64,000 nucleotides of DNA from Maridesulfovibrio sp. (GTDB taxonomy: Bacteria; Desulfobacterota; Desulfovibrionia; Desulfovibrionales; Desulfovibrionaceae). Below are positions 1-64,000 of the stretch, piece by piece. The notes under the pieces were generated by a model. It was not told the origin of the DNA and did no database searches. It saw only the letters and a program-made list of their open reading frames with translations. Positions within the stretch are counted from its first letter, which is position 1, and the number at the start of each line of letters is the position of its first letter. The position numbers were made by a program, and so were the translations under genes. The stretch covers positions 682,001 to 746,000 of the forward strand of contig NZ_OY763931.1 in assembly GCF_963667685.1 (NCBI RefSeq), in the 5' to 3' direction.

Positions 1-1414
1 TGCGCTGACGGGAGATGCACCAGTCAGGGCGGTTTTCAACCATGCTGTAGATACGGTTTTCACCCCATGCCGGAATCCAGTCAACGTCATTTTTGATGGC
101 TTTGAGGGCCTTGGCACGCAGGTCATTTTCGTCCATGCCTACAAACCACTGGGTGGTGGCACGGAAGATAACCGGCTCTTTACAGCGCCAGCAGTGCGGG
201 TAGGAGTGTTTGATTTTTTCCTCTGCGAGCAGGTTGCCTACTTCTTCCAGTTTTTCAATGACTTTGGGGTTGGCTTCCCAGACATTCATACCGGCGAAGA
301 ATTCCACTTCATTGAGGAATACGCCACTGTTATTCATGGGTGAGTATACTTCAAGACCGTATTTGAGACCGGTTTCAAAGTCCTCTCGACCATGGCCGGG
401 GGCCGTGTGAACACAACCTGTACCGGAATCGAGAGTTACGTAATCAGCCAGTACGATGAGAGATTCGCGATCGTAGATGGGGTGCTTTGCTACTGCTCCT
501 TCAAGTTCGGTGCCCTTGAGGGTAGCCAGCACATTCCAGCTTTCCCAACCGAAGGACTCTGCGCAAACAGGCAATAGTCTTTCAGCGAGGATATAGATGT
601 CACCGTTCACTTCGGCGACAACGTAATCAAATTCGGGATGAACAGCCACAGCCACGTTGTCGGGAATGGTCCAGGGAGTGGTGGTCCAGATACACACGTA
701 GGTGCGGGAAAGGTCCACTTTGGATGCAACATCTTCCGGCAGTGCTTTCAGCACTTTTTCATCGTTGAGAGGAAAACGAACGTAGATTGAAGGAGATGTG
801 TGATCTTCGTATTCAACTTCCGCTTCAGCAAGGGCGGTACGGCAATCGCAGCACCAGTGAATGGGCTTCTTACCACGTACAACAGAACCTTTCTCCATGA
901 GACGGCCCAGTTCACGGGCTGTTGCTGCCTCGTATTCAGGCTTCATGGTCAGGTAAGGATCTTCCCAGTTACCGAAAACGCCCAGACGCTTGAATTCCTT
1001 GCGTTGGATATCAACGAATTTTGCAGCATACTCGCGACAGAGTTTGCGGATAACTGTGGTGGGCAGTTCTTTTTTCTTTTTTTTGAGTTCCTGTTCAACC
1101 TTATGCTCAATGGGCAGACCGTGACAGTCCCATCCGGGAACGTATTCAGCTTTCATGCCCTGAAGGTTGCGGGATTTTACGATAATGTCCTTGAGGACTT
1201 TGTTCATGGCTGTGCCCATGTGAATGTGGCCGTTAGCATACGGGGGGCCATCGTGCAGTACGTACTGTTCTGCATCGGCGTTTGCTTCAACCATTTTTTC
1301 GTAAACCCCGTCTTCCTCCCAACGTTTGAGCATTTCGGGCTCACGCTGTTTGAGGTTGGCTTTCATGGGAAATTTGGTCTTGGGCAGACACAGGGTCTTT
1401 TTATAATCGCTCAT
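1..1414 (-). CDS. ileS: Isoleucyl-tRNA synthetase, N-terminal part (cut by window edge)
   Basis: Charges tRNA-Ile with isoleucine in the cytoplasm and edits misactivated valine. About 471 N-terminal codons are visible; the 3' part lies beyond base 1, so the KMSKS loop cannot be checked. The class I HIGH signature is seen as GHIH at residues 62-65, after HDGPPYANG, and the protein continues through a region typical of IleS ([10 protein letters not shown], then the editing-domain stretch [13 protein letters not shown]). The ATG at 1412-1414 has a strong GGAGG about 9 nt upstream. No T-box leader is visible in the 190 bp upstream. The family call is near certain from the motif order; only completeness is unknown. 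Confidence 0.97.
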
Positions 1415-1599
1415 GACTGGAAAAGTCCTCCGAAACTATCTTTAAAGATATAATATTGATTAAAAGCTGTTTATGAAATTCCTTTGACGGAACGAAAATG
1501 TTCATAAACAAGGTGAAAAATATCAGCTTGTTATCGATTGTATAAACAAATTCCGGCAGATTGTGGAAAAGAAAACAGCCGTTTTGGCGAATACTCAAA

Positions 1600-1626
1600 A
1601 AATAAAAAAACGCTCAAAAATGAGCG
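1600..1626 (-). terminator. Rho-independent terminator of the DUF493 gene
   Basis: On the minus strand a 6-bp stem (CGCTCA/TGAGCG, 1611-1616 with 1621-1626, 4-nt loop) is followed by a run of T. It lies between the DUF493 gene and ileS, which are both on the minus strand, so it separates their transcripts. The remaining interval 1415-1599 should hold the ileS promoter; I see no convincing -35/-10 pair there. Confidence 0.7.
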
Positions 1627-1684
1627 GCGTCATCTTTAAACAAGGAGTGATGGAAGTCAACCCGGAGTTGCTTCATTAAATATA

Positions 1685-1945
1685 TTAAAGGGAAATGAGT
1701 CCTTCAATTGTGGCTGCTTTTTCGTAGATGTTCAGGATTACGTCAGAGCTGTTGGCGTGGATGACTACGGTTACGCTGGTATATTTGCCGGTTTTGGATT
1801 CTTTTTCAGTATATGGAAAACCATCAATCATGGATTTGAGTTCATCAAGTGATTTGCAGGGCACAATGAACTTAAAAGTATAATCGCAAGGCCACTCATG
1901 ATGCTCATCAAGCACAACTTTAAATTGTTGAATGGAATTTGCCAT
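1685..1945 (-). CDS. DUF493 (YbeD-like) family protein
   Basis: Small 86-residue protein matching the DUF493/YbeD family in length and pattern: an N-terminal CDYTFKFIVP strand, a helix (SLDELKSMIDGF) and a strand pair (YTSVTVVIHANS). The fold is ACT-like, and E. coli YbeD is thought to be a small regulatory domain; the function is unproven and I do not assign one. The ATG has AAGGAGA six bases upstream. A good promoter and a terminator flank it, so it looks monocistronic. No catalytic residues are expected in this family. Confidence 0.85.
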   Translation of the reverse strand: MANSIQQFKVVLDEHHEWPCDYTFKFIVPCKSLDELKSMIDGFPYTEKESKTGKYTSVTVVIHANSSDVILNIYEKAATIEGLISL

Positions 1946-2034
1946 GCCTATCTCCTTATCTATCTAAAATGTCATATTTTTTTATGTTGTAGCAACAGAA
2001 GTCCGAAAGGGAGATCCATCTGTTTGGAAATGTT

Positions 2035-2063
2035 GATATATGGATCGTATATGGTGCTGTCAA
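2035..2063 (-). promoter_or_regulatory. Sigma-70 promoter of the DUF493 gene
   Basis: On the minus strand TTGACA (2058-2063) is separated by exactly 17 bp from TATATC (2035-2040), about 90 bp upstream of the DUF493 start. The -35 is perfect and the -10 matches 4 of 6. Confidence 0.65.
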
Positions 2064-2166
2064 TGGTGTAAAAAAAAGTTTTTGCCATATCCCTAAAGGA
2101 AATCCTTACAGTGTCGATATGTTAATCAGGTGTTTCTAAAATAATATAGAATGGAAGGACGTAAAG

Positions 2167-2586
2167 ATGAGTAGAAAAAATCTTCACGCTACAAATTTCA
2201 GGAAGGTGCTTGAATTGTTTCATGATGGGAATGAGCGCGAAGCAGAAAATCTGCTGCGGATTATTCAGGATGATTATCTTGGAATGTATGAAGAGAATAA
2301 AGAATTGCGCTCTCAGATTAAAGAAGTTGCCGAAATTCTTGATCTTGCCGAATGCATGGAGTTCGACGGACAGAAATACTGGATTGATGAGGACAACGAG
2401 AAGACCGGACCATATTGTCAGGTTTGTTATGACCGTGATGGAGTCCTGATCAGACTTCAAGAACGGGCTAAGCATTGGGAATGCTACTCCTGTCAGAATC
2501 TGTTCGTAAAAATGCCTACCGGAAATGTTATTCATAAAAGCAGACCGAAAAAGGAATCTAAACCTTTATTACGTCTTTTTAGCTAA
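2167..2586 (+). CDS. Hypothetical protein with C-terminal zinc ribbon
   Basis: 139 residues, not recognised as a named family. Residues about 1-65 are charged and helical, probably a short coiled coil. They are followed by a YWxDEDNEKTGPYC segment and two CxxC knuckles (CQVC and CYSC, 18 residues apart) that should bind one zinc. The tail is basic. The ATG has AAGGA eight bases upstream and a terminator follows, so this is a real, probably single-gene unit. The zinc ribbon and basic tail would suit nucleic-acid or protein binding, but that is inference. No signal peptide or membrane segment. Confidence 0.75.
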   Translation: MSRKNLHATNFRKVLELFHDGNEREAENLLRIIQDDYLGMYEENKELRSQIKEVAEILDLAECMEFDGQKYWIDEDNEKTGPYCQVCYDRDGVLIRLQERAKHWECYSCQNLFVKMPTGNVIHKSRPKKESKPLLRLFS

Positions 2587-2625
2587 AAAAATCATTTTTC
2601 AGTCCTTAATATACACCTTGAAACT

Positions 2626-2658
2626 GGGCTGTTCGCTTTTGCGGGCAGCCCGTTTCTT
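2626..2658 (+). terminator. Rho-independent terminator
   Basis: Stem GGGCTG/CAGCCC (2626-2631 with 2646-2651), with an inner CGC/GCG pair, is followed by a T-rich stretch. It ends the zinc-ribbon gene. Confidence 0.7.
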
Positions 2659-2802
2659 ATTATGATATTTCATAACCTTATAAATTATTTTGTTTTCCTG
2701 AAAACTGTAACACGAAAATGGTGGCAAAAAAGTGAAAGAGCAATTATGGGGTTTTCTCAAGTGTCTATCTATTAGATATGGAAACGATGGAGATTATCCC
2801 TC

Positions 2803-3348
2803 ATGGTTCTGAATGAACGCCACATACAGTTTTTAAAGCATGTCAGAAGTTATTCAAAAATTGAAAGATATCACGGTCTATTGCCTAAAAGAGAAACCTA
2901 CCTATACGACCATGAATTAATTGATGAACTTCTCAAGGCTGGTTTGATAGATGAAGGCAGCATCTGTACAGCCTGTGGAAATAATCTTGAAGGCTACCGT
3001 ATTTCGCGGAAAGCCGAGCGTGAGCTCGGCAGATTGGATATGGACATCAAGGACCATGATTGGGAAACATTTTGTGGAATTGATGTTGAAATAAACGAAA
3101 TTCTAGACAAGGTTCATGTACGTGCTTTAATTGATATTTTCCACCTTTCACGAATTTCTTTATTTCGCGGGATAGCTCCCCGGTGTATTTTGCAGGAAGC
3201 ATTTACTGATGATATTTTGAATGTTTTGTTAGATGTAGGCTATATTAATAAAATTTCCTTAAAAGGTCCTGCCATATTATATGAAAACGGTTTTGTTCTG
3301 GCTGACCGTGCTTCGTTAATGTTGAAACAGGCTGGTTATGTAAAATAA
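2803..3348 (+). CDS. Hypothetical protein with two winged-helix-like halves
   Basis: 181 residues, unrecognised. It seems to contain two similar halves. Residues about 33-78 (LYDHELIDELLKAGLID, then GYRISRKAERELG) and about 133-180 (AFTDDILNVLLDVGYIN, then GFVLADRASLMLKQAGY) both read helix, turn 'xAG/VGxI', strand and helix, as in winged-helix domains. The first half holds one CTAC pair. There is no signal peptide or membrane helix. GGAG lies about 10 bases before the ATG. It sits alone between two terminators. DNA binding is a guess from shape only. Confidence 0.7.
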   Translation: MVLNERHIQFLKHVRSYSKIERYHGLLPKRETYLYDHELIDELLKAGLIDEGSICTACGNNLEGYRISRKAERELGRLDMDIKDHDWETFCGIDVEINEILDKVHVRALIDIFHLSRISLFRGIAPRCILQEAFTDDILNVLLDVGYINKISLKGPAILYENGFVLADRASLMLKQAGYVK

Positions 3349-3351
3349 AAA

Positions 3352-3382
3352 GGGGCTGCTCGTCCGAGTTGCCCCTTTTTTT
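3352..3382. terminator. Bidirectional terminator between the hypothetical gene and nadB
   Basis: Stem GGGGC/GCCCC (3352-3356 with 3371-3375) is flanked by T7 on the plus strand and by T5ATTTT on the minus strand. It can therefore end both the plus-strand gene and the nadCAB operon. Confidence 0.75.
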
Positions 3383-3403
3383 GTGTACATAAAGTGAGTG
3401 TTA

Positions 3404-4999
3404 TTAACTGACCCTATAATGACAGCCTACGCTTTTCTTATTGCGCAGTGCGGCGAGGGTTACGATCAGTGCAGCCTGACTGCCATGGAAGAGGTCAATG
3501 ATAGGTCTGCTGATCGGGGTTCGCTTATAGAATGAATGTAGATTTCTATTCAGGTTCTGCAAATCGCCCAAAGCGCGGTTAAGGCGCGATGTAGAGCGGG
3601 TGATACCTACATAGTTCCACATGATGTTGCGCAAAAAGGCCCAGTCCTGCGCGATGAGAGCCGGGTCTTCATTTTCATTGTAACCGGGGTTTTCCCAGTC
3701 CGGAACCGCATTGAGTAATTTCTTTGGAATTCTTGATTTTTTTCCGATCCGGCTTGCAATTTCATCACCGGACGTGAATCCCCAGAGCATGCCTTCAAGC
3801 AGGGAAGTGCTTGCTAGGCGGTTGCCGCCATGAACGCCCGTACAGGAACATTCTCCGACAGCATAAAGGTGGTCCAAGGTGGATTTCCCTTTTTCATCAA
3901 CCAGCACACCACCGCAGAAATAATGGGCGGCCGGGACAACCGGAATCGGCTGGTTGTTGATATCAATTCCGTTTTCAAGACATTTGCCGTAAATGGTCGG
4001 GAACCTTGTGGGCAGGTCCTGCTTCACATGGTTAGCCGCATCAAGGTAAACACATTCTTCCTTGGTGCGCAGCATTTCCTCTAAAATGGAGCGGGTTACT
4101 ATGTCGCGCGGAGCGAGGTCGCCACGCGGATCATAGTTATGCATGAACGGCTCACCGTAGCAGTTAACCAGTTTCGCCCCTTCTCCCCGAACTGCTTCGG
4201 AAATGAGGAAACGTCTGCTGGCCCTTGTTCTTACCCGCTGGAAAAATGAAGTGGGGTGGAACTGGACCATTTCCGCATTTATCACCCTTGCTTTGGCGCG
4301 GTTTGCCATTGCTACCCCGGACCCGATAGATCCGGGAGTGTTGGTGGTATGCAGATAAATCTGGCCGAGTCCGCCTGTTGCCAGTACGGTAAAGTCCGCC
4401 AGAAATGTTTCCACTATGTTCAGAGATTCATTGTAAACATATGCACCGAGGCATTTGTTATTCAGGGAATACCTGAATTCGTTATCTCTGGCATGGTGAT
4501 GGTTAGTCAGTAAGTCAATTGCTGTCCTGTTGGAACAGATCCTGATATATGGATGAGCTGCTACATGTTGAGTCAGCACATCCATAATTGATTTTCCGGT
4601 ATGGTCAGCGCAATACAGGATGCGGTTTACTGTATGCCCGCCTTCACGAGTCAGGCTGTATTCCCCGTCATCGTTCTTTTGAAAGGAGATAGGGTATTTT
4701 TCCAGCAACAGTTTTTTAAGGATCGGGGGACCGTTTTTCGCCAGTGCCCGTACTGCCTTTTTGTTGTTATAGTTCCAACCGGCAGTAAAAATATCCTTTT
4801 CCAGCAATTTGGGAGAATCGTCCGGACCGGTATACACGATACCGCCCTGAGCAAGTCTCGTATTACCGGTGAAGAGGTCCTCTCCCGGTGTTAACAGGGT
4901 AACTTCTATACCTTTTTCTGCTATCGTCAGAGCTGATATACATCCGGCGATACCTGATCCGATAATCAAAACCTCAGTTTTCATTCGGTTTTCTTGCAT
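3404..4999 (-). CDS. nadB: L-aspartate oxidase
   Basis: Flavoprotein that oxidises L-aspartate to iminoaspartate, the first step of de novo NAD synthesis. Under anaerobic conditions fumarate can serve as electron acceptor. The 531 residues are the usual length. The FAD dinucleotide motif GSGIAG is at residues 14-19. Family landmarks follow in order: RLAQGGI, the EMVQFHPTSF histidine, LAPRDIVTRSI, AAHYFCGGV and GGNRLASTSLLEG. The first ATG (4997-4999) is kept because a weak GAG precedes it; the alternative ATG at codon 6 has no Shine-Dalgarno. It is the last gene of the nadC-nadA-nadB operon, 60 bp after nadA. Confidence 0.97.
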   Translation of the reverse strand: MQENRMKTEVLIIGSGIAGCISALTIAEKGIEVTLLTPGEDLFTGNTRLAQGGIVYTGPDDSPKLLEKDIFTAGWNYNNKKAVRALAKNGPPILKKLLLEKYPISFQKNDDGEYSLTREGGHTVNRILYCADHTGKSIMDVLTQHVAAHPYIRICSNRTAIDLLTNHHHARDNEFRYSLNNKCLGAYVYNESLNIVETFLADFTVLATGGLGQIYLHTTNTPGSIGSGVAMANRAKARVINAEMVQFHPTSFFQRVRTRASRRFLISEAVRGEGAKLVNCYGEPFMHNYDPRGDLAPRDIVTRSILEEMLRTKEECVYLDAANHVKQDLPTRFPTIYGKCLENGIDINNQPIPVVPAAHYFCGGVLVDEKGKSTLDHLYAVGECSCTGVHGGNRLASTSLLEGMLWGFTSGDEIASRIGKKSRIPKKLLNAVPDWENPGYNENEDPALIAQDWAFLRNIMWNYVGITRSTSRLNRALGDLQNLNRNLHSFYKRTPISRPIIDLFHGSQAALIVTLAALRNKKSVGCHYRVS

Positions 5000-5059
5000 G
5001 CCTATATCTCATTTTACGGCAGCCTATACAGGTTCCGGCTAAAGGTTCAGTCGTATAAT

Positions 5060-6082
5060 TTATTTGCAGACGTCGAGCATTCTTTGCAGGGCGAGCCTTG
5101 CGGGTTCTCTGATTTCATCTGAAACGTCCTCGTAAGGTGCTGTTTCCAGATTCTGGAGAAGTTCGGCAAGATTCTTTTCAGTTATTTTAGCCATATTGCT
5201 GCAATAACTGGTACCAAGCGGCAGAATGTTCTTTTCTGGGAACATATCTTTCAACCTGAGCACGAGGTTGGTTTCAGTGCCGACTACGATTGTTGTACCC
5301 GCAGGAGCTTCATTAACATATTTAATAAGATATGAAGTTGATCCTGATCCGTCAGCTGCCTGTACTAGTTCAGGCGGGCATTCAGGGTGGATTATCACTT
5401 TGCAGTCAGGATATTCAGCCCGGAATTTCTTAATCTGGTCCAGCTTAAAACGCTGGTGAATGGCGCAGAGTCCGGGCCAGATCAATAGTTCCTTATCCTT
5501 TGTCTCAGCTACATCTATCAGAGTCCCTTCAGAGCGGATATTAAGAATCATGCATTTTTCAGGAGCAATGCCCAAGGCCTCTGCTGTATTGAGCGCAAGA
5601 TTTCTATCCGGCAGAAAGAGAACCGCATCCCCTTTTTCCTGTGCCCAGCGGAGCATTTTCTCCGCGTTGGCGGAGGTGCAGACCGTGCCACCGTGTTTAC
5701 CACAGACGGTTTTTACCGCTGCAGGGGTGTTTACGTAAGCGAGTGGAATAATTTTTCTACCGCTTTCTTCCATGAGCCTGGTCAGCACCTTATCCACCAG
5801 CCATGCCGGAGCCATATTGGCCATGACACAGCCCGCACTGGCGTCAGGGATGTAAACCTTCTGGTTTTCCCGGCGTACGATTGCAGCGGATTCAGCCATG
5901 AAATGGACACCGCAGAATACAATATATTCTGCTTCAAGCTGTTCGATCCGACGGGCAAGTTCAAGTGAATCACCCTTAAGATCTGTATGATTGATTATCG
6001 CGTCAGACTGGTAATGGTGTCCAAGGATTGCCAGTCTTTTTCCATATTTTTTCTTTTGTTCAGCAATGATATCCGAATACAT
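5060..6082 (-). CDS. nadA: Quinolinate synthase, [4Fe-4S] enzyme
   Basis: Condenses iminoaspartate with dihydroxyacetone phosphate to quinolinate. All three cluster cysteines are visible: DASAGCVMANM, WPGLCAIHQRF and TSYCSNMAKIT. The substrate-binding HYQSD and YVNTPAAVK segments are also present. I start it at the ATG at 6080-6082, giving 340 residues, 11 bp after the nadC stop. The longer reading frame to 6130 would overlap nadC and add a non-conserved 16-residue leader. An oxygen-sensitive cluster enzyme fits an anaerobe. Middle gene of nadCAB. Confidence 0.95.
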   Translation of the reverse strand: MYSDIIAEQKKKYGKRLAILGHHYQSDAIINHTDLKGDSLELARRIEQLEAEYIVFCGVHFMAESAAIVRRENQKVYIPDASAGCVMANMAPAWLVDKVLTRLMEESGRKIIPLAYVNTPAAVKTVCGKHGGTVCTSANAEKMLRWAQEKGDAVLFLPDRNLALNTAEALGIAPEKCMILNIRSEGTLIDVAETKDKELLIWPGLCAIHQRFKLDQIKKFRAEYPDCKVIIHPECPPELVQAADGSGSTSYLIKYVNEAPAGTTIVVGTETNLVLRLKDMFPEKNILPLGTSYCSNMAKITEKNLAELLQNLETAPYEDVSDEIREPARLALQRMLDVCK

Positions 6083-6093
6083 CAAAGTAAAAC

Positions 6094-6969
6094 CTACATG
6101 GGTATGATCTGCATGCTCATATCTGAGCATTTTGCGGAGTGGGTGATCCTGCCTACAGATATGTAGTCCGGGCCTGCTTCTGCAAGAGCGGCGACGGTTT
6201 CAAGGGTCACGTTTCCGCTGATCTCGGTTTCAATTTCATCGGGAATGGTGGCGATGGCCGCTTTTGCTTCATCAAAGGTCATGTTGTCGAGCATGATGCG
6301 CTCAACTTTACAGGCCACAGCCTCGTCCACTTCTTCCTGATTACGGCATTCCACCTCAATCGGCGGGCAGTCCTGACCATATTTTGCACGCAGCTTTTCC
6401 ACAGCGGAAGTAATTGATCCGGCGCGGTCGATGTGGTTGTCCTTGAGCATAAGCATTTCCACCAGATTAAGGCGATGGTTTTTCGCTCCGCCGCAAAGAA
6501 CAGCGTACTTTTCAGGGTAACGCAGACCGGGCAGGGTTTTGCGGGTATCGAGCAGGATAGTCTCGCAATGATCCAGCGCGTCTACGTATTTACGGGTTTC
6601 AGTTGCGATTCCGGACATATGAGAGATGAAATTCAGGATAACCCTTTCCGCCTTGAGGAGCAGGCCGGCGGGGCCCTGAATGGCCGCTATAAGCGTACCT
6701 TTGGAGATTTTTTCACCTTCATCCACATTGAGGTGCACCTGGCACTTGTTTTCCTGATCTGCAAATTCAAGAATCAACTCAATGAGGGGAAGTCCGGAGA
6801 TTACAGTATCTTCTTTAGCGATGATTTGAGCGGTTGCTATATCTTCCTGCTCAAATAGGCCCAAAGAGGTCAGGTCGGGTCCGTCTTCGCTTAAAGCTAT
6901 TCTTATAGTGGCCAAAAGGAACATTTTAGCTTCAGCTTGAAAGAAGTCGTTGAATGCGTTTTCAGTCAT
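6094..6969 (-). CDS. nadC: Nicotinate-nucleotide pyrophosphorylase (carboxylating)
   Basis: Quinolinate phosphoribosyltransferase: quinolinate plus PRPP gives nicotinate mononucleotide, CO2 and PPi. Characteristic blocks are seen: LDTRKTLPGLR, GGAKNHRLNL, LKDNHI, then IEVECRNQEE and IMLDNM. The open frame runs up to 7050, but the ATG at 6967-6969 is preferred because it has CAGGAA seven bases upstream and gives the family length (291 residues). The upstream ATG at 7011 lacks a ribosome site. First gene of the NAD operon; I did not find a clear promoter or NAD-responsive operator in 6970-7140. Confidence 0.95.
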   Translation of the reverse strand: MTENAFNDFFQAEAKMFLLATIRIALSEDGPDLTSLGLFEQEDIATAQIIAKEDTVISGLPLIELILEFADQENKCQVHLNVDEGEKISKGTLIAAIQGPAGLLLKAERVILNFISHMSGIATETRKYVDALDHCETILLDTRKTLPGLRYPEKYAVLCGGAKNHRLNLVEMLMLKDNHIDRAGSITSAVEKLRAKYGQDCPPIEVECRNQEEVDEAVACKVERIMLDNMTFDEAKAAIATIPDEIETEISGNVTLETVAALAEAGPDYISVGRITHSAKCSDMSMQIIPM

Positions 6970-7103
6970 ATAATTCCTGTTAATATTTTGTAACAATGTG
7001 TTTGAGGTCATGTAACGATTTTTGGTATCTCGTTTTATGAGGCAAGACAAGGGCTGAGAAGGATTTCACAAACTAATTTTTCAACTGTTTCAAGGTGATA
7101 TTT

Positions 7104-7131
7104 TTTGACCTTTAGTTCTAATTGGTATAGT
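7104..7131 (+). promoter_or_regulatory. Putative mgtE promoter, very close to the start codon
   Basis: TTTGAC (7104-7109), 16-bp gap, TATAGT (7126-7131). The expected transcription start would fall around base 7138, only a few bases before the mgtE ATG at 7141, so the message would be nearly leaderless. Confidence 0.4.
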
Positions 7132-7140
7132 TGATGCGCC

Positions 7141-8493
7141 ATGGCGAATCGAAAAGGCATACCCGAACATCTCCGGCGATGGCAGGAACACGGTAAAGGA
7201 CGAGCTGGTGCAGTGGACCAGCGCGTTATTGACGCTATGCACCCTGCGGATGCTGCTGATCATATTGAAGAACTTGGCCTAGAAGAACAGGTTAAATTCA
7301 TCAAACAGCTGCCCATGCGCGATGCTGCTCAATCCATTGCCGAGATGGAAGAATATGACCAGCGTGAGCTGATTGAACGGCTCAACGTTGGCATGGCTGC
7401 TCGGATCCTTGAGATCATGTCCCCTGATGATGCGACTGACATTCTTGAGGGGCTCGATGATGATCTGCGTGAAACTCTTTTACGCCAGATCAAAGCAGAA
7501 GACAGGGAAGAAATATCGACCCTGCTGACTTTTGATCCTGATACCGCCGGTGGTGTTATGACCACCGAGGTTGCCATTGTTCATGATAACATGACTGTTG
7601 ATCAGGCTATTGCAGCAATACGCAAGGAAGTGGAAGACAAGAGTATTCCATATTACGCCTATGTTGTAGGACGCCGCAATCAATTGGTCGGAGTTGTTTC
7701 CATGCGAGACCTGCTTATTGCACGTCCGGGAAAAATGCTGACTGACCTGACCAATAACCAGCACATTATTTCTGTTACCTATAATGTTGATAAAGAGGAA
7801 GTTGCAAGACTAATTGCCCACTATAACTTTCTTGCCATGCCCGTAACTGACTTTGACCACCGCTTTATAGGCGTTGTTACTGTTGATGATGTCATTGATA
7901 TTATTAATGAAGAGGCCAGTGAAGATATGCAGTCGATGGTTGGTGCGGGTACTGACGAAACAGTTGATTCCCCTTGGGGCTATTCTGTAAAAAAAAGGTT
8001 GCCGTGGCTTGTCATCAACGTCGCAAACTCTGCTGTTTCTGCATGGGTTGTTCATCTTTTCGAGGGCAATATTGCGAAAATGGCTATGCTAGCAGTTTTA
8101 ATGCCTATCGTCGCCAACCAGGCCGGTAATACCGGGCAGCAGGCTCTTGCTGTTATGATTCGTCAGTTCGCTACAGAGAAATTTGACCGTAAGAAATCAT
8201 GGGAAGCGGTTCTTCGTGAATTCAAGATCGGCCTTGCCAACGGAATCTGTATAGCTTTTCTTGTTCTCGGTGCAGTCTTCATGCTGACCAGTAACTCCAC
8301 TCTGGCAATGGTTATGTCCGGAGCTTTGTTTATTGATATGGTTTTAGGCGCGGTTGTTGGCGGTGCTATACCTATTCTGCTTAAGGAATTCGGCCGTGAT
8401 CCGGCACAGGCATCGTCAATTTTCCTGACGACCATTACAGACAGTTTCGGTTTTCTTTCACTACTGGGACTGGCCGGTGTGTTCTTGCTTTGA
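7141..8493 (+). CDS. mgtE: Magnesium transporter MgtE
   Basis: Mg2+ channel/transporter of the inner membrane, gated by cytosolic Mg2+. The layout is that of the family: N-terminal superhelical MgtE_N domain (about residues 30-130, starting MHPADAADHIEELG), a CBS pair (about 135-260), a connecting helix (VIDIINEEASEDMQSM) and five membrane helices (about 285-450). The transport domain contains NQAGNTGQQ and TTITDSFGF, the latter carrying the pore aspartate. 450 residues, full length. No Shine-Dalgarno precedes the ATG; an in-frame GTG at codon 25 with AAAGGA upstream is an alternative start just before the first MgtE_N helix. Confidence 0.95.
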   Translation: MANRKGIPEHLRRWQEHGKGRAGAVDQRVIDAMHPADAADHIEELGLEEQVKFIKQLPMRDAAQSIAEMEEYDQRELIERLNVGMAARILEIMSPDDATDILEGLDDDLRETLLRQIKAEDREEISTLLTFDPDTAGGVMTTEVAIVHDNMTVDQAIAAIRKEVEDKSIPYYAYVVGRRNQLVGVVSMRDLLIARPGKMLTDLTNNQHIISVTYNVDKEEVARLIAHYNFLAMPVTDFDHRFIGVVTVDDVIDIINEEASEDMQSMVGAGTDETVDSPWGYSVKKRLPWLVINVANSAVSAWVVHLFEGNIAKMAMLAVLMPIVANQAGNTGQQALAVMIRQFATEKFDRKKSWEAVLREFKIGLANGICIAFLVLGAVFMLTSNSTLAMVMSGALFIDMVLGAVVGGAIPILLKEFGRDPAQASSIFLTTITDSFGFLSLLGLAGVFLL

Positions 8494-8519
8494 GCTAAAG
8501 ACAAATATATTTATTTTTT

Positions 8520-8556
8520 CCCATCTGAGTACTCTATGCTTAGATGGGTTTTTTTT
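8520..8556 (+). terminator. mgtE terminator
   Basis: Stem CCCATCT/AGATGGG (8520-8526 with 8542-8548) followed by T8. Confidence 0.85.
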
Positions 8557-8665
8557 ATTAACCTTAAAATATTACGGCACTTTTCTTATTGAATGCTTTC
8601 AAAGTAAAAGGTACTTTCTCTAAAATCAAATTCTGTAATCTGTTTTTCCACATGTTGCAGGCAAT

Positions 8666-8693
8666 CCGGAATTTCCGGCAGATTCGGTATAAT
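8666..8693 (+). promoter_or_regulatory. Consensus -10 box with a palindrome in the -35 region
   Basis: A perfect TATAAT at 8688-8693 lies 23 bp before the next gene. No -35 match is present; instead a perfect 13-bp palindrome (CCGGAA-T-TTCCGG, 8666-8678) covers part of that position. This looks like an activator or repressor site, but the regulator is unknown. Confidence 0.4.
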
Positions 8694-8716
8694 TTCCGAA
8701 AGATAAGAGAAGAGAA

Positions 8717-10141
8717 ATGAAACAAATTCAAAAACTTATCAACCATATTATTTCCAGGGTTAACGTAAACCTCCGGCCCATGGGACTGGATGTTGAGCAG
8801 GACCTGACAAGCATCATCAATGTAAATAAGCTGACCGAGGCCTATGCATATTATGCCTTGTCGATTGACCACCCCATCTACTTCCGATTCCGGGAAAGCA
8901 ATCTCGGGGGATCGTATTTTCTTGGAAAATGCGATGTTGACCGTTCCATTATTCTTTGGAGTGACATACGTGGAGATGAGCTTAAGAGCGCAGGAACTAA
9001 GCTTAATTTCAGTGGTGTCACAACCGAGCTTTACCGTGATGAAGTTATTCAGGTCGTAAACAGTTTTCTATTAAAGACACTTGTTCACAACTACTCCAGA
9101 AATCCTGAGATGCCGGAATTCTTCCGCATACTTAATACCGTTGCCATGCATTATGCAAATATTCACGGGACAACTACCGAAGGCGCATACCTTGGTGCAT
9201 TTGCTACAGCTGATCTTTCGGTTATGCATAATTGCATTCTCGGGAATTATTGTTACGTGCAGGCAGGAGATCTTTCTAAAGTATGTATTGGCCCGGGCCG
9301 TATCTGGATTAAAGCCGAAGGAAAATATGAATTCAACTACCGCTATCCACAGGCTACGCTTGAAAGATATATTTCATGGGACCAGAACGGTGAGCTTGTA
9401 GGATTGTTTGCCGAGTTTCTAAAAGGACGGCGCAGTGATTTTCTTCCGGTATATGATACTCTGGCGAAAAAATTTTCGGTCTGGGTTCCGGAGAATGCTT
9501 TTGTCAGCCGCTATGCGGTAGTTAAAGGAGATTGCGTAATTGGCGAGAACTGCCTTGTTGCGCAGCGTGCGTATATTGAACATTCAGTACTCGGAACCGG
9601 GTCTAATGCTCAGGAAAACAGCTTTATAGTTCATTCGCGTTTTGCCGGATTCGTTGTTGTCGCTCATGGCGGCAAGTTGGTTCATTGCGATATCGGTGAG
9701 AAAGTATTCATCGGCTTTAACTCCTTTCTCCATGGAACTGAAGAGAATACCGTTTCAGTCGGTGGAGGATCAATTGTGATGCCCCATACCATAATCCATG
9801 CTTATGAACCAATTAAAATTCCGGACGAAACTATCATCTGGGGATATGTTACCAAGCAGGAAGACCTTAAAACCCAGTCCATGTCTTTACGGGATTTCGC
9901 CAAAGGCAAAGCTTTTAATATAGGCCGGATGTCTTTTTACGGTGACGGTGCCGCATTTATTCGAGATTTCCAGAACCGTGTCGAGCATATTCTGGTTGAT
10001 AACGGCGCGCGTTTTGACGGCAATCCCGAGAGCAGGGGACATGCACAACGAACTCAGTACGTATCATATAACCTGTTTCAACCTTATCTTGGTGGAGAAA
10101 AGAAGGGGATGTTTCCGACTATTATTGTTGAAGATGATTAG
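8717..10141 (+). CDS. Left-handed beta-helix (hexapeptide repeat) protein
   Basis: 474 residues. The central region (about 170-400) shows repeated hexapeptide-like turns (VCIGPG, CVIGEN, SVLGTG, CDIGEK, VSVGGGSIVMPHTI), which form a left-handed parallel beta-helix as in acyl- and nucleotidyl-transferases. The N-terminal 150 residues and the C-terminal tail (DFQNRVEHILVDN onwards) are not recognised. No signal peptide. I cannot name a substrate: sugar-phosphate acyltransferase, nucleotidyltransferase-like or a non-catalytic scaffold are all possible. A weak AAGAG precedes the ATG. It is monocistronic between two terminators. Confidence 0.7.
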   Translation: MKQIQKLINHIISRVNVNLRPMGLDVEQDLTSIINVNKLTEAYAYYALSIDHPIYFRFRESNLGGSYFLGKCDVDRSIILWSDIRGDELKSAGTKLNFSGVTTELYRDEVIQVVNSFLLKTLVHNYSRNPEMPEFFRILNTVAMHYANIHGTTTEGAYLGAFATADLSVMHNCILGNYCYVQAGDLSKVCIGPGRIWIKAEGKYEFNYRYPQATLERYISWDQNGELVGLFAEFLKGRRSDFLPVYDTLAKKFSVWVPENAFVSRYAVVKGDCVIGENCLVAQRAYIEHSVLGTGSNAQENSFIVHSRFAGFVVVAHGGKLVHCDIGEKVFIGFNSFLHGTEENTVSVGGGSIVMPHTIIHAYEPIKIPDETIIWGYVTKQEDLKTQSMSLRDFAKGKAFNIGRMSFYGDGAAFIRDFQNRVEHILVDNGARFDGNPESRGHAQRTQYVSYNLFQPYLGGEKKGMFPTIIVEDD

Positions 10142-10217
10142 GTGAGCGAATTCTCTTTGCAACTCTGATTCAGATTTCGCTGCTGAATTTAAAAATTGTT
10201 TTTTATCAAACAGAAAA

Positions 10218-10252
10218 GGCCCGCAGTCAAAAATGATTGCGGGCCTTTTTTT
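10218..10252. terminator. Shared terminator of the beta-helix gene and adk
   Basis: Perfect 8-bp stem GGCCCGCA/TGCGGGCC (10218-10225 with 10238-10245) with T7 on the plus strand and TTTT on the minus strand. It lies between convergent genes and probably serves both. Confidence 0.85.
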
Positions 10253-10270
10253 ATATCGGCTAACTTCGAA

Positions 10271-10942
10271 CTAAACGAGCTGACCCATGAGGGTTTCTTT
10301 AATTTCGTCGATGGTGCCTTCACCATTGAGTTCGATGTATTTGAAGCCAGCTTTAGGAGCCAGATCTTTGTAGAAGTATGCTGCTGCAACAGTACCGGTT
10401 TTATCATCATAGTAGATGTCGTGGCGTTTGTTGATTGCATCTTCGTCCTGGTCGTCAGCGCGCTCGGAAAGAGCACCGCCGCATACGCGACATTTGTCTC
10501 CGTCAGGCTTGATAGCGTCGATGAACTTGTTGTTGGGGTGGTTCGGATCGTTTTCACAGAGGCGACGGCCCATGATGCGGTTTTTAGCAACTTCACGGGG
10601 CAGCAGGATTTCGATGACGAAGTCCAGTTTTACGCCGTCTTTTTCGAGAGCTTCCCAAAGCTTTTCAGCCTGTACGATAGAACGGGGGAAACCGTCGAGC
10701 AGCCAGCCGTTTTCACCGGAAGACTGGAGAACGTCGAGAACCATAGGAATGGTAATATCATCAGGAACGAGTTCACCTTTATCGATGTACTCTTTAGCTT
10801 TCATGCCGAGTTCGGTTCCGCCACCGATATGTTTACGGAAGATAGCGCCGGATTCGATGTGATCGAGATTGTATTTTTTCTTAGCGAGAGCGCCCTGAGT
10901 TCCTTTACCACTACCGTTGGGTCCAAAAATAAGAATATTCAT
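10271..10942 (-). CDS. adk: Adenylate kinase, metal-binding LID type
   Basis: Interconverts ATP plus AMP and 2 ADP. P-loop GPNGSGKGTQ is at residues 7-16, and the AMP-site DGFPRS and GRRLC segments follow. The LID carries C129, H135, C151 and C154 in the pattern C-x5-H-x15-C-x2-C. This is the metal site described for Desulfovibrio gigas adenylate kinase (Zn, Co or Fe bound), with the same residue numbers. I start at the ATG at 10940-10942, which has AGGAGG eight bases upstream; the open frame to 10978 adds 12 unconserved residues. 223 residues. It follows tilS by 72 bp, probably in one transcript. Confidence 0.97.
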   Translation of the reverse strand: MNILIFGPNGSGKGTQGALAKKKYNLDHIESGAIFRKHIGGGTELGMKAKEYIDKGELVPDDITIPMVLDVLQSSGENGWLLDGFPRSIVQAEKLWEALEKDGVKLDFVIEILLPREVAKNRIMGRRLCENDPNHPNNKFIDAIKPDGDKCRVCGGALSERADDQDEDAINKRHDIYYDDKTGTVAAAYFYKDLAPKAGFKYIELNGEGTIDEIKETLMGQLV

Positions 10943-11014
10943 CTGTAGTCCTCCTAAAGAATTAGTAACAAATTTCACAAAGTTCTAAACCTTGCTGTCT
11001 TCGCTGTCAATATT

Positions 11015-12040
11015 CTAATTAACTTTGAATAACAGTCCTGTTTTATTGATCACAGCAATCTTATTTCCCGGAAATTGGAAGGTTGAACCGGATTTTCGGC
11101 CTAAAAAGGCCTGATCAAGCAGCAAAATCGAATCAAACAGGGCATGTCCGGGGCCAAGGTTATCTAAAATGTGTTTGTAAATACGTAATCTTAATGCAGA
11201 ATGGCAATTGTTCAAAATTGAACAATGTATAAATAGTCCGCCATTTTTGACCTGTTCAGCCTTCTGGAGGGCCATTTCTATCTGCTCGGACCAGTAATCA
11301 TCATCAAGTTCAGCCTGTTCTTTCAAGCGTATCAGCCCGGCACCAAGACTGGGGTTTTCTTCATTTAATAATGGCATGATCCGGTTACGGACCCGATTAC
11401 GCATGTACGCATCAGATGTATTACTTTCGTCCTCACGCCACGGGCATCCAATAGACCGCAGGAAATCTTCAAGTTCTTCCTTCCTCGTTGAGAGCAGTGG
11501 ACGTAAAAGCTTGCGCGCGGGATCATATGCATCCATTCCTGCAAGTGCGGGCCAGCCGGTGCCGCGAATCAACCGCATAACCATATCCTCAGAGAGATCA
11601 CCGACGTGGTGGGCCAGAAGTAGAAAGTCGGCATTAAATTTCTTCAAGCACTTCTTGAAGAAATTGTAGCGTATTATGCGACCGGCTTCTTCAAGGCCCA
11701 TGGTATGTTTTGCGGCATATCCGGCAACATCAGCATTAAGCGCCTTAAACGGTACATTCATCTGGAGGCAAAGCTCTTCAACAAAAAATCTGTCCTTACC
11801 AGATTCTTCCCTTAAACCATGATCTATATGGGCGCAAAAAACCCTGCCACCCGATTTACGGGCGAGCAGGGTTGCGATAATTAACAATGCGGTTGAATCA
11901 ATTCCGCCTGAAACTCCGACAAGCATTATTTTAGAAGCGAAATTTTCACCGGATTTCTGGATGCCGAACTTTTCAATATTCAAGCAAAATCGAGCCAGTC
12001 TAGGTTCAAGTTCTTGAATTGAATTTGGAAGAAAGTCCAT
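11015..12040 (-). CDS. tilS: tRNA(Ile)-lysidine synthase
   Basis: Modifies C34 of tRNA-Ile(CAU) to lysidine using ATP and lysine, switching codon reading to AUA. The PP-loop SGGIDSTALL, the FCAHIDHGLRE segment, LLLAHHVGDLSEDM and MRLIRGTGWPALAG are family signatures. A C-terminal domain follows. Two starts compete: GTG at 12052 (GAGG four bases upstream) and ATG at 12040 (GAAGG five bases upstream). I use the ATG, giving 341 residues. Transcribed with adk. Confidence 0.93.
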   Translation of the reverse strand: MDFLPNSIQELEPRLARFCLNIEKFGIQKSGENFASKIMLVGVSGGIDSTALLIIATLLARKSGGRVFCAHIDHGLREESGKDRFFVEELCLQMNVPFKALNADVAGYAAKHTMGLEEAGRIIRYNFFKKCLKKFNADFLLLAHHVGDLSEDMVMRLIRGTGWPALAGMDAYDPARKLLRPLLSTRKEELEDFLRSIGCPWREDESNTSDAYMRNRVRNRIMPLLNEENPSLGAGLIRLKEQAELDDDYWSEQIEMALQKAEQVKNGGLFIHCSILNNCHSALRLRIYKHILDNLGPGHALFDSILLLDQAFLGRKSGSTFQFPGNKIAVINKTGLLFKVN

Positions 12041-12134
12041 TAATACCTTCACCAGACCTCATCCCATCTCTTGCAAAGACGTCTTAATTGCTTATAGCAT
12101 GCAGCTTTATAATATGGTCTTTGAATTAAAAGAT

Positions 12135-12232
12135 GGCGAAGCCCTAACAAAATATTTTGGGATCCTTAAACTCTTTTTGTAGAAGTGATTTAAGGGCCCC
12201 GATAGGGGCCACCCGAAAGAATCACTGGAAGC
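12135..12232 (+). repeat. Intergenic repeat family, copy R1
   Basis: About 98 bp in the same orientation as copies R3 and R4. The segment starting GGCGAAGCCCTAACAAAAT matches the R4 segment starting GGTGAAGCCTTAATAAAAG; over the first 33 bp I count 26 identities. The middle holds a perfect GGCCCC/GGGGCC hairpin (12195-12200 with 12205-12210) nested in GTGATT/AATCAC, and the end reads CTGGAAGC, a degenerate form of the CCGGAGGC end of R4. It lies just past the stop of the 111-residue gene. The rest of 12041-12234 holds nothing else I can recognise. Confidence 0.6.
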
Positions 12233-12234
12233 AT

Positions 12235-12570
12235 CTATAGATGAACACCTAGATCCATGATAAATTTATCAATATAATCGAGCATGTGGTTACGCTGCTC
12301 GGGGGTTGCGTAGGCTACACACTCGCAGCGTATTTTGTTGGAAGCGCGTACCAGCAGCTCAATTTTCATGCTGTTTTCCATGACTTCGAGAGCCATAAAA
12401 TAGGGACCGCATTCTTCAAGGTGTTCTTTCTGGGCATCTTGAAGAAGATTTTCGGGAATCGGCAGATAGAAAATATCATCAATCGGCCCGGAGAACCCTA
12501 CTTCTTTGAGTGCATCAACAATTTTAGCAACATCTTCGTCATAAATATCTTCAAGAAGGTAATTTCTCAT
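12235..12570 (-). CDS. Conserved-looking hypothetical protein after hemA
   Basis: 111 residues, acidic, no signal peptide or membrane segment, not recognised. The start is firm: AAGGA lies seven bases before the ATG and overlaps the hemA stop region (12-bp gap), so it is translated with the tetrapyrrole operon. The sequence alternates helices (EDVAKIVDALKEVGF, PEQRNHMLDYIDKFI) and strands (SMKIELLVRA, CECVAYAT), giving a small alpha/beta domain. Two cysteines fall in one CEC. Position suggests a link to haem synthesis or only co-transcription; the sequence does not decide. Confidence 0.75.
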   Translation of the reverse strand: MRNYLLEDIYDEDVAKIVDALKEVGFSGPIDDIFYLPIPENLLQDAQKEHLEECGPYFMALEVMENSMKIELLVRASNKIRCECVAYATPEQRNHMLDYIDKFIMDLGVHL

Positions 12571-12581
12571 GAACCTGTCCT

Positions 12582-13901
12582 TTAGTTGGCAATATTATTC
12601 TTTTTCTTGCGTCCGCAATGGGCATCAGCAGGAATAATTTCATTGTCGAGGTTGAACATGCGTCGGGCCAAATCAACAAATTCATCAGCCTTGCCTTCTT
12701 CCTCTGTTCGACGTTTCAAGAAGGACACAGGCTCGTGGAGCAGCTTTTTACCGATAGCCATGGCCATGGTTTCAAGGGCCTTATGTGTTTTTGGGTCCAC
12801 ATTTCCAAGGCGTTTAAGAGTCTTGGCAAGCTCCTGCTGGGCTATATTTTCACTACGGTTGAAGAGGTCCACAATGGTTGGTTGCAGGTCAAGTGAATTG
12901 ATCCAGTTCCCAAAGGAGAGTGTCTCGAATTCAACTATGGAATGCGCTTTGACTGCCTCATCCTCGCGCTGCGATTTGTTTTCCTCGACAACATCCTTGA
13001 GGTCGTCAATATCATAAAGATATACGTTATCAAGACCGTTTACGTCCGGGTCGATATCGCGTGGGACAGCAATGTCGATGAAGAACATGGGCCGGAACTT
13101 ACGTTTCTTGATGACCTTTTTCATTTCCTTGGCGGTGATAACCGCGTGGGGCGCTCCGGTAGAGCTGATGATGATGTCGGTGTCAATTAGATGTTCGTAT
13201 AGATCTTCAAAGGGAACTGCGGTCCCTCCCATACATTCCGCAAGGCCTTCGGCGCGGGAAAAGGTCCGGTTGGCAATGGCGATTTCTTCTACGCCGCTGT
13301 TGAGCAGATGTGTCGCGGCGAGCTCGGCCATTTCACCTGCACCGATGAGCATGGCCCGTTGCCCTTTAAGCTCACCAAAAATCTTTTTGGCCAGCTCTAC
13401 GGCAGCGTAACTGATTGAAACCGCGCTTGAAGCTATAGAGGTTTCGGTGCGTACCCTTTTGGCGACAAAGAACGCTTTGTGCAGCATACGGTTGATAATA
13501 ACCCGTGCTGCTCCGGCGTCTACTGCCTTGCGGTATGAATCCTTCAGCTGCCCCAGAATCTGGGGCTCGCCTACAATCATGGAATCAAGACTGCATGCAA
13601 CCCGGAAAAGGTGTTTTACCGCTCCTAGTCCTTCGTGACAGTAGGCGTTCGGCTCAAGTTCTTCTACAGAACCGCAGCACCTTTGTGCCCAATACGCAAG
13701 GATATCCGTTTGGCTTATCTCGGGAGAACATACAACAAGGATTTCAACCCTGTTGCAGGTTGATAAAGCCATTACTTCGCGTATACCGAGTTCAAGCAAT
13801 CCGTCTTCGAATTCCTCTACATTGGTCAGGGCATAGCGTTCCCGAACATCCACTCCCGCAGAGCGGTGGTTAAGGCCGATTAAGTAAATATTGTGGTCCA
13901 T
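12582..13901 (-). CDS. hemA: Glutamyl-tRNA reductase
   Basis: Reduces Glu-tRNA to glutamate-1-semialdehyde, the first step of C5 tetrapyrrole synthesis. Signatures: GLNHRSAGVDVRERYAL at the N-terminus, catalytic Cys49 in STCNRVEI, the NADPH fold GAGEMAELAATHL and SSTGAPHAVI, and a C-terminal helical dimerisation domain. 439 residues. The start is one base past the stop of the upstream ccsA-like gene; no clear Shine-Dalgarno, so translational coupling is likely. The product feeds siroheme (for sulfite reductase) and haem, both in heavy demand in sulfate reducers. Confidence 0.97.
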   Translation of the reverse strand: MDHNIYLIGLNHRSAGVDVRERYALTNVEEFEDGLLELGIREVMALSTCNRVEILVVCSPEISQTDILAYWAQRCCGSVEELEPNAYCHEGLGAVKHLFRVACSLDSMIVGEPQILGQLKDSYRKAVDAGAARVIINRMLHKAFFVAKRVRTETSIASSAVSISYAAVELAKKIFGELKGQRAMLIGAGEMAELAATHLLNSGVEEIAIANRTFSRAEGLAECMGGTAVPFEDLYEHLIDTDIIISSTGAPHAVITAKEMKKVIKKRKFRPMFFIDIAVPRDIDPDVNGLDNVYLYDIDDLKDVVEENKSQREDEAVKAHSIVEFETLSFGNWINSLDLQPTIVDLFNRSENIAQQELAKTLKRLGNVDPKTHKALETMAMAIGKKLLHEPVSFLKRRTEEEGKADEFVDLARRMFNLDNEIIPADAHCGRKKKNNIAN

Positions 13902-13902
13902 A

Positions 13903-14730
13903 TCAGACTTTAAAGCTGTGGTGAGTGGGGACGAAAAAGTTGATACCCCACAGGGAGATCATAGTGATAACAAAAACGATAATCACCAGAATTGCCGGTT
14001 TTCTGCCTCGCCAGCCCAACATGACGCGCTGGTGAAAAACAAAGGCGAAAAGGAACCAGACGACTAAAGTAACAATTTCCTTCGGGTCCCAAGAGAACAT
14101 TTTGGTGAATGCGGTCCGGGCCCAGAGGAAACCGGCGGCAAGACCCAAAGTGTAGAGCGGGAATCCGATTGTGATCGACCAATGGTTTACATTGTCGAAA
14201 GTATTAAGCGAAGGCATTTCCTTTTCCATTCCGCTAAGGTTTGCCTTGGTTTTGATTTTATTGTTCAGGTAGAGAAAAGCTACTCCGGCTCCGGCAGCCA
14301 TTGCCATCAGTGCAATGCTGAGGAAGATTGTCCCGATATGCAGACCGATAAACAATCCGGCCAGATGGGCGGGAATAGTCACCTTCAGGCTCTGGGAGGC
14401 AAGGGAAATAATAAAAAGCAGCAGGGCGAATGGAGAAGCTGTAAGAGCGAAAAAGGTAGAACGCAGTTTCCACCATAGCCCGAAATAAACAAGGATGAAG
14501 CTCCATCCCAGCAGACTGAAATAAAAGAATCCGCCGCTTAGAACTGTTCCTTTGCAAATGGTTAATGCAATAATCAGGTCGAGGGTATGCAGCGCAAATC
14601 CACCAATTGCGGACAGATTACCCAGTTTCCCCAGCAACTTGTTGTTTCTGATGCTTCCGATGAAGAAAAAGGTCGTACCCGCAAGATAGAGGGCGATAAT
14701 TATGTACTGGAATAATTCAAATAAGTTCAT
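13903..14730 (-). CDS. Cytochrome c assembly protein, CcsA/HemX-like
   Basis: Integral membrane protein of 275 residues with about eight hydrophobic helices. The region FLWARTAFTKMFSWDPKEIV followed by the segment from VTLVVWFLFA to VMLGW resembles the CcsA/ResC/CcmC haem-handling proteins, with the conserved WDPKE and later histidines (FHQRVM). HemX-type members sit next to hemA in many bacteria, as here. The ATG at 14728-14730 has GGAG seven bases upstream and overlaps the end of the precorrin-2 dehydrogenase gene by 14 bp, so the two are coupled. The role may be cytochrome c haem delivery or HemA control; both are known for this family. Confidence 0.85.
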   Translation of the reverse strand: MNLFELFQYIIIALYLAGTTFFFIGSIRNNKLLGKLGNLSAIGGFALHTLDLIIALTICKGTVLSGGFFYFSLLGWSFILVYFGLWWKLRSTFFALTASPFALLLFIISLASQSLKVTIPAHLAGLFIGLHIGTIFLSIALMAMAAGAGVAFLYLNNKIKTKANLSGMEKEMPSLNTFDNVNHWSITIGFPLYTLGLAAGFLWARTAFTKMFSWDPKEIVTLVVWFLFAFVFHQRVMLGWRGRKPAILVIIVFVITMISLWGINFFVPTHHSFKV

Positions 14731-15394
14731 CAATTAACTCCGGTATACGGGGAACAAGTTCTTGGGGCAGGGTATCAGTCAAGATTTCATTTACCCGCTC
14801 CATGTTTCCGGCCTCAAGTTCATCTAAAATCGGGGACCCGACAAGCAACCTGAACAATGCGGTGTTTTGGCTTGTTTCCTTGCCGAGGTCAAGGACCAGT
14901 GGTCTTATTCTTCCCATTAAAGTTATAAAAGCGGCATAATGCGGGCCGAAAATTTCCTGTAATTCACTCCGGATTCTTTTTGTTAATGCCGGAGTGCTGC
15001 CTCCGGAAGACACGGCCAGCGTTAAATCTCCCTGCCTGATGACTGAAGGAACAATAAAGTTGCTTCCTTCGGGAAAGTCAGCGATATTGCAGAGAATATT
15101 TTTTTTCATGCACAGATCTGACATACGCCGGTTCAGTTCCGCATTGTTCGTGCAGGCAAAGGCGATAAAAACATTGTCCAGATCGCTGTCTTGGAAATGA
15201 CGTTGTTTAAAGATCACCCGCTGATCACGGCTGATTTCAAGTAATTCCGGACCAGGTTCCGCTGTATCCAGTACTGTTACCTGTTCGGGCTTGCATGCAA
15301 GTATGGACTTGAGTTTGCGTATCCCGACAGCTCCGGCACCGACCAGCAGACATTTGCGGTTTTTAACTTTTAAAAAAATAGGGTAGTAAGTCAT
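14717..15394 (-). CDS. Precorrin-2 dehydrogenase / siroheme synthase N-domain
   Basis: NAD-dependent oxidation of precorrin-2 to sirohydrochlorin (Met8p / CysG N-terminal type). The N-terminal Rossmann motif GAGAVGIRK is followed by VFIAFACTNNAELN, CNIADFPEGSNFIVPSVI and GDLTLAVSSGGSTPAL, all family landmarks. 225 residues; no methyltransferase domain is fused. The start at 15392-15394 (MTYYPIFLKV) is chosen because AGGA lies close upstream and it matches the family N-terminus. First gene of the operon with the ccsA-like gene, hemA and the 111-residue gene. Siroheme supply for dissimilatory sulfite reductase is the likely purpose. Confidence 0.93.
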   Translation of the reverse strand: MTYYPIFLKVKNRKCLLVGAGAVGIRKLKSILACKPEQVTVLDTAEPGPELLEISRDQRVIFKQRHFQDSDLDNVFIAFACTNNAELNRRMSDLCMKKNILCNIADFPEGSNFIVPSVIRQGDLTLAVSSGGSTPALTKRIRSELQEIFGPHYAAFITLMGRIRPLVLDLGKETSQNTALFRLLVGSPILDELEAGNMERVNEILTDTLPQELVPRIPELIDELI

Positions 15395-15432
15395 AGAGAT
15401 CCTGCATAACAAAAGTGTGTGCGCATTGTAAA

Positions 15433-15461
15433 ATGACAAAGTGCTGATAAATAGATATAAT
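15433..15461 (+). promoter_or_regulatory. Sigma-70 promoter of the glycosyltransferase genes
   Basis: ATGACA (15433-15438), 17-bp spacer, perfect TATAAT (15456-15461), about 38 bp before the GT9 start codon. One of the best promoters in the window. Confidence 0.65.
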
Positions 15462-15498
15462 TTAAAAAATCAACCCCTTGCAAGGAAATTTATTTTTG

Positions 15499-16719
15499 AT
15501 GAAACGGGCTCTGGTTATACAACTTACAAGGTTCGGCGATCTGGTCCAGACAAAACGTCTTGTATTAACGCTCCAAGGGCGCGGGTTTACTGTGCATCTT
15601 TGTGTCGACCGCTCTCTGGAGGCACTGGCCAGGATTGTTTACCCTTATTGCGAAATACATCCGCTTATAGCACACGGCAGCGGGATTGACGGGGATGGAA
15701 AAGATACAGTACTCCCGGTAAATTATGAAATCTTCAGACAATTGGCTGAAATAAATTTCAGCGAAATATATAACCTGAACTTTTCGTCCATGAATTATGT
15801 CCTTTCATCTATGTTTGCTCCTGAAAAGGTCAAAGGACATAAACGAATCAACGGTCAACCCATGAAAGACCGCTGGTTTGAGTTCTGTTTCCGGCTGGCT
15901 GCCGAGCGGCGCAATAATATAAATCTGGTGGATTACTGGGCTGCGCTCAGTCCGAACATGATTCCGGCTGCGGAAGTCAACCCGCCTGCAACCCCGGGGG
16001 GCAAAGGAATCGGGGTGGTTATGGCCGGACGGGAAAGCAGGCGTTCTCTGCCTTATGACGTTCTGGCTCCGCTGGTTTTGGCGGCTAGTTCTATCAATAA
16101 AAACAAGGATATTTATCTGCTGGGCAGCAGTGCTGAGCGTGAGTCTGCCAAAAAATTATTTTCAAAATTCCCGGCAGCAGCGGCGAAAACAACCACGAAC
16201 CTCGCCGGGAAAACAGACTGGGAAGGTTTGGCAGCAGCCGTAAGCGGACTTGATCTATTGATCACCCCGGACACGGGAACTATGCATCTTGCAGCACATT
16301 TAGGTGTTCCGGTACTGGGTACTTTTCTTTCATCAGCATGGTGTTCAGAAACCGGGCCTTATGGTGCTGGGCATACCGTTCTGCAAGCAGATATCGAGTG
16401 TGCGCCCTGCATGGAAGCCGCTCCATGCTATAATAATATGAAGTGTCTGACACCATTTACGGATTCTTCGGCTGCGCGTTATGTTGCAACACGAAATCCG
16501 GAGCATCTGCCCAAAGGGATTTCCGTTTTTGAATCGGTCTGTGATTTTTTAGGGACAGAATTTGTGTTGAAAACTGGAAATGATCCCAGCGGAGAACGCA
16601 GACACCGTTTACGCAAATTCATCGGCTGTCATCTTGGACTGCTTGATATCGGCGAGTATGGTCCTTTTGCTGATCTGGCAGAAAAATTTTATAAGGATAA
16701 AGACTGGATAGCTCCTTAA
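15499..16719 (+). CDS. Glycosyltransferase family 9 (heptosyltransferase-like)
   Basis: Resembles ADP-heptose:LPS heptosyltransferases, which add heptose to lipopolysaccharide core. N-terminal ALVIQLTRFGDLVQTK and the C-terminal donor site DTGTMHLAAHLGVPVLG are the GT9 signatures. About 65 residues after the GT domain form an extension of unknown role. The ATG at 15499 is used; the TTG at 15478 would add seven residues before the usual N-terminus. 406 residues. Eleven bp precede the next glycosyltransferase, so they act together on LPS or a protein-linked glycan. Confidence 0.88.
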   Translation: MKRALVIQLTRFGDLVQTKRLVLTLQGRGFTVHLCVDRSLEALARIVYPYCEIHPLIAHGSGIDGDGKDTVLPVNYEIFRQLAEINFSEIYNLNFSSMNYVLSSMFAPEKVKGHKRINGQPMKDRWFEFCFRLAAERRNNINLVDYWAALSPNMIPAAEVNPPATPGGKGIGVVMAGRESRRSLPYDVLAPLVLAASSINKNKDIYLLGSSAERESAKKLFSKFPAAAAKTTTNLAGKTDWEGLAAAVSGLDLLITPDTGTMHLAAHLGVPVLGTFLSSAWCSETGPYGAGHTVLQADIECAPCMEAAPCYNNMKCLTPFTDSSAARYVATRNPEHLPKGISVFESVCDFLGTEFVLKTGNDPSGERRHRLRKFIGCHLGLLDIGEYGPFADLAEKFYKDKDWIAP

Positions 16720-16730
16720 AGGATATTTAT

Positions 16731-18005
16731 ATGGATAAGAACAAGGTGTTGCGAATTCTGGTTGTGCTTCCCTTATATGGCGGTTCTCTGCCTGTAGGGC
16801 GTTTCTGTGTTTCCGCACTAAAAAAAATGGGCCACCTGGTGGAAACCTTTGAAGCTCCTGATTTTTACAGTGCGTATACCGCATTGGATGATCTCAAAGT
16901 TACCTCGGACAGGCACCAATATCTTATAAACAGCTACCTAAATATGTTGTCGCAGGCAGTGCTGGCCAAGGTCGAAACTTTTGAGCCGGATATGGTTCTG
17001 GCCATGGCTCAGGCACCGCTTACCCATCAGGCGCTCAAAAGACTGCGTAAAGATAATATTAAAACAGCCATGTGGTTTGTTGAAGATTTTCGTTTATTTA
17101 CCTATTGGCAGTCTTTTGCGACGTTCTATGATGTATTTGCGGTCATCCAGAAAGAACCTTTTTTCAGCGAGCTTGAGCGAATAGGCGTAAAAAATGTGCT
17201 TTATCTGCCTCTTGCTGCCCAGCCTGATTTTCATAAACCGGAAGAAATCAACTCTGTAGATGCCCGCAAATATGGCGGTGATGTTGCTTTCATGGGTGCC
17301 GGATATCCGAACAGACGCATGGCCTTTCGCAAATTAATTCATCATGGCTTAAAAATATGGGGGACCGAGTGGGATGGTGATCATGTGCTTGAACCTCATG
17401 TACAGCTTGGTGGCCGTCGTATATCATCAGAAGAATGCGTTAAAATTTTTAACAGTACTAAAATAAATCTGAATCTGCATTCATCTGTTAATGCGGATGA
17501 ACTTGTCAGCGGGGGGGATTTTATTAACCCGAGAACCTTTGAGCTGGCTGCTTGCGGTGCTTTTCAGCTAGTGGATAAACGCTCGCTCATGGCTGATGCT
17601 TTTGATGATGGAGAGCTGGCCTATTTTGATGATCTTGAAGATTTGGATCGTAAAATCGGATATTTCCTCGCCCACCCTGAGGAACGCAAAATATATGCAG
17701 AGCGAGGAAGGGCGCGAGTCCTTAAAGATCATACATATGAAGTAAGGATGCAGAGTTTGATTGACTTCACTGCCGGGCGGTTTGCTGGTTGGCCGGTTCA
17801 ACGTAATACTGACGAGCTTTTTGATGTCAACTTCCCAGCGGCTTTAAAAGATGATATAGTTAAATTAATTGATAGGTTGGGGCTGCCTTCCAATGTTGGA
17901 TTCAATGATCTTGTTGCAGCAGTCAAGGCGCAGCAGGGACAGTTGAGTCCTTTGGACACAGCGATCCTTTTTCTGGATGAATGGAAAAAAATGTATAAAG
18001 GATAA
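16731..18005 (+). CDS. CgeB-like glycosyltransferase
   Basis: 424 residues of GT-B type, resembling the CgeB / DUF3880 group. The N-terminal half (ILVVLPLYGGSLPVGRF, AMWFVEDFRLFTYW) is the acceptor-side domain. The C-terminal half carries GGDVAFMGAGYPNRR and the characteristic NPRTFELAACGAFQLVD, which would bind the nucleotide-sugar. A further C-terminal 80 residues are not recognised. AAAGGA lies seven bases before the ATG. CgeB-like enzymes in Desulfovibrio are often near flagellin- or surface-glycan genes; substrate unknown. Confidence 0.85.
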   Translation: MDKNKVLRILVVLPLYGGSLPVGRFCVSALKKMGHLVETFEAPDFYSAYTALDDLKVTSDRHQYLINSYLNMLSQAVLAKVETFEPDMVLAMAQAPLTHQALKRLRKDNIKTAMWFVEDFRLFTYWQSFATFYDVFAVIQKEPFFSELERIGVKNVLYLPLAAQPDFHKPEEINSVDARKYGGDVAFMGAGYPNRRMAFRKLIHHGLKIWGTEWDGDHVLEPHVQLGGRRISSEECVKIFNSTKINLNLHSSVNADELVSGGDFINPRTFELAACGAFQLVDKRSLMADAFDDGELAYFDDLEDLDRKIGYFLAHPEERKIYAERGRARVLKDHTYEVRMQSLIDFTAGRFAGWPVQRNTDELFDVNFPAALKDDIVKLIDRLGLPSNVGFNDLVAAVKAQQGQLSPLDTAILFLDEWKKMYKG

Positions 18006-18065
18006 ATTTTCGCCCATACTACTGCCCGACGACAGGTCTGCAAATATGAGCCTTGGAAAAGTTAA

Positions 18066-18944
18066 ATGAGTACTTTATTTTCAGGAAGAGGTTTCAGCGG
18101 AAAAATTAAAATTTCGCAAAAGGAATTTTTTGAGCTCAGAGATATTATCTATGAGTTATCTGGAATTTTTTTGCAGGATAATAGACGTTTTTTGGTCGAA
18201 AACAGATTTGCAACCCGTCTTTCTGAGTTAGAATTAAAAAATTATACCGAGTACATAGATTACTTAAAGAATCACTTTAAGGGTAGATCCGAAGAGCTGA
18301 ATATGCTCACGGAATTAATAACAACCAATGAAACCAGTTTTTTCAGGGATAATTCACAGCTAAAGATTTTTCAAAACTTCACTTTGAAAAAATTTATTGA
18401 TGCCGGAAATGAGTCTGGACGCCGTGAAATAAAAATCTGGTCTGCAGGCTGTTCGTCAGGCGAGGAGCCATACACTCTCGCAATAATTCTGCATGAGACT
18501 CTTAAAAGTGAAATAGGCAAATGGCGTATAAAAATCACCGCAAATGATATATCGACGAATGTTTTAAAAATGGCTGAAAAGGGGTTATATACCAAATATT
18601 CTTTACGAACTACTCCTGCTCCTATTATCTTGAAATATTTCAAAAATATTGGAAATGATGTCTTTCAGATCAATCCCGAGGTGAAACGGCTTGTAAAGTT
18701 CAGCAAGATAAATTTGAACATTGAAAGTCAGGTTAAGTTAATTCCCAAGTCCCATATTGTCTTTTGTCGAAACGTCATCATTTATTTCGACAAAAAAATG
18801 AAAATCAAAGTTTTGAGTGGATTTCATAATAATTTGCTTGATAACGGACACTTATATGTGGGACATTCTGAATCATTACATTCAGTAACAGATAAGTTCA
18901 AACCTAGGCAGCACGCTGGAACGATCACGTACCATAAGATTTAA
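18066..18944 (+). CDS. cheR: Chemotaxis protein methyltransferase CheR
   Basis: Methylates glutamates of chemoreceptors using S-adenosylmethionine. Residues about 15-80 are the helical CheR_N domain; the catalytic domain shows ITTNETSFFRD, the SAM-binding IWSAGCSSGEEPYTLA and FCRNVIIYFD. 292 residues, full length. GGAAAA lies eight bases before the ATG. No cheB, cheA or receptor is adjacent; the neighbours are glycosyltransferases upstream and an HDOD regulator downstream, so its receptor partners are encoded elsewhere. Confidence 0.95.
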   Translation: MSTLFSGRGFSGKIKISQKEFFELRDIIYELSGIFLQDNRRFLVENRFATRLSELELKNYTEYIDYLKNHFKGRSEELNMLTELITTNETSFFRDNSQLKIFQNFTLKKFIDAGNESGRREIKIWSAGCSSGEEPYTLAIILHETLKSEIGKWRIKITANDISTNVLKMAEKGLYTKYSLRTTPAPIILKYFKNIGNDVFQINPEVKRLVKFSKINLNIESQVKLIPKSHIVFCRNVIIYFDKKMKIKVLSGFHNNLLDNGHLYVGHSESLHSVTDKFKPRQHAGTITYHKI

Positions 18945-18974
18945 ATCTGCCGTTCAACATTTGCGAGGCTCAAT

Positions 18975-20195
18975 ATGCAGACTGTGAACATTGAGGATGT
19001 CCAGCCGGGGATGATTCTAGCAACTGACTTGAAGCAGGGAAACAGAATGCTTTTACCTGCCGGCTCAGTTCTGACTAATAAAAATATTGCTGTTTTTAAG
19101 ACTCAGGGTATTGAGCTGGTTCAAGTCGTTCCTTCTGGAAACTCCGATCCTGATGAGGAAAGCATTGATAGGGCTTTTGTATATGCCCGTGATTATTTCA
19201 TGTTTGTAAATCATGATGATCCGGTAATTATGCACATGTTTGACGTTGCTGTGTATAAGCTTGCGCTCCGGTTGATGGATGGGTGGCGGATGCCCACTCA
19301 TGACGAGCAGCATGTAACCGCCCTTGATGATATGCGCGACCTTTTTTTCCGTGACGAAGGCACAATTGAAGATATTGTTGATGCTGAACTCAAGGTGGCA
19401 TCATTTCCGGATATATTTTTTAAAGTAAAAGAAGTTGTTGATGACTCTAAAAGTACTGCTGAAAATATAGCCGAGGTTGTCGGACTCGATGTAGGTCTTT
19501 CCACCCAGTTACTGAAGCTGGTCAACAGCCCGCTTTACGGATTTCCTTCTGAAATTAATAATCTTGTACGTGCTGTGGCACTGATTGGCGGCAAGGAACT
19601 TTGCACTTTGGCCCTGGGACTTTCCACTATCGGCTATTTCAAGGATATCCCGCCGGAACTGATTGATATGCGTACTTTCTGGATGCATTCTCTAACTTGC
19701 GGGGTCTTTTCAAAGGTGATCGCAGAGCAGGTTGACGGAGTTGTTCCGGAAATGATGTTTACAGCAGGATTGCTCCATGATGTAGGCCGTTTGATTTTGT
19801 TCAAGAAAATGCCGTACAGTGCTGTTCAGGCCATGCTGTTTGCCCGCGGAAATTTTATTCCTTTGGTAGAAGCTGAAGATGTTGTTCTCGGTTTCAATCA
19901 TAGTCAGATTGCCCGGTGTATGCTTGAAAAATGGAATTTTCCTCCTGCTCTGACTGAAATTATCAGCAGTCACCATGCACCAGGAAAAAGTGAAATGAAA
20001 AAAGAAGCAGGTATCTTACAGGTAGCTGATAATCTTGCTCTGGCAGTTGGAATTGCAGATGGTGGCATGTATGTTCTGCCCGGTGTTGATGATGAAGTTT
20101 GGGATTTATTGGAGATTGATGCAGAAAGCTTGAAAAATATCGTTGATAAGTATGATTTCCAGATTAAGGAAATATTTAATACTTTCTTTAATTAG
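18975..20195 (+). CDS. HDOD-domain signalling protein
   Basis: 406 residues. The N-terminal 55 residues (VQPGMILATDL, LLPAGSVLTNKNI) resemble the small domain found in front of HD-GYP proteins. The C-terminal two thirds is an HDOD domain: NIAEVVGLDVGLSTQLLKLVNSPLYG written as two pieces NIAEVVGLDVGLS and LLKLVNSPLYG, then GLLHDVGRLIL and a later ISSHH. HDOD proteins are mostly non-catalytic HD-like scaffolds in signalling. GAGG lies before the ATG; it follows cheR by 30 bp and is probably co-transcribed. Confidence 0.88.
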   Translation: MQTVNIEDVQPGMILATDLKQGNRMLLPAGSVLTNKNIAVFKTQGIELVQVVPSGNSDPDEESIDRAFVYARDYFMFVNHDDPVIMHMFDVAVYKLALRLMDGWRMPTHDEQHVTALDDMRDLFFRDEGTIEDIVDAELKVASFPDIFFKVKEVVDDSKSTAENIAEVVGLDVGLSTQLLKLVNSPLYGFPSEINNLVRAVALIGGKELCTLALGLSTIGYFKDIPPELIDMRTFWMHSLTCGVFSKVIAEQVDGVVPEMMFTAGLLHDVGRLILFKKMPYSAVQAMLFARGNFIPLVEAEDVVLGFNHSQIARCMLEKWNFPPALTEIISSHHAPGKSEMKKEAGILQVADNLALAVGIADGGMYVLPGVDDEVWDLLEIDAESLKNIVDKYDFQIKEIFNTFFN

Positions 20196-20211
20196 AGATG
20201 TCATTGCCTGC

Positions 20212-21315
20212 TCAGCACTTGGGATCTGGAGAAGGAATTTCAATAATCACTGTCGTTCCTTTTCCTGAACCGGCACTTTCAATTTCCAATGTTCCCTGAT
20301 GCTCAAATATTATTTTTTTGACCCGAGGCAATCCCATACCTACTCCTTTTGCCTTGGTAGAGAAAAACGGGTCCAATACATGGTGCATGATTTGAGGTTC
20401 GATACCCATGCCCTGATCCATGATTCTAATCTGGATTGTATTATTCTTTTTTTTGATCTCGATAGTCACTAAAGCAACATTTTTCAGCGTAAAATTACTG
20501 GCATTGAGCAAAATTTCAACTATTGCGTCTTCAAACATTTCTTTGCCGACAGTAATTTTTTCTACTTCGCAATTGAGTTCCATTTCAATATGCTCGCCAC
20601 TTCGCTCAAGTATTGAGTTCACATTGCTGAGCGCGTTGCGGAATAATTCCTCACAACTTATTTCTGACGGGTATGGCTTTGGAATATTGGAGTAAGTTTT
20701 GACTGCCGCAACCAATCCTTCTAGCTTCATGGCTTCTTCGGAAATAATTTTCAGCTCACGTTGAACTGGATCTTCTTTATCTAATTTGCGGGAAAGGAGA
20801 TTGGTCATACCGCCGATAACAGTCGTGGGATTTAGGACCTGATGAGCAACTGCCTGTGACATAGAGTTCAGACTTTCGATCCTTTCTTTTTGCAGTTCGG
20901 CATTGCGGGAAAGGATTTTCTTCTCACGTTGTTCGGCATTATAAATATCTGTAATATCTTCAAATAGAAAAACTAGACCTAGGATTTCTTCGTTCTCTGT
21001 CAGATATGAAGAAGTGATGGACAGCTTCTGTGGGCATTCACGGCCTTTGATCGTGTATGGGACTATATGTTTTAGTCCGGCCTTCTGTTCACTTATAACA
21101 TCAAGAATTACCTGATTAAATTCAGTATTGAATGTAGCATCGGTAATAAAAATTTCTCCCCAGCCAAGACCTATATGTTTTGTAATATCCAGTTTGAGGA
21201 TTTTGCAGGCTGCTGAATTCAGGAACTCAATTTCCCCTTCGCGGGAAATAACCATAATTCCAACATCGATACTTTCAACAATATTTTCAACAATTATGGA
21301 ATTAAATGATGGCAT
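20212..21315 (-). CDS. PAS-domain sensor histidine kinase
   Basis: 367 residues, no membrane segment, so a soluble sensor. A PAS domain covers about residues 8-125 (VGIMVISREGEIEFLN, LVFLFEDITD), a helix with the phospho-acceptor H158 in AVAHQVLNPTTVIGG, and a HATPase domain with NASNF (N box), DQGMGI (G1), DPFFSTK and GVGMGL. The DxFFSTKxxGxGMGL pattern is that of NtrB-like kinases. AAGGAG lies seven bases before the ATG. No response regulator gene is adjacent, so it is an orphan kinase. It converges on the HDOD gene with 16 bp between. Confidence 0.92.
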   Translation of the reverse strand: MPSFNSIIVENIVESIDVGIMVISREGEIEFLNSAACKILKLDITKHIGLGWGEIFITDATFNTEFNQVILDVISEQKAGLKHIVPYTIKGRECPQKLSITSSYLTENEEILGLVFLFEDITDIYNAEQREKKILSRNAELQKERIESLNSMSQAVAHQVLNPTTVIGGMTNLLSRKLDKEDPVQRELKIISEEAMKLEGLVAAVKTYSNIPKPYPSEISCEELFRNALSNVNSILERSGEHIEMELNCEVEKITVGKEMFEDAIVEILLNASNFTLKNVALVTIEIKKKNNTIQIRIMDQGMGIEPQIMHHVLDPFFSTKAKGVGMGLPRVKKIIFEHQGTLEIESAGSGKGTTVIIEIPSPDPKC

Positions 21316-21393
21316 TCCTGTCTCCTTACGGGAGTTTGAGCTAAGTATACACTCCTATAAGAACACAGGCAACAAAATAGCTTATTGAATTAC

Positions 21394-22656
21394 TCACTTG
21401 CCCCATTTTTTAGGTTCCGGTCTTTTCCTTGGTGGGCGAGATCTGCGCTGACCTTTCAGCCAAGCATTAAGGCGTGGCTCTTCCCCCTGATCCTTGGGAT
21501 CATAAAACATTCGATCAGAAATTTCTGGCGGCAGGTATTCCTGCTCGACATAAGAATTGGGATAGGAGTGTGGATACAGGTAGTTACGCCCATAGCCCCA
21601 TTCTTTTTGCAGGTTGGTGGTGGCGTTGCGCAGATGTAGTGGAACAGGAAGCATTCCGTTTTGCCTGATTTCCTGTTTTACATTATAGTAAGCTGCATAA
21701 GTGCTATTACTTTTGGGTGCAAGAGCCAGATATACCACGGCCTCGGAAAGAGGTATAAACCCTTCAGGCATGCCGATAAATTCAACTGCCTGTTGACAGG
21801 AAACAGCCATGGTCATGGCGTGAGGATCGGCAAGCCCCACATCTTCTCCAGCTGAAATAATCAACCTGCGGGTAATGAACTTCGGATCTTCCCCACTTTC
21901 AATCAGGCACCCGAGATAGTATAGGGCTGCGTCCGGATCACTACCACGAATGGATTTGATCAAAGCAGATGCGAGTTCATAATGGGAATCTCCGTCCCGA
22001 TCACCGCGAATTACGGTTTCCGGTAAAATTTTACGCAGATTCTCAGCCTCACGTTTTTCTTCAGGCAATTGGGATGTGTATTCCAACAAGTTGAGCAGAC
22101 TGCGGCCGTCACCACCGGCCATGGAAGTAATCAGAGTTAAACTATCGGCACTAAGTTCAATCTCAAGTTCTTCGCAGGCGCGTTTGCAGATTGCCAGAAG
22201 GTCAACTTTACTTAGTGAACGCAGTCTCAAAACATGCAAACGGGAAAGCAACTGGCGGGTTACGCTGAAAGAGGGGTTCTCCGTGGTAGTAGCAAGCAGG
22301 GTAATTTCTCCGGATTCAAGAATCGGCAAAAAGAAATCCTGCTGTGCTTTGGAAAAGCGGTGTAACTCATCAAGAATAAGAATGTCCATTCCTGCCAGCT
22401 GCTTACGTAAAGCGGCAATGCCTGATTCCGGTGCACTGATGCGCACGAAATGACGGCCTGTAGATTTGGCCAGGAGCATGGCAAGTGTTGATTTTCCGCA
22501 GCCAGGAGGGCCGAAAAGCAAGAGACTCGGCAATCGCTTGGAACGTTCAAAAGCTTCGATCCGTTCACGGATGTGGTTCTGACCAAAAAAATCGCCAATA
22601 TTTTTAGGGCGAATACGATCAGCTAAGGGCTGATTATCTGTAAGTTCTAATTTCAT
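21394..22656 (-). CDS. rarA: Replication-associated recombination protein A (AAA+ ATPase)
   Basis: MgsA/RarA/WRNIP1-type ATPase acting at stalled forks with SSB. Walker A GPPGCGKST and Walker B LILDELHRFSK are seen. Then come TTTENPSF (sensor 1) and the tetramerisation C-terminal half with SDPDAALYYL, RRLIISAGEDVGLADP and PLHLRNATT. 420 residues. The ATG at 22654-22656 uses GGAGGC nine bases upstream; that hexamer is the end of repeat copy R2. Confidence 0.96.
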   Translation of the reverse strand: MKLELTDNQPLADRIRPKNIGDFFGQNHIRERIEAFERSKRLPSLLLFGPPGCGKSTLAMLLAKSTGRHFVRISAPESGIAALRKQLAGMDILILDELHRFSKAQQDFFLPILESGEITLLATTTENPSFSVTRQLLSRLHVLRLRSLSKVDLLAICKRACEELEIELSADSLTLITSMAGGDGRSLLNLLEYTSQLPEEKREAENLRKILPETVIRGDRDGDSHYELASALIKSIRGSDPDAALYYLGCLIESGEDPKFITRRLIISAGEDVGLADPHAMTMAVSCQQAVEFIGMPEGFIPLSEAVVYLALAPKSNSTYAAYYNVKQEIRQNGMLPVPLHLRNATTNLQKEWGYGRNYLYPHSYPNSYVEQEYLPPEISDRMFYDPKDQGEEPRLNAWLKGQRRSRPPRKRPEPKKWGK

Positions 22657-22664
22657 AAGTATGT

Positions 22665-22742
22665 GCCTCCAGCGACCTTTCTGGGACCAGAGGAGAGGGA
22701 AAAACTTTTGCTAACGTCCAAAAGAATTTTCCCAAAACGCGT
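22665..22742 (-). repeat. Intergenic repeat family, copy R2 (degenerate)
   Basis: The plus strand reads GCCTCCAGCGACC, an imperfect hairpin region (CTGGGACCAG), then GGGAAAAACTTTT. This matches the GCCTCCGGCG end of R4 read on its other strand, so R2 is inverted relative to R1, R3 and R4. Similarity is weaker than for R1 and R4. Its GGAGGC end is the ribosome site of rarA. Confidence 0.45.
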
Positions 22743-22776
22743 TGATTAAGTTTAGGTAAAAAAATTTAATAGCGCT

Positions 22777-22834
22777 GAAGCCATAAGAAAAGTTTCTCTG
22801 CCCCGCAGCAACCAGAGGTAGAGCCGCCGGGGGC
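22777..22834 (+). repeat. Intergenic repeat family, copy R3 (degenerate)
   Basis: It begins GAAGCCATAAGAAAAG, against GAAGCCTTAATAAAAG in R4 (14 of 16 identical), and ends GCCGCCGGGGGC. With R2 it forms an inverted pair filling most of the rsmE-rarA gap. The rest of 22657-22862 is AT-rich and holds nothing else I recognise. Confidence 0.5.
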
Positions 22835-22862
22835 AAGATCTATTTAACAAAAAGCTAGAGCA

Positions 22863-23585
22863 TCAAGCTTTTTGTTTTTCTAAATATGCAGCTCCCATGC
22901 AGAGCAGGGCGGCGGTTTCCCATCGCAGTATGGACTGCCCAAGACTGAGGGGGGTGAAACCATTCTTAATTAACAATTCAGCCTCACGCAGGCTGAATCC
23001 ACCTTCAGGACCGATTACTGCCAGTGTTGACTCAGCAGCAAATACTGAATTTTCAGGAACATTATCGTTATCCGCTTTTTCCCACAAGAAAAGTTTATTT
23101 TTGTACTGGGCAGAGTGTTCAATAAATTTTTCCAATGATCCTGAGATCGTCGAAAGTTCAGGCAGCCATTGATTTCCACATTGCTTTGAAGCGGCGACGA
23201 GTTTTTCAGTCCAGCTTTCTTTTATTTCAGCAGGGACTTTGCCCTGGCTGAATTCACTTTGAAAGAAGATAAGTCCACGAGTTTGCAGCTCAACTGATTT
23301 TTCAAGAATCCAATTCCGGCGAGAGCTTTTGTTCCACCCGATGGCGAGGGTTATATTGCGCGTGTCCTGGATTGTTTTTTCTTCGGTCAAATCCAGTTGA
23401 ACTGTACTTTTCGTTATCTCGGTAACAGTAAACAATCCCTCGCGGCCGCATCCGTCAAAAAGACGAACGGTATCACCTACACGGGTTCTCAGAACCTTGC
23501 CTAGATGTTTGGCTTCTCCGCCTTCAAGCATGAAAGGGGAGTTCCAGTTTTCCGGAGAAAGATAAAAAGAATTTAGTCTAGCCAT
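22863..23585 (-). CDS. rsmE: 16S rRNA (uracil(1498)-N(3))-methyltransferase
   Basis: SPOUT-family methyltransferase for U1498 of 16S rRNA. The N-terminal PUA-like part includes GGEAKHLGKVLRTRVGD and LFDGCGRE. The knotted SAM domain shows VIGPEGGFSLREAELL and LGQSILRWETAAL, which are the family fingerprints. 240 residues. Only a weak ribosome site precedes the ATG. It precedes rarA on the same strand by 206 bp that contain R2 and R3. Confidence 0.94.
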   Translation of the reverse strand: MARLNSFYLSPENWNSPFMLEGGEAKHLGKVLRTRVGDTVRLFDGCGREGLFTVTEITKSTVQLDLTEEKTIQDTRNITLAIGWNKSSRRNWILEKSVELQTRGLIFFQSEFSQGKVPAEIKESWTEKLVAASKQCGNQWLPELSTISGSLEKFIEHSAQYKNKLFLWEKADNDNVPENSVFAAESTLAVIGPEGGFSLREAELLIKNGFTPLSLGQSILRWETAALLCMGAAYLEKQKA

Positions 23586-23607
23586 GTCTTATTTTATTAA
23601 AAGTCCC

Positions 23608-23636
23608 AAAAAAGAAAATCCCATCAATGGGATTTT
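23608..23636 (-). terminator. Terminator of the lysA transcript
   Basis: On the minus strand a perfect 10-bp stem AAAATCCCAT/ATGGGATTTT (23615-23624 with 23627-23636) is followed by CTTTTTT. The 2-nt spacing means the top pairs must open to form the loop. It lies between lysA and rsmE. Confidence 0.7.
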
Positions 23637-23677
23637 TGTCTCAACAATTATAAGCTGCAATGCTCATAATACAAGTC

Positions 23678-23759
23678 GGTGAAGCCTTAATAAAAGGTCT
23701 TGGGATTCTTACCCCTTTTCCCAAAAGGGGTAAGGCCCCCGGCAGGTTCGCCGGAGGCC
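23678..23759 (+). repeat. Intergenic repeat family, copy R4 (best preserved)
   Basis: Two strong hairpins follow the GGTGAAGCCTTAATAAAAG start: CTTACCCCTTTT/AAAAGGGGTAAG (perfect 12 bp) and GGCCCCCGGC/GCCGGAGGCC (one mismatch). The second is followed on the plus strand by T7, so the element looks like a plus-strand terminator although both flanking genes run on the minus strand. Confidence 0.6.
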
Positions 23760-23767
23760 TTTTTTTC

Positions 23768-25006
23768 TTAAGATTCCAGTTTAATCAGGTCTTCGTAGGA
23801 TTCCCTTCTGCGGGCGACTATTACGTCATCACCATCAACGATGATTTCAGCTGCGCGTAGGCGGGAGTTATAGTTGGAAGACATGGTGAAACCGTATGCT
23901 CCGGCAGAATAAACAGCAAGAAGCTCACCCTGTTTCATTTCTGGCAGCATGCGGTCTTTTGCGAGAAAGTCACCGGATTCGCAGATAGGACCAACTACAT
24001 CATAGTCGATTTCCGCACGTTTGTTCTGAACAACTTCAGAAATTCGGTGGTAGGACTGATAAAGTGAAGGACGGATAAGATCGTTCATAGCAGCATCAAC
24101 GATGAGGAAATCCTTGGTCGGTGTTTTCTTGGTGTAGATGACTTCACCAATGAGAATACCGGAGTTACCAGCGATAACACGGCCAGGTTCAAGTATTACT
24201 TTAAGTCCTTTGCCGGCCAGAGCTTTGCTCAATGCCTCACCGAATTCCTTCGGATGGGGCGGCTCTTCTTCATCGTAAGTGATGCCAAGTCCTCCGCCGA
24301 GGTCGAGATGTTCTATTTCGATACCAATGGTTGCAAGCTCATCGCGGAAAGTTAGAAGCTTGTCTAAAGCTTCGAGGAAAGGCTCGATGGTGGTCAGCTG
24401 AGACCCGATATGACAATCCATACCGATGGGTGAAACATTGGTAAGCTCTTTTGCTATTTTGTAAGCTTCCTTGGCGGTTTCCATATCAAGACCGAACTTG
24501 TTTTTCTTCATCCCTGTTGAAATATAGGGGTGGGTCTTGGGGTCAACATCGGGGTTGATGCGGAAGCTGATGCGCGCAACTTTGTTCATGGACTCGGCCA
24601 CTTCGTTGATGCGGTGCAATTCGCCAACGGATTCAACGTTGAACATGAGGATGTCGGCTTTGAGAGCTTCTGCAATTTCGTATGCTTTTTTACCCACGCC
24701 TGAAAATACTATTTTATTAGCCGGAACACCGGCTTTAAGAGCACGGTAAAGTTCGCCCCCGGAAACGATATCCATACCTGCGCCCATTTCAGCCAGCAAT
24801 TTGAGCACGCTCAGGTTGGAATTGGCTTTAACGGAGTAGCAGGTCATGTGATCGAGTCCTGTAAAAGCGGAATCGAAAGCTTCGAAATGTCTGCGCAGAG
24901 TGGCTGCGGAATAAATGTAAAGAGGGGTTCCGTATTCTTTGGCCAGTTCTGTAATGCTGATATTTTCAGCATGTAATTCGTTATTTTTAATTTCAAAATG
25001 ATGCAT
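23768..25006 (-). CDS. lysA: Diaminopimelate decarboxylase
   Basis: PLP enzyme that decarboxylates meso-diaminopimelate to L-lysine. The PLP lysine is K60 in CYSVKANSN. HIGSQ, LDLGGGLGI, EPGRVIAGNSG, CESGDFLAKDR and the C-terminal AGAYGFTMSSNYNSR are all in place. 412 residues. GGAG lies ten bases before the ATG. It is the last gene of a minus-strand run with mutS and the lipoprotein (24-bp gap). Together with dapL in this window it supplies lysine and peptidoglycan precursors. Confidence 0.97.
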   Translation of the reverse strand: MHHFEIKNNELHAENISITELAKEYGTPLYIYSAATLRRHFEAFDSAFTGLDHMTCYSVKANSNLSVLKLLAEMGAGMDIVSGGELYRALKAGVPANKIVFSGVGKKAYEIAEALKADILMFNVESVGELHRINEVAESMNKVARISFRINPDVDPKTHPYISTGMKKNKFGLDMETAKEAYKIAKELTNVSPIGMDCHIGSQLTTIEPFLEALDKLLTFRDELATIGIEIEHLDLGGGLGITYDEEEPPHPKEFGEALSKALAGKGLKVILEPGRVIAGNSGILIGEVIYTKKTPTKDFLIVDAAMNDLIRPSLYQSYHRISEVVQNKRAEIDYDVVGPICESGDFLAKDRMLPEMKQGELLAVYSAGAYGFTMSSNYNSRLRAAEIIVDGDDVIVARRRESYEDLIKLES

Positions 25007-25030
25007 TGTGGAAGGACTCCATTATAAAGA

Positions 25031-25483
25031 TTAGGGTGCAGCTGTGTATACGTCGGAAACTACTACTCCTAGTGCGTCGTAAACATTGCGTCCTACGACT
25101 CTCCAACGATAGCTTTTAGCGGGATCAAGTCCACATTCGCTGAATACGAAAGTGGAGCCGTCAGATTGAATACCTTCGGAACCGGGGGTGAACTCTTTCC
25201 TTATAGCCGGAAAGAAAGGACATGTGGGACAGCCTTCTCCCGGACCGGAACCTTCGGCTTGAAATTGAAGACTTAAATTGTCTACATTTTTATAAGCTCC
25301 GTCAACCTTTACTATTACTTTAAGACATTCACCGACGCGGCGGCCTTCTACTGAGGACAGGGTGAAAGAATCTTCACTTTTAGAAGGAGCCGGCCACATC
25401 TTTACGCCGCATCCGGCGCTGGCCAGAAGCATAAGAGTAAGGACGGGCAGTAGTATCTGTTTCTTTAATCTATGAAATTTCAT
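25031..25483 (-). CDS. Putative lipoprotein of unknown function
   Basis: 150 residues with a lipoprotein signal: basic start (MKFHRLKKQ), hydrophobic core and lipobox LASAGC (Cys25). The mature part is rich in short strands and ends without a recognised domain; it contains a CPTCP pair and one further cysteine (SECGLD), and a stretch SYRWRVVGRNVYDA reminiscent of fibronectin type III-like folds, which is only an impression. The start overlaps the mutS stop in TAATG and has GGAG upstream. Outer- or inner-membrane anchored; role unknown. Confidence 0.8.
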   Translation of the reverse strand: MKFHRLKKQILLPVLTLMLLASAGCGVKMWPAPSKSEDSFTLSSVEGRRVGECLKVIVKVDGAYKNVDNLSLQFQAEGSGPGEGCPTCPFFPAIRKEFTPGSEGIQSDGSTFVFSECGLDPAKSYRWRVVGRNVYDALGVVVSDVYTAAP

Positions 25484-28143
25484 TACTTATCTCCAAGTGA
25501 TTTTTTCCACTGATTCATAAGGGTAAGGGCTTCTATTGGTGAAAGTCCGTTGACATCCAGATTACGCAACTCTTTTATAATTGCGTGATCTTCGGGTGGG
25601 GCTGCGTTTTCCTTTTCAGTTCCAGTGCAGATCATTCCAGGCAGAATCGATTGCACAGACGTAGTATGGTTCACCGTATGTCCGTCCATATCCTGCGATT
25701 TTTCTTCAAGATTCGCAAGAATTTCCCTTGCTCTTACTACTACAGGCTTGGGAACCCCGGCAAGCTTCGCCACTTCAATTCCATAGCTTTTATCAGCCGG
25801 ACCGGGAACTAGTCTGCGTAGAAAAAGAATATCTCCTTTCCATTCACGGACAGCAATATTAAAATTGCGTAATCCGTCAATTACACCTTCAAGCGAGGTC
25901 AGCTCATGGTAATGGGTGGCGAAAAGGGTACGGATGCCCCCCCGTGCACGTTTTGACAGTTCTTCTACTACCGCCCAGGCCAGAGCAAGACCATCGAAAG
26001 TAGAGGTTCCTCGCCCGATTTCATCCAGAATGACAAGGCTACGTTTTGACGCCTGTCTGAGAATCCGGGCTGTCTCCATCATTTCGACCATGAAAGTGGA
26101 CTGGCCCTGCGCAAGGTTATCAGATGCGCCTACACGGGAAAAGACTCGGTCCATGAGCCCGATACGTCCGCTGCTGGCAGGAATGTATGAACCTATCTGA
26201 GCCATGATACCCATGAGGGCCACCTGCCGCAGTACGGTGGATTTACCAGCCATGTTAGGACCGGTAATCAGCAGTATCCGCCGCTTTTCATCAATTGTCA
26301 GGCTGTTGGGGATGTAGTTGGCTGTCCCCTGAACCGCTTCAACTACCGGATGCCGTCCTTCTTCGATTACCACTTCCATGCCGGAATGGATCTCAGGGCA
26401 TGACCAACGGTTTGCGCGCGCGGCTTCAGCCAGTCCCTGCCAAAAGTCAATCGCAGCAATGGCATCGGCCATGAACATGAAACGTCCACGGTTTTGGGCA
26501 ACTTCCGCGCGAACTTTTTGAAAAAGGTTATACTCAAGGGTCTTACGCTTTTCGGAAGCAGAAAGGATCTTTTCTTCCAGCTCCTTAAGTTCCGGGGTTA
26601 TGTACCGTTCACTGTTTACAAGAGTCTGGCGACGTTCAAAATAATCCGGAACTTGTCCCTTAAACGCTTTGGAAATTTCGAAATAGTAGCCGAAGACTTT
26701 ATTGAATCCCAATTTGAGCTTGGGCAGATCGTTGGCTGCTTTTTCATTTTCCAGCAAACCGGAAAGGGTGGATTCGCCGTGTTCGGTCAGCTCTATCAGT
26801 TCATCAAGATCCGGGTTAAATCCGCTTTTGAACAGCCCCCCTTCGGTAATCACCGGGGGCGGGGAGTCCACAAGGGCGCCTTCCAGCAGATCGGCCACAT
26901 CGGACATGGAATCCCATTTTGTCACTATGCTTTTCAGGGCCGGAGTAATCTGTGTTTCCTCGTCCATATTGGAAACAGCTTCTTGGAGAAGCTGATGTAC
27001 CGGGGGCAGGGTTTTCAAACTCTGACGCAGACTGATAAAATCTTTGGGAGTTGCCCGGCCGAGCACGACTCGGGTGGAAAGACGTTCAAGGTCGTAGACT
27101 GTGTCCAGCTGTTCGCGGACTTTTGCACGTAAGGAATCATCATCGTGAAAAAATGTGACCGCGCGCTGGTTTTGTTCTATCGGCGAGATTTCACGCCATG
27201 GCTGTTTAAGCCGTACTGACAGCAAGCGCCCGCCCATGGGGGTGATAGTCTTGTCCAGCACATTGAGTAGGGTTCCCTTGCCTTTTCTGCCGTCAAGTCT
27301 TTTAAATAACTCAAGGTTGCGTTCGGTGACTTCATCCAGAATCATGAATTTGCTGACATTGAGTGGAGTAAATTCACCGAGGTGGTTAAAATCCTGCAGC
27401 TGAGTTTGACGCAGGTAAGCGATAAGCGCTCCGCATGCCTGAGTCAGTTGTGGTTTGTCCTCAAGGTCCAGCGAATCAAGGTCGGCTACGTTCTGTGCCT
27501 CTAAAACATTATCTTTAGCAGATTTGTAGTTGAAATATCCGGCTGACGGAGCCGGGGCAATGCGGGCATCAATTTCAGCATACTGCCCGGGAACAGATTT
27601 ACCATGCGGGAGAATTAGCTCCCGGGGATTTACTTTCAACGCCCATTGCCAGAGATCATTTTCATTTTTGCTCTGGATTCCGCTCCATTGTCCGGTGGAA
27701 AAATCCATCCAGGCCAACCCGCCAGCAGACTTAGTCTCATCCCAGATTAAGGCTCCAAGATAGTTGCTGGCCTTTGCTGAAAGAGTGTCGTCCTCGACAA
27801 CGGTACCGGGAGTAAATACTCTGGTAACCGCTCGCTTGACCAGCCCTTTTGCCTGTTTTGGGTCTTCTATCTGATCACAAAGCGCGACCGTGTAGCCCTT
27901 TTCAATCAGCTGCGCAAGATAAGCGCGCGAGGCATGGTGCGGCACTCCGCACATTGGAATTTTATCCTTAGAGTTAGGATTTCGGCAGGTCAAAGCGATC
28001 TGCAATTCACGCGCTGCGACCTCAGCGTCCTCAAAGAATAGTTCGTAAAAATCTCCCATTCGATAAAAAAGTAGAGAATCAGGGTGCTCTGCCTTGATCT
28101 GCAAATACTGCTCGAACATGGGGGTAAGTTTTGGTTTGCTCAA
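25483..28143 (-). CDS. mutS: DNA mismatch repair protein MutS
   Basis: Recognises mismatches and recruits MutL. The mismatch-reading Phe-x-Glu is F32-Y33-E34 in MGDFYELFFEDA. The ATPase domain has the P-loop GPNMAGKST, ASDNLAQGQSTFMVEM, LVILDEIGRGTSTFDG and the FATHYHEL histidine. 886 residues, normal size. The start is a TTG (28141-28143): the encoded MSKPKLTPMFEQYL matches the family N-terminus, but I see no Shine-Dalgarno before it. It follows the lapB-like gene by 16 bp. Confidence 0.97.
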   Translation of the reverse strand: MSKPKLTPMFEQYLQIKAEHPDSLLFYRMGDFYELFFEDAEVAARELQIALTCRNPNSKDKIPMCGVPHHASRAYLAQLIEKGYTVALCDQIEDPKQAKGLVKRAVTRVFTPGTVVEDDTLSAKASNYLGALIWDETKSAGGLAWMDFSTGQWSGIQSKNENDLWQWALKVNPRELILPHGKSVPGQYAEIDARIAPAPSAGYFNYKSAKDNVLEAQNVADLDSLDLEDKPQLTQACGALIAYLRQTQLQDFNHLGEFTPLNVSKFMILDEVTERNLELFKRLDGRKGKGTLLNVLDKTITPMGGRLLSVRLKQPWREISPIEQNQRAVTFFHDDDSLRAKVREQLDTVYDLERLSTRVVLGRATPKDFISLRQSLKTLPPVHQLLQEAVSNMDEETQITPALKSIVTKWDSMSDVADLLEGALVDSPPPVITEGGLFKSGFNPDLDELIELTEHGESTLSGLLENEKAANDLPKLKLGFNKVFGYYFEISKAFKGQVPDYFERRQTLVNSERYITPELKELEEKILSASEKRKTLEYNLFQKVRAEVAQNRGRFMFMADAIAAIDFWQGLAEAARANRWSCPEIHSGMEVVIEEGRHPVVEAVQGTANYIPNSLTIDEKRRILLITGPNMAGKSTVLRQVALMGIMAQIGSYIPASSGRIGLMDRVFSRVGASDNLAQGQSTFMVEMMETARILRQASKRSLVILDEIGRGTSTFDGLALAWAVVEELSKRARGGIRTLFATHYHELTSLEGVIDGLRNFNIAVREWKGDILFLRRLVPGPADKSYGIEVAKLAGVPKPVVVRAREILANLEEKSQDMDGHTVNHTTSVQSILPGMICTGTEKENAAPPEDHAIIKELRNLDVNGLSPIEALTLMNQWKKSLGDK

Positions 28144-28159
28144 AATAATAATAGGGGGC

Positions 28160-29299
28160 TTACTGGTTCAGTTCTTTACGGAACGAAATTGAATGCCAAC
28201 TGCGGCATCTTGGGCAATTGAAAAATATTCTATCCCGCTTGAGACCGCAACTGGAACAAGTAAATCTTTGAACCTTTCTCGCAACATTCACGAAAAAGTC
28301 CAGCTGGTTTTTAAAGGAAGGGGTCAGTTCCTGCTGTTTCTGGGCAAGATTGAAAAGTTCAAGCCGTGCCAGCCAGAAATTCTGGTTAAGCATCAGGGTC
28401 TTTTCAAGCCAGACCTCGGCTTCGTCTTGTTTTCCGCAAAGTTGCAGGAGTCTTGCTCCGTAATAATGCATGATCACATCAGGGTCTGATTGGGAAATTT
28501 CTTCAACCATCACTTGATAGTACGGGTAATTGCGATTGTTGCCCTGATCTTTGGTAGTGACGGGGGTGTCTCCAAATACGAGAGATTCAGCCAGAATGCC
28601 TTCAACAAGGACAAAAATTAAATGTTTTGGAACCTGTGAAAGGGCGGTTTGAAATTCTTTTTTAAATTTTTCCAGCGATCCTTCCTGCTTCAATCTGGTC
28701 AAAACCAGCAGCCAGGATTCGACGGAATGTGATGAAATTCTTAGGGCTTTTTTCAGAGTTCGCTGAGCCAGACTGTCCTCTCCGGCGGAACTGTAATCTT
28801 CAGCAAGACGGGCCAGATAATGTGCTTCCTGTAATGGCTGGTTCAATTTGGAATAGAATATGGCGGCTTTTTCGAATTCTCTGCTGCCGGCAGCAAGCTC
28901 AGCCAGCTCGGTAAGAATTTCAGGAGAGTCTCCTACTATTTCACGGGCCTTTTCAAAGGCATTTACCGCGCGGTCAAGAAAACCTCCGCGACTGAAATCC
29001 CGGCCAAGCTCATAGAGGGCGCGGGATTTGATGGCCGGGTCCAGACCGGGGCGAACAATCAGGCTGTTTCTGATCTGGGCGGCACGTTCTATTTCGCCCT
29101 GGGAACGGTAAAGGTTTCCCAGCGCGAGGTAAATTTCTACAGCTTCAGGTGTGTCTTTTACAACTTTGCTGAGTTCGTCAATTGCTGCACGGGTGTCAGC
29201 CAGTCCTGAACGGCCTTTTCCGGCCCCGGACAAATAAGACGGCGCCCGATTTTCGGACGCCGTCATTTTCTTCTTTTTAAACACGCTTAAAAAGGACAC
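28160..29299 (-). CDS. lapB: LapB/YciM-like TPR protein with rubredoxin-like tail
   Basis: 379 residues. TPR-like helical repeats run from about 40 to 335 (AVEIYLALGNLYRSQGE, RALYELGRDFSRGGFLDRA). They are followed by a C-terminal metal site C348-x2-C351 and C362-x2-C365 (TCSSCGL, CPRCRSW), the rubredoxin-type tail of LapB. E. coli LapB controls LPS amount by steering FtsH to LpxC. Unlike E. coli LapB there is no N-terminal membrane helix; the first 20 residues are basic and polar. The start is GTG with AAGGAG five bases upstream. The upstream neighbour is lapA-like, as in enterobacteria. Confidence 0.87.
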   Translation of the reverse strand: MSFLSVFKKKKMTASENRAPSYLSGAGKGRSGLADTRAAIDELSKVVKDTPEAVEIYLALGNLYRSQGEIERAAQIRNSLIVRPGLDPAIKSRALYELGRDFSRGGFLDRAVNAFEKAREIVGDSPEILTELAELAAGSREFEKAAIFYSKLNQPLQEAHYLARLAEDYSSAGEDSLAQRTLKKALRISSHSVESWLLVLTRLKQEGSLEKFKKEFQTALSQVPKHLIFVLVEGILAESLVFGDTPVTTKDQGNNRNYPYYQVMVEEISQSDPDVIMHYYGARLLQLCGKQDEAEVWLEKTLMLNQNFWLARLELFNLAQKQQELTPSFKNQLDFFVNVARKVQRFTCSSCGLKRDRIFFNCPRCRSWHSISFRKELNQ

Positions 29300-29324
29300 G
29301 TATACTCCTTGTATATGCGCTTAT

Positions 29325-29681
29325 TTATTCAGAAGTTTTCTCTTCGCTTTCTTCGGCGGAGGGATAGTTCCCCTCATCGAGGGGCAGATTGCGCAGAGAA
29401 TTAACTTCCTGCTCGAGGTTTGCCATTCTTGTACGGCAGGTGCGGAGCTGACCGGAAAGACGTATTTTGTCAGCCATGAAATAGAGCAGACAGAGTACGG
29501 AACCTGCGGCAAACGCAATCAGGATCAACAGGTAGTACGGAAGCGGCTGGCTCATGAACTTATAGCTAAACAGTTCGATGGACAGAGTTACTTCCTTGGA
29601 AAGTTCAGGAGTATTCTGGATAAAGAATACCATTGAAAGAAAAAAGAGAACTACCAGAGCCAAAACCTTCAAGTAACGCAT
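29325..29681 (-). CDS. lapA: LapA-domain (DUF1049) membrane protein
   Basis: 118 residues with two membrane helices (about 4-25 and 47-71) and a C-terminal cytoplasmic coiled coil (IRLSGQLRTCRTRMANLEQE). This matches LapA/YciS, which pairs with LapB in LPS control. The motif FIQNTPELSKEVTLSIELF between the helices is family-typical. AAGGAGG lies before the ATG. The coiled-coil tail is a natural docking place for the soluble LapB-like neighbour. Confidence 0.88.
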   Translation of the reverse strand: MRYLKVLALVVLFFLSMVFFIQNTPELSKEVTLSIELFSYKFMSQPLPYYLLILIAFAAGSVLCLLYFMADKIRLSGQLRTCRTRMANLEQEVNSLRNLPLDEGNYPSAEESEEKTSE

Positions 29682-29701
29682 GAAACCCTCCTTAGTGTTA
29701 C

Positions 29702-30190
29702 TTAGCGACAGCAGCTGTCAAATAACGGCTTGAGCCTTTTATAAGTTGTGGACAGGTGGTCGGGTATAACATTTGTCTCTCCGAACACCGCCATAAATGA
29801 AGCATCCCCGTTCCAACGGGGTACTAACTGAAAATGGAGATGGGCGGCGATCCCAGCTCCTGCTGCTTCCCCGATATTTAGGCCGACATTAATCCCTTGG
29901 GGATTGCAGGCCTTTTCCAGAATATCGCAGCTTATGGTTATATATTTCATGATCTCTGACGCTTCGAATTCATCAAGATCAGTGAGTTTACTGACATGAC
30001 GGTAAGGCGTAACCATCAAATGACAGTTATTGTAAGGAAATTTATTCATAATAACAAAGCAGTGATCAGCCCTGTGCAGAATTAATCTCTCCTCATCCTC
30101 TTCAGTGCTTTCGGGGATACAGAAAACACATTCATCCGGCTTAGGACCTAGAATGTAGTCCATCCGCCAAGGTGCCCATAATACGTCCAT
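29702..30190 (-). CDS. HIT-family nucleotide phosphorylase/hydrolase (HxHxQ type)
   Basis: 162 residues. The histidine triad reads AHLHFQLVPRW, so the third position is glutamine (H-L-H-F-Q). A glutamine there is typical of GalT/Ap4A-phosphorylase-like members rather than of Hint hydrolases. An N-terminal CVFC pair, and NKFPYNNCHLMVTPYRHV with VGLNIGEAAGAG, are also typical. The C-terminal GDASFMAVFGETNVIPDHL matches bacterial Ap4A phosphorylase-like proteins. Likely acts on dinucleoside polyphosphates. First gene of the lapA-lapB-mutS-lipoprotein-lysA run, 20 bp before lapA. No clear Shine-Dalgarno. Confidence 0.88.
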   Translation of the reverse strand: MDVLWAPWRMDYILGPKPDECVFCIPESTEEDEERLILHRADHCFVIMNKFPYNNCHLMVTPYRHVSKLTDLDEFEASEIMKYITISCDILEKACNPQGINVGLNIGEAAGAGIAAHLHFQLVPRWNGDASFMAVFGETNVIPDHLSTTYKRLKPLFDSCCR

Positions 30191-30499
30191 CTGTAAAACA
30201 ACCTTTACAATAACTTTACATAGCAGTTAAATTGCCATGCTGTTGTCCTGCTAAATTTTAGCAAGAACGGTTCATATTGTTTTTACCAAACAATATTAAA
30301 TTCCAGTAATTAAATACCAGCTAATTATCAACAATAAATATGAAAAAAACAGCTTATTCTTGAAAAAAAGCTGAAATAGACCAATTCCAACTCCAGAAGA
30401 AAAAAGTTCGCATGTTCTACACAGGTTATTGTTCAAGAGCAAGGGAAACCCTGTGCAACAACGACTGATATACTTTCTAAAGAGAGTTTGGTGTGTTTT
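30191..30499. other. Gene-free stretch between the DHH fusion gene and the HIT gene
   Basis: 309 bp, AT-rich. It holds a terminator (30343-30373) and an inverted repeat ATATTGTTT/AAACAATAT (30274-30282 with 30288-30296) about 85 bp upstream of the HIT start codon, which could be an operator. No open frame of note and no tRNA-like fold was seen. Confidence 0.5.
30343..30373 (-). terminator. Terminator downstream of the DHH-CBS-nucleotidyltransferase gene
   Basis: On the minus strand stem CAGCTT/AAGCTG (30368-30373 with 30350-30355) is followed by T7. It lies 127 bp after the stop of the fusion gene. Confidence 0.6.
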
Positions 30500-33169
30500 T
30501 TATGATCGGCTTTTAATTTTCTTAATCTTATTCTTTAAGAAATTGAGCTGATCTTCACGTCCTTTCAATTTTCCATCCAAATGAGCCAATTTTACATCTT
30601 TGAGGAGTTCGGAATACAAAGGCCCCGGCTCAAGGCCCATTTTTTTAAGATCCTCGCCATTAACATCTATTTTCTGCAAGCGTATACTCGTAAGATATTT
30701 GGATATGTATTTTTTTATCATGTCGCGCTTGGTTCTGGCCATGATGAATAATACGCCCTCAAGAGGGACAGGGGTTAGGGTTTCATAAATTTCGCTGGGT
30801 TTCATTTCCTGTTTAATATTCATGATATTCCCTGCTGCCCAGAAAACAGTATCTCGAAGATGTACAAATTCTCTGCGTTCCGTGGGTGAAAAGTTGAAGC
30901 GGTCATAAATCTGTTCCATTTTGGCCTTGGATACACCCATACACATAGCCAGAAAATAGGTCTTCCAGACTGAAATTTGTGGTTCAAGATATAAGAGACT
31001 GTACCAGCTCATTAATTTTTCAAGTTCTCCGATAACCTGTGAGCGGGCCTGATTCAGCTCAATTAAAGGATGAATCGCTTCAAGTAATCCCAGCTCATTC
31101 ATTCGTTCAATGCTGCGCAGTACATTCTGCTCATTAAGAATAATGCGTAGTTCATGCATTAGACGGTAGCCAGAAAGTCTGTTGATCAGGTTCAATTTTA
31201 GGGCGTTCTTGATCAGATTCAGGGTCTGTCCGCCGATCTTGAAATCGAAACGTTGTTCAAACCGTATAGCTCTCATGATACGGGTAGGGTCTTCAACAAA
31301 GCTGAGTGCATGCAGAACACGGATTGTCTTGTCTTTTAAGTCCCGCTGTGCGCCGAAGAAGTCCACCAGCTTGCCGAAATTTGAGGGATTGATATGGACT
31401 GCCAGTGCGTTGATGGTAAAATCTCTGCGGTACAGGTCCATCTTTATCGATGAGAGTTCAACAGTGGGCATGGCGGCCGGATATTCATAATACTCAAGCC
31501 GGGCAGTTGCCACATCCACACGCTGTCCATCCGGCAGGATTACCACTGCAGTTTTGAATTTGCGGTGATATTTGGCACGTCCGTCCATTTTCTTAGCCAG
31601 TTTTTTTGCAAATGAGATACCGTCGCCTTCTACAACCAGATCTAGGTCGTAGTTGCTTTTAGTCAGCAGCACATCTCGCACAAATCCACCGACCACATAT
31701 GCCTCGGTTCCTATTTCGGCAGCCATTTCTCCGGCTGTTTCAAGTATGTTCAGAATTTTGTTAGGCAACCGGTTACGCATGATATTGCGGATATTTCGTT
31801 CCTGCTTCTTTTCGGGGAACAAAGATTCCGGGATCCGTGCCGGGTCCTGCACCAGCATATTGATCAGGTCTGTACGGGTGACAACAGCAATGACCCGGTC
31901 ATTTTCAACAACCGGAACAAGTCGCTGTTTCTGGCCTAAAATGATTTCCATGACCCGGTGCATACCGGAATCGGTTTTTATGGTAGAGAAGGGGTGTTGC
32001 ATATAAATCTCAACTTCTAAACCACCAAGATCATGGGATAAAGCTTTGTCAGCTGTTTTGTGTTCAAGCAGGCCGACTACGCGCATATTTTCCATATTGT
32101 CCACAACCGGAACACCCTTGAGGCTGTAGTGGGTCATACGGTCTACAGCTTGTTTGATGGTCATATCTCTAGGAATGGCCACGGGCTGTTTGGACATAAT
32201 GGCTTCAATGTTTAAGCGCGGGGTAACTTTAGAATAAAGAATAGCGAAAAGTTCATCGCGGACTTCCGCAAGGGTCCGGTCTTTAATTGTTGCAGATGCT
32301 GCATAAACATGGCCGCCACCTCCAAAGCTGGTACAGATTGCGCCGACGTCGATATCCGGAGTCCTTGAACGCGCAACCAGATGGATTCGATCATTCATGC
32401 GTCCTAAAGCGAAAAGGACTTTTATGTTTTCAATGTCCATAAATTTATGCACCAGCACGGCGAAGTCGACAATGTAATCAGGCGTGCTTATTTCGGAGAT
32501 AACCACATCGAGGTCGTTGATTGTATGTGTGGTCGCTCCTTCAAGCAGCCTGCCGAGCAGGGTGATCTGCTGAGCGGAAAGATCCCGGTTGAGCAGGTCT
32601 GTGATTACATCCAGTTCCATTCCGTTTTTCAAAAGCCATTTGCCGGCCTCAAAATCATATTCGGTAGTGGAATTGAAAGTGAAAGACCCGGTGTCTTCGT
32701 ATAGACCAAGCCCCATTATGGTTGCTTCTTCCTGATTTATTTCAATGCCGCGCTGCCGTATCTCATGGGAGAGGATCGCAACACTTGATCCCCACGGTTT
32801 TTTTATTATTAACTCAGGGTTCAGGTCGCACTCGGACTTCATATGATGGTCGTAGATATGGATTTTCAAGTCCGGATTTTGTAGAACTGGGTCAATATGC
32901 ACAATACGTTTGCGCCGGGAAGTGTCAACCACAACCAACAGCTTGACCGTGCTTTTGTCTATTTCTTTTAAGTGCTTGAAATTAAAAAAATAGGTTGCGC
33001 TTTCCATGTAAAAATTACGCAGGTTCTTTTCCTGGCTTCCCGGAAAGATCAGGGTAGCGCCGGGATAAAGCTTTCCAGCTGCGACAATTGCTGCCAGACA
33101 GTCGAAATCAGCATTTACATGACCGGTAATTATTGTTTCCGCTTTTATCAGATCATCATTTTTTGACAT
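30500..33169 (-). CDS. DHH-CBS-tRNA nucleotidyltransferase/poly(A) polymerase fusion
   Basis: 889 residues in three parts. Part 1 is a DHH phosphoesterase (about 1-305): GHVNADFD at 16-23, DTSRRKR, YDHHMKSECD, GLYEDTGSF and the DHHA1-type GGGGHVYAAS. Part 2 is a CBS pair (about 315-435: SKQPVAIPRDMTIKQAVD, VVTRTDLINMLV). Part 3 is a class II nucleotidyltransferase (about 465-889) with GGFVRDVLL, YDLDLVVEGD, RRDFTINALAV and DPTRIMRAIRFEQRF. Known relatives with this layout include A-adding tRNA-CCA enzymes of Aquifex type; whether this one adds C, A or both cannot be read here. Ten bp after xerD, same transcript. Confidence 0.92.
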   Translation of the reverse strand: MSKNDDLIKAETIITGHVNADFDCLAAIVAAGKLYPGATLIFPGSQEKNLRNFYMESATYFFNFKHLKEIDKSTVKLLVVVDTSRRKRIVHIDPVLQNPDLKIHIYDHHMKSECDLNPELIIKKPWGSSVAILSHEIRQRGIEINQEEATIMGLGLYEDTGSFTFNSTTEYDFEAGKWLLKNGMELDVITDLLNRDLSAQQITLLGRLLEGATTHTINDLDVVISEISTPDYIVDFAVLVHKFMDIENIKVLFALGRMNDRIHLVARSRTPDIDVGAICTSFGGGGHVYAASATIKDRTLAEVRDELFAILYSKVTPRLNIEAIMSKQPVAIPRDMTIKQAVDRMTHYSLKGVPVVDNMENMRVVGLLEHKTADKALSHDLGGLEVEIYMQHPFSTIKTDSGMHRVMEIILGQKQRLVPVVENDRVIAVVTRTDLINMLVQDPARIPESLFPEKKQERNIRNIMRNRLPNKILNILETAGEMAAEIGTEAYVVGGFVRDVLLTKSNYDLDLVVEGDGISFAKKLAKKMDGRAKYHRKFKTAVVILPDGQRVDVATARLEYYEYPAAMPTVELSSIKMDLYRRDFTINALAVHINPSNFGKLVDFFGAQRDLKDKTIRVLHALSFVEDPTRIMRAIRFEQRFDFKIGGQTLNLIKNALKLNLINRLSGYRLMHELRIILNEQNVLRSIERMNELGLLEAIHPLIELNQARSQVIGELEKLMSWYSLLYLEPQISVWKTYFLAMCMGVSKAKMEQIYDRFNFSPTERREFVHLRDTVFWAAGNIMNIKQEMKPSEIYETLTPVPLEGVLFIMARTKRDMIKKYISKYLTSIRLQKIDVNGEDLKKMGLEPGPLYSELLKDVKLAHLDGKLKGREDQLNFLKNKIKKIKSRS

Positions 33170-33179
33170 TCTTAAAATC

Positions 33180-34091
33180 TCACATTAAAGAACGGGGGTG
33201 AAAACGTTTGTGGAGCTGGACCAATCTTCCGGCTTGAATATGTGTGTATATTTCGGTAGCATTAATGTCTGAATGACCGAGAAGCAACTGGACTGTACGC
33301 AGATCCGCACCGCCATCCAGCAAGTGGGTGGCAAACGAATGTCTAAAAGTGTGCGGAGATATTGAACGTTTTATCCCTGCTTCCAGTGTGAACTTCTTGA
33401 TCAGCTTCCAGACACCCTGTCTGGATAGTCCTTTCCCGGATCTGTTTAAGAAGATATTCTTAACTTTGGGATTAAAAGCAGGACGCCAATCTTTAATGTA
33501 TTGGTTTAAGAAATTTTGCGCCACATAATGAATCGGTACCAGCCGTTCCTTGGAACCTTTGCCGAAAATAATGAGAACTCCTGTTTGAGGGTCAAAATCT
33601 TCGATGGTAAGATTGATCAGCTCAGAGACTCTCATACCGGCAGCATAAAGCAGCTCAAGCATTGCACGATCGCGAAAACCTAGTTTTTCGGTCAGCTTGG
33701 GCAGGGCTAGAATGCGGCCGATTTCCTCAGGTGAAAGGAACTCCGGTATTTTTCTGGGGAGTTTCGGGTTTTCCAGCAGTATTGAAGGGTCTTCTTTAAT
33801 GAACCCTCTCGACGTGCAGAACGCGAAGAATCCCCGCAAAGATGAAAGATGCCTCGCTAACGAGGTTGATTTCAGTGCTTTTGACCTTAGGTATGTAAGG
33901 TAAAGCATAAGTGTCTGACTTGTGGCGTCTTCTATTTTCGCGGACCTTTCCTCCAGAAAATTCCGAAAAGACTCCAAATCACTCAGATAGCTGTCCAGAC
34001 TGTTTTCCGAGAGACCACGCTCTATGAGCAGGTATTCCAGATAACGGTCGATCCATTGGTGTTTACAGGGTATGTTTTCGTTCTCGGTCAT
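33180..34091 (-). CDS. xerD: Tyrosine recombinase XerC/XerD
   Basis: Site-specific recombinase resolving chromosome dimers at dif. All catalytic residues are present: R154 (MRVSELINL), K178 (GKGSK), H247 and R250 (HTFRH), H273 (LLGHSDI) and Y282 (IYTH). The N-terminal SAM-like core-binding domain covers about 12-100. 303 residues, no integrase-type extensions, and no att sites or phage genes nearby, so this is the housekeeping enzyme. XerD rather than XerC is my preference from overall pattern, not proven. A weak ribosome site precedes the ATG. Confidence 0.92.
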   Translation of the reverse strand: MTENENIPCKHQWIDRYLEYLLIERGLSENSLDSYLSDLESFRNFLEERSAKIEDATSQTLMLYLTYLRSKALKSTSLARHLSSLRGFFAFCTSRGFIKEDPSILLENPKLPRKIPEFLSPEEIGRILALPKLTEKLGFRDRAMLELLYAAGMRVSELINLTIEDFDPQTGVLIIFGKGSKERLVPIHYVAQNFLNQYIKDWRPAFNPKVKNIFLNRSGKGLSRQGVWKLIKKFTLEAGIKRSISPHTFRHSFATHLLDGGADLRTVQLLLGHSDINATEIYTHIQAGRLVQLHKRFHPRSLM

Positions 34092-34134
34092 ATCCCATAT
34101 TCATTACACATATGGGTGCGACTGCTCAAGATGA

Positions 34135-34163
34135 TTGACAGAGCAAACAAGCACATTTAAACA
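34135..34163 (+). promoter_or_regulatory. Sigma-70 promoter of dapL-folK
   Basis: Perfect TTGACA (34135-34140), 17-bp spacer, TAAACA (34158-34163, 3 of 6), 46 bp before the dapL start. Confidence 0.55.
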
Positions 34164-34208
34164 GTTTTGATAATAATTTAACCAAAAAAATAACAGGAGC
34201 ATCTCGAA

Positions 34209-35375
34209 ATGCCGGAATTTAAACTTGCCGACAGGCTCGCAACACTTCCCCCGTACCTCTTTGCAGAAATCGATAGACTTAAAGCTGAAGTTGCAGCTCA
34301 GGGTGTAGATATCATCAGCCTTGGCATAGGTGATCCCGACCTTCCGACTCCCGACTTTATTATTGAAGCACTGCACAAAGCAGCGCAGAATCCGGTCAAC
34401 CACCAGTATCCTTCCTATGTCGGTCTGCTGACTTTCCGTCAGGCTGTTGCAGACTGGTACAAGGAAAGATTTAACGTTGAATTGGATGCAACTAAAGAAG
34501 TTGTATCCCTGATCGGTTCCAAGGAAGGTATCGCTCATTTTCCCCTTGCTTTCGTAAACCCGGGCGATCTGGTCTTTGTAGCATCTCCCAACTATCCGGT
34601 ATATCCGGTTGCTTCCGGTTTTGCCGGCGGTGAAGTTGAAATTATTCCGCTGCTGGAAGAAAATGACTTTCTACCCGACCTTGATGCAATTGATGACGCA
34701 AAGTGGGACAAGTGCAAAATTATGTTTGTTAACTATCCCAACAACCCCACATCAGCTACTGCGACTCCCGAGTTCTATGCAGATTTGGTTGCCAAGGCCA
34801 AGAAGCATAATGTGATTATCGCTGCTGACGCCGCTTATACCGAAGTTTACTACGATGATAACAATAAACCTATTTCTATTCTGGAAACTCCCGGCGCCAA
34901 AGATGTAGCAATTGAATTCCACTCACTTTCCAAGACTTACAACATGACCGGATGGCGTTGCGGTATGGCTGTGGGTAATGCCTCGCTTGTCGCAGGTCTC
35001 GGAAAAATTAAAGAAAATGTCGATTCCGGCATCTTTCAGGCTGTACAGGAGGCCGGAATTGTTGCACTAAAAGAGGGCGAACCTTACGTTAAGGAATTCC
35101 GCAAGATCTACAAAGAGCGTCGTGACTGCGTTATCGAAGCTCTCGAAAAGATCAACATTTCCTGCAAGGTGCCTGATGCATCCATCTTCGTATGGGCTAA
35201 AACTCCAGAAGGCTACACTTCTTCCGAGTTCGTATCCAAGCTCCTGAAGGAAACCGGTGTTGTTGTTACTCCCGGTAACGGCTTCGGCGAATCCGGTGAA
35301 GGGTATTTCAGAATTTCGCTGACTGTCGATACCGAAAGGCTCAAGGAGGCAGTATCACGGATATCCAAACTGTAA
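34209..35375 (+). CDS. dapL: LL-diaminopimelate aminotransferase
   Basis: PLP aminotransferase that makes LL-diaminopimelate directly from tetrahydrodipicolinate, bypassing the succinylase and acetylase routes. The start RLATLPPYLFAEIDRLK, LGIGDPDLPTP and NPVNHQYPSYVGLLTFR are typical of the DapL group. The PLP lysine is K242 in SLSKTYNMTGWR, and FVNYPNNPT is the cofactor-binding asparagine. 388 residues. AGGAG precedes the ATG. The last codons of dapL contain the AAGGAGG ribosome site of folK, so the two are coupled. Desulfovibrio species are known to use DapL. Confidence 0.95.
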   Translation: MPEFKLADRLATLPPYLFAEIDRLKAEVAAQGVDIISLGIGDPDLPTPDFIIEALHKAAQNPVNHQYPSYVGLLTFRQAVADWYKERFNVELDATKEVVSLIGSKEGIAHFPLAFVNPGDLVFVASPNYPVYPVASGFAGGEVEIIPLLEENDFLPDLDAIDDAKWDKCKIMFVNYPNNPTSATATPEFYADLVAKAKKHNVIIAADAAYTEVYYDDNNKPISILETPGAKDVAIEFHSLSKTYNMTGWRCGMAVGNASLVAGLGKIKENVDSGIFQAVQEAGIVALKEGEPYVKEFRKIYKERRDCVIEALEKINISCKVPDASIFVWAKTPEGYTSSEFVSKLLKETGVVVTPGNGFGESGEGYFRISLTVDTERLKEAVSRISKL

Positions 35376-35869
35376 AAGTCTACGTTAGTCTTGGTTCAAA
35401 TATTGGAGATACAGAAGACCATTTGAATCAGGCTGTCGCTAGGCTGGAAAAATATGAAGGTATTGATCCTGAAGTCTGGTCCGAAACTTATCTGACCGAA
35501 CCTCAGGGATTGAAAGATCAACAATGGTTTACAAACCAGGTAGTCCGCTTTGATGTCGACCCCGAACTTTGGTCAGCAGAAGGATTCCTTTCCACGCTGC
35601 AGGCGGTAGAAGGGCAGATGGACAGGGTTAGGGACGTTAAAAACGGTCCCAGAATCATTGATCTGGATATCATTCTCTTCGGTGATCGGGTAATTGATAG
35701 CGGTGCGTATCTTACTGTTCCGCATCCTCGTGCGATGGAAAGGGCATTTGTGCTTATTCCTATGGCCGACATTGACCCAGCAGCAATGTTTCCTGATGGA
35801 ACAACCGTTGCCGAGGCTCTGAAGAAAATCGATTACCGACTGGAAGGTAATAAGATTTATCAGGATTAA
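35354..35869 (+). CDS. folK: HPPK (6-hydroxymethyl-dihydropterin pyrophosphokinase), non-standard start
   Basis: Transfers pyrophosphate from ATP to the pterin in folate synthesis. The core motif GPRIIDLDIILFGD and VPHPRAMERAFVLIPMAD are clear. The conserved N-terminus VKVYVSLGSNIGD is encoded from 35375 on. However, the frame has no ATG, GTG or TTG between the stop at 35297 and the TTG at 35423, which lies after this motif. A perfect AAGGAGG (35343-35349) lies four bases before an ATC (35354) and seven before an ACG (35357). I place the start at the ATC; the ACG is the alternative. It overlaps the dapL end by 22 bp. A base-call error turning ATG into ACG is also possible. Confidence 0.85.
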   Translation: MTDIQTVKVYVSLGSNIGDTEDHLNQAVARLEKYEGIDPEVWSETYLTEPQGLKDQQWFTNQVVRFDVDPELWSAEGFLSTLQAVEGQMDRVRDVKNGPRIIDLDIILFGDRVIDSGAYLTVPHPRAMERAFVLIPMADIDPAAMFPDGTTVAEALKKIDYRLEGNKIYQD

Positions 35870-35875
35870 TTCTTG

Positions 35876-35909
35876 GGCCGCATCTGCTATACAGGTGCGG
35901 CCTTTTTTT
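35876..35909 (+). terminator. Terminator of dapL-folK
   Basis: 11-bp stem GGCCGCATCTG/CAGGTGCGGCC (35876-35886 with 35892-35902, one G-T pair) and T7. The ribosome site of the next gene starts immediately after it. Confidence 0.88.
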
Positions 35910-35924
35910 GAGGTGAAATCAGTT

Positions 35925-36191
35925 ATGTTAAAATTTGTTGTTATCGCCATAGCCGCTTTTGTCATGTGGAAGCTTTTCAGCGGCGATCAGAAGAAGAAAC
36001 AGGAGCAAGCCGGTAAGGACTTCAATAAGAAAGTTAAAACCGGAGAAATGGTCAAGGACCCGATTTGCGGTGCCTATGTTCCTAAAAATGGAGACATCCG
36101 GGTACGCAACGGGGAAAAAGTTGAGTGCTTTTGTTCCTACGAATGTCGCGACAAATACATAAAAAGTCTTGAGGCCGACAACGGCGAATAG
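35925..36191 (+). CDS. Small membrane-anchored protein with YHS/TRASH-like metal site
   Basis: 88 residues. An N-terminal hydrophobic helix (MLKFVVIAIAAFVMWKLF) serves as anchor. It is followed by a basic stretch and a C-terminal cysteine motif: DPICGAYV, then FCSYECRDKYI. DPxCG...FCSxxCxxxY is the pattern of YHS/TRASH-type metal-binding modules, seen in copper- and heavy-metal-handling proteins. The ATG at 35925 has GAGGTGA upstream. It has its own terminator. A metal sensor or chaperone role is inference from the motif. Confidence 0.8.
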   Translation: MLKFVVIAIAAFVMWKLFSGDQKKKQEQAGKDFNKKVKTGEMVKDPICGAYVPKNGDIRVRNGEKVECFCSYECRDKYIKSLEADNGE

Positions 36192-36213
36192 TCTCCAGTA
36201 TATTTATTTTTGC

Positions 36214-36248
36214 GAGCTCTTTTGACTTGATCGAAAGAGCTCTTTTTT
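36214..36248 (+). terminator. Terminator of the small YHS/TRASH-like gene
   Basis: Perfect 9-bp stem GAGCTCTTT/AAAGAGCTC (36214-36222 with 36234-36242) followed by T6. Confidence 0.85.
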
Positions 36249-36794
36249 ATGTCCAGAAACAGGTGCTCCAAATTTAGCTCCTGACGAGTTTTACAAGGTA
36301 ATTGCATATCCCATTCATCCAATCTTTTAAATTAGCTCAAACAGCCTCAAAGCAGAAAAACAATCTCCAAGACCATTCCAAAGACTAGTTGACCCAGTTG
36401 AGGTCGATAAATTCAAATATATTTCCAATTTTTATATCATGTCTTCTAACATACTTATTTAATTTACTTTGTATGATTGTCTCATAATGTAAATTATGTA
36501 AACTTTACTATACTAGTTCCCTAGTTTCTACTCTCTATTGAAGCAAACCACTTCTCATATCGGTAATGGTTTTTGTGTTTTAGTATTAAAATATAGCATA
36601 TTATGAGTTGACGGTTTTACAGCATTGCTTGTTTTCTGTTTGATTTTTGGAATACTGTCATTTTAGGTGGCTAAAAATGAATCTTTTAGACTTTTAGTAT
36701 TAGTTAAGGATAAAATTTGCCTCTTGAGCAGGTTTTCTTTATTCACTTGGAGAACCTTTCACGTTGACCTGAAATTTAAATCCATGAGGTTTTC
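36249..36794. other. AT-rich gene-free region upstream of the TPR gene
   Basis: 546 bp without an open frame of note, clearly richer in A and T than its surroundings. I see a TTTTAG-GTGG-CTAAAA hairpin (36661-36676) and the 11-mer TTTTAGTATTA twice (near 36579 and 36691). No tRNA fold or known riboswitch core is apparent. It could hold a small RNA or an extended control region; nothing decides. Confidence 0.4.
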
Positions 36795-38879
36795 ATGAGT
36801 TTGTTACTTAAAAAAAAGATCATACCTTCCCTTTTGGCTGCGGCTGTTTTGTTCGGCGTTGGAGGGAATGTGTTTGCTGCTTCGTCCTCAGAAAAAGAGT
36901 CATTTGATTCTTGGCTCGAGAAATATGGTGCATGGGACATTCTGGAGCAAAACTATTCCCAGACAAGTGACACGCCGGAATTGCTTTTAAAACGAGCTGA
37001 GACTGCTTTTAATCTTGGGCGATATTCGGCTTGTCTTGAAACATTGCAATCTACTCCTGCTTTTGAAGATAAAAATCAGGAAATTATTCGTCTCTGGCTA
37101 GGTGGAAAATGTCAGCGCGCGCTTGGTGATCCTGTCAAAGCTGTAATCTGGTTCAGTCAGGCTGCACGTTTGATGGATCGAAAGGATATGGCTGAGAAGT
37201 TCAAAGATAATTCTTATCTTAAGAGTGTATGGTTTGACGTTTGGCGGTCTCTTTACTGGGGATACAGGGTCATTCCTGAATCTGCACGTGAATCACGTAA
37301 GATGTTGCTTGAGCAGACTTTTTCCCAAGCAGAGCAGGTCTGGCCCAGCACTTACTTTATTCTTAACAGCAAATCTAAATTGAATGTACTTAACTCAACT
37401 TCTGATATCCTCCCGGAACTAAGTAATTCAACTATAATTAATGATAATGATCGCATGATTCTTGTTCAATCCCTTGCTGCTTCAAGTATTGGTGAATGGG
37501 ATAAGTCCAATCGTGCTCTTGGTGCTGTTTCCAATTCAACGGTTCAGACTTTCTGGAAATCCGTCAATCAGTATCTTGAGACCGGTAAAGCACCTGATGC
37601 TTCATTATATGAGAAAGAAAGTTTAATTCGTCCAGAATCATTTGTTAAAGCGGGAGTACTTGAACCGGCAGTTCTCTCCCCTACTCTTTGGCAGCTTGGA
37701 GCACCTTCTTCAGCTGCATGGAATGCATTTAGAAAAAAATTGATAGAAATGAATCCTAAGGAAGCCCTTGAAACTATCGATCGCGAGACAGGATCGTTGC
37801 TGCTTTCAAGCGATTTGGTCACTGCCTTGCAAAATTACCGTTTGGCATTCGCATTTCTGACCGGGGATATGGATTTTGCACAAAAAACCTTAAAGCGCTT
37901 GGATAAGGATACGCTTCCCCTAAGTCTTAGAATTGCCAGCGCAATAGCTTTTAAGCTTCCCTTGTCGCGTGTGCTCAGTACAGCCGATTACGGGAAAAAT
38001 GAAAATTTATACATTATTTCAGGTTTATGTGAAGCGGCTGGATTGAACTATTTTAGTGATATTGATGCTCCCTTCTGGGAAAGCATTTCCCCCAAAAATT
38101 TTAATCAGACCATTAATACCAATCCCTTGGACAGACTGCTTATATTTGCCGATCTTGCAAAGCAGCTAGAAACAAATCAGAATTCTAAAATTGCTCGGCG
38201 TTGTGCTTTTCTTTTCCCTCAATCAAAAGCCGGTTCTGAAAGTTTCATTTACCTTGCAGACCAGGCAGCCACGAATAGGGATTTTGCGCTTTCGGCATAT
38301 TATCTTAAACGCGTAGATCAAGATAAATTCGGCCCGGAATTACGCTTAAAATGGCTGACAGCCGCAGTGGAATACGATCTTGCGATCGGAAATGATGCTA
38401 AGGCTATGAAGGCTTACAATGAAATTCGTGATTCCGGCGGAATTCTTCCTGCGGACAAAGAACTTAAGTTGGCACTTATGATTCAGCAGAAAGGCGACCT
38501 CAAAAAAGCTCAAGCAATACTTGAAAGAATATGGTCCGGACGCGATCAGCTTGAAAATGATGAGCTGCGCGCGGAAGTTTTATTCTGGATTGCTGAAGGT
38601 GAGCACGCCATGGGTAATAAGGAAAAAGCTTTAAAGTATTATCTTGAACTTGCATGGGAATTTCCAGAACAAAATATCTGGGCCGTAACCGCTATGTACC
38701 GTGCGTCCATGATCTATGAACGCAAAGGCCAGTTTGAAACTGCCAAGCGTTTTCTAAAAACCGTGATCAAACGTGCTGACCGCAAATCTCAAAAAGAGGC
38801 TGCGCAGTCCCGGCTAGATGCTATCGATGGTAAGTTAGCCAAAGTCGGTGCGGGTAAGGAAGTCAGCTTTCCTTTTTAG
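36795..38879 (+). CDS. Exported TPR-repeat protein of unknown function
   Basis: 694 residues. A signal peptide (basic MSLLLKKK, hydrophobic core, AVLFGVGGNVFA before ASSS) sends it to the periplasm. The rest is alpha-helical. TPR-like units are clearest near the N-terminus (PELLLKRAETAFNLGRYSACL) and in the last 150 residues (AEVLFWIAEGEHAMGNKEKA, AMYRASMIYERKGQFETAKR). No catalytic domain is recognised. It may be a scaffold for envelope assembly. The ATG has TGAGG upstream. It is a single gene with a strong terminator behind it. Confidence 0.8.
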   Translation: MSLLLKKKIIPSLLAAAVLFGVGGNVFAASSSEKESFDSWLEKYGAWDILEQNYSQTSDTPELLLKRAETAFNLGRYSACLETLQSTPAFEDKNQEIIRLWLGGKCQRALGDPVKAVIWFSQAARLMDRKDMAEKFKDNSYLKSVWFDVWRSLYWGYRVIPESARESRKMLLEQTFSQAEQVWPSTYFILNSKSKLNVLNSTSDILPELSNSTIINDNDRMILVQSLAASSIGEWDKSNRALGAVSNSTVQTFWKSVNQYLETGKAPDASLYEKESLIRPESFVKAGVLEPAVLSPTLWQLGAPSSAAWNAFRKKLIEMNPKEALETIDRETGSLLLSSDLVTALQNYRLAFAFLTGDMDFAQKTLKRLDKDTLPLSLRIASAIAFKLPLSRVLSTADYGKNENLYIISGLCEAAGLNYFSDIDAPFWESISPKNFNQTINTNPLDRLLIFADLAKQLETNQNSKIARRCAFLFPQSKAGSESFIYLADQAATNRDFALSAYYLKRVDQDKFGPELRLKWLTAAVEYDLAIGNDAKAMKAYNEIRDSGGILPADKELKLALMIQQKGDLKKAQAILERIWSGRDQLENDELRAEVLFWIAEGEHAMGNKEKALKYYLELAWEFPEQNIWAVTAMYRASMIYERKGQFETAKRFLKTVIKRADRKSQKEAAQSRLDAIDGKLAKVGAGKEVSFPF

Positions 38880-38933
38880 GTGGTTCCGGAGATTTTCTCT
38901 CTGTAATTGAAGAACATTTTTGAATCAACAATA

Positions 38934-38977
38934 CTAAAAAACTCACAATAACTAAAAAGTTATTGTGAGTTTTTTAG
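38934..38977. terminator. Bidirectional terminator, perfect 20-bp inverted repeat
   Basis: CTAAAAAACTCACAATAACT (38934-38953) pairs perfectly with its complement at 38958-38977 around an AAAA/TTTT loop. The outer A/T runs give a U-tract in both directions. It sits between the convergent TPR and M20 genes. Confidence 0.88.
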
Positions 38978-39015
38978 TTGCTCATGACTTCCGGATAAAA
39001 TCATGCTGTTTAGCG

Positions 39016-40269
39016 CTATTGCAATATTTTTAGCACACTTCCAGCCATGACTGTCACCGCAGTCTTAATTGTCGGTTCTGGGGGCGGGCAGAATCTGCTG
39101 TTGTGTAAGGACGGTGGCTTTGTATTTTGCGCCCGGCATAAATTTAGTTCTTCCTTCGCAACTGCTCCGGTGAAGAACATGCATGAGGATATCTTTGGGC
39201 CGCCAGCAGAACGGAACAGGGAAAAATCTTCACTGACCATGAGCATTTCAGCTTCCATAACATTCTCATGACCAATATTCTCGTTGGCTGATTCACGCAC
39301 GATATCCACCAAATCACTATCATTGATAGTGGCTGGAAGGTGCATGGTTTCGTCAAATTCAATAATAGGCAGATTATTTTCCCGGATTCCCATGGATAAG
39401 GCCTCAAACCTGCAAGTCCTTTCGATAGCTTCAAGAATTTGCTTTTCAGTATCTTGATCGGAAAATCTAACAGTCGCCTCCATAACTACTTCAGCAGGAA
39501 TAATGTTCGCACGGGTTCCGCCATGTATGGAGCCAATGGTAATTACTGCTGGGGTCAGCGGGCTTATTTCACGACTGATGATCGTCTGTAGAGAGGTCAC
39601 AATGCGTGCCGCAAGTACGATAGGGTCTTTGCTCTCATGCGGAATTGCGCCATGCCCCCCTACTCCACGAACGATAATTTTCAGCTGGAAGATTCCTGCC
39701 ATGATCGGACCGGACTTAATAGTAATCCGCCCGGCTTCAACATGCGGGATTACATGGGTGGTGAGGCAGTAATCCGGACAGCCGAATTTATTGAAAAGCC
39801 CACTTTCAATCATACCTTTTGCCCCGGCCCCTACTTCTTCAGCTGGCTGGCCCACAAAAATAACTTTCCCGTTCCAGTGATCTTTACACTTTGAAAGCAC
39901 ACGGGCGGTTCCAACCAAAGTTGTCATATGAATATCATGACCACAGGCATGCATAATGCCGACTTCATTGCCGGAATTATCAGTTACTCTGGATGAGCTG
40001 GCATAATCAACTCCGGTCTCTTCGGTTATGGGCAAAGCGTCCATATCACCACGGACCATAACTGTCGGACCGTCACCATTCTCCAGAACACCGACAACTC
40101 CATGTCCACCGAAATTACGATTTACAACTATTCCACATGCTTCAAGCTGGTCGGCAACCAGCTTCGAAGACATGGCTTCCTGACCGGAAAGTTCCGGGTT
40201 GGCATGCAATTGCTTATATACATTGATCAGATCGCCAAGTTCCGCAAAAACATGTGCTTTCAGGTCCAT
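39016..40269 (-). CDS. M20-family amidohydrolase (hippurate hydrolase-like)
   Basis: Zinc peptidase/amidase of the M20D group that cleaves N-acyl amino acids. Metal and catalytic landmarks are seen: HANPELSGQE, MHACGHDIHMTTL, GQPAEEVGAGAKGMIESG, TTHVIPH and the dimerisation-domain GVGGHGAIPH with GTRANIIPAEV. The C-terminal ligand region MVSEDFSLF is also present. The ATG at 40267-40269 (MDLKAHVFAEL) has GGAG seven bases upstream; the longer frame to 40353 overlaps the small ORF and is rejected. 417 residues. Substrate unknown. Confidence 0.92.
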   Translation of the reverse strand: MDLKAHVFAELGDLINVYKQLHANPELSGQEAMSSKLVADQLEACGIVVNRNFGGHGVVGVLENGDGPTVMVRGDMDALPITEETGVDYASSSRVTDNSGNEVGIMHACGHDIHMTTLVGTARVLSKCKDHWNGKVIFVGQPAEEVGAGAKGMIESGLFNKFGCPDYCLTTHVIPHVEAGRITIKSGPIMAGIFQLKIIVRGVGGHGAIPHESKDPIVLAARIVTSLQTIISREISPLTPAVITIGSIHGGTRANIIPAEVVMEATVRFSDQDTEKQILEAIERTCRFEALSMGIRENNLPIIEFDETMHLPATINDSDLVDIVRESANENIGHENVMEAEMLMVSEDFSLFRSAGGPKISSCMFFTGAVAKEELNLCRAQNTKPPSLHNSRFCPPPEPTIKTAVTVMAGSVLKILQ

Positions 40270-40288
40270 ATGGACTCCAGATGAAAGG

Positions 40289-40483
40289 TTATTCTTTTTC
40301 TTTATTGCTGCTTCTGGCAGACATTTCGGTATGTGCCCTGCGCTTTGCATCATCCAAAACAGGATGCAGAAGACCTACAATATTACGTACATTGAGGTTT
40401 TCTGCTTCCTTTGAACAAAGCAGCATGTCAAGGGCGTCAAGTCCATGGAAAATATAGTCCACACTTTTTTTTACATCACTCAT
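40289..40483 (-). CDS. Small hypothetical protein between gadB and the amidohydrolase
   Basis: 64 residues, helical, no membrane segment. I believe it is real: AGGAG lies eight bases before the ATG, it fits between gadB and the M20 gene without overlap (19-bp gap to the latter) and its codons look native. The C-terminal third is basic and polar (DDAKRRAHTEMSARSSNKEKE). Not recognised. A regulatory or accessory role for a neighbour is possible. Confidence 0.65.
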   Translation of the reverse strand: MSDVKKSVDYIFHGLDALDMLLCSKEAENLNVRNIVGLLHPVLDDAKRRAHTEMSARSSNKEKE

Positions 40484-40508
40484 CTATGAAACTCCTAATA
40501 GATAAAAT

Positions 40509-40553
40509 TCTGTGTTCACAGGCAACTTGGATCATATTGCCTGCAAACACAGA
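40509..40553 (-). terminator. Long hairpin between gadB and the small ORF
   Basis: A 17-bp stem with two central mismatches (40537-40553 with 40509-40525) is followed on the minus strand by ATTTTATC. The U-run is weak, so it may terminate only partly or protect the gadB message end. Confidence 0.5.
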
Positions 40554-40568
40554 TGTCTATGAAAATGA

Positions 40569-41969
40569 TTAGCAGTGCTTGAACTTAGAGTTGGTACTTG
40601 GTTTCTCTTCGGTTTCGGTATTAAAAAATTTAATGATACGTCTGATGTCATCCATAAGCAGATGCGCCATATCCATGGACATCCCTTCCTTAACAACAAT
40701 TCGCAACACATTATCATCTTCACAGTTCTCACACATGCTGTATGCCGGAACAAGCCAACCTCGGTGGCGCAGCATTTCTGAAACCTTGTAAACATCAAAA
40801 TCGACATTCACATCCCTGCGAATTCTGAAAGTAATCAGCGGCATATGCAGTTCTGGAAGCAGACTTTGAAAAACTCCGGTTTCTTCAAGCTCTACTTTAA
40901 TAAATTCGGCGACATCCATGCAAGATTGCATAATGCGTGTATACCCTTCTCGGCCCAGACGTATGAAGTTGTAGTATTGGGCTACAACCTGATTACCAGG
41001 ACGTGAGAAATTGAGGGCAAAGGTAGGCATTTCGCCACCAAGGTAGTTGACCCGGAAAACAAGATCTTCAGGCAGTTCTTCTGGTGTACGCCAGATTGCC
41101 CAGCCCACACCTGGGTAAACAAGGCCGAATTTATGACCGGAAACATTGATAGACTTGACCCATTTCAAGCGGAAATCCCATTCAAGATCAGGTTGCAGAA
41201 AAGGTGCGATGAAACCGCCACTGGCTGCATCCACGTGCAGAGGAATTTCATATCCGGTTTTAGCATTAAATTTTTCAAGAGCATCGTTGTATTCTTTGAC
41301 CGGCTCGAAATCTCCGGTATGAGTAGTACCCAGAATGGCTACGACTCCAATGGTATTTTCATCACAGGCAGCCAGAATATCTTCGGTCTTCATGCTGTAA
41401 TTGCCTTCAGAAATAGGGATCAGGCGCGGTTCAACTTCCCAGTAGCGGCAAAACTTTTCCCAGCAGACCTGAACGCTGGCGCTGATAATCATGTTCGGTT
41501 TATCTGTATGTTTTCCTTTGGCCTTCATGCGGTCGCGCCATTTCCATTTCAGAGCCATCCCGCAAAGCATGGCCGCTTCACTTGATCCGGTGGTTGAACA
41601 GCCGCAGGCGTGTTCCCCATCCGGGGAATTATAAAGATCGGAAAGGATATGTACGCAGCGGTCTTCAAGTTCTGCGGTTTGCGGATACTCATCCTTGTCG
41701 ATCATATTTTTATCAAAGGTCTCGGTCATCAACTGCCTGGCTTCATCTTCCATCCACGTGGTAACAAAAGTGGCAAGATTCAATCGGGAGTTGCCGTCAA
41801 GCATCAGCTCATCGCGCACCAGAGAATAAGCATGGCGTGGATCAATGCTGCCTTCGGGCATGGAATATTTAGGAATTGGATCTTCAAGATCACGGGAACC
41901 GTAAACAGGCATGATGTAATTTCTGCGGTTTTCAGAATCCTTTTTATCTTTTTTTACATGATGAAGCAT
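40569..41969 (-). CDS. gadB: Glutamate decarboxylase
   Basis: PLP enzyme turning glutamate into GABA plus CO2 with uptake of one proton; in enterobacteria it gives acid resistance. PLP lysine is K280 in VSGHKFGLVYPGVGW; HVDAASGGF, TGSSEAAMLCG and NFSRPGNQV are typical. The protein has 466 residues and ends FKHC. The histidine at 465 matches the C-terminal His465 that plugs the active site of E. coli GadB at neutral pH, so the pH switch may be kept. No GadC antiporter is in the window. Followed by the 64-residue ORF and the M20 gene, and divergent from the K+ channel gene. Confidence 0.95.
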   Translation of the reverse strand: MLHHVKKDKKDSENRRNYIMPVYGSRDLEDPIPKYSMPEGSIDPRHAYSLVRDELMLDGNSRLNLATFVTTWMEDEARQLMTETFDKNMIDKDEYPQTAELEDRCVHILSDLYNSPDGEHACGCSTTGSSEAAMLCGMALKWKWRDRMKAKGKHTDKPNMIISASVQVCWEKFCRYWEVEPRLIPISEGNYSMKTEDILAACDENTIGVVAILGTTHTGDFEPVKEYNDALEKFNAKTGYEIPLHVDAASGGFIAPFLQPDLEWDFRLKWVKSINVSGHKFGLVYPGVGWAIWRTPEELPEDLVFRVNYLGGEMPTFALNFSRPGNQVVAQYYNFIRLGREGYTRIMQSCMDVAEFIKVELEETGVFQSLLPELHMPLITFRIRRDVNVDFDVYKVSEMLRHRGWLVPAYSMCENCEDDNVLRIVVKEGMSMDMAHLLMDDIRRIIKFFNTETEEKPSTNSKFKHC

Positions 41970-42005
41970 GGCTTACCCCGTTAGCTTGTCAGTTGTCATT
42001 GTTTG

Positions 42006-42034
42006 TTGATAAACAAGTAAAGTTACCATATTAA
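42006..42034 (+). promoter_or_regulatory. Sigma-70 promoter of the potassium channel gene
   Basis: TTGATA (42006-42011, 5 of 6), 17-bp spacer, TATTAA (42029-42034, 4 of 6), 50 bp before the start codon, within the gadB divergent interval. Confidence 0.55.
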
Positions 42035-42084
42035 GTCCAAATGAATCACCATGTATATAAACATATTGGAAAATAAGCCGCAAG

Positions 42085-43461
42085 ATGTCATCTCAAATAC
42101 GTCAGAATATTCAATTGATAGTTGCTTTCTTTCTGGTCCTTTTTGGAGGAACGGCAGGTTATCTTTATTTGGAAAAAGGATGGTCAGTGCTGGATGCCCT
42201 TTACATGACCGTGATAACAATCACCACTATCGGATACGGGGAAATACATGACCTTTCACCTGCAGGACGAATATTTACCATCATTTTGATCTTTGTCGGG
42301 CTTGGTCTTGCCGCTGTTTTCGTGGCTCAGGTCACTAAAGTCATTATTCAATCAGGAATCAGAAACCTTTACGAGAAAAAGAAAATGTACGACAAAATCA
42401 ACAAATTAAAACAACACACAATTGTCTGCGGATACGGTAAAATAGGTCGTGCAATATCCTTGAAACTTTATGAACTTGGACTTGATTTTGTTGTTCTGGA
42501 TCAAAATCAGGAACGGCTCGCCGAAGCGGAACAACGAGGCTACAAAGTTTTACATGGTGACGGAGCTGTTGACGGGGTGCTGCTTTCCGCTGGAATTCGT
42601 CGTGCTGATTTCATTGTTCTTTGTATTAATGATGATGCCTGCAACATTAATATTTCACTGGCAGCCCGGGAGCTGAATTCTGATATTTTTATTGTTGTCC
42701 GCGGAACAGATCCATCCATTGAATATAGAATGCTGCGTGCTGGTGCCAACACAGTGGTCTACCCTCTTGATCTCGGAGGGGAACAAATCGGTCATATTCT
42801 TGCCCGACACGCCGGAGTTGCAGAGAATGAAGAAGCCGGTCCAACTGCTCATGAGGTGATGGGATACAGTCTGCGTATTTTTCCTTATTATGACAACACA
42901 CCGACCACAGTTGGTGAAGTTAAAGTCAGGACTGGGGCAGTTAACGCGCTGGTGCTGCACCGGGAAGACGGGACAGATATTGAAAATCCTGCGGATGATA
43001 TGGAGCTGAGTTATGGTGATTCCGTGCTTGAACTGGTGAAAAATGACGGGGCGGGCTGCGAACTGAAGAACGACATCAAGTGGTCTAAAGATTTGATTCT
43101 CGGAATTCCATTCATTGATGCTGAGCATCGGGTTCTGGTACGCTATGCCGAAGATTTCCAGACAGCCCTGCGTGAAGGACAGGACCACGAAGCCGTGGCC
43201 AGACTTTTTGACCGTCTGCTGGAATACACTTCAAGCCATTTCGCCCGCGAAGAGGCTTTTATGCAAAAACGCGGTTTTCCCGAAATAGAAAAACATATGA
43301 AAGAACACCGCCGCATTACCCGTGAAGTAATGGAGCTGAACCGTGACAAGAAATACATTTTCCCGGACAGCATTGATTCATTTTTGCAGGACTGGATAAT
43401 CAACCACATCAATACCACTGACCGCAAGTATGTGAAGTTTTTTAAGGATGAGGATAAATGA
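42085..43461 (+). CDS. Potassium channel (RCK type) with C-terminal hemerythrin domain
   Basis: 458 residues. Residues 10-90 form a two-helix pore with selectivity filter TTIGYGE (47-53). An RCK N-domain follows (GYGKIGR at 116-122, acidic D139 ending the second strand), then an RCK C-domain (about 255-322). Residues 331-455 are a complete hemerythrin module: IKWSKDLILGIPFID opens it, and the seven iron ligands H348, H385, E389, H404, H408, H441 and D446 are all there. Channel plus RCK resembles MthK/Kch. The hemerythrin part would bind oxygen or NO through a di-iron site, so a gas- or redox-gated K+ channel is inferred. The stop overlaps alkD by 4 bp. Confidence 0.93.
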   Translation: MSSQIRQNIQLIVAFFLVLFGGTAGYLYLEKGWSVLDALYMTVITITTIGYGEIHDLSPAGRIFTIILIFVGLGLAAVFVAQVTKVIIQSGIRNLYEKKKMYDKINKLKQHTIVCGYGKIGRAISLKLYELGLDFVVLDQNQERLAEAEQRGYKVLHGDGAVDGVLLSAGIRRADFIVLCINDDACNINISLAARELNSDIFIVVRGTDPSIEYRMLRAGANTVVYPLDLGGEQIGHILARHAGVAENEEAGPTAHEVMGYSLRIFPYYDNTPTTVGEVKVRTGAVNALVLHREDGTDIENPADDMELSYGDSVLELVKNDGAGCELKNDIKWSKDLILGIPFIDAEHRVLVRYAEDFQTALREGQDHEAVARLFDRLLEYTSSHFAREEAFMQKRGFPEIEKHMKEHRRITREVMELNRDKKYIFPDSIDSFLQDWIINHINTTDRKYVKFFKDEDK

Positions 43462-44147
43462 ATAATATTTTCACTGTAATCCGGCAGGAACTTCAAGCCC
43501 ATGCCGATCCGGAATGTGCGGCTGGTATGAAGAGATATATGAAATCTGAAATGGATTACTACGGATTTCGCACTCCCCTGCGCCGGAAGATTTTTAACAA
43601 AACTTTCAAAGAGTCAGGCCCATGGGACTTTGAGAAATGGCAGGAAATTATATTTGAACTTTGGCGTGAGGCAGAATTTCGAGAAGAACGCTATTGCGCA
43701 ATTGACCTCGTTTGCTGGAAGCCATGCGAAAATTTTCAAACATGGGAAGCAGTCCCGATGCTGGAAGAAATGATCACTGGCGGAGCATGGTGGGACTATT
43801 GTGACCACCTGGCAAAACCACTGGGGAATATTCTACGCGCTGAGCCGGTACGTATGCGAGAATTGATGCTGGAATGGTCCACAGACGGGCAGATGTGGAA
43901 ACGGCGTTCATCTATTCTCTGTCAGTTACTTTTCAAAGATGATCTGGATTTTGAACTTCTGCAAAAATGTATCGAACCGAATATTGATTCCAAAGAATTT
44001 TTTTTGCGCAAAGCTATCGGTTGGGCTTTACGTGATTACGCTTGGACAAATCCGCTGCAGGTTAAAGATTACGTCGAAGCCAATGCGGAACGACTTTCGG
44101 GGCTAAGCAAACGTGAAGCATTGAAGAACCTTGGGAAATTATTGTAG
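43458..44147 (+). CDS. alkD: AlkD-like DNA alkylation repair enzyme
   Basis: HEAT-repeat DNA glycosylase that removes alkylated bases without base flipping. 229 residues, family length. YGFRTPLRRKIF near the N-terminus, EERYCAIDLV, the WWDYCDHLA segment with the catalytic Trp/Asp pair, and FFLRKAIGWALRDYAWTNP with the second tryptophan are characteristic. It starts in an ATGA overlap with the channel gene, so the two are translated together. The pairing with a hemerythrin channel hints at oxidative or nitrosative stress, but this is inference. Confidence 0.92.
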   Translation: MNNIFTVIRQELQAHADPECAAGMKRYMKSEMDYYGFRTPLRRKIFNKTFKESGPWDFEKWQEIIFELWREAEFREERYCAIDLVCWKPCENFQTWEAVPMLEEMITGGAWWDYCDHLAKPLGNILRAEPVRMRELMLEWSTDGQMWKRRSSILCQLLFKDDLDFELLQKCIEPNIDSKEFFLRKAIGWALRDYAWTNPLQVKDYVEANAERLSGLSKREALKNLGKLL

Positions 44148-44200
44148 CCCCTCTTACTGCTATTTATTTTATGGTAGACCAACTTCTGTAAGCTATAAGA

Positions 44201-44234
44201 AAAGGGTTGAAGTTTTATTACTTCAACCCTTTTT
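44201..44234. terminator. Bidirectional terminator between alkD and trkH
   Basis: Perfect 13-bp stem AAAGGGTTGAAGT/ACTTCAACCCTTT (44201-44213 with 44220-44232). T tract on the plus strand and TTTTCTTAT on the minus strand. Confidence 0.88.
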
Positions 44235-44261
44235 AATTTGTAATGAACTTACAAAAAATAT

Positions 44262-45716
44262 TTACTTTCGCCAGAACTCAGGAACGCAAAGAACGATAAC
44301 GGTGTATATTTCAAGACGTCCCAGCAGCATGCTGAAGATAAGTGCCCATTTCCCAAGCTCTGGTATGTGGGCATAGTTATCAGTGGGACCAACGCTCCCG
44401 ATACCGGGACCGATATTACCAATACATGCTAAAGAAGCTGCAAATGATGAGACAACATCTACACCAGTTGCGGCGACAACCAATCCGCATAACACAAACA
44501 GCAGGAGCCAAAGTACGCAAAATCCGAGAATATCGTTCATGGTTTCCGGCTTGACTACTGTCTTGCCGAGTTTAACTCGGTTAACTGAGCGGGGATGGAT
44601 TATACGGAAGACTTCCTGATATGCCTGCTTCATGAGCAGCATGATACGCAGATGTTTCATTCCACCACTAGTAGATCCAGCACAACCACCTAGAAACATG
44701 CAGAAAAGCAATAATCCCTGAGCTACTGCCGGCCATATTTCATAGTCTGCAGTGGCAAATCCGGTGGTGCTGATGATCGATGCTACCTGAAAAGAGGTAT
44801 AGCGGAATGAATCTGCAATGGAATCATAGTTAGTGGCAGAATATACGGCGATAGTAATGACTGCCATGATTACAAGGGTTATCACGCCGAAGAATTTGAA
44901 TTCCGGGTCTCTCCAGAGCAGTAGTGGACGGCCTTTTATCATCTGGTAATGCAGACTAAAATTAACCGCTGCCACGAGCATGAAAAATGTAATTACATAA
45001 TCAATATAGGCACTGTCAAAATATGCAACTGAGGAGTTTTTGGTGGAAAAACCTCCTGTAGCAAGTGTGCCGAAGGTATGGCAGAGGGAATCGAAAAAAT
45101 CCATACCGCCAAACATGAGTAATACTGCCTCGATTGCGGAGAAAAGAAGGTATACTTTCCAAAGAACCAAAGCAGTATCTTTGATGCGCGGCTTGAGTTT
45201 ATCCGGAACCGGTCCCGGAACCTCCGCCTTGTAGAGCTGCATCCCCCCTACTCCAAGGAAAGGCAGGATAGCCAGTGAAAGCACAATGATTCCCATGCCG
45301 CCGAGCCAGTGCGTTAAGCTACGCCAGAAAAGAATTCCTTTGGCATTCTTTTCTATATCAATCATCACTGAGGCACCGGTGGTGGTGAATCCCGAAAGGG
45401 ATTCAAAAAAACAATCCACATAGCTGGTGAAAACATCACCAAAATAAAAAGGCAGGCTTCCGAAAAAACCGGCAAATATCCAACCCAAGGCTACGATAGC
45501 CATACCTTCTCGATGGCTGAGTCCTCTTTTTTCTTCTCGATCCTTGAAAAAAATAAACATGGCCATACCGCCAGTGCAGGTCAGCGCAAGAGATTTTAAC
45601 AAGGGTACAATACCGGAATCTTGATAATAAAGGGAAAATCCCAGCGGAAACAGCATGGTCAGCCCGACGCAGAGAGTCAAGGCTCCAATTATATGCAGAA
45701 CAATTTTCCAGCGCAT
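44262..45716 (-). CDS. trkH: Trk-type potassium uptake membrane subunit
   Basis: Ion-conducting subunit of the Trk K+ uptake system. 484 residues with about ten membrane helices and four pore loops, e.g. ESLSGFTTTGASV, THWLGGMGIIVLSLAILP, LCHTFGTLATGGFST and GGCAGSTSGGMKHLR. The P-loop glycines line the filter. The start overlaps the trkA stop in TAATG with GGAG eight bases upstream. It works with TrkA encoded just before it. Confidence 0.95.
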   Translation of the reverse strand: MRWKIVLHIIGALTLCVGLTMLFPLGFSLYYQDSGIVPLLKSLALTCTGGMAMFIFFKDREEKRGLSHREGMAIVALGWIFAGFFGSLPFYFGDVFTSYVDCFFESLSGFTTTGASVMIDIEKNAKGILFWRSLTHWLGGMGIIVLSLAILPFLGVGGMQLYKAEVPGPVPDKLKPRIKDTALVLWKVYLLFSAIEAVLLMFGGMDFFDSLCHTFGTLATGGFSTKNSSVAYFDSAYIDYVITFFMLVAAVNFSLHYQMIKGRPLLLWRDPEFKFFGVITLVIMAVITIAVYSATNYDSIADSFRYTSFQVASIISTTGFATADYEIWPAVAQGLLLFCMFLGGCAGSTSGGMKHLRIMLLMKQAYQEVFRIIHPRSVNRVKLGKTVVKPETMNDILGFCVLWLLLFVLCGLVVAATGVDVVSSFAASLACIGNIGPGIGSVGPTDNYAHIPELGKWALIFSMLLGRLEIYTVIVLCVPEFWRK

Positions 45717-47083
45717 TAATAAAGCTCCAGCTTAGTAGTGAGAGCCTTTTCAATTTTAGGAATATTTTTGTGGGTAGAGATAATCAGCAGACGGTCATTA
45801 GGCTCAATCACTGTCAGACCAGTGGGGATAATAACATCATCGCCACGCTGAAAACATAAGATAAGGGTTCCTGTTGGAAGATTTAATTCCATGATCGGCT
45901 TCCCGACGATCCCGGATTCTTCCTGCGCAATAGCTTCAAGAGCTTCCGCTTCCTCTCCCTTGATGGATACAGCGGAAATAACTTTTCCCTGACGAACAAA
46001 ATGTAAAATAGAATTGATTGCGGAAAGACGCGGACAGACCAGATGGTCGATGCCGATCGGCTCAATCAGTGGAATATAAGCAAATTTATTGATGCGTGTA
46101 ATGGTCTTGCGTGCACCGAGATTTTTGGCCAGCAGACAGGAAAGGATATTCATTTCCTCATCTCCTGTCACAGATATGACCATATCAAGATCACCAACAT
46201 TCTCTTCGTTGAGCAAATCCTGATCCGTGCCGTCACCGTTAAGAACAATAACCCGGTCCAAGGTTTCTGAAAGAGCGGCACAGCGTTCTGGGTCACTGTC
46301 AATCAATCTGGTGTGATATTTTTTGTTGTCCAGAGCCTGCGCAAGTAACGAACCTACATTACCGCCACCGACAATCATAACTTTCTTGATGGGGTCGGAA
46401 AGTATCCCGGCCCGTTTCAGGAGTTCATTCTGTTGGTCTCGCAAACAGGTGAAATATACGATATCGCCCTGCTCAATGCTATCCAGACCGCCGGGGATGA
46501 TCAGCTCGTCATTCCTGACCAATGCCGCGATAACAACATCTATATCTTCACCGAGTGTTTCACGCACCTTCAGCAGCTGCACCCCTACAAGCGGACTTTT
46601 GTCAGGAAGCTTAACCCCGATGAGACGCACTTTTCCGCCAACGAAATCGTTGATTTCTACTGCGCCGGGCACACTCATAATTCTCAGAATGGAATCAACA
46701 ACCTCTTCATCCGGATTGATGATAGTATCAATACGCAAATCACCTTCTTTGAACATATCGGAATACTTTGTGTAATCCTCATTTCTGATTCGGGCTAATT
46801 TGATAATATTGGGCTGGAGTCTGTTGGCAAAAAAAGTGGCGATAAGATTAATTTCATCTTTGTCCGTCACTGCCAGTAAAATATCAGCTTCACTTACCCC
46901 CGCTTCTTCCAGTATCTCGGGACTGGCGCCGGAGCCTTGAATTGTCTGGACATCCAGAGAATCGGATACCTTGCTAAGAGCTTTGGAATTCATGTCGATA
47001 ACGACAACATCCTTGTTCTCACCGGAAAGGCGTCTGGCTACATTAAAGCCGACTTCTCCGGCTCCTACTATGATGACTCTCAA
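45716..47083 (-). CDS. trkA: Trk system potassium uptake protein TrkA
   Basis: Peripheral NAD(H)- and nucleotide-binding regulator of TrkH. 455 residues with two RCK halves: GAGEVG at 7-12 and GGGNVGSLLAQAL in the second half, each followed by an RCK_C part (GVKLPDKSPLVGVQL, MELNLPTGTLIL). The start is TTG (47081-47083) with AAGGAG six bases upstream; the encoded MRVIIVGAGEVG matches the family start. A good promoter lies 60 bp upstream. Confidence 0.95.
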   Translation of the reverse strand: MRVIIVGAGEVGFNVARRLSGENKDVVVIDMNSKALSKVSDSLDVQTIQGSGASPEILEEAGVSEADILLAVTDKDEINLIATFFANRLQPNIIKLARIRNEDYTKYSDMFKEGDLRIDTIINPDEEVVDSILRIMSVPGAVEINDFVGGKVRLIGVKLPDKSPLVGVQLLKVRETLGEDIDVVIAALVRNDELIIPGGLDSIEQGDIVYFTCLRDQQNELLKRAGILSDPIKKVMIVGGGNVGSLLAQALDNKKYHTRLIDSDPERCAALSETLDRVIVLNGDGTDQDLLNEENVGDLDMVISVTGDEEMNILSCLLAKNLGARKTITRINKFAYIPLIEPIGIDHLVCPRLSAINSILHFVRQGKVISAVSIKGEEAEALEAIAQEESGIVGKPIMELNLPTGTLILCFQRGDDVIIPTGLTVIEPNDRLLIISTHKNIPKIEKALTTKLELY

Positions 47084-47145
47084 AAGTTACTCCTTGCACA
47101 TTACATCTGGAATAAACAGAAAAGTACTGTTGAAATCAAAAGTTG

Positions 47146-47174
47146 CTTATAACTTGATAGCTGTAATTCAGCAA
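47146..47174 (-). promoter_or_regulatory. Sigma-70 promoter of trkA-trkH
   Basis: On the minus strand TTGCTG (47169-47174), 17-bp spacer, TATAAG (47146-47151, 5 of 6). Confidence 0.5.
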
Positions 47175-47204
47175 CAACTACTTTTTTTTGAAGTGCTAAA
47201 AACG

Positions 47205-47234
47205 TAAAAAGCCCGCCGCACTGGGCGACGGGCT
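47205..47234 (-). terminator. rpsT terminator
   Basis: On the minus strand stem AGCCCGTCGC/GCGGCGGGCT (47225-47234 with 47210-47219, one mismatch) is followed by TTTTTACG. Confidence 0.85.
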
Positions 47235-47271
47235 GAATTTGTCTTGTAAAGAAGATAAATCTTTTAAGACA

Positions 47272-47535
47272 CTAAGCCATTTTGTTAACGGCTGCACAGA
47301 GGCGGGAAATCCTGCGTGCTGCGGTGCGCGCGTGGATAACTTTTTTAGTCGCTGCTTTGTCAAGGACAGAAGTAGCTTTGCGCAGGGAAGTTGCTGCGAG
47401 TTCAGCGTCGTTAGCTTCAACAGCTGCACGAACTTCTTTTACTACGTTTTTGATACGGGTACGTACCATGTTGTTACGCAGGTTACGCTTTACGCTCTGA
47501 CGGTGTCTTTTGAGTGCGGATTTATGGTTCGCCAA
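47272..47535 (-). CDS. rpsT: 30S ribosomal protein S20
   Basis: 87 residues, strongly basic three-helix protein that binds 16S r[17 protein letters not shown], the [11 protein letters not shown] helix and [15 protein letters not shown] are family signatures. The start codon is TTG (47533-47535) with AAGGAG six bases upstream; E. coli rpsT also uses a UUG start, which takes part in its autogenous control. It stands alone with its own promoter and terminator. Confidence 0.97.
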
Positions 47536-47569
47536 GGTATTCTCCTTAAATTAAATTTCTATTTTTTAA

Positions 47570-47636
47570 CCCGGCTAGCCGGGGATTAGGTTCAAACGAA
47601 GAGTCGTCTTTAACCAGTAACAGCATGAACTGTCAA
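47570..47636 (-). promoter_or_regulatory. rpsT promoter and leader hairpin
   Basis: On the minus strand perfect TTGACA (47631-47636), 17-bp spacer, TTAAAG (47608-47613). The leader then carries a GC-rich palindrome CCCGGCTAGCCGGG (47570-47583), about 35 bases before the start codon, without a U-run. This could be the S20 binding or control structure. Confidence 0.5.
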
Positions 47637-47712
47637 GACAAGAGATCATTTTTCTTGCAGAAAAAGTCTAGAAAAGATGATCTCGTAACTCTCACTACCG
47701 GGCCCAGCAGAA

Positions 47713-49806
47713 TTAAACCTGCAAAGCTTCGAAATCAGCCAGTCTGCTGAGCCTGTTAACCAGAGCTTTAAGCAGATTCAGACGATTCATTCTTAGTCCC
47801 TTGTCTTCGCAAATAACCATTACGTTATCAAAGAAAGCGTCAACAAAGGGACGCAGTTCGCCGAGGATTGCGAACAGCTTACTGAACTCGTCATTTTCCC
47901 AGAGTTCCTCAAAACGGGCTGCTGTTTCATCAAGCTTGTTGGCAAGTTCTTTTTCTTGTGCTTCTACAAGTTTATCAACTTCGAAGCCGCCGGTGAGCGA
48001 CACACCTTGCTCACTGCCCTGCTTCTTGATGATGTTTGCTGCACGTTTGAAAGTGAGAACCGCCTGTTCAAATCCATCAGCTTTAGCGAACTGTGCCAGA
48101 GCTTCAACTCGCGCCTTGAGAGCAGTAACATCACGGTATCCGGCGCCGAGAGCTGCATCAACAACTCTTGTTTCGTAGCCCTTGCCTGTGAAGTAGGCAC
48201 GGAGTCTGTTGGAAATGAACTCACCCAGTTTTTCGAGGAGCTTAGACTTATCGAGTTTCCATTTGATTTCTTTGGAGTAGCCTTCAAAAGCCATGTCCAT
48301 GATCTCAAGGATGTCCACCCGAAGGTCATATTTTATAATCATGCGCACGATACCAAGAGCAGCGCGCCGCAGCGCGTAGGTATCATTTGCGCCAGTGGGG
48401 ATTTTATTCAGTCCGAAACAACCGACCAGAGTGTCGGCTTTATCGGACATGGAAACAATAACACCACCGAGAGTGGAAGGTACAGGACTTTCCGGTCCGG
48501 CAGGCAGATATTGTTCATACAGGGCTTTGCAGACTACATCGTCTTCTCCACATTTGGAAGCGTAGATTCCGCCCATTATACCCTGAAGTTTATCAAATTC
48601 GTTTACCATTTCGGAAACGAGGTCGGCCTTGGCAAGACGTCCGGCACGAGCCATTTCCGTCTGGAGGCTTGCATCAACCTTACCGGCGATAAGAGCTGCA
48701 AGGCGTTCCATGCGGCGGGACTTGTCACCCATGGAACCCAAGGGACCGAGGAAAACAACGTTATCCAGCTTGGCAAGCCATGTGTCGAAATCTGTTTTAA
48801 GATCGTTCTTCCAGAAGAAGCGTCCGTCTTCGAGTCTTGCACGAAGGACTTTTTCCCATCCTTTGCGAACCAGTTCCACGTCTTTGGGAACGAGGTTCAA
48901 AGTACACAGGAAGTGCGGCAGCAGTTCTCCGTCTTCTTTCTGAATACCAAAACATTTCTGATGGCTTTCCATGCTTGTAAGCAGAACTTCTTTAGGAAGT
49001 TCTAGGAAAGATTCATCAAAGTTACCTATGATGGGTACAGGGAGTTCAACAAGGTTGCTGACTTCTTCAAGCAGGGAGTCTTTCCATACTACGGACCCGT
49101 TCAGGCCGGCAGCAAGTTTATCGCCTTCCTTGCGTACTTGCTCTCCCCTCGCTTCAGGGGAAATAATTACGGAGCTTTTGTCTTTGATCACATCGAAGTA
49201 ATCACCGGCGCAGGCAACTTCCCAAGGACCTGCACCCATGACGCGATGCCCATAGGTTTTGCGTCCGGAAGGCATACCGGCCATTTCAAATTCAACGACA
49301 TCGGTCCCGAACAGACAAAGCAGCCAGCGCAGCGGACGGCCGAAAGCAAAATCAAGATTGCCCCATTTCATCTTTTTGGGGAAAGACAGCTTTTTAATTG
49401 CAGTCACGCAAATCTCAGGCAGGATAGAGATGGTTTTACCGCCGCCCACGATTTTTTTAGCTGCGAGGTAATCTCCCTTTTCAGTTTCAAGAGTGTAAAC
49501 ATCTTCGAGAGCTATGCCCTGAGACTTAACAAAGCCTTCTAGAGCCTTTGTGGGATTACCGTCTGCATCATAAGCTATACGTGCCGGAGGTCCTGAAACT
49601 TCTTCTTCAACCTTTCTCTGCATATCAGCCATATCTTTAACAAAGATAGTCAGTCTGCGCGGAGTGGCGAAAGTTTCAACGCTGGCGTTATCAATCATGC
49701 TCTCTTCAAGAAGAGTGCGGAAAATATCTTTAATATCGAGACCCAGCCGGGGAACAAAACGGGCGGGCATCTCCTCAATTCCAATCTCAAGTATAAAATC
49801 GGCCAT
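47713..49806 (-). CDS. glyS: Glycyl-tRNA synthetase beta subunit
   Basis: Beta chain of the bacterial alpha2beta2 glycyl-tRNA synthetase, needed for tRNA binding. 697 residues. LEIGIEEMPARFVPRL at the start, PRRLTIFVKDMA, FPKKMKWG, the HD-like SHQKCFG and the C-terminal anticodon-binding part (FFDNVMVI, RLNLLKALV) are typical. GGAA lies before the ATG; 17 bp after glyQ. After its stop there is an imperfect GAGATCAT/ATGATCTC hairpin (about 47641-47684) that lacks a U-run. Confidence 0.97.
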   Translation of the reverse strand: MADFILEIGIEEMPARFVPRLGLDIKDIFRTLLEESMIDNASVETFATPRRLTIFVKDMADMQRKVEEEVSGPPARIAYDADGNPTKALEGFVKSQGIALEDVYTLETEKGDYLAAKKIVGGGKTISILPEICVTAIKKLSFPKKMKWGNLDFAFGRPLRWLLCLFGTDVVEFEMAGMPSGRKTYGHRVMGAGPWEVACAGDYFDVIKDKSSVIISPEARGEQVRKEGDKLAAGLNGSVVWKDSLLEEVSNLVELPVPIIGNFDESFLELPKEVLLTSMESHQKCFGIQKEDGELLPHFLCTLNLVPKDVELVRKGWEKVLRARLEDGRFFWKNDLKTDFDTWLAKLDNVVFLGPLGSMGDKSRRMERLAALIAGKVDASLQTEMARAGRLAKADLVSEMVNEFDKLQGIMGGIYASKCGEDDVVCKALYEQYLPAGPESPVPSTLGGVIVSMSDKADTLVGCFGLNKIPTGANDTYALRRAALGIVRMIIKYDLRVDILEIMDMAFEGYSKEIKWKLDKSKLLEKLGEFISNRLRAYFTGKGYETRVVDAALGAGYRDVTALKARVEALAQFAKADGFEQAVLTFKRAANIIKKQGSEQGVSLTGGFEVDKLVEAQEKELANKLDETAARFEELWENDEFSKLFAILGELRPFVDAFFDNVMVICEDKGLRMNRLNLLKALVNRLSRLADFEALQV

Positions 49807-49823
49807 CTTAGTTTCCGTATTTT

Positions 49824-50696
49824 TTAATCGTTTTTAAGCATGGGGTAATCCATATTCTCACGCTCTTCCGCATAAAGTCGAGCGGCCGCAGAAGCCAGAT
49901 TACGCACTCTGCCGATGTAGGTTGCCCTTTCAGTAATGGATATAGCACCTCTGGCATCGAGCATATTGAAGGTATGGGAACACTTCAGGCAGTATTCGTA
50001 TGCCGGACGGGTCAGACCTGCTTCACAAAGTTTTTTACTTTCAGCTTCATATTTATCAAAAAGATCCAGAAGCATTGATGCATCACTGTGCTCAAAGTTA
50101 TACTTGGACTGCTCCACTTCATTCTGGTGAAAAATCTGGCCGTAGGTAACTTTGTCATTCCACTTGAGATCATATACGGACTCAACGCCCTGCAGGTACA
50201 TACAGATGCGCTCAAGGCCGTAAGTCAGTTCAACTGAAACAGGTTTGAGGTCAATACCGCCAACCTGCTGGAAGTAGGTGAACTGAGTTACTTCCATGCC
50301 ATTGAGCCACACTTCCCAGCCAAGTCCCCATGCACCAAGTGTAGGCGATTCCCAGTCGTCTTCGACAAAACGGATGTCATGTTCGGCAGCATCAATGCCG
50401 AGAACTTCGAGACTCTTAAGGTAGAGATCCTGAACATCGTCAGGAGAAGGTTTCAGGATAACCTGAAACTGGAAGTAGTGCTGGAGCCTGTTGGGGTTTT
50501 CACCATAGCGTCCATCAGTGGGACGGCGGGAAGGTTCAACATAAGCGGTGTTCCACGGCTCAGGACCGATTACGCGGAAAAAAGTTGAAGGGTTGAAAGT
50601 ACCCGCGCCGACTTCAATGTCCAGAGGCTGGACAATGCAGCATCCGTAATCAGCCCAGAAGTCCTGAAGTTTAAGTATAACATCTTGAAAATTCAT
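49824..50696 (-). CDS. glyQ: Glycyl-tRNA synthetase alpha subunit
   Basis: Catalytic class II subunit. 290 residues with [58 protein letters not shown] and [15 protein letters not shown] use the ATG at 50694-50696 ([14 protein letters not shown]) because AGAGGA lies six bases upstream; the frame to 50717 adds seven unconserved residues. Forms an operon with glyS. Confidence 0.97.
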
Positions 50697-50790
50697 CAAA
50701 TTCCTCTCATCTAGCAAACAAACATTTGTATTGATTCATTCTTCCCGCTCAGCTCTTCAAGGCGAACAAAGAAAAATGTCCGGTTTACAA

Positions 50791-50823
50791 ACAAAAATAC
50801 AGGATAAATTTATATATATCCTG
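50791..50823 (-). terminator. Terminator after recO
   Basis: On the minus strand stem CAGGATA/TATCCTG (50817-50823 with 50800-50806) is followed by TATTTTTG. It separates the mfd-recO transcript from glyQS. Confidence 0.65.
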
Positions 50824-50855
50824 AACACGACTCCGTCCTGCCGGACGAATGAAAT

Positions 50856-51596
50856 TTATATCTTCCGGTAAGAGTGTCCTTCCCATATGACCCCCATGTG
50901 GTAGGCCAGAAAGCGGTCCATAACGGAAAAGCATTCCTGCCGAATCTCCGCCGGCAGCTTCAAAGTTACCCAATTCGCAGGCCCAGTGTCCTGAATCCAA
51001 GCCAGCGTCCTGACTGTTCCGGCACTGATTGTTTCCCCTTCCCGCCCATCAACACAGTCCAGACATCTGATCTGCCCTTTTTCAACATTGAAGACTACGG
51101 GACGGGAGCCAAACAAAGGTTTGCCGCATTGTGCGCAAATTGTAAAGTCAGGATTGTACCCTTGCTCAAATGCAATCTTGGCCCTGAAGAAAAGCGGAAA
51201 GAAATCATCCGGCTCAGCTTCTTCGATAACATCAAGTGTTTCGCTCAACAAATCAAAAACAGCGCGGTTGCCATCCCGCTCCAATACAGCAGATTCAATA
51301 AATTTAAAACAATTTGCAGCAAGCCCCATTTTACGGAGATTAGAACGTATCCCAGGATAACCTTTAATGAGGCTTCCTTCCTGTAACACCTGATAAGTTC
51401 CGGTTTTGTTGGTCCCGGTTTTAAAAAGAACTTGTGAAAAAGGTTCCAGACAACCGCCGAAACGTTTTCTGCTTCTGCTTCCACCAAAGGCGAACGCGTT
51501 CTGTACCCCTCTAGTGGATGAAAGAAAGCGTACCCATAGATCGTTTTCTTTAAATCGTCCGGTTTTAAGTATAATTACTTTTTCAGTCAGTTCCAT
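50856..51596 (-). CDS. recO: DNA repair protein RecO
   Basis: RecFOR-pathway mediator that loads RecA on SSB-coated DNA. 246 residues. N-terminal OB-fold (EKVIILKTGRFKENDLWVRF), helical middle part (SLIKGYPGIRSNLRKMG), and a zinc-finger-like pair CAQCGK / CLDC. The ATG at 51594-51596 gives the family start; upstream in-frame codons overlap the rodZ-like gene end. No strong ribosome site; coupling to the upstream gene (19-bp gap) is likely. Confidence 0.92.
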   Translation of the reverse strand: MELTEKVIILKTGRFKENDLWVRFLSSTRGVQNAFAFGGSRSRKRFGGCLEPFSQVLFKTGTNKTGTYQVLQEGSLIKGYPGIRSNLRKMGLAANCFKFIESAVLERDGNRAVFDLLSETLDVIEEAEPDDFFPLFFRAKIAFEQGYNPDFTICAQCGKPLFGSRPVVFNVEKGQIRCLDCVDGREGETISAGTVRTLAWIQDTGPANWVTLKLPAEIRQECFSVMDRFLAYHMGVIWEGHSYRKI

Positions 51597-51615
51597 CAGT
51601 ACTTGGAAACAACTC

Positions 51616-52473
51616 TTACTGCACTGCAGGAAATTCCAGATTCTGAACTTTTCCTTTGGTTGCTTCAAATTTAAAAGGTTTACCGTCAGAGGCGACTTCT
51701 ACACCACCGCCATTGCCGAGCTTAACCTTCAAACTTTCTTTATAAGGAAGAGAAAGGGAATCTCCTTCCTGAAGGACAAATTCTCTGGCTTCACCGTCAA
51801 CCACAGCTTCGAGCCAGCAGGCTTCACCAGGCTTGACGGTAATAACAACAATATTCTTGACCGGGGCGGCAGTAACAGTTTCTACCTGAGGTTCTGTTTC
51901 AGGTTCAGCTGTTTCTTCAACCTTTACTTCAGCTTCTTCTGCAACTTTGCCCTCTTGATCAACGGCAACTGGTTCGCTTTCAACTTCTTCGGATTTTTCT
52001 TCTACAACCGGAGCCGGAGCTTCTTCCACCACTTCTTCAACAGCAGCGACTTCGGTATTTGCAGCCTTATTTCCCGAGAAATAAGAATTATCGTGGAGAT
52101 AGTAAACTAGTCCCCCGACAACAGCGACCAGAATCAAAACCAGAAAAATTGTGACCCCGTAACCTTTTTTGGGAGTAACACTGTAATCAGGCTGGCTTAT
52201 TTCTTCTTTTTCTCTGGGGCTCTCAGTAATTCCAGAGGCCATAATTTGAGAAAAATTTTTGCCTATTTCTTCTGAATCAAGTCCAAGTGACTTGGCATAA
52301 TTTTTAATGAATCCCTTGGCATAAACTTCATGCGGAAATTCATCCCTGTCACCGTTTTCAATAGCTATAATATTGACTCGACTGACTTTTGTGATTTCCA
52401 TAATCTGTTCAACAGTCAATCCTTGCCTTTCACGCTCTTCTTTTAACAGGGAACCAAGCTCTTTCAAATCCAT
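51616..52473 (-). CDS. rodZ: RodZ-like HTH membrane protein
   Basis: 285 residues with RodZ layout: N-terminal HTH_25 domain (1-75: LGSLLKEERERQGLTVEQI), membrane helix at about 105-126 (GVTIFLVLILVAVVGGLVYYL region), a long acidic Glu/Val/Ala linker (about 138-195) and a C-terminal DUF4115 beta domain (CWLEAVVDGEAREFVLQEGD). RodZ links MreB to the cell-wall machinery and sets rod shape. GAGGA precedes the ATG. It lies between two chaperone genes and recO; no mreB is in the window. Confidence 0.9.
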   Translation of the reverse strand: MDLKELGSLLKEERERQGLTVEQIMEITKVSRVNIIAIENGDRDEFPHEVYAKGFIKNYAKSLGLDSEEIGKNFSQIMASGITESPREKEEISQPDYSVTPKKGYGVTIFLVLILVAVVGGLVYYLHDNSYFSGNKAANTEVAAVEEVVEEAPAPVVEEKSEEVESEPVAVDQEGKVAEEAEVKVEETAEPETEPQVETVTAAPVKNIVVITVKPGEACWLEAVVDGEAREFVLQEGDSLSLPYKESLKVKLGNGGGVEVASDGKPFKFEATKGKVQNLEFPAVQ

Positions 52474-52560
52474 ACGATCCTCACGGTACCATCTGGCAGT
52501 AGTTTTTTTGTTCTCAAAGACCGCGTAAACAGCGGCCTACCCGCTACAGTTCTCCCCGAA

Positions 52561-53499
52561 TTATTTATACTCAATTACAGCTTTTTCCTTCAGCTTTTTA
52601 ATAAAGTCGGAAAAAAGCTTATCCTGTTTTTTTTGATAAAGTTTATCATATAATTTTTCTTTACTGTCTTCGAATGAAACTTTTTCTGTCTTTTCGTATG
52701 AATCCAGTTTGAGCAGAGCTTTCGACTCCTGAACTTCAAACGGCTCGCTTATATCGCCTGGCTTGAGTCCATCAAGAGCATCATGCCATGTCTGGGCAAG
52801 GTCTTTCCACTTCAGAACGCCTAAATCGCCGCCGTTGCCCATTCCGGGACCGGTGGTGTATTTATCTGCAGCATCTTCGAAGGTTATATTGCCTGCTATT
52901 ATATCCTTGCGGACCTCTTCTGCAGAAGTCGTAGGCGGAAAAAGAATAAGTTTAAGGTGTACGTTTTGGGCAATGTTACCCTGTTCTGTTTTAGTGCTGT
53001 TCCAGGCCGCTTTAATTTCTTCGTCAGTAACAACAACTTTATTTTTTACTTTATATGAAAGAAGACGATGTTTGCGTATATCCTTACGTATCTTATCTTT
53101 AAACTCATCTAATGATGTCTTTTGTAATTCTAGCTGACGTTCAAATTCTGCGTCGCTCAGGTTACTTTTCTCTTTAATAGCGTTGACTTCACCTTCAACT
53201 TCCTGATCGGTAACGTCAACTTTCATTCTTTTACTTTCCTGATCAATAATAATTTCAGTTACCATACGATCAAGAATCTGTTGGCGTATTTTTTTCAACC
53301 GTTCAACTTCAACAGCCGACAAGTTCTCACCGCTAAACTGCTTCAAGATAGGAGCCATCTTGGAGTTAAGCTCGTACATAGTCACAATTTCACCGTTAAC
53401 TACAGCAACAATCCCATCAACTACTTTTTCTTCAGCATTGGAAATGGATGCAGTGCAAATGGTCATGCTGATCAGAATACCGGCAATAAAGCGTTTCAA
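52561..53499 (-). CDS. surA: SurA-like periplasmic chaperone / peptidyl-prolyl isomerase
   Basis: 312 residues. Signal peptide at 1-22 (ending SISNA), SurA N-domain (VDGIVAVVNGEIVTMYEL, ILDRMVTEIIIDQESKR), then a parvulin domain (LKLILFPPT, GGDLGVLKWKDL, LKPGDISEPFEV). One parvulin domain instead of two as in E. coli SurA. Helps fold outer-membrane proteins. The start is TTG with AGGAGA seven bases upstream. The gene symbol is by best analogy. Confidence 0.85.
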   Translation of the reverse strand: MKRFIAGILISMTICTASISNAEEKVVDGIVAVVNGEIVTMYELNSKMAPILKQFSGENLSAVEVERLKKIRQQILDRMVTEIIIDQESKRMKVDVTDQEVEGEVNAIKEKSNLSDAEFERQLELQKTSLDEFKDKIRKDIRKHRLLSYKVKNKVVVTDEEIKAAWNSTKTEQGNIAQNVHLKLILFPPTTSAEEVRKDIIAGNITFEDAADKYTTGPGMGNGGDLGVLKWKDLAQTWHDALDGLKPGDISEPFEVQESKALLKLDSYEKTEKVSFEDSKEKLYDKLYQKKQDKLFSDFIKKLKEKAVIEYK

Positions 53500-53562
53500 T
53501 TCAATATCTCCTGAAATATAAACAGCCGGAGCAAACCGACTTTATCTTCATATAAGTTTGTT

Positions 53563-53581
53563 TTCGCCGAAATCAGGCGAA
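53563..53581 (-). other. Intercistronic hairpin between the two chaperone genes
   Basis: TTCGCC/GGCGAA (53563-53568 with 53576-53581), no U-run on either strand. Possibly an mRNA stability or processing element. Confidence 0.35.
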
Positions 53582-53629
53582 CTTCATATATTCCTACGAC
53601 TAACTAAACTCTTTCACAGAACTATGCAA

Positions 53630-54592
53630 CTATTCAGCTTTTACGTCTTCCGCGTACTTGTCAGTCTGCTCAGTTTTCTCCGCTTCAGGGAGCAGGTCCT
53701 TGCTTATCTTAATATTTGAAGTTGCCATTTTTTTTTGCAGCCATGCTTCAAATTTCTCTTGCAGTTTTTTCTCCAGAAGCACTTTTTCCACCATTGGATA
53801 AGCCTGCAACGGAGTCAGCAGGGTTGCTTGTTTCTTATCCTTAATAATCAGGCAAAAAACTTCTTTTTGCTGAGTGATTACAGAACTGGCTTCACCAATC
53901 TGCAAATTTTCCACAAACGGTTTCCAGCCTGCCGGAACCTGTCCGCTCCTGATCCAGATTTCCTGAACGGAAACTTGACGCAATTTAGCAGAGATCTCTG
54001 CCGGAGTAAGACCTTCGCGGAAAAGTTCAACACCTTTCAGAACCAGATCCTTGCTTAATCCTTTAACCATTACAAAACGATATCCTGCGGGCATATAGAA
54101 ATCTGAAAGATGGGTGCGGTAATACTGCTCCGCTTCCTTGTAATCAATTTTAATTTCCGGGCGCAGAATATCACTGTAAAATTTATTCATGGCGAGCTGA
54201 TATTTAAGTTGCGAACGCCATGCATTAATATCTATGTATTCCTCAATAAGAATTTGTTCAAAAGAATCATCAGGGTAATCGGAACGGACTTCATTTTCCG
54301 CTTCCTTCAATTCTTTATCAGTGACGGAAATACCCCTCTGTCCTAATTCCTGCGAGACAAGTTCTTGTACAATAAGGTCACCAAGGATTTGACCGTATTC
54401 GTCACGGACCTGTTCAACGGAAGGAACAAAACCTCCGTTGCCTTCGTGGGTCAGGTCGTATTTGTATTCAAGCTGAGTGAGGTATATCGGGGTCCCGTTA
54501 ACACGGGCAACAACTCCCGGATCTTCACTTTCAGTCTGGCATCCGCTTAAAAGCAAACCCGCTAGTAGTAGTGAAACAATTTTTTTTTTCAT
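53630..54592 (-). CDS. Parvulin-type foldase lipoprotein (SurA/PrsA-like)
   Basis: 320 residues. Lipobox LLLSGC with Cys18. The mature part has a SurA-like N-domain (VVARVNGTPIYLTQLEYKY, LIVQELVSQELGQRGISVTDKEL split across helices) and a PPIC-like region (YRFVMVKGLSKDLVLKGVEL, IWIRSGQVPAGWKPFVENL). It ends in a charged tail. The active-site residues of the PPIase domain look degenerate, so a pure chaperone role is possible. Weak ribosome site. Between mfd and the SurA-like gene. Confidence 0.83.
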   Translation of the reverse strand: MKKKIVSLLLAGLLLSGCQTESEDPGVVARVNGTPIYLTQLEYKYDLTHEGNGGFVPSVEQVRDEYGQILGDLIVQELVSQELGQRGISVTDKELKEAENEVRSDYPDDSFEQILIEEYIDINAWRSQLKYQLAMNKFYSDILRPEIKIDYKEAEQYYRTHLSDFYMPAGYRFVMVKGLSKDLVLKGVELFREGLTPAEISAKLRQVSVQEIWIRSGQVPAGWKPFVENLQIGEASSVITQQKEVFCLIIKDKKQATLLTPLQAYPMVEKVLLEKKLQEKFEAWLQKKMATSNIKISKDLLPEAEKTEQTDKYAEDVKAE

Positions 54593-54624
54593 AAAAATCC
54601 CGAATGAATAGTTAGATCACAAAG

Positions 54625-57600
54625 TTAAAGTAGTGGTTCAAGCTTTTTACATACAGAATCAAGACCTTGTGAAACAGGAATATCTTGGTCAAACCGTATT
54701 TCAAGGGCAGAAGGCGGCTTAAGTTTGGCTTTCTCACCCTGTTCGCCAATCCAGGATATGAGCTTTGCAGGATCAACCGGATTGTTATTTTCATGCCATG
54801 TCAGGATTACCCGTGTCGGGAAAAGATCTGCCCGCACAACACCCAAACGGGCCAGAGTCCGTTTAAGATAGAGAACAGCAAGGAAGTTTTCCACCTCTTC
54901 CGGGAAATGTCCGAAACGGTCCTTGATCTCGGCTGCGAGTTCTTCGATTCCGGCCTCGGTATCAGCGGATGAAAGAGCCCTGTAATAGCGTAATCTTTCC
55001 CGTGCATCAGGTACATAATCTTCCGGCAGATGGGCTTTAAACACAAAATTCATTTCAGGATCGCTATGTACTTTTGAGTCGTCACCTTTAATTCTGCGTA
55101 CTTCTTCGTCCAGCATTTCAAGAAATAGATCAAGTCCGACTTTGGCCATCTGCCCTGACTGAACTTCCCCGAGAATATTACCGGCCCCACGCAGGCGCAG
55201 GTCCTCCATGGCAACTTTGAATCCGGCACCGAGGTAATCGAGTTGCAGAATGATCTGCATTCTTCGCTTGGCTTTTTCGGAAAGGGAATCCAGAGAGGAA
55301 ACTACAAAATATGCGTATGCCTGACGGGTGCTTCGACCTACCCTTCCGCGCAACTGGTAAAGCTGTCCAAGACCGAACATCTGGGCCTGATCGACTATCA
55401 GAGTATTCGCGTTGGGGAAATCAAGACCGGATTCAATAATTGCGGTAGCCACTAGAATATCCAGTTCCTTGTGCCAGAACTTGTGAATAGTCTCCTCAAG
55501 ACTTTTTTCCGTCATCTGTCCGTGTGCCATGCCGACTTTCGCATCAGGGGCAAGTTTTTGAACAAACTCGACAACCCGCTCAAGACCCTGAACCCGGTTA
55601 TGAACCCAGAAAATCTGTCCGCCGCGTTCTAGCTCCCGGGCGACTATGGATGCAAGCATAGCCTCTTCCCGTTCAATAAGTGCAGTCTCAACCGGCTTAC
55701 GGTCTATGGGAGGAGTTTCAATTGTGCTCAGGCTGCGAACTCCGGAGAGGGACAGCTGAAGCGTGCGCGGAATAGGAGTTGCTGTTAAAGTCAGCGCATC
55801 AATGTTTTTGCGCATTTCTTTAATGCGCTCCTTATGGCGGACACCGAAACGCTGTTCTTCATCAAGTATAAGCAGACCGAGATTAGGTGCTTCAACATCT
55901 TTGGAAAGAACCCTGTGGGTTCCGATCAAAATATCAAGACTGCCGGAAGCCATTTCTTCCAGCACCCTTTTTTGGCGTGATTTAGTCACAAAACGGCTGA
56001 GCATGCCCACGCTGACCGGGAAACCTTCCATACGCTGTACGAAGGTCTGGTAATGCTGTTCGGCCAGAACTGTTGTAGGGCAAAGCAGGACAACCTGCTT
56101 TCCGTCCAGCACTGCTCTGAAAGCAGCCCGCAGCGCGACTTCTGTTTTACCGAAGCCGACATCTCCGCAAACAAGGCGGTCCATGGGTTCCGGGCTTTCC
56201 ATATCACGGAAAACGTCCTGAATGGCTTTTTCCTGATCCGGAGTTTCTTCAAAACCGAATGTTGATTCAAATTCCCAGTACATCTCGTCAAGCGGGCCGT
56301 AAGCATAACCTTTGGCAATTTTGCGGTAGGCATACATCTCGACCAGCTCTCCGGCGATCTTTTCAATTGCCTTACGCGCCTTTTCCCGTGTTTTGGCCCA
56401 GCGTGCGCCCCCGAGTTTATCAAGAACAGGACATGCCCCTTCCGGGCCTTTAAATTTCTGGACAAGATTCAAACGGTCGACGGGAACGTAAAGTTTGTCT
56501 TCGGAATCAAAAAAAAGCAGCAGGTAATCGTTGGAAACATCACCAACATTCATATGATGCAATCCACCGAAACGGGAAAGACCGTAATCCCGGTGTACCA
56601 AGAGATCATCAAGCAGCAGGTCTTCATAGCTTGTCATGCCCTCAAAGGCTTTATCCCTGCTGCGGGTTCCCTTTGCGGCTTGCGGCTGAATAACCTCTTC
56701 GCCAAGAATGACAGTCTGGTTCCACTCCAGCTCCATTCCTTGCCGCAAAGGAGAGACCAGAGCGTAAATACCCTTATTTAATGGAGAGTATTCCGTCATA
56801 ATGGTCAGCTGTTCCGGCTCAATAAGTGAAAGGAATTTTTTGCGTGATCGTTCAGTACGAAAACTGAGAACTGTTTGAAAACGTTCAGTCTTCCATTCTT
56901 TAAGGGCCGTAACTAAAGCAGCCCATGGCCGTTTTATCTGTTCGGGCTTCCAAAAAATATCCGTAAACGCCGAGAGGGAACGCTCTGAAAGATCAATTCC
57001 GTCCTTTTCCCTGCCGATCACCAGATCTTCAAAAACCATTTGCCGTTCTTCACGCCATGTGGACCGGGCTTTTTCTTCATTCCAGCAGATTACATGCATC
57101 GGCCATTTGCAGCCATTGTGCGCGGCCTTGTCATGGAGAAAAGATTTCCAGCTGTATTCCTGATCCTGCAATTTAGAACGAAGGTTGGAAGCAGATGAGA
57201 GAACATAAACAGATTTATTTGGAAAAAAATCTTTGAGATCAGCGGCTTCAGGATAAAATAATCCAGGCCAGATCATGCCGTCAGCGTTTCCGGCTTTTTC
57301 AATTAAACGGGTATACCCTTCCGCAGAGATTTCACCTGTCTTTTTAAGCTGGGTCCAAAATTCTTCAGCTTCATCAATATAATTTCCGGTCAGCATAGCC
57401 GGTGCGACAGGCAGAAGGGTCACTTCATCAAGATCTGCTTTTGATCTTTGCGTTGCAGGATCAAAAACTCGGATTTCTTCAAGAATATCTCCAAAAAATT
57501 CAAGCCGTACCGGATAATCATACCCCGGAGCATATATATCCAAAATATCCCCGCGCATGGACATTTCGCCATACCCGGAAACCAGTTTTGTTCTGGTATA

Positions 57601-58074
57601 CCCCCAGGTTACAGCTTGCTCCATGAGCAGTTCAGGGTCCATATCCTCGCCTTTTGCAAGCACGATATAGTTATTTTCCAGAACTGAAGGGGAAGGCCAT
57701 TTCGGAAGCAGGTTATCGGCAGTCATCAGCACGGACTGTCTTCCGCCTCTGGTCAATGCATGCAGTGCGGCCCAGCGCTCCGCCCAGTCTGCTGCAACAG
57801 GATTTTTGCTCAAATGCGGAGGCAGGAAAACCCAATCTCTTTCCCACGAAGGAATAACTTTTCCTTTGTGTTCAAGATCATTGCGGCTGAAAAGAGTTAA
57901 CAGGGCTTTCAACTCTGAATATTCACGTGCTCCGGGTGCAACGAGCACCACTGATTCACCCCGCGAATGCAGGTTGTGTGCAGTATAGGCCTGTGTTCCG
58001 TGGCCGCTTTTAAAAATACGTATGTTATCGCCGCTTCCGGAAGCAAAAGCGGACAGCTGGGAAGGTAAAGACAA
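54625..58074 (-). CDS. mfd: Transcription-repair coupling factor
   Basis: 1149 residues. Displaces stalled RNA polymerase and recruits UvrA. N-terminal UvrB-like region, the RNA-polymerase-interacting domain (DLLVHRDYGLSRFGG), and a RecG-like helicase: P-loop GDVGFGKTEVALRA, LILDEEQRFGV, TLTATPIPRTLQLSLSG, QLRGRVGRS and the C-terminal TRCF domain. The start is TTG (58072-58074) with GGAG five bases upstream. First gene of a run mfd - two foldases - rodZ - recO. Confidence 0.97.
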   Translation of the reverse strand: MSLPSQLSAFASGSGDNIRIFKSGHGTQAYTAHNLHSRGESVVLVAPGAREYSELKALLTLFSRNDLEHKGKVIPSWERDWVFLPPHLSKNPVAADWAERWAALHALTRGGRQSVLMTADNLLPKWPSPSVLENNYIVLAKGEDMDPELLMEQAVTWGYTRTKLVSGYGEMSMRGDILDIYAPGYDYPVRLEFFGDILEEIRVFDPATQRSKADLDEVTLLPVAPAMLTGNYIDEAEEFWTQLKKTGEISAEGYTRLIEKAGNADGMIWPGLFYPEAADLKDFFPNKSVYVLSSASNLRSKLQDQEYSWKSFLHDKAAHNGCKWPMHVICWNEEKARSTWREERQMVFEDLVIGREKDGIDLSERSLSAFTDIFWKPEQIKRPWAALVTALKEWKTERFQTVLSFRTERSRKKFLSLIEPEQLTIMTEYSPLNKGIYALVSPLRQGMELEWNQTVILGEEVIQPQAAKGTRSRDKAFEGMTSYEDLLLDDLLVHRDYGLSRFGGLHHMNVGDVSNDYLLLFFDSEDKLYVPVDRLNLVQKFKGPEGACPVLDKLGGARWAKTREKARKAIEKIAGELVEMYAYRKIAKGYAYGPLDEMYWEFESTFGFEETPDQEKAIQDVFRDMESPEPMDRLVCGDVGFGKTEVALRAAFRAVLDGKQVVLLCPTTVLAEQHYQTFVQRMEGFPVSVGMLSRFVTKSRQKRVLEEMASGSLDILIGTHRVLSKDVEAPNLGLLILDEEQRFGVRHKERIKEMRKNIDALTLTATPIPRTLQLSLSGVRSLSTIETPPIDRKPVETALIEREEAMLASIVARELERGGQIFWVHNRVQGLERVVEFVQKLAPDAKVGMAHGQMTEKSLEETIHKFWHKELDILVATAIIESGLDFPNANTLIVDQAQMFGLGQLYQLRGRVGRSTRQAYAYFVVSSLDSLSEKAKRRMQIILQLDYLGAGFKVAMEDLRLRGAGNILGEVQSGQMAKVGLDLFLEMLDEEVRRIKGDDSKVHSDPEMNFVFKAHLPEDYVPDARERLRYYRALSSADTEAGIEELAAEIKDRFGHFPEEVENFLAVLYLKRTLARLGVVRADLFPTRVILTWHENNNPVDPAKLISWIGEQGEKAKLKPPSALEIRFDQDIPVSQGLDSVCKKLEPLL

Positions 58075-58101
58075 ATTATCTCCGGGAATTTATCAAAATT
58101 A

Positions 58102-58133
58102 AAGTCGCCCCCCGCTTTTGCGGAGGACGACTT
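58102..58133 (-). terminator. cheW terminator
   Basis: A 14-bp imperfect stem (58102-58115 with 58120-58133, AAGTCG...CGC/GCG...CGACTT, TTTT/AAAA loop) is followed on the minus strand by TTAATTTTG. It lies between cheW and mfd. Confidence 0.6.
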
Positions 58134-58242
58134 GTTTTTGCAAAGAAATTGCGCTGATGTCCAGTCTTAAAACAACCATCACGGGCAAGGTATCTCAGAA
58201 TTATTCTAGGAACCTTCAAGAGACCTATGAATTTCCTGTTTT

Positions 58243-58722
58243 TTATACCTGTGCCAATTGTTCCTGTTCTTCGCCGGAAAGGAGCCTGTTGAGATCAAGC
58301 AGGATTAGCAGTCTGTCTTCAAGCTTACCTACTCCGCTGATATACTCCGATTCAAGACCGGAAACAACCGGCGGCGGTGGTTCAACGGTAGATGCTGGAA
58401 TTCTCAGAACTTCAGAAACTGAATCTACTACGAACCCTACTATCATATCATTAATTTCAATAACTATGATTCTTGTATGCTGGTCATGATCCCGTGTCTG
58501 GAGACCGAACTTGCTTCTCAGATCGATAATGGGAATAACTTTACCACGAAGGTTAATTACGCCCTCGACGAATTGCGGCGCTCTAGGAACCTTGGTAATC
58601 TCCATGGTTCGGATAATCTCTTGAACCTTAAGAATATCAACACCGAATTCCTCTTCGCCAATACTGAAGGTAACCAGCTGAATCAATTCCGCATCGAGCG
58701 CAATTTTCTTACCTTCTTCCAT
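58243..58722 (-). CDS. cheW: Chemotaxis coupling protein CheW
   Basis: Links receptors to CheA. 159 residues of CheW fold: LVTFSIGEEEFGVDI, VQEIIRTMEITKVP, VEGVINLRGKVIPIIDLR and VDSVSEVLRIP are classic. GGGGGA lies before the ATG. It stands alone; cheR of this window is 39 kb away and no cheA is nearby, so which array it serves is open. Confidence 0.95.
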   Translation of the reverse strand: MEEGKKIALDAELIQLVTFSIGEEEFGVDILKVQEIIRTMEITKVPRAPQFVEGVINLRGKVIPIIDLRSKFGLQTRDHDQHTRIIVIEINDMIVGFVVDSVSEVLRIPASTVEPPPPVVSGLESEYISGVGKLEDRLLILLDLNRLLSGEEQEQLAQV

Positions 58723-58892
58723 ATTTATCCCCCTGTGAGTATTTTACAGTGGATGACCAGAGATTTGATCAAATTTAGTTTATCAGAACACAATAAGGTT
58801 CACAATTAATTCTACAATATTATTCATCAGGAACATTTGCAAGCTAATCCTGAAATTATAAATTATTAACTACATTTTTCTTGCAACAGAAA

Positions 58893-58921
58893 TTGACTAG
58901 CCGCATTTTAATGACTATCAC
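58893..58921 (+). promoter_or_regulatory. Putative sigma-70 promoter
   Basis: TTGACT (58893-58898), 17-bp spacer, TATCAC (58916-58921), 47 bp before the small gene at 58968. Confidence 0.4.
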
Positions 58922-58967
58922 TATTTTTTGAAAGCAAAAAGCGAAGCTCAGGAGGGTATGAACTCGC

Positions 58968-59183
58968 ATGGCTCAGTTTTCCCCGACAGAAAGTATTACA
59001 CTTGAAGATCAAATTAAATCATTAGCAAACGACGAACTGCTCGACTTTTGGGAAGAAACCCAGTTTCTAGCCAAAATGCTGGAGCAGGATAACCAAGAAG
59101 ATATTCAATACAGCCCGGAGTATGAAAGACTGATCCTGCAGGAATTGCAGCTGAGGTCTTCCATGAAAACTTTGGATCGCTAA
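58968..59183 (+). CDS. Small hypothetical protein
   Basis: 71 residues, acidic, helical, no membrane segment, not recognised. AGGAGG lies upstream with rather long spacing (13 bases). A nearer ATG at 58958 is in another frame and gives only a short peptide. Its own promoter and a very strong terminator support a real gene. The sequence DELLDFWEETQFLAKMLEQ looks like an amphipathic helix for protein contact. Confidence 0.65.
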   Translation: MAQFSPTESITLEDQIKSLANDELLDFWEETQFLAKMLEQDNQEDIQYSPEYERLILQELQLRSSMKTLDR

Positions 59184-59218
59184 AGAATAAAGCCCGCCGA
59201 AAGGCGGGCTTTATTCTT
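59183..59218. terminator. Bidirectional terminator with GAAA tetraloop
   Basis: Perfect 16-bp stem AAGAATAAAGCCCGCC (59183-59198) with its complement at 59203-59218. The A/T-rich base of the stem works in both directions. It overlaps the stop codon of the small gene and faces the ugd end. Confidence 0.88.
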
Positions 59219-59229
59219 GTAATTTACTT

Positions 59230-60576
59230 TTACTTATCGCCCAGTTCAGGACGGCGTCCTACACTGAAATAAGCAAACCCGTTACTTCCGAGGAACGCAG
59301 GGTCATACAGGTTTCTACCGTCAAAAATGAGCGGAGCCTGCAAAGCTTCTTTAACCCGGTCAAAATCGGGGTTTCTAAACTGGTTCCAGTCGGTGACTAC
59401 AGCCAGAGCATCGGCACCATCAAGGACGTTATACTGATTGTGGACAATTTCCACCAGATCATTATCACGCAGAATTTCAGCTGCTTTTTCATGGGCAACA
59501 GGGTCGAATGCCTTAATTTTCATACCGGCTGAAGTAAGCTCTTCAATGATGGAAAGTGCGGATGATTCTCGCATATCATCGGTATTAGCTTTGAAGGCAA
59601 GCCCCCACAAAGCAAGGGTTTTGCCCTTAACTCCACCCTGCGGGGCAAAGTAGTCCAGAATTTTTCCGGAAAGCATTTTTTTCTGGCGGTTGTTCACGGA
59701 GTCAACAGCTTCGATGAGTTCCGGCTGTGCTCCCACTTCTTTAGCGGTGTTGATCAGGGCTTTTACATCCTTGGGGAAACATGATCCACCGTAACCCACG
59801 CCGGGGTAAATAAAGTAATAACCGATGCGGTGATCGGAACCGATACCGAGGCGAACCTCACGTACATTCGCGCCGACCTTTTCGCAGATTCCGGCCATTT
59901 CATTTATAAATGAAATTTTGGTTGCCAGCATGCAGTTTGCAGCATACTTGGTCATTTCCGCACTTCTGGTTCCCATAAAAATCAATTTTTCACGGCTGCG
60001 GGCATAAGGAGCGTAAAGGGTTTCAAATTGTTTGCGGGTTTCTTCGTTTTCAGTACCGACAACAACCCGGTCCGGCTTCATGAAGTCGCTTACAGCATCC
60101 CCTTCCTTGAGAAATTCAGGGTTGGATGCAACATCAAAAGCAATATCAAGACCGCGTTTATCAAGCTCTTCTTTAATGGTAGCACGGACCTTATCAGCAG
60201 TTCCCACAGGAACTGTGGACTTATCAACAATAATTTTAGGCTCGGTCATATTCTGTCCGACCTGACGTGCAACTGTTTCAACGTAGCTGAGATCGCAGCT
60301 TCCGTCAGCTCCGCAAGGCGTGCCTACGCAGATAAAGACCATTTTGGCTTTTTTAAGCCCTTCTTTGAGATCGGTAGTAAAGAAAAGTCTTTCATCTTCA
60401 TAATTGCGCTTAACAAGCACATCAAGGCCGGGTTCGAAAATATGAACTTTACCCTGCTTCAGGGTCTCAACAACATCAGGATTAACATCCACGCACCATA
60501 CGTGGTTACCCATTTCAGCAAAACACGCGGCGCTGACCAGACCAACATATCCGGTCCCTACAATACAAATGTTCAT
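59230..60576 (-). CDS. ugd: UDP-glucose 6-dehydrogenase
   Basis: Oxidises UDP-glucose twice to UDP-glucuronate using NAD, for surface polysaccharide or LPS. 448 residues. N-terminal NAD motif GTGYVGLVSAACFAEMG, VDVNPDVVE, and the catalytic cysteine in GVGYGGSCFPKDVKAL, then ALWGLAFKANTDDMRES. A weak ribosome site. Not linked to other sugar genes here, though the glycosyltransferases at 15-18 kb might use related sugars. Confidence 0.96.
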   Translation of the reverse strand: MNICIVGTGYVGLVSAACFAEMGNHVWCVDVNPDVVETLKQGKVHIFEPGLDVLVKRNYEDERLFFTTDLKEGLKKAKMVFICVGTPCGADGSCDLSYVETVARQVGQNMTEPKIIVDKSTVPVGTADKVRATIKEELDKRGLDIAFDVASNPEFLKEGDAVSDFMKPDRVVVGTENEETRKQFETLYAPYARSREKLIFMGTRSAEMTKYAANCMLATKISFINEMAGICEKVGANVREVRLGIGSDHRIGYYFIYPGVGYGGSCFPKDVKALINTAKEVGAQPELIEAVDSVNNRQKKMLSGKILDYFAPQGGVKGKTLALWGLAFKANTDDMRESSALSIIEELTSAGMKIKAFDPVAHEKAAEILRDNDLVEIVHNQYNVLDGADALAVVTDWNQFRNPDFDRVKEALQAPLIFDGRNLYDPAFLGSNGFAYFSVGRRPELGDK

Positions 60577-60724
60577 TTGTCGCTCTCTCGTAATTTATGG
60601 CGTTTTAAATTTTATTATTAGCTGGCATAATATATGTTGCCGTGCTGACGTTTAATTGATCCTAGAGCGGATAACGTCAATATGTTTTTCATGTCAACTC
60701 TAATCAGTTACAAAGATATGACGG

Positions 60725-60780
60725 TTGCCATCAAAGTCCATTAACTATATTGTGCTGTTAGCAAGCCGAAAAGGGCTTGC
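60725..60780 (+). promoter_or_regulatory. pdxJ promoter and leader hairpin
   Basis: TTGCCA (60725-60730), 17-bp spacer, TATTGT (60748-60753). Just downstream a perfect 7-bp stem GCAAGCC/GGCTTGC (60761-60767 with 60774-60780) would lie at or near the 5' end of the message, 35 bases before the start codon. No U-run follows. Confidence 0.4.
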
Positions 60781-60815
60781 CAGACAAATAAATCAATTCA
60801 TTGGAGGATATAATC

Positions 60816-61541
60816 ATGCCCCTTTTATGCGTCAACGTTGACCACGTGGCTACTCTCAGACAGGCCCGCCTCGGAACCGAACCTGATCCAATTACGGCAG
60901 CTGCCATGTGTGAACTCGCCGGAGCCGCCGGAATCATTATGCATCTGCGTGAAGATCGCCGCCATGTGCAGGACCGTGATATAGACCTCATCAGCAGAAC
61001 CATTCAGACTGATTTCCATTTCGAAATGGCTGCCACCGAAGAAATGCAGCGAATCGCTTTGGACATTGTTCCGGCCACTGTTTGCCTCGTGCCTGAAAAA
61101 CGCGAAGAACTCACCACTGAAGGCGGCCTTAACTGCATCGGCGAAGAGAAACGTCTCACTGAATACCTTGCCCCGCTGCATGAAAAAGGAGTTGGTTCAA
61201 GTCTCTTTATTGATGCTGCACCGGATCAGATAAAAGCCGCAAAAAACATCGGTGCTGAATATATTGAAATTCACACCGGCCATTTCGCAGATGCCGTTAC
61301 CCGTGCGGATCAAAAAGCAGAGCTGGCCCGCATTATCGACGGAATCAAGATGGCTCAGGATCTCGGTCTCAAAGTCAACCTCGGTCATGGGCTGAACTAT
61401 GTAAACATCCTCGACTTTGCGGATGTTCCCGGAATTTGTGAATATTCCATAGGTCATTCCATCATGTCCCGCGCTATCTACGTTGGTATTGATCGCGCTG
61501 TTCGTGATATGGTTGAAATAATTAGAAAATTTGTTGATTAG
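60816..61541 (+). CDS. pdxJ: Pyridoxine 5'-phosphate synthase
   Basis: Last ring-closing step of DXP-dependent vitamin B6 synthesis. 241 residues of TIM barrel with [52 protein letters not shown] and LGHGLNYVN. The ATG at 60816 has GGAGG seven bases upstream; the frame from 60801 adds five residues and is rejected. First gene of a run pdxJ-acpS-nnr-CBS-tsaE. Confidence 0.97.
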
Positions 61542-61544
61542 TTT

Positions 61545-61919
61545 ATGATCATCGGACTTGGAATAGATATAACAGAACTTGACCGTATAAAGCGTTCGCT
61601 GGACAAATACGGCGAACGCTTTGCGGAAAAGATCCTCACTCACAATGAAATAGATTTAATTCCATCAAAGAATCCCGTACCATACGTTGCTGCACGCTTC
61701 GCTGCAAAAGAAGCAGCGGTAAAAGCACTCGGTACAGGTTTTGCCGAAGGAATTACATTTCATACTATTGAAATAACCCGTATGGCATCCGGCGCACCAA
61801 AGCTCAATCTGCTTGGAAAAGCCTTGGAACACAGCAAGTCCATGGGGATCCAAAGCATGCACATTTCAATCACACATGGCCGCGACACCGCGGCAGCTGT
61901 GGTTGTTTTCGAAAACTAG
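61545..61919 (+). CDS. acpS: Holo-[acyl-carrier-protein] synthase
   Basis: Transfers 4'-phosphopantetheine from CoA to ACP. 124 residues, family length: GLGIDITELDRI with the Mg-binding Asp, RFAAKEAAVKALGTG with the catalytic glutamate, and ISITHGRDTAAAVVV at the end. Three bases after pdxJ, the classic pdxJ-acpS pair also found in enterobacteria. No separate Shine-Dalgarno, so coupled translation is likely. Confidence 0.96.
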   Translation: MIIGLGIDITELDRIKRSLDKYGERFAEKILTHNEIDLIPSKNPVPYVAARFAAKEAAVKALGTGFAEGITFHTIEITRMASGAPKLNLLGKALEHSKSMGIQSMHISITHGRDTAAAVVVFEN

Positions 61920-61957
61920 GATTTCCCCGGCGGCAGGGGAAGACAAAAGGAGTTCAT

Positions 61958-63490
61958 ATGTTCACACCGCTTCCCACTCCGAAAGAAATGTCCAATTGGG
62001 ACAAAATCACCATTAATGAAATCGGCATCAAGGGCGAAATTCTGATGGAGAATGCCGGGCGTGAAGCCGTTTTCACCCTGCTTAAGGGCTATGGCGATGT
62101 CTCCGGTGAAACTATTCTGATTATTGCCGGATCAGGCAACAACGGCGGAGATGGATTTGTCATGGGCCGAATGCTTGCTGATCTTGGTGCGGAGGTCCTG
62201 ATTCTGCATACTGCGCCAAAAGGTGATTATAAAGGCGATGCCGGATACCATTTGAAAGTCGCAGCCCGTATGGGCGTAAATATGAAGTTTTTCCGGCCTA
62301 CCGAAAACGTAGTGCTACCGGAAGCGGATATCATTATTGACGCTTTGCTGGGCACAGGATTTTCCGGTGAACTGAAACCTTTTGCCAAGGCGATTGTCGA
62401 AGCGGTTAATGAGACTGACAGTTTTGTTTTTTCGGTGGACATTCCTTCCGGCCTAAACGGTCTGACCGGATACCCCCAGCCTGTTGCCGTTCAGGCACAC
62501 ATGACAGTCACTTTTGAGGAAGCTAAAATCGGTCTTGCTTTGCCGCAGGCTGATGCTTACACAGGAACTTTAGTGGTCGCCCACATAGGTATTCCCAACG
62601 AAGTCAAATACAAACACCCTGCTACACATAAACTGATTTCTGAAAATGCTCTGGAGTACATACCAACCCCATCTCCTGCCATGCATAAAGGCAATTCAGG
62701 TCATGTGTTGCTGGTTGGCGCTTCCAGAGGATTGACCGGGGCCTTGCATCTAGCGGGGATTTCAGTCCTTCGTGCCGGTGCAGGGCTTGTGACTATGGCC
62801 TGCCCGGAAGGACTCGCCTCGGAAGTCAAAGGCGGCAAACCTGAATTGATGACTATGGCGCTTGGTTCCGGCGATCAATGGAATGATCAGATGATCGGAG
62901 AGCTGCTTGCCGAACTGGATAAATATGATGCTCTTGTCATCGGCCCGGGTCTTGGGCGCGACAAAGGAGCTCTTGATCTGGTGGAAGCTGTAGTCAGAAA
63001 TGGTTATCCACCAGCGGTTTTTGATGCTGACGCTCTGTTTGCTTTCGCCGAACGACCGCATCTCTTGGAATTGATAGATGAAAACACAATCATGACTCCT
63101 CATCCCGGTGAGATGGCCCGTATGGTCCATAGCTCAATCCCCGAAGTTGAAGCGGATCGCATTGGAACAGCCCGTAAATTCGCAACAGCAACCAAAACCC
63201 TGCTGGTTTTAAAAGGGGCCGGGACTATTATAGGCTGCCCGAACGGAGAAATTGCTGTCTCCCCTATTTCAGCTCCCAACCTTGCTGCAGCCGGTTCAGG
63301 TGATATTCTGGCCGGGATGTGCGGAGCTTTGCTGGCAAGAGGAATTCATCCTATGCAAAGTGCATGTATCGGGGTATACTGGCATGGACTGGCAGGACAA
63401 TATCTGTCTGAAAAATTTCCATATCGAGGAAACATAGCAACAGAAATAGCTGACATGCTCCCTCAAGTGCTCAAGGAGGAATTATGCTGA
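61958..63490 (+). CDS. nnr: Bifunctional NAD(P)H-hydrate epimerase / dehydratase
   Basis: Repairs damaged NAD(P)HX. The N-terminal YjeF_N domain (about 1-215) shows ENAGREAVF, GSGNNGGDGFVMGR and DALLGTGFSG. The C-terminal ribokinase-like YjeF_C domain (about 225-505) shows KGNSGHVLLVGASRG, VIGPGLGRDKGA, MTPHPGEMARM and NLAAAGSGDILAGM. 510 residues. AAGGAG precedes the ATG. It overlaps the next gene by 7 bp. Confidence 0.96.
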   Translation: MFTPLPTPKEMSNWDKITINEIGIKGEILMENAGREAVFTLLKGYGDVSGETILIIAGSGNNGGDGFVMGRMLADLGAEVLILHTAPKGDYKGDAGYHLKVAARMGVNMKFFRPTENVVLPEADIIIDALLGTGFSGELKPFAKAIVEAVNETDSFVFSVDIPSGLNGLTGYPQPVAVQAHMTVTFEEAKIGLALPQADAYTGTLVVAHIGIPNEVKYKHPATHKLISENALEYIPTPSPAMHKGNSGHVLLVGASRGLTGALHLAGISVLRAGAGLVTMACPEGLASEVKGGKPELMTMALGSGDQWNDQMIGELLAELDKYDALVIGPGLGRDKGALDLVEAVVRNGYPPAVFDADALFAFAERPHLLELIDENTIMTPHPGEMARMVHSSIPEVEADRIGTARKFATATKTLLVLKGAGTIIGCPNGEIAVSPISAPNLAAAGSGDILAGMCGALLARGIHPMQSACIGVYWHGLAGQYLSEKFPYRGNIATEIADMLPQVLKEELC

Positions 63491-63933
63491 AAGCCAAGGA
63501 CATTATGACATCCGGCGCCCTGACCCTCGAACCTGACAATGACGTTGCAACTGCAGCCAAGCTCATGCTTGAAAAACACCTTAATGGACTCCCCGTTGTG
63601 GACAAGGCCGGGAAACTTATCGGTGTTCTTTGTCAGAGCGATTTAGTGGCGCAGCAGAAGTCAATTTCCATGCCGTCTCTGTTCACCATTCTTGATGGTT
63701 TCATCTCTTTTTCTTCTAATGAAGAACTTGAGCGTGAAGTGAACAAAATTGCAGCCACCAAGGTTGAACACGCTATGACCCCTAATCCCGTAACTATTGG
63801 CCCTGATACCGAAATTGAAAAAATTGCCGACCTTATGGTTGAGAAAAAATTCTACACCCTGCCGGTAGTTGAAAACGGCAAGCTTGTCGGAGTTGTCGGC
63901 AAAGAAGATGTATTAAAGGTTTTAGCTAAGTAA
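63484..63933 (+). CDS. CBS-domain pair protein
   Basis: 149 residues made of two CBS motifs: IMTSGALTLEPDNDVATAAK with GLPVVDKAGKLIGVL, and AMTPNPVTIGPDTEIEKIAD with TLPVVENGKLVGVVGKEDV. Such free pairs bind adenine nucleotides and regulate partners. AAGGAGG five bases before the ATG. Between nnr and tsaE in one operon; the target is unknown. Confidence 0.93.
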   Translation: MLKAKDIMTSGALTLEPDNDVATAAKLMLEKHLNGLPVVDKAGKLIGVLCQSDLVAQQKSISMPSLFTILDGFISFSSNEELEREVNKIAATKVEHAMTPNPVTIGPDTEIEKIADLMVEKKFYTLPVVENGKLVGVVGKEDVLKVLAK

Positions 63934-64000
63934 TGAACAGTAATAAATTGATCATCAATCTGCCGGATGTAGAGGCGACCTTAAAGTTCGGCTCTACTCT
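63933..64000 (+). CDS. tsaE: N-terminus of a TsaE-like protein (cut by window edge)
   Basis: Only 22 codons are visible, starting at the ATG that overlaps the CBS gene stop by one base. INLPDVEATLKFGSTL resembles the start of TsaE, the ATPase helping make t6A in tRNA (LPDxxATxxxGxxL). nnr followed by tsaE is a known order in many bacteria. The Walker A motif is beyond the window, so the call is tentative. Confidence 0.6.
   Translation, partial: MNSNKLIINLPDVEATLKFGST

Follow-up and report, generated by a model that had tools for sequence, protein, structure and literature searches.

Why would a potassium channel carry a hemerythrin domain? The question is raised by a gene in a 64,000-nucleotide stretch of the genome of the sulfate-reducing bacterium Maridesulfovibrio sp. 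(contig NZ_OY763931.1, positions 682,001 to 746,000; hereafter, the window), in which a pore, an RCK gating module and a hemerythrin lie within one reading frame. RCK rings and hemerythrins have each been well studied separately. The gene and its parts are the following:

42085..43461, + strand: potassium channel–RCK–hemerythrin fusion gene (458 aa), a single open reading frame with the same domain order in 14 intact copies, including that of the window.
42085..42363, + strand: two-transmembrane (2-TM) pore module (TM1, pore helix, TM2), residues 1–93, with Ion_trans_2 at 15–88 and helices modelled at 3–29, 35–47 and 59–89.
42223..42243, + strand: selectivity filter TTIGYGE, residues 47–53, read directly.
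42421..42765, + strand: RCK_N (TrkA_N) Rossmann lobe, residues 113–227, from Pfam TrkA_N, with GxGxxG at 116–121 and D139.
42865..43041, + strand: RCK_C-like lobe, residues 261–319, from the order of strands and helices in two AlphaFold models and from Foldseek, not from Pfam.
43042..43074, + strand: flexible linker, residues 320–330, leading into the hemerythrin N-terminal loop (pLDDT below 50 at 321–331 in the full-length model and at 321–328 in the second model).
43075..43449, + strand: bacteriohemerythrin domain, residues 331–455, from Pfam, NCBIfam, the ligands and a Foldseek match to deoxy-DcrH-Hr (2awc).

The frame starts with ATG and runs for 458 codons without an internal stop, which bears out the single 458-residue frame with a TTIGYGE pore and a hemerythrin that had been read in a preliminary description of this DNA. 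In Pfam, Ion_trans_2 (6e-19, above its curated cut-off) is followed by TrkA_N (5e-28; 98.2 bits against a cut-off of 23.8), corresponding to the RCK_N Rossmann lobe after TM2, and by Hemerythrin (residues 340–451, 2.9e-12; 47.6 bits against 25.3). The NCBIfam bacteriohemerythrin model NF033749 reaches 109.8 bits, its cut-off being 84. The seven iron ligands proposed in the same description (H348, H385, E389, H404, H408, H441 and D446) are all found at exactly those positions and form the motif H-HxxxE-HxxxH-HxxxxD, given as the ligand motif of hemerythrin sensors in passages of PMC9388753. The RCK part is borne out as well, with one addition: RCK_N is recognized by Pfam, whereas RCK_C, for which Pfam TrkA_C gives no match even at E 0.1, is visible only in AlphaFold models and their Foldseek matches.

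The full-length AlphaFold2 model was built on 52 sequences (5 with hemerythrin and 47 channels without) and has a mean pLDDT of 81. Its ring part consists of a Rossmann lobe (residues 112–243) and a strand–helix–strand lobe of the RCK_C type (261–319), and the four hemerythrin helices (342–363, 368–395, 401–419 and 430–455) carry 1, 2, 2 and 2 ligands, respectively. Foldseek ranks MthK as the best match to this model (319 columns aligned), followed by GsuK. A second AlphaFold job, on residues 245–458 with five sequences (pLDDT 71), has 2awc, the hemerythrin of DcrH, as its best match (TM-score 0.81 on the target, 2.9 Å), and matches the RCK_C domains of KhtT, MthK and KtrA with a probability of 1.00, at weak E-values of 0.02–0.1. 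Neither model (pTM 0.43 and 0.52, respectively) gives a determined placement of the hemerythrin on the ring. In sequence and predicted fold, the protein has the features of a 2-TM RCK K+ channel (TM1–pore helix–TM2 with a K+ filter, and RCK_N, with RCK_C assigned by fold) as well as those of a hemerythrin sensor (the ligand motif, a four-helix bundle and a functional domain attached within the same chain).

Which known systems does this protein resemble? MthK (PDB 6oly and others) shares the TM1-P-TM2 pore and has RCK_N and RCK_C in one subunit, but it is gated by Ca2+ and lacks a hemerythrin, and the RCK_C of the window protein is too distant for Pfam TrkA_C. GsuK (PDB 4gx0–4gx5), a nucleotide- and Ca2+-regulated K+ channel, is the best PDB sequence match and shares the GxGxxG...D/E motif; however, it has two RCK domains per subunit, with the nucleotide on RCK2, and no di-iron domain. 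According to passages of PMC3510474, NAD+ and ADP activate GsuK, whereas NADH has no obvious effect, and its GxGxxG...D/E site lies on RCK2; an RCK channel can therefore read metabolic state. For the hemerythrin half, the best solved relative is DcrH (2avk/2awc), a methyl-accepting chemotaxis protein (MCP) with a likewise C-terminal hemerythrin, joined to the output by an N-terminal loop, although the output is chemotaxis signaling in DcrH and an ion pore in the fusion. The window's genome encodes three DcrH-type MCP–hemerythrin proteins of its own (G000:C3:440989, G000:C2:121555 and G000:C3:138208) among nine hemerythrin matches. The characterized hemerythrin enzymes, as described in passages of PMC9388753, have a complete ligand set and a hemerythrin that controls a fused output, with the reduced form being active; in contrast to the fusion, their hemerythrin is N-terminal and they have no pore.

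How widespread the architecture is had been raised in the preliminary description, and the answer is that it is rare: intact fusions occur in at least 11 of the family's 288 genomes, spread over five genera, in addition to one broken copy (G591). As a distant fusion could show as two separate rows, all these counts are lower bounds. Within the genus, at least 7 of 17 genomes hold a full-length fusion. In the class, a threshold of E 1e-75 leaves 12 of 348 genomes: the 11 already counted, together with G591, which contributes a fragment. Sampling the phylum evenly yielded at least 2 of 395 genomes (the window's and G225), with 1 of 22 genomes in the order of G225, while a sample of the spirochaete phylum (that of G452, whose contig L032 belongs to Spirochaetia bacterium GH26) yielded at least 2 of 296. 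In a collection of named genomes, a hemerythrin lies in the same frame in 4 (L029–L032) of the best 80 of 380 relatives. The resulting 14 intact fusions (the window's and 13 others) share the same domain order, with 38–86% identity to the window's protein. A split of the frame between RCK_C and hemerythrin, named in the preliminary description as a finding that would count against it, is absent from all 14. Broken frames are present in G055 (L140:8406-9867, −), a genome of the window's order that holds the fusion parts in pieces, and in G591 (L162:4388-5897, +); these two may reflect either decay or assembly error.

Two neighbors of the channel gene in the window deserve mention:

43458..44147, + strand: AlkD-like DNA alkylation repair gene (PF08713, 1.6e-59), with a 4-base overlap with the channel stop.
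44262..47083, − strand: trkH–trkA pair for K+ uptake, transcribed toward the channel gene.

A glutamate decarboxylase gene also lies near the channel gene. The AlkD-like gene is perhaps co-transcribed with the channel, but we do not assign it a role in the mechanism. Neighbors were compared at 13 loci (among them L141 and L142, which lack the fusion) and at six more. Among these, the AlkD-like gene stands beside the fusion only in G016, the contig of G010 ending too soon to tell; trkHA flanks none of the other fusion loci compared, and outside the genus no window neighbor was common to them. Because the neighbors of the fusion are not conserved beyond the genus at these loci, we draw no function from them. 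A Rieske iron-sulfur protein is encoded directly after the G029 fusion gene (L031:3013-3429, +), and an NADH-pyrophosphatase-like NUDIX gene lies two genes upstream of a spirochaete-phylum fusion (L032:3533-4348, −); neither recurs at the other loci examined, though both are redox-flavored. A scan for promoters and terminators gave fewer sites than were found in shuffled sequences.

The seven ligands are invariant in all 14 intact fusions and in all 15 fusion hemerythrins of the tree set described below (a set that includes the broken G055 gene), and every ligand is retained while the identity of the hemerythrin domain among fusions falls to 34%. The filter reads TT(I/V)G(Y/F)GE in 13 of the 14 intact copies, GxGxxG is followed by D (11 copies) or E (3 copies) in all of them, and the length of the linker varies. 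Mean pairwise identity among the 14 copies is 60% for the TM part, 65% for RCK_N, 58% for the hemerythrin and 38% for RCK_C, which is the least conserved part. For six of the 21 genus pairs, hemerythrin dN lies between 0.027 and 0.113 with dS of at least 1.19 or saturated, and dN/dS is below 0.2 in every domain for those of the six pairs with finite dS. By these substitution rates the hemerythrin is under purifying selection, and its conservation is roughly that of the pore. The one deviating filter, TTVGYRE in the G954 fusion (L163:5572-6972, −), is expected to change the selectivity for K+, barring an error in the sequence.

Seven hemerythrin positions (E347, which adjoins the first ligand, F358, F375, T412, N419, Y424 and F426) carry the same residue in 14 or 15 of the 15 fusions, versus 0–3 of 32 other hemerythrins; with 10 divergent fusion rows, three remain (E347, F358 and F375). 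As controls, the same comparison yielded no such position in 12 long-frame hemerythrins (three confirmed MCP fusions, the others judged by length), one in a five-row clade, and none in each of 200 random draws. Either an interface with the ring or shared ancestry may explain the seven residues. Because a clade shares residues by descent, they are taken as suggestive only and were set aside as proof of such an interface.

Did the fusion arise once? A tree was made of 47 hemerythrin domains, 15 from fusions (counting the broken G055 gene) and 32 others; among the latter are single-domain as well as long-frame hemerythrins encoded by the window's genome and by other genomes that hold a fusion. 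Hemerythrins that matched the model at no more than 95 positions, or that the iterated profile did not pick up, were dropped (5 of 30 loci, namely L166, L171, L187, L188 and L191, and also the G591 piece), as were 12 of 42 matches that had no locus. All 15 fusion hemerythrins lie on one side of a branch, separated from the 32 others with a support of 96/90, the bootstrap not having fully settled. In a quick, midpoint-rooted tree of 129 channel halves, the 14 fusions fall into one clade (SH-aLRT 99), whose single hemerythrin-less member, L154 (G726, of the same phylum as G452), is nested among the spirochaete-phylum fusion copies. The L154 gene (L154:1501-2505, +) encodes 335 aa and ends after RCK_C; only Ion_trans_2 and TrkA_N reach their cut-offs, its contig of 4,642 bases yielded no hemerythrin, and it represents a hemerythrin loss inside the fusion clade. 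Since both halves of the fusions group together in the trees, the simplest reading is a single old fusion, followed by divergence or by transfer among lineages, the hemerythrin being lost at least once. The fusion is rare, well conserved and, on this reading, old.

Loss may also be visible within the genus. In G003 (L198), a frame on the 5′ side of the decarboxylase gene opens with some 12 residues resembling the channel N-terminus and continues as an AlkD-like protein, and it looks like the scar of a deleted channel–hemerythrin gene. In G001, G004 and G011, the decarboxylase is present at 83–93% identity and no channel was found within 1.5 kb beside it. Among the matches listed, a full-length copy is absent from 10 of the 17 genus genomes; together with the hemerythrin-less L154, this indicates that the fusion is dispensable.

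What might the hemerythrin do? We envisage a 2-TM K+ channel of the MthK/GsuK type in which the cytoplasmic RCK gating ring bears its own sensor, a bacteriohemerythrin. O2 reaching the cytoplasm would change the state of the di-iron site, by oxygenation and then by autoxidation from the diferrous to the diferric form. This would alter the order of the hemerythrin N-terminal loop, here also the linker to RCK_C, and the change in the loop would shift the ring and with it the open probability of the pore. That the protein is a K+ channel with a gating ring biased in this way by the O2 or redox state of its di-iron site is, in our judgment, reasonably probable; for this we infer iron binding, tetramer formation, K+ conduction, coupling, the signal and its direction. 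In DcrH, the redox-dependent change sits in the N-terminal loop and has been proposed to act on the neighboring domain. Because the same loop joins hemerythrin and RCK_C here, we propose that gating would be loop-mediated. As the diferrous form is the active one in two characterized hemerythrin enzymes, the analogy weakly suggests a channel that is open when reduced.

A role in sensing or gating is favored by the old fusion with all its ligands, by known sensors that use the same module, and by channels with receiver domains. Two of the latter, from G445 (L142:2790-4145, −) and from a member of the Desulfobulbaceae (L059:6001-7326, +), have Ion_trans_2, TrkA_N and a C-terminal response-regulator receiver domain in one chain (with a TrkA_C match above the cut-off in L059 and just below it in L142), and might be set by a phosphorelay. 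With a receiver in the same C-terminal place, these two members of the channel class support the idea that this end takes input modules. Several observations count against the proposed mechanism: AlphaFold does not position the hemerythrin on the ring, L154 lacks the domain, most genus genomes have no full-length copy among the matches listed, the neighboring genes offer no functional clue, and the G954 filter should not select K+ normally. The ring may in addition read an adenine nucleotide (NAD+ or ADP, for example) at the GxGxxG site. A two-input redox channel, in which a non-heme di-iron O2/redox sensor acts directly on gating and the ring takes an adenine nucleotide as its second input, is a tentative extension to which we give somewhat less than even credence; the single RCK of the window protein, set against a nucleotide site on RCK2 in GsuK, speaks against the nucleotide input.

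Alternatively, the hemerythrin could be a passenger, serving as a membrane-tethered store or scavenger of O2 (or iron) with no effect on gating. We consider this unlikely, though it is the alternative that fares best. The linker is flexible and of variable length, and AlphaFold leaves the hemerythrin unplaced, so that a loosely tethered domain is conceivable. Free hemerythrins are moreover ordinary in the window's genome, where five of the nine hemerythrin matches are in short frames of 134–162 aa (in the four of these that were scanned, hemerythrin alone is above the cut-off). However, one hemerythrin per channel subunit would make a poor scavenger, the fusion has kept every ligand down to the domain identity of 34%, and hemerythrin fused to output modules is a known sensor design (in passages of PMC9388753).

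Less probable again is a domain that senses iron loading (apo versus holo), with the channel responding to cellular iron rather than to O2. Passages of PMC9388753 leave iron sensing open for the hemerythrin-like domain of a P1B-5 metal ATPase. That protein is an ATP-driven metal pump in which HxE replaces HxxxH, whereas the window protein has the canonical H-HxxxE-HxxxH-HxxxxD set, with HxxxH at 404/408, and no ATPase domain.

The preliminary description had pictured a channel gated by oxygen, NO or redox state in an anaerobe; our findings bear out the fused architecture, the full set of ligands and the anaerobic host, gating by oxygen or redox state is plausible, and NO gains no support. Diferrous hemerythrins can bind NO, and a diferrous site binding it might gate the channel under nitrosative stress. 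Our data do not separate NO from O2, no nitrosative-stress gene was recognized among the scanned neighbors, and we regard a dedicated NO sensor as a touch less probable than an iron sensor. A chance fusion, a frame error or a decaying gene is hardly credible despite two related copies with broken frames (G055 and G591), given low dN/dS in each domain (below 0.2 in the genus pairs with finite dS) and 14 intact copies in separate genomes, which already refute an artifact.

To our knowledge, an ion channel under the direct control of a non-heme di-iron O2/redox sensor would be the first of its kind, and we regard the hemerythrin-bearing RCK K+ channel as a new variant of RCK K+ channels. The characterized hemerythrin systems named in passages of PMC9388753 (2022) are DcrH, Bhr-DGC, Bhr-HD-GYP and the P1B-5 ATPase. 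In the portions of PMC4919030 consulted, 56 hemerythrin architectures are counted and the text names no channel fusion, its sole use of 'channel' explaining the name Cache; the channel–hemerythrin architecture may be tabulated in its Figure 4/S2. The words 'channel', 'TrkA' and 'potassium' are absent from the main text of PMC2556348, as are 'channel' and 'potassium' from PMC13401364 (2026), and passages of PMC8846402 and PMC1592074 contain no channel–hemerythrin fusion. In searches of open PubMed Central papers, the listed titles, abstract openings and selected passages gave no account of an ion channel that carries a hemerythrin. The architecture can probably be found in protein databases.

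If the proposed O2/redox gating is true, a gas or redox signal would act on a pore without an intervening messenger, in cells that are harmed by oxygen, and the exposure of an anaerobe to oxygen would be turned into a changed K+ flux and membrane potential. How a di-iron site moves a fused output domain is an open question of the hemerythrin sensor field (in passages of PMC9388753), and the fusion channel would then offer a handle on this coupling, readable as a single-channel current. A side observation concerns another transport protein: in G591, with a hemerythrin match below the Pfam cut-off (18.1 versus 25.3 bits), an ABC transporter with a membrane and an ATPase domain (L162:2-2197, −) runs into a hemerythrin-like stretch near the end of the contig piece.
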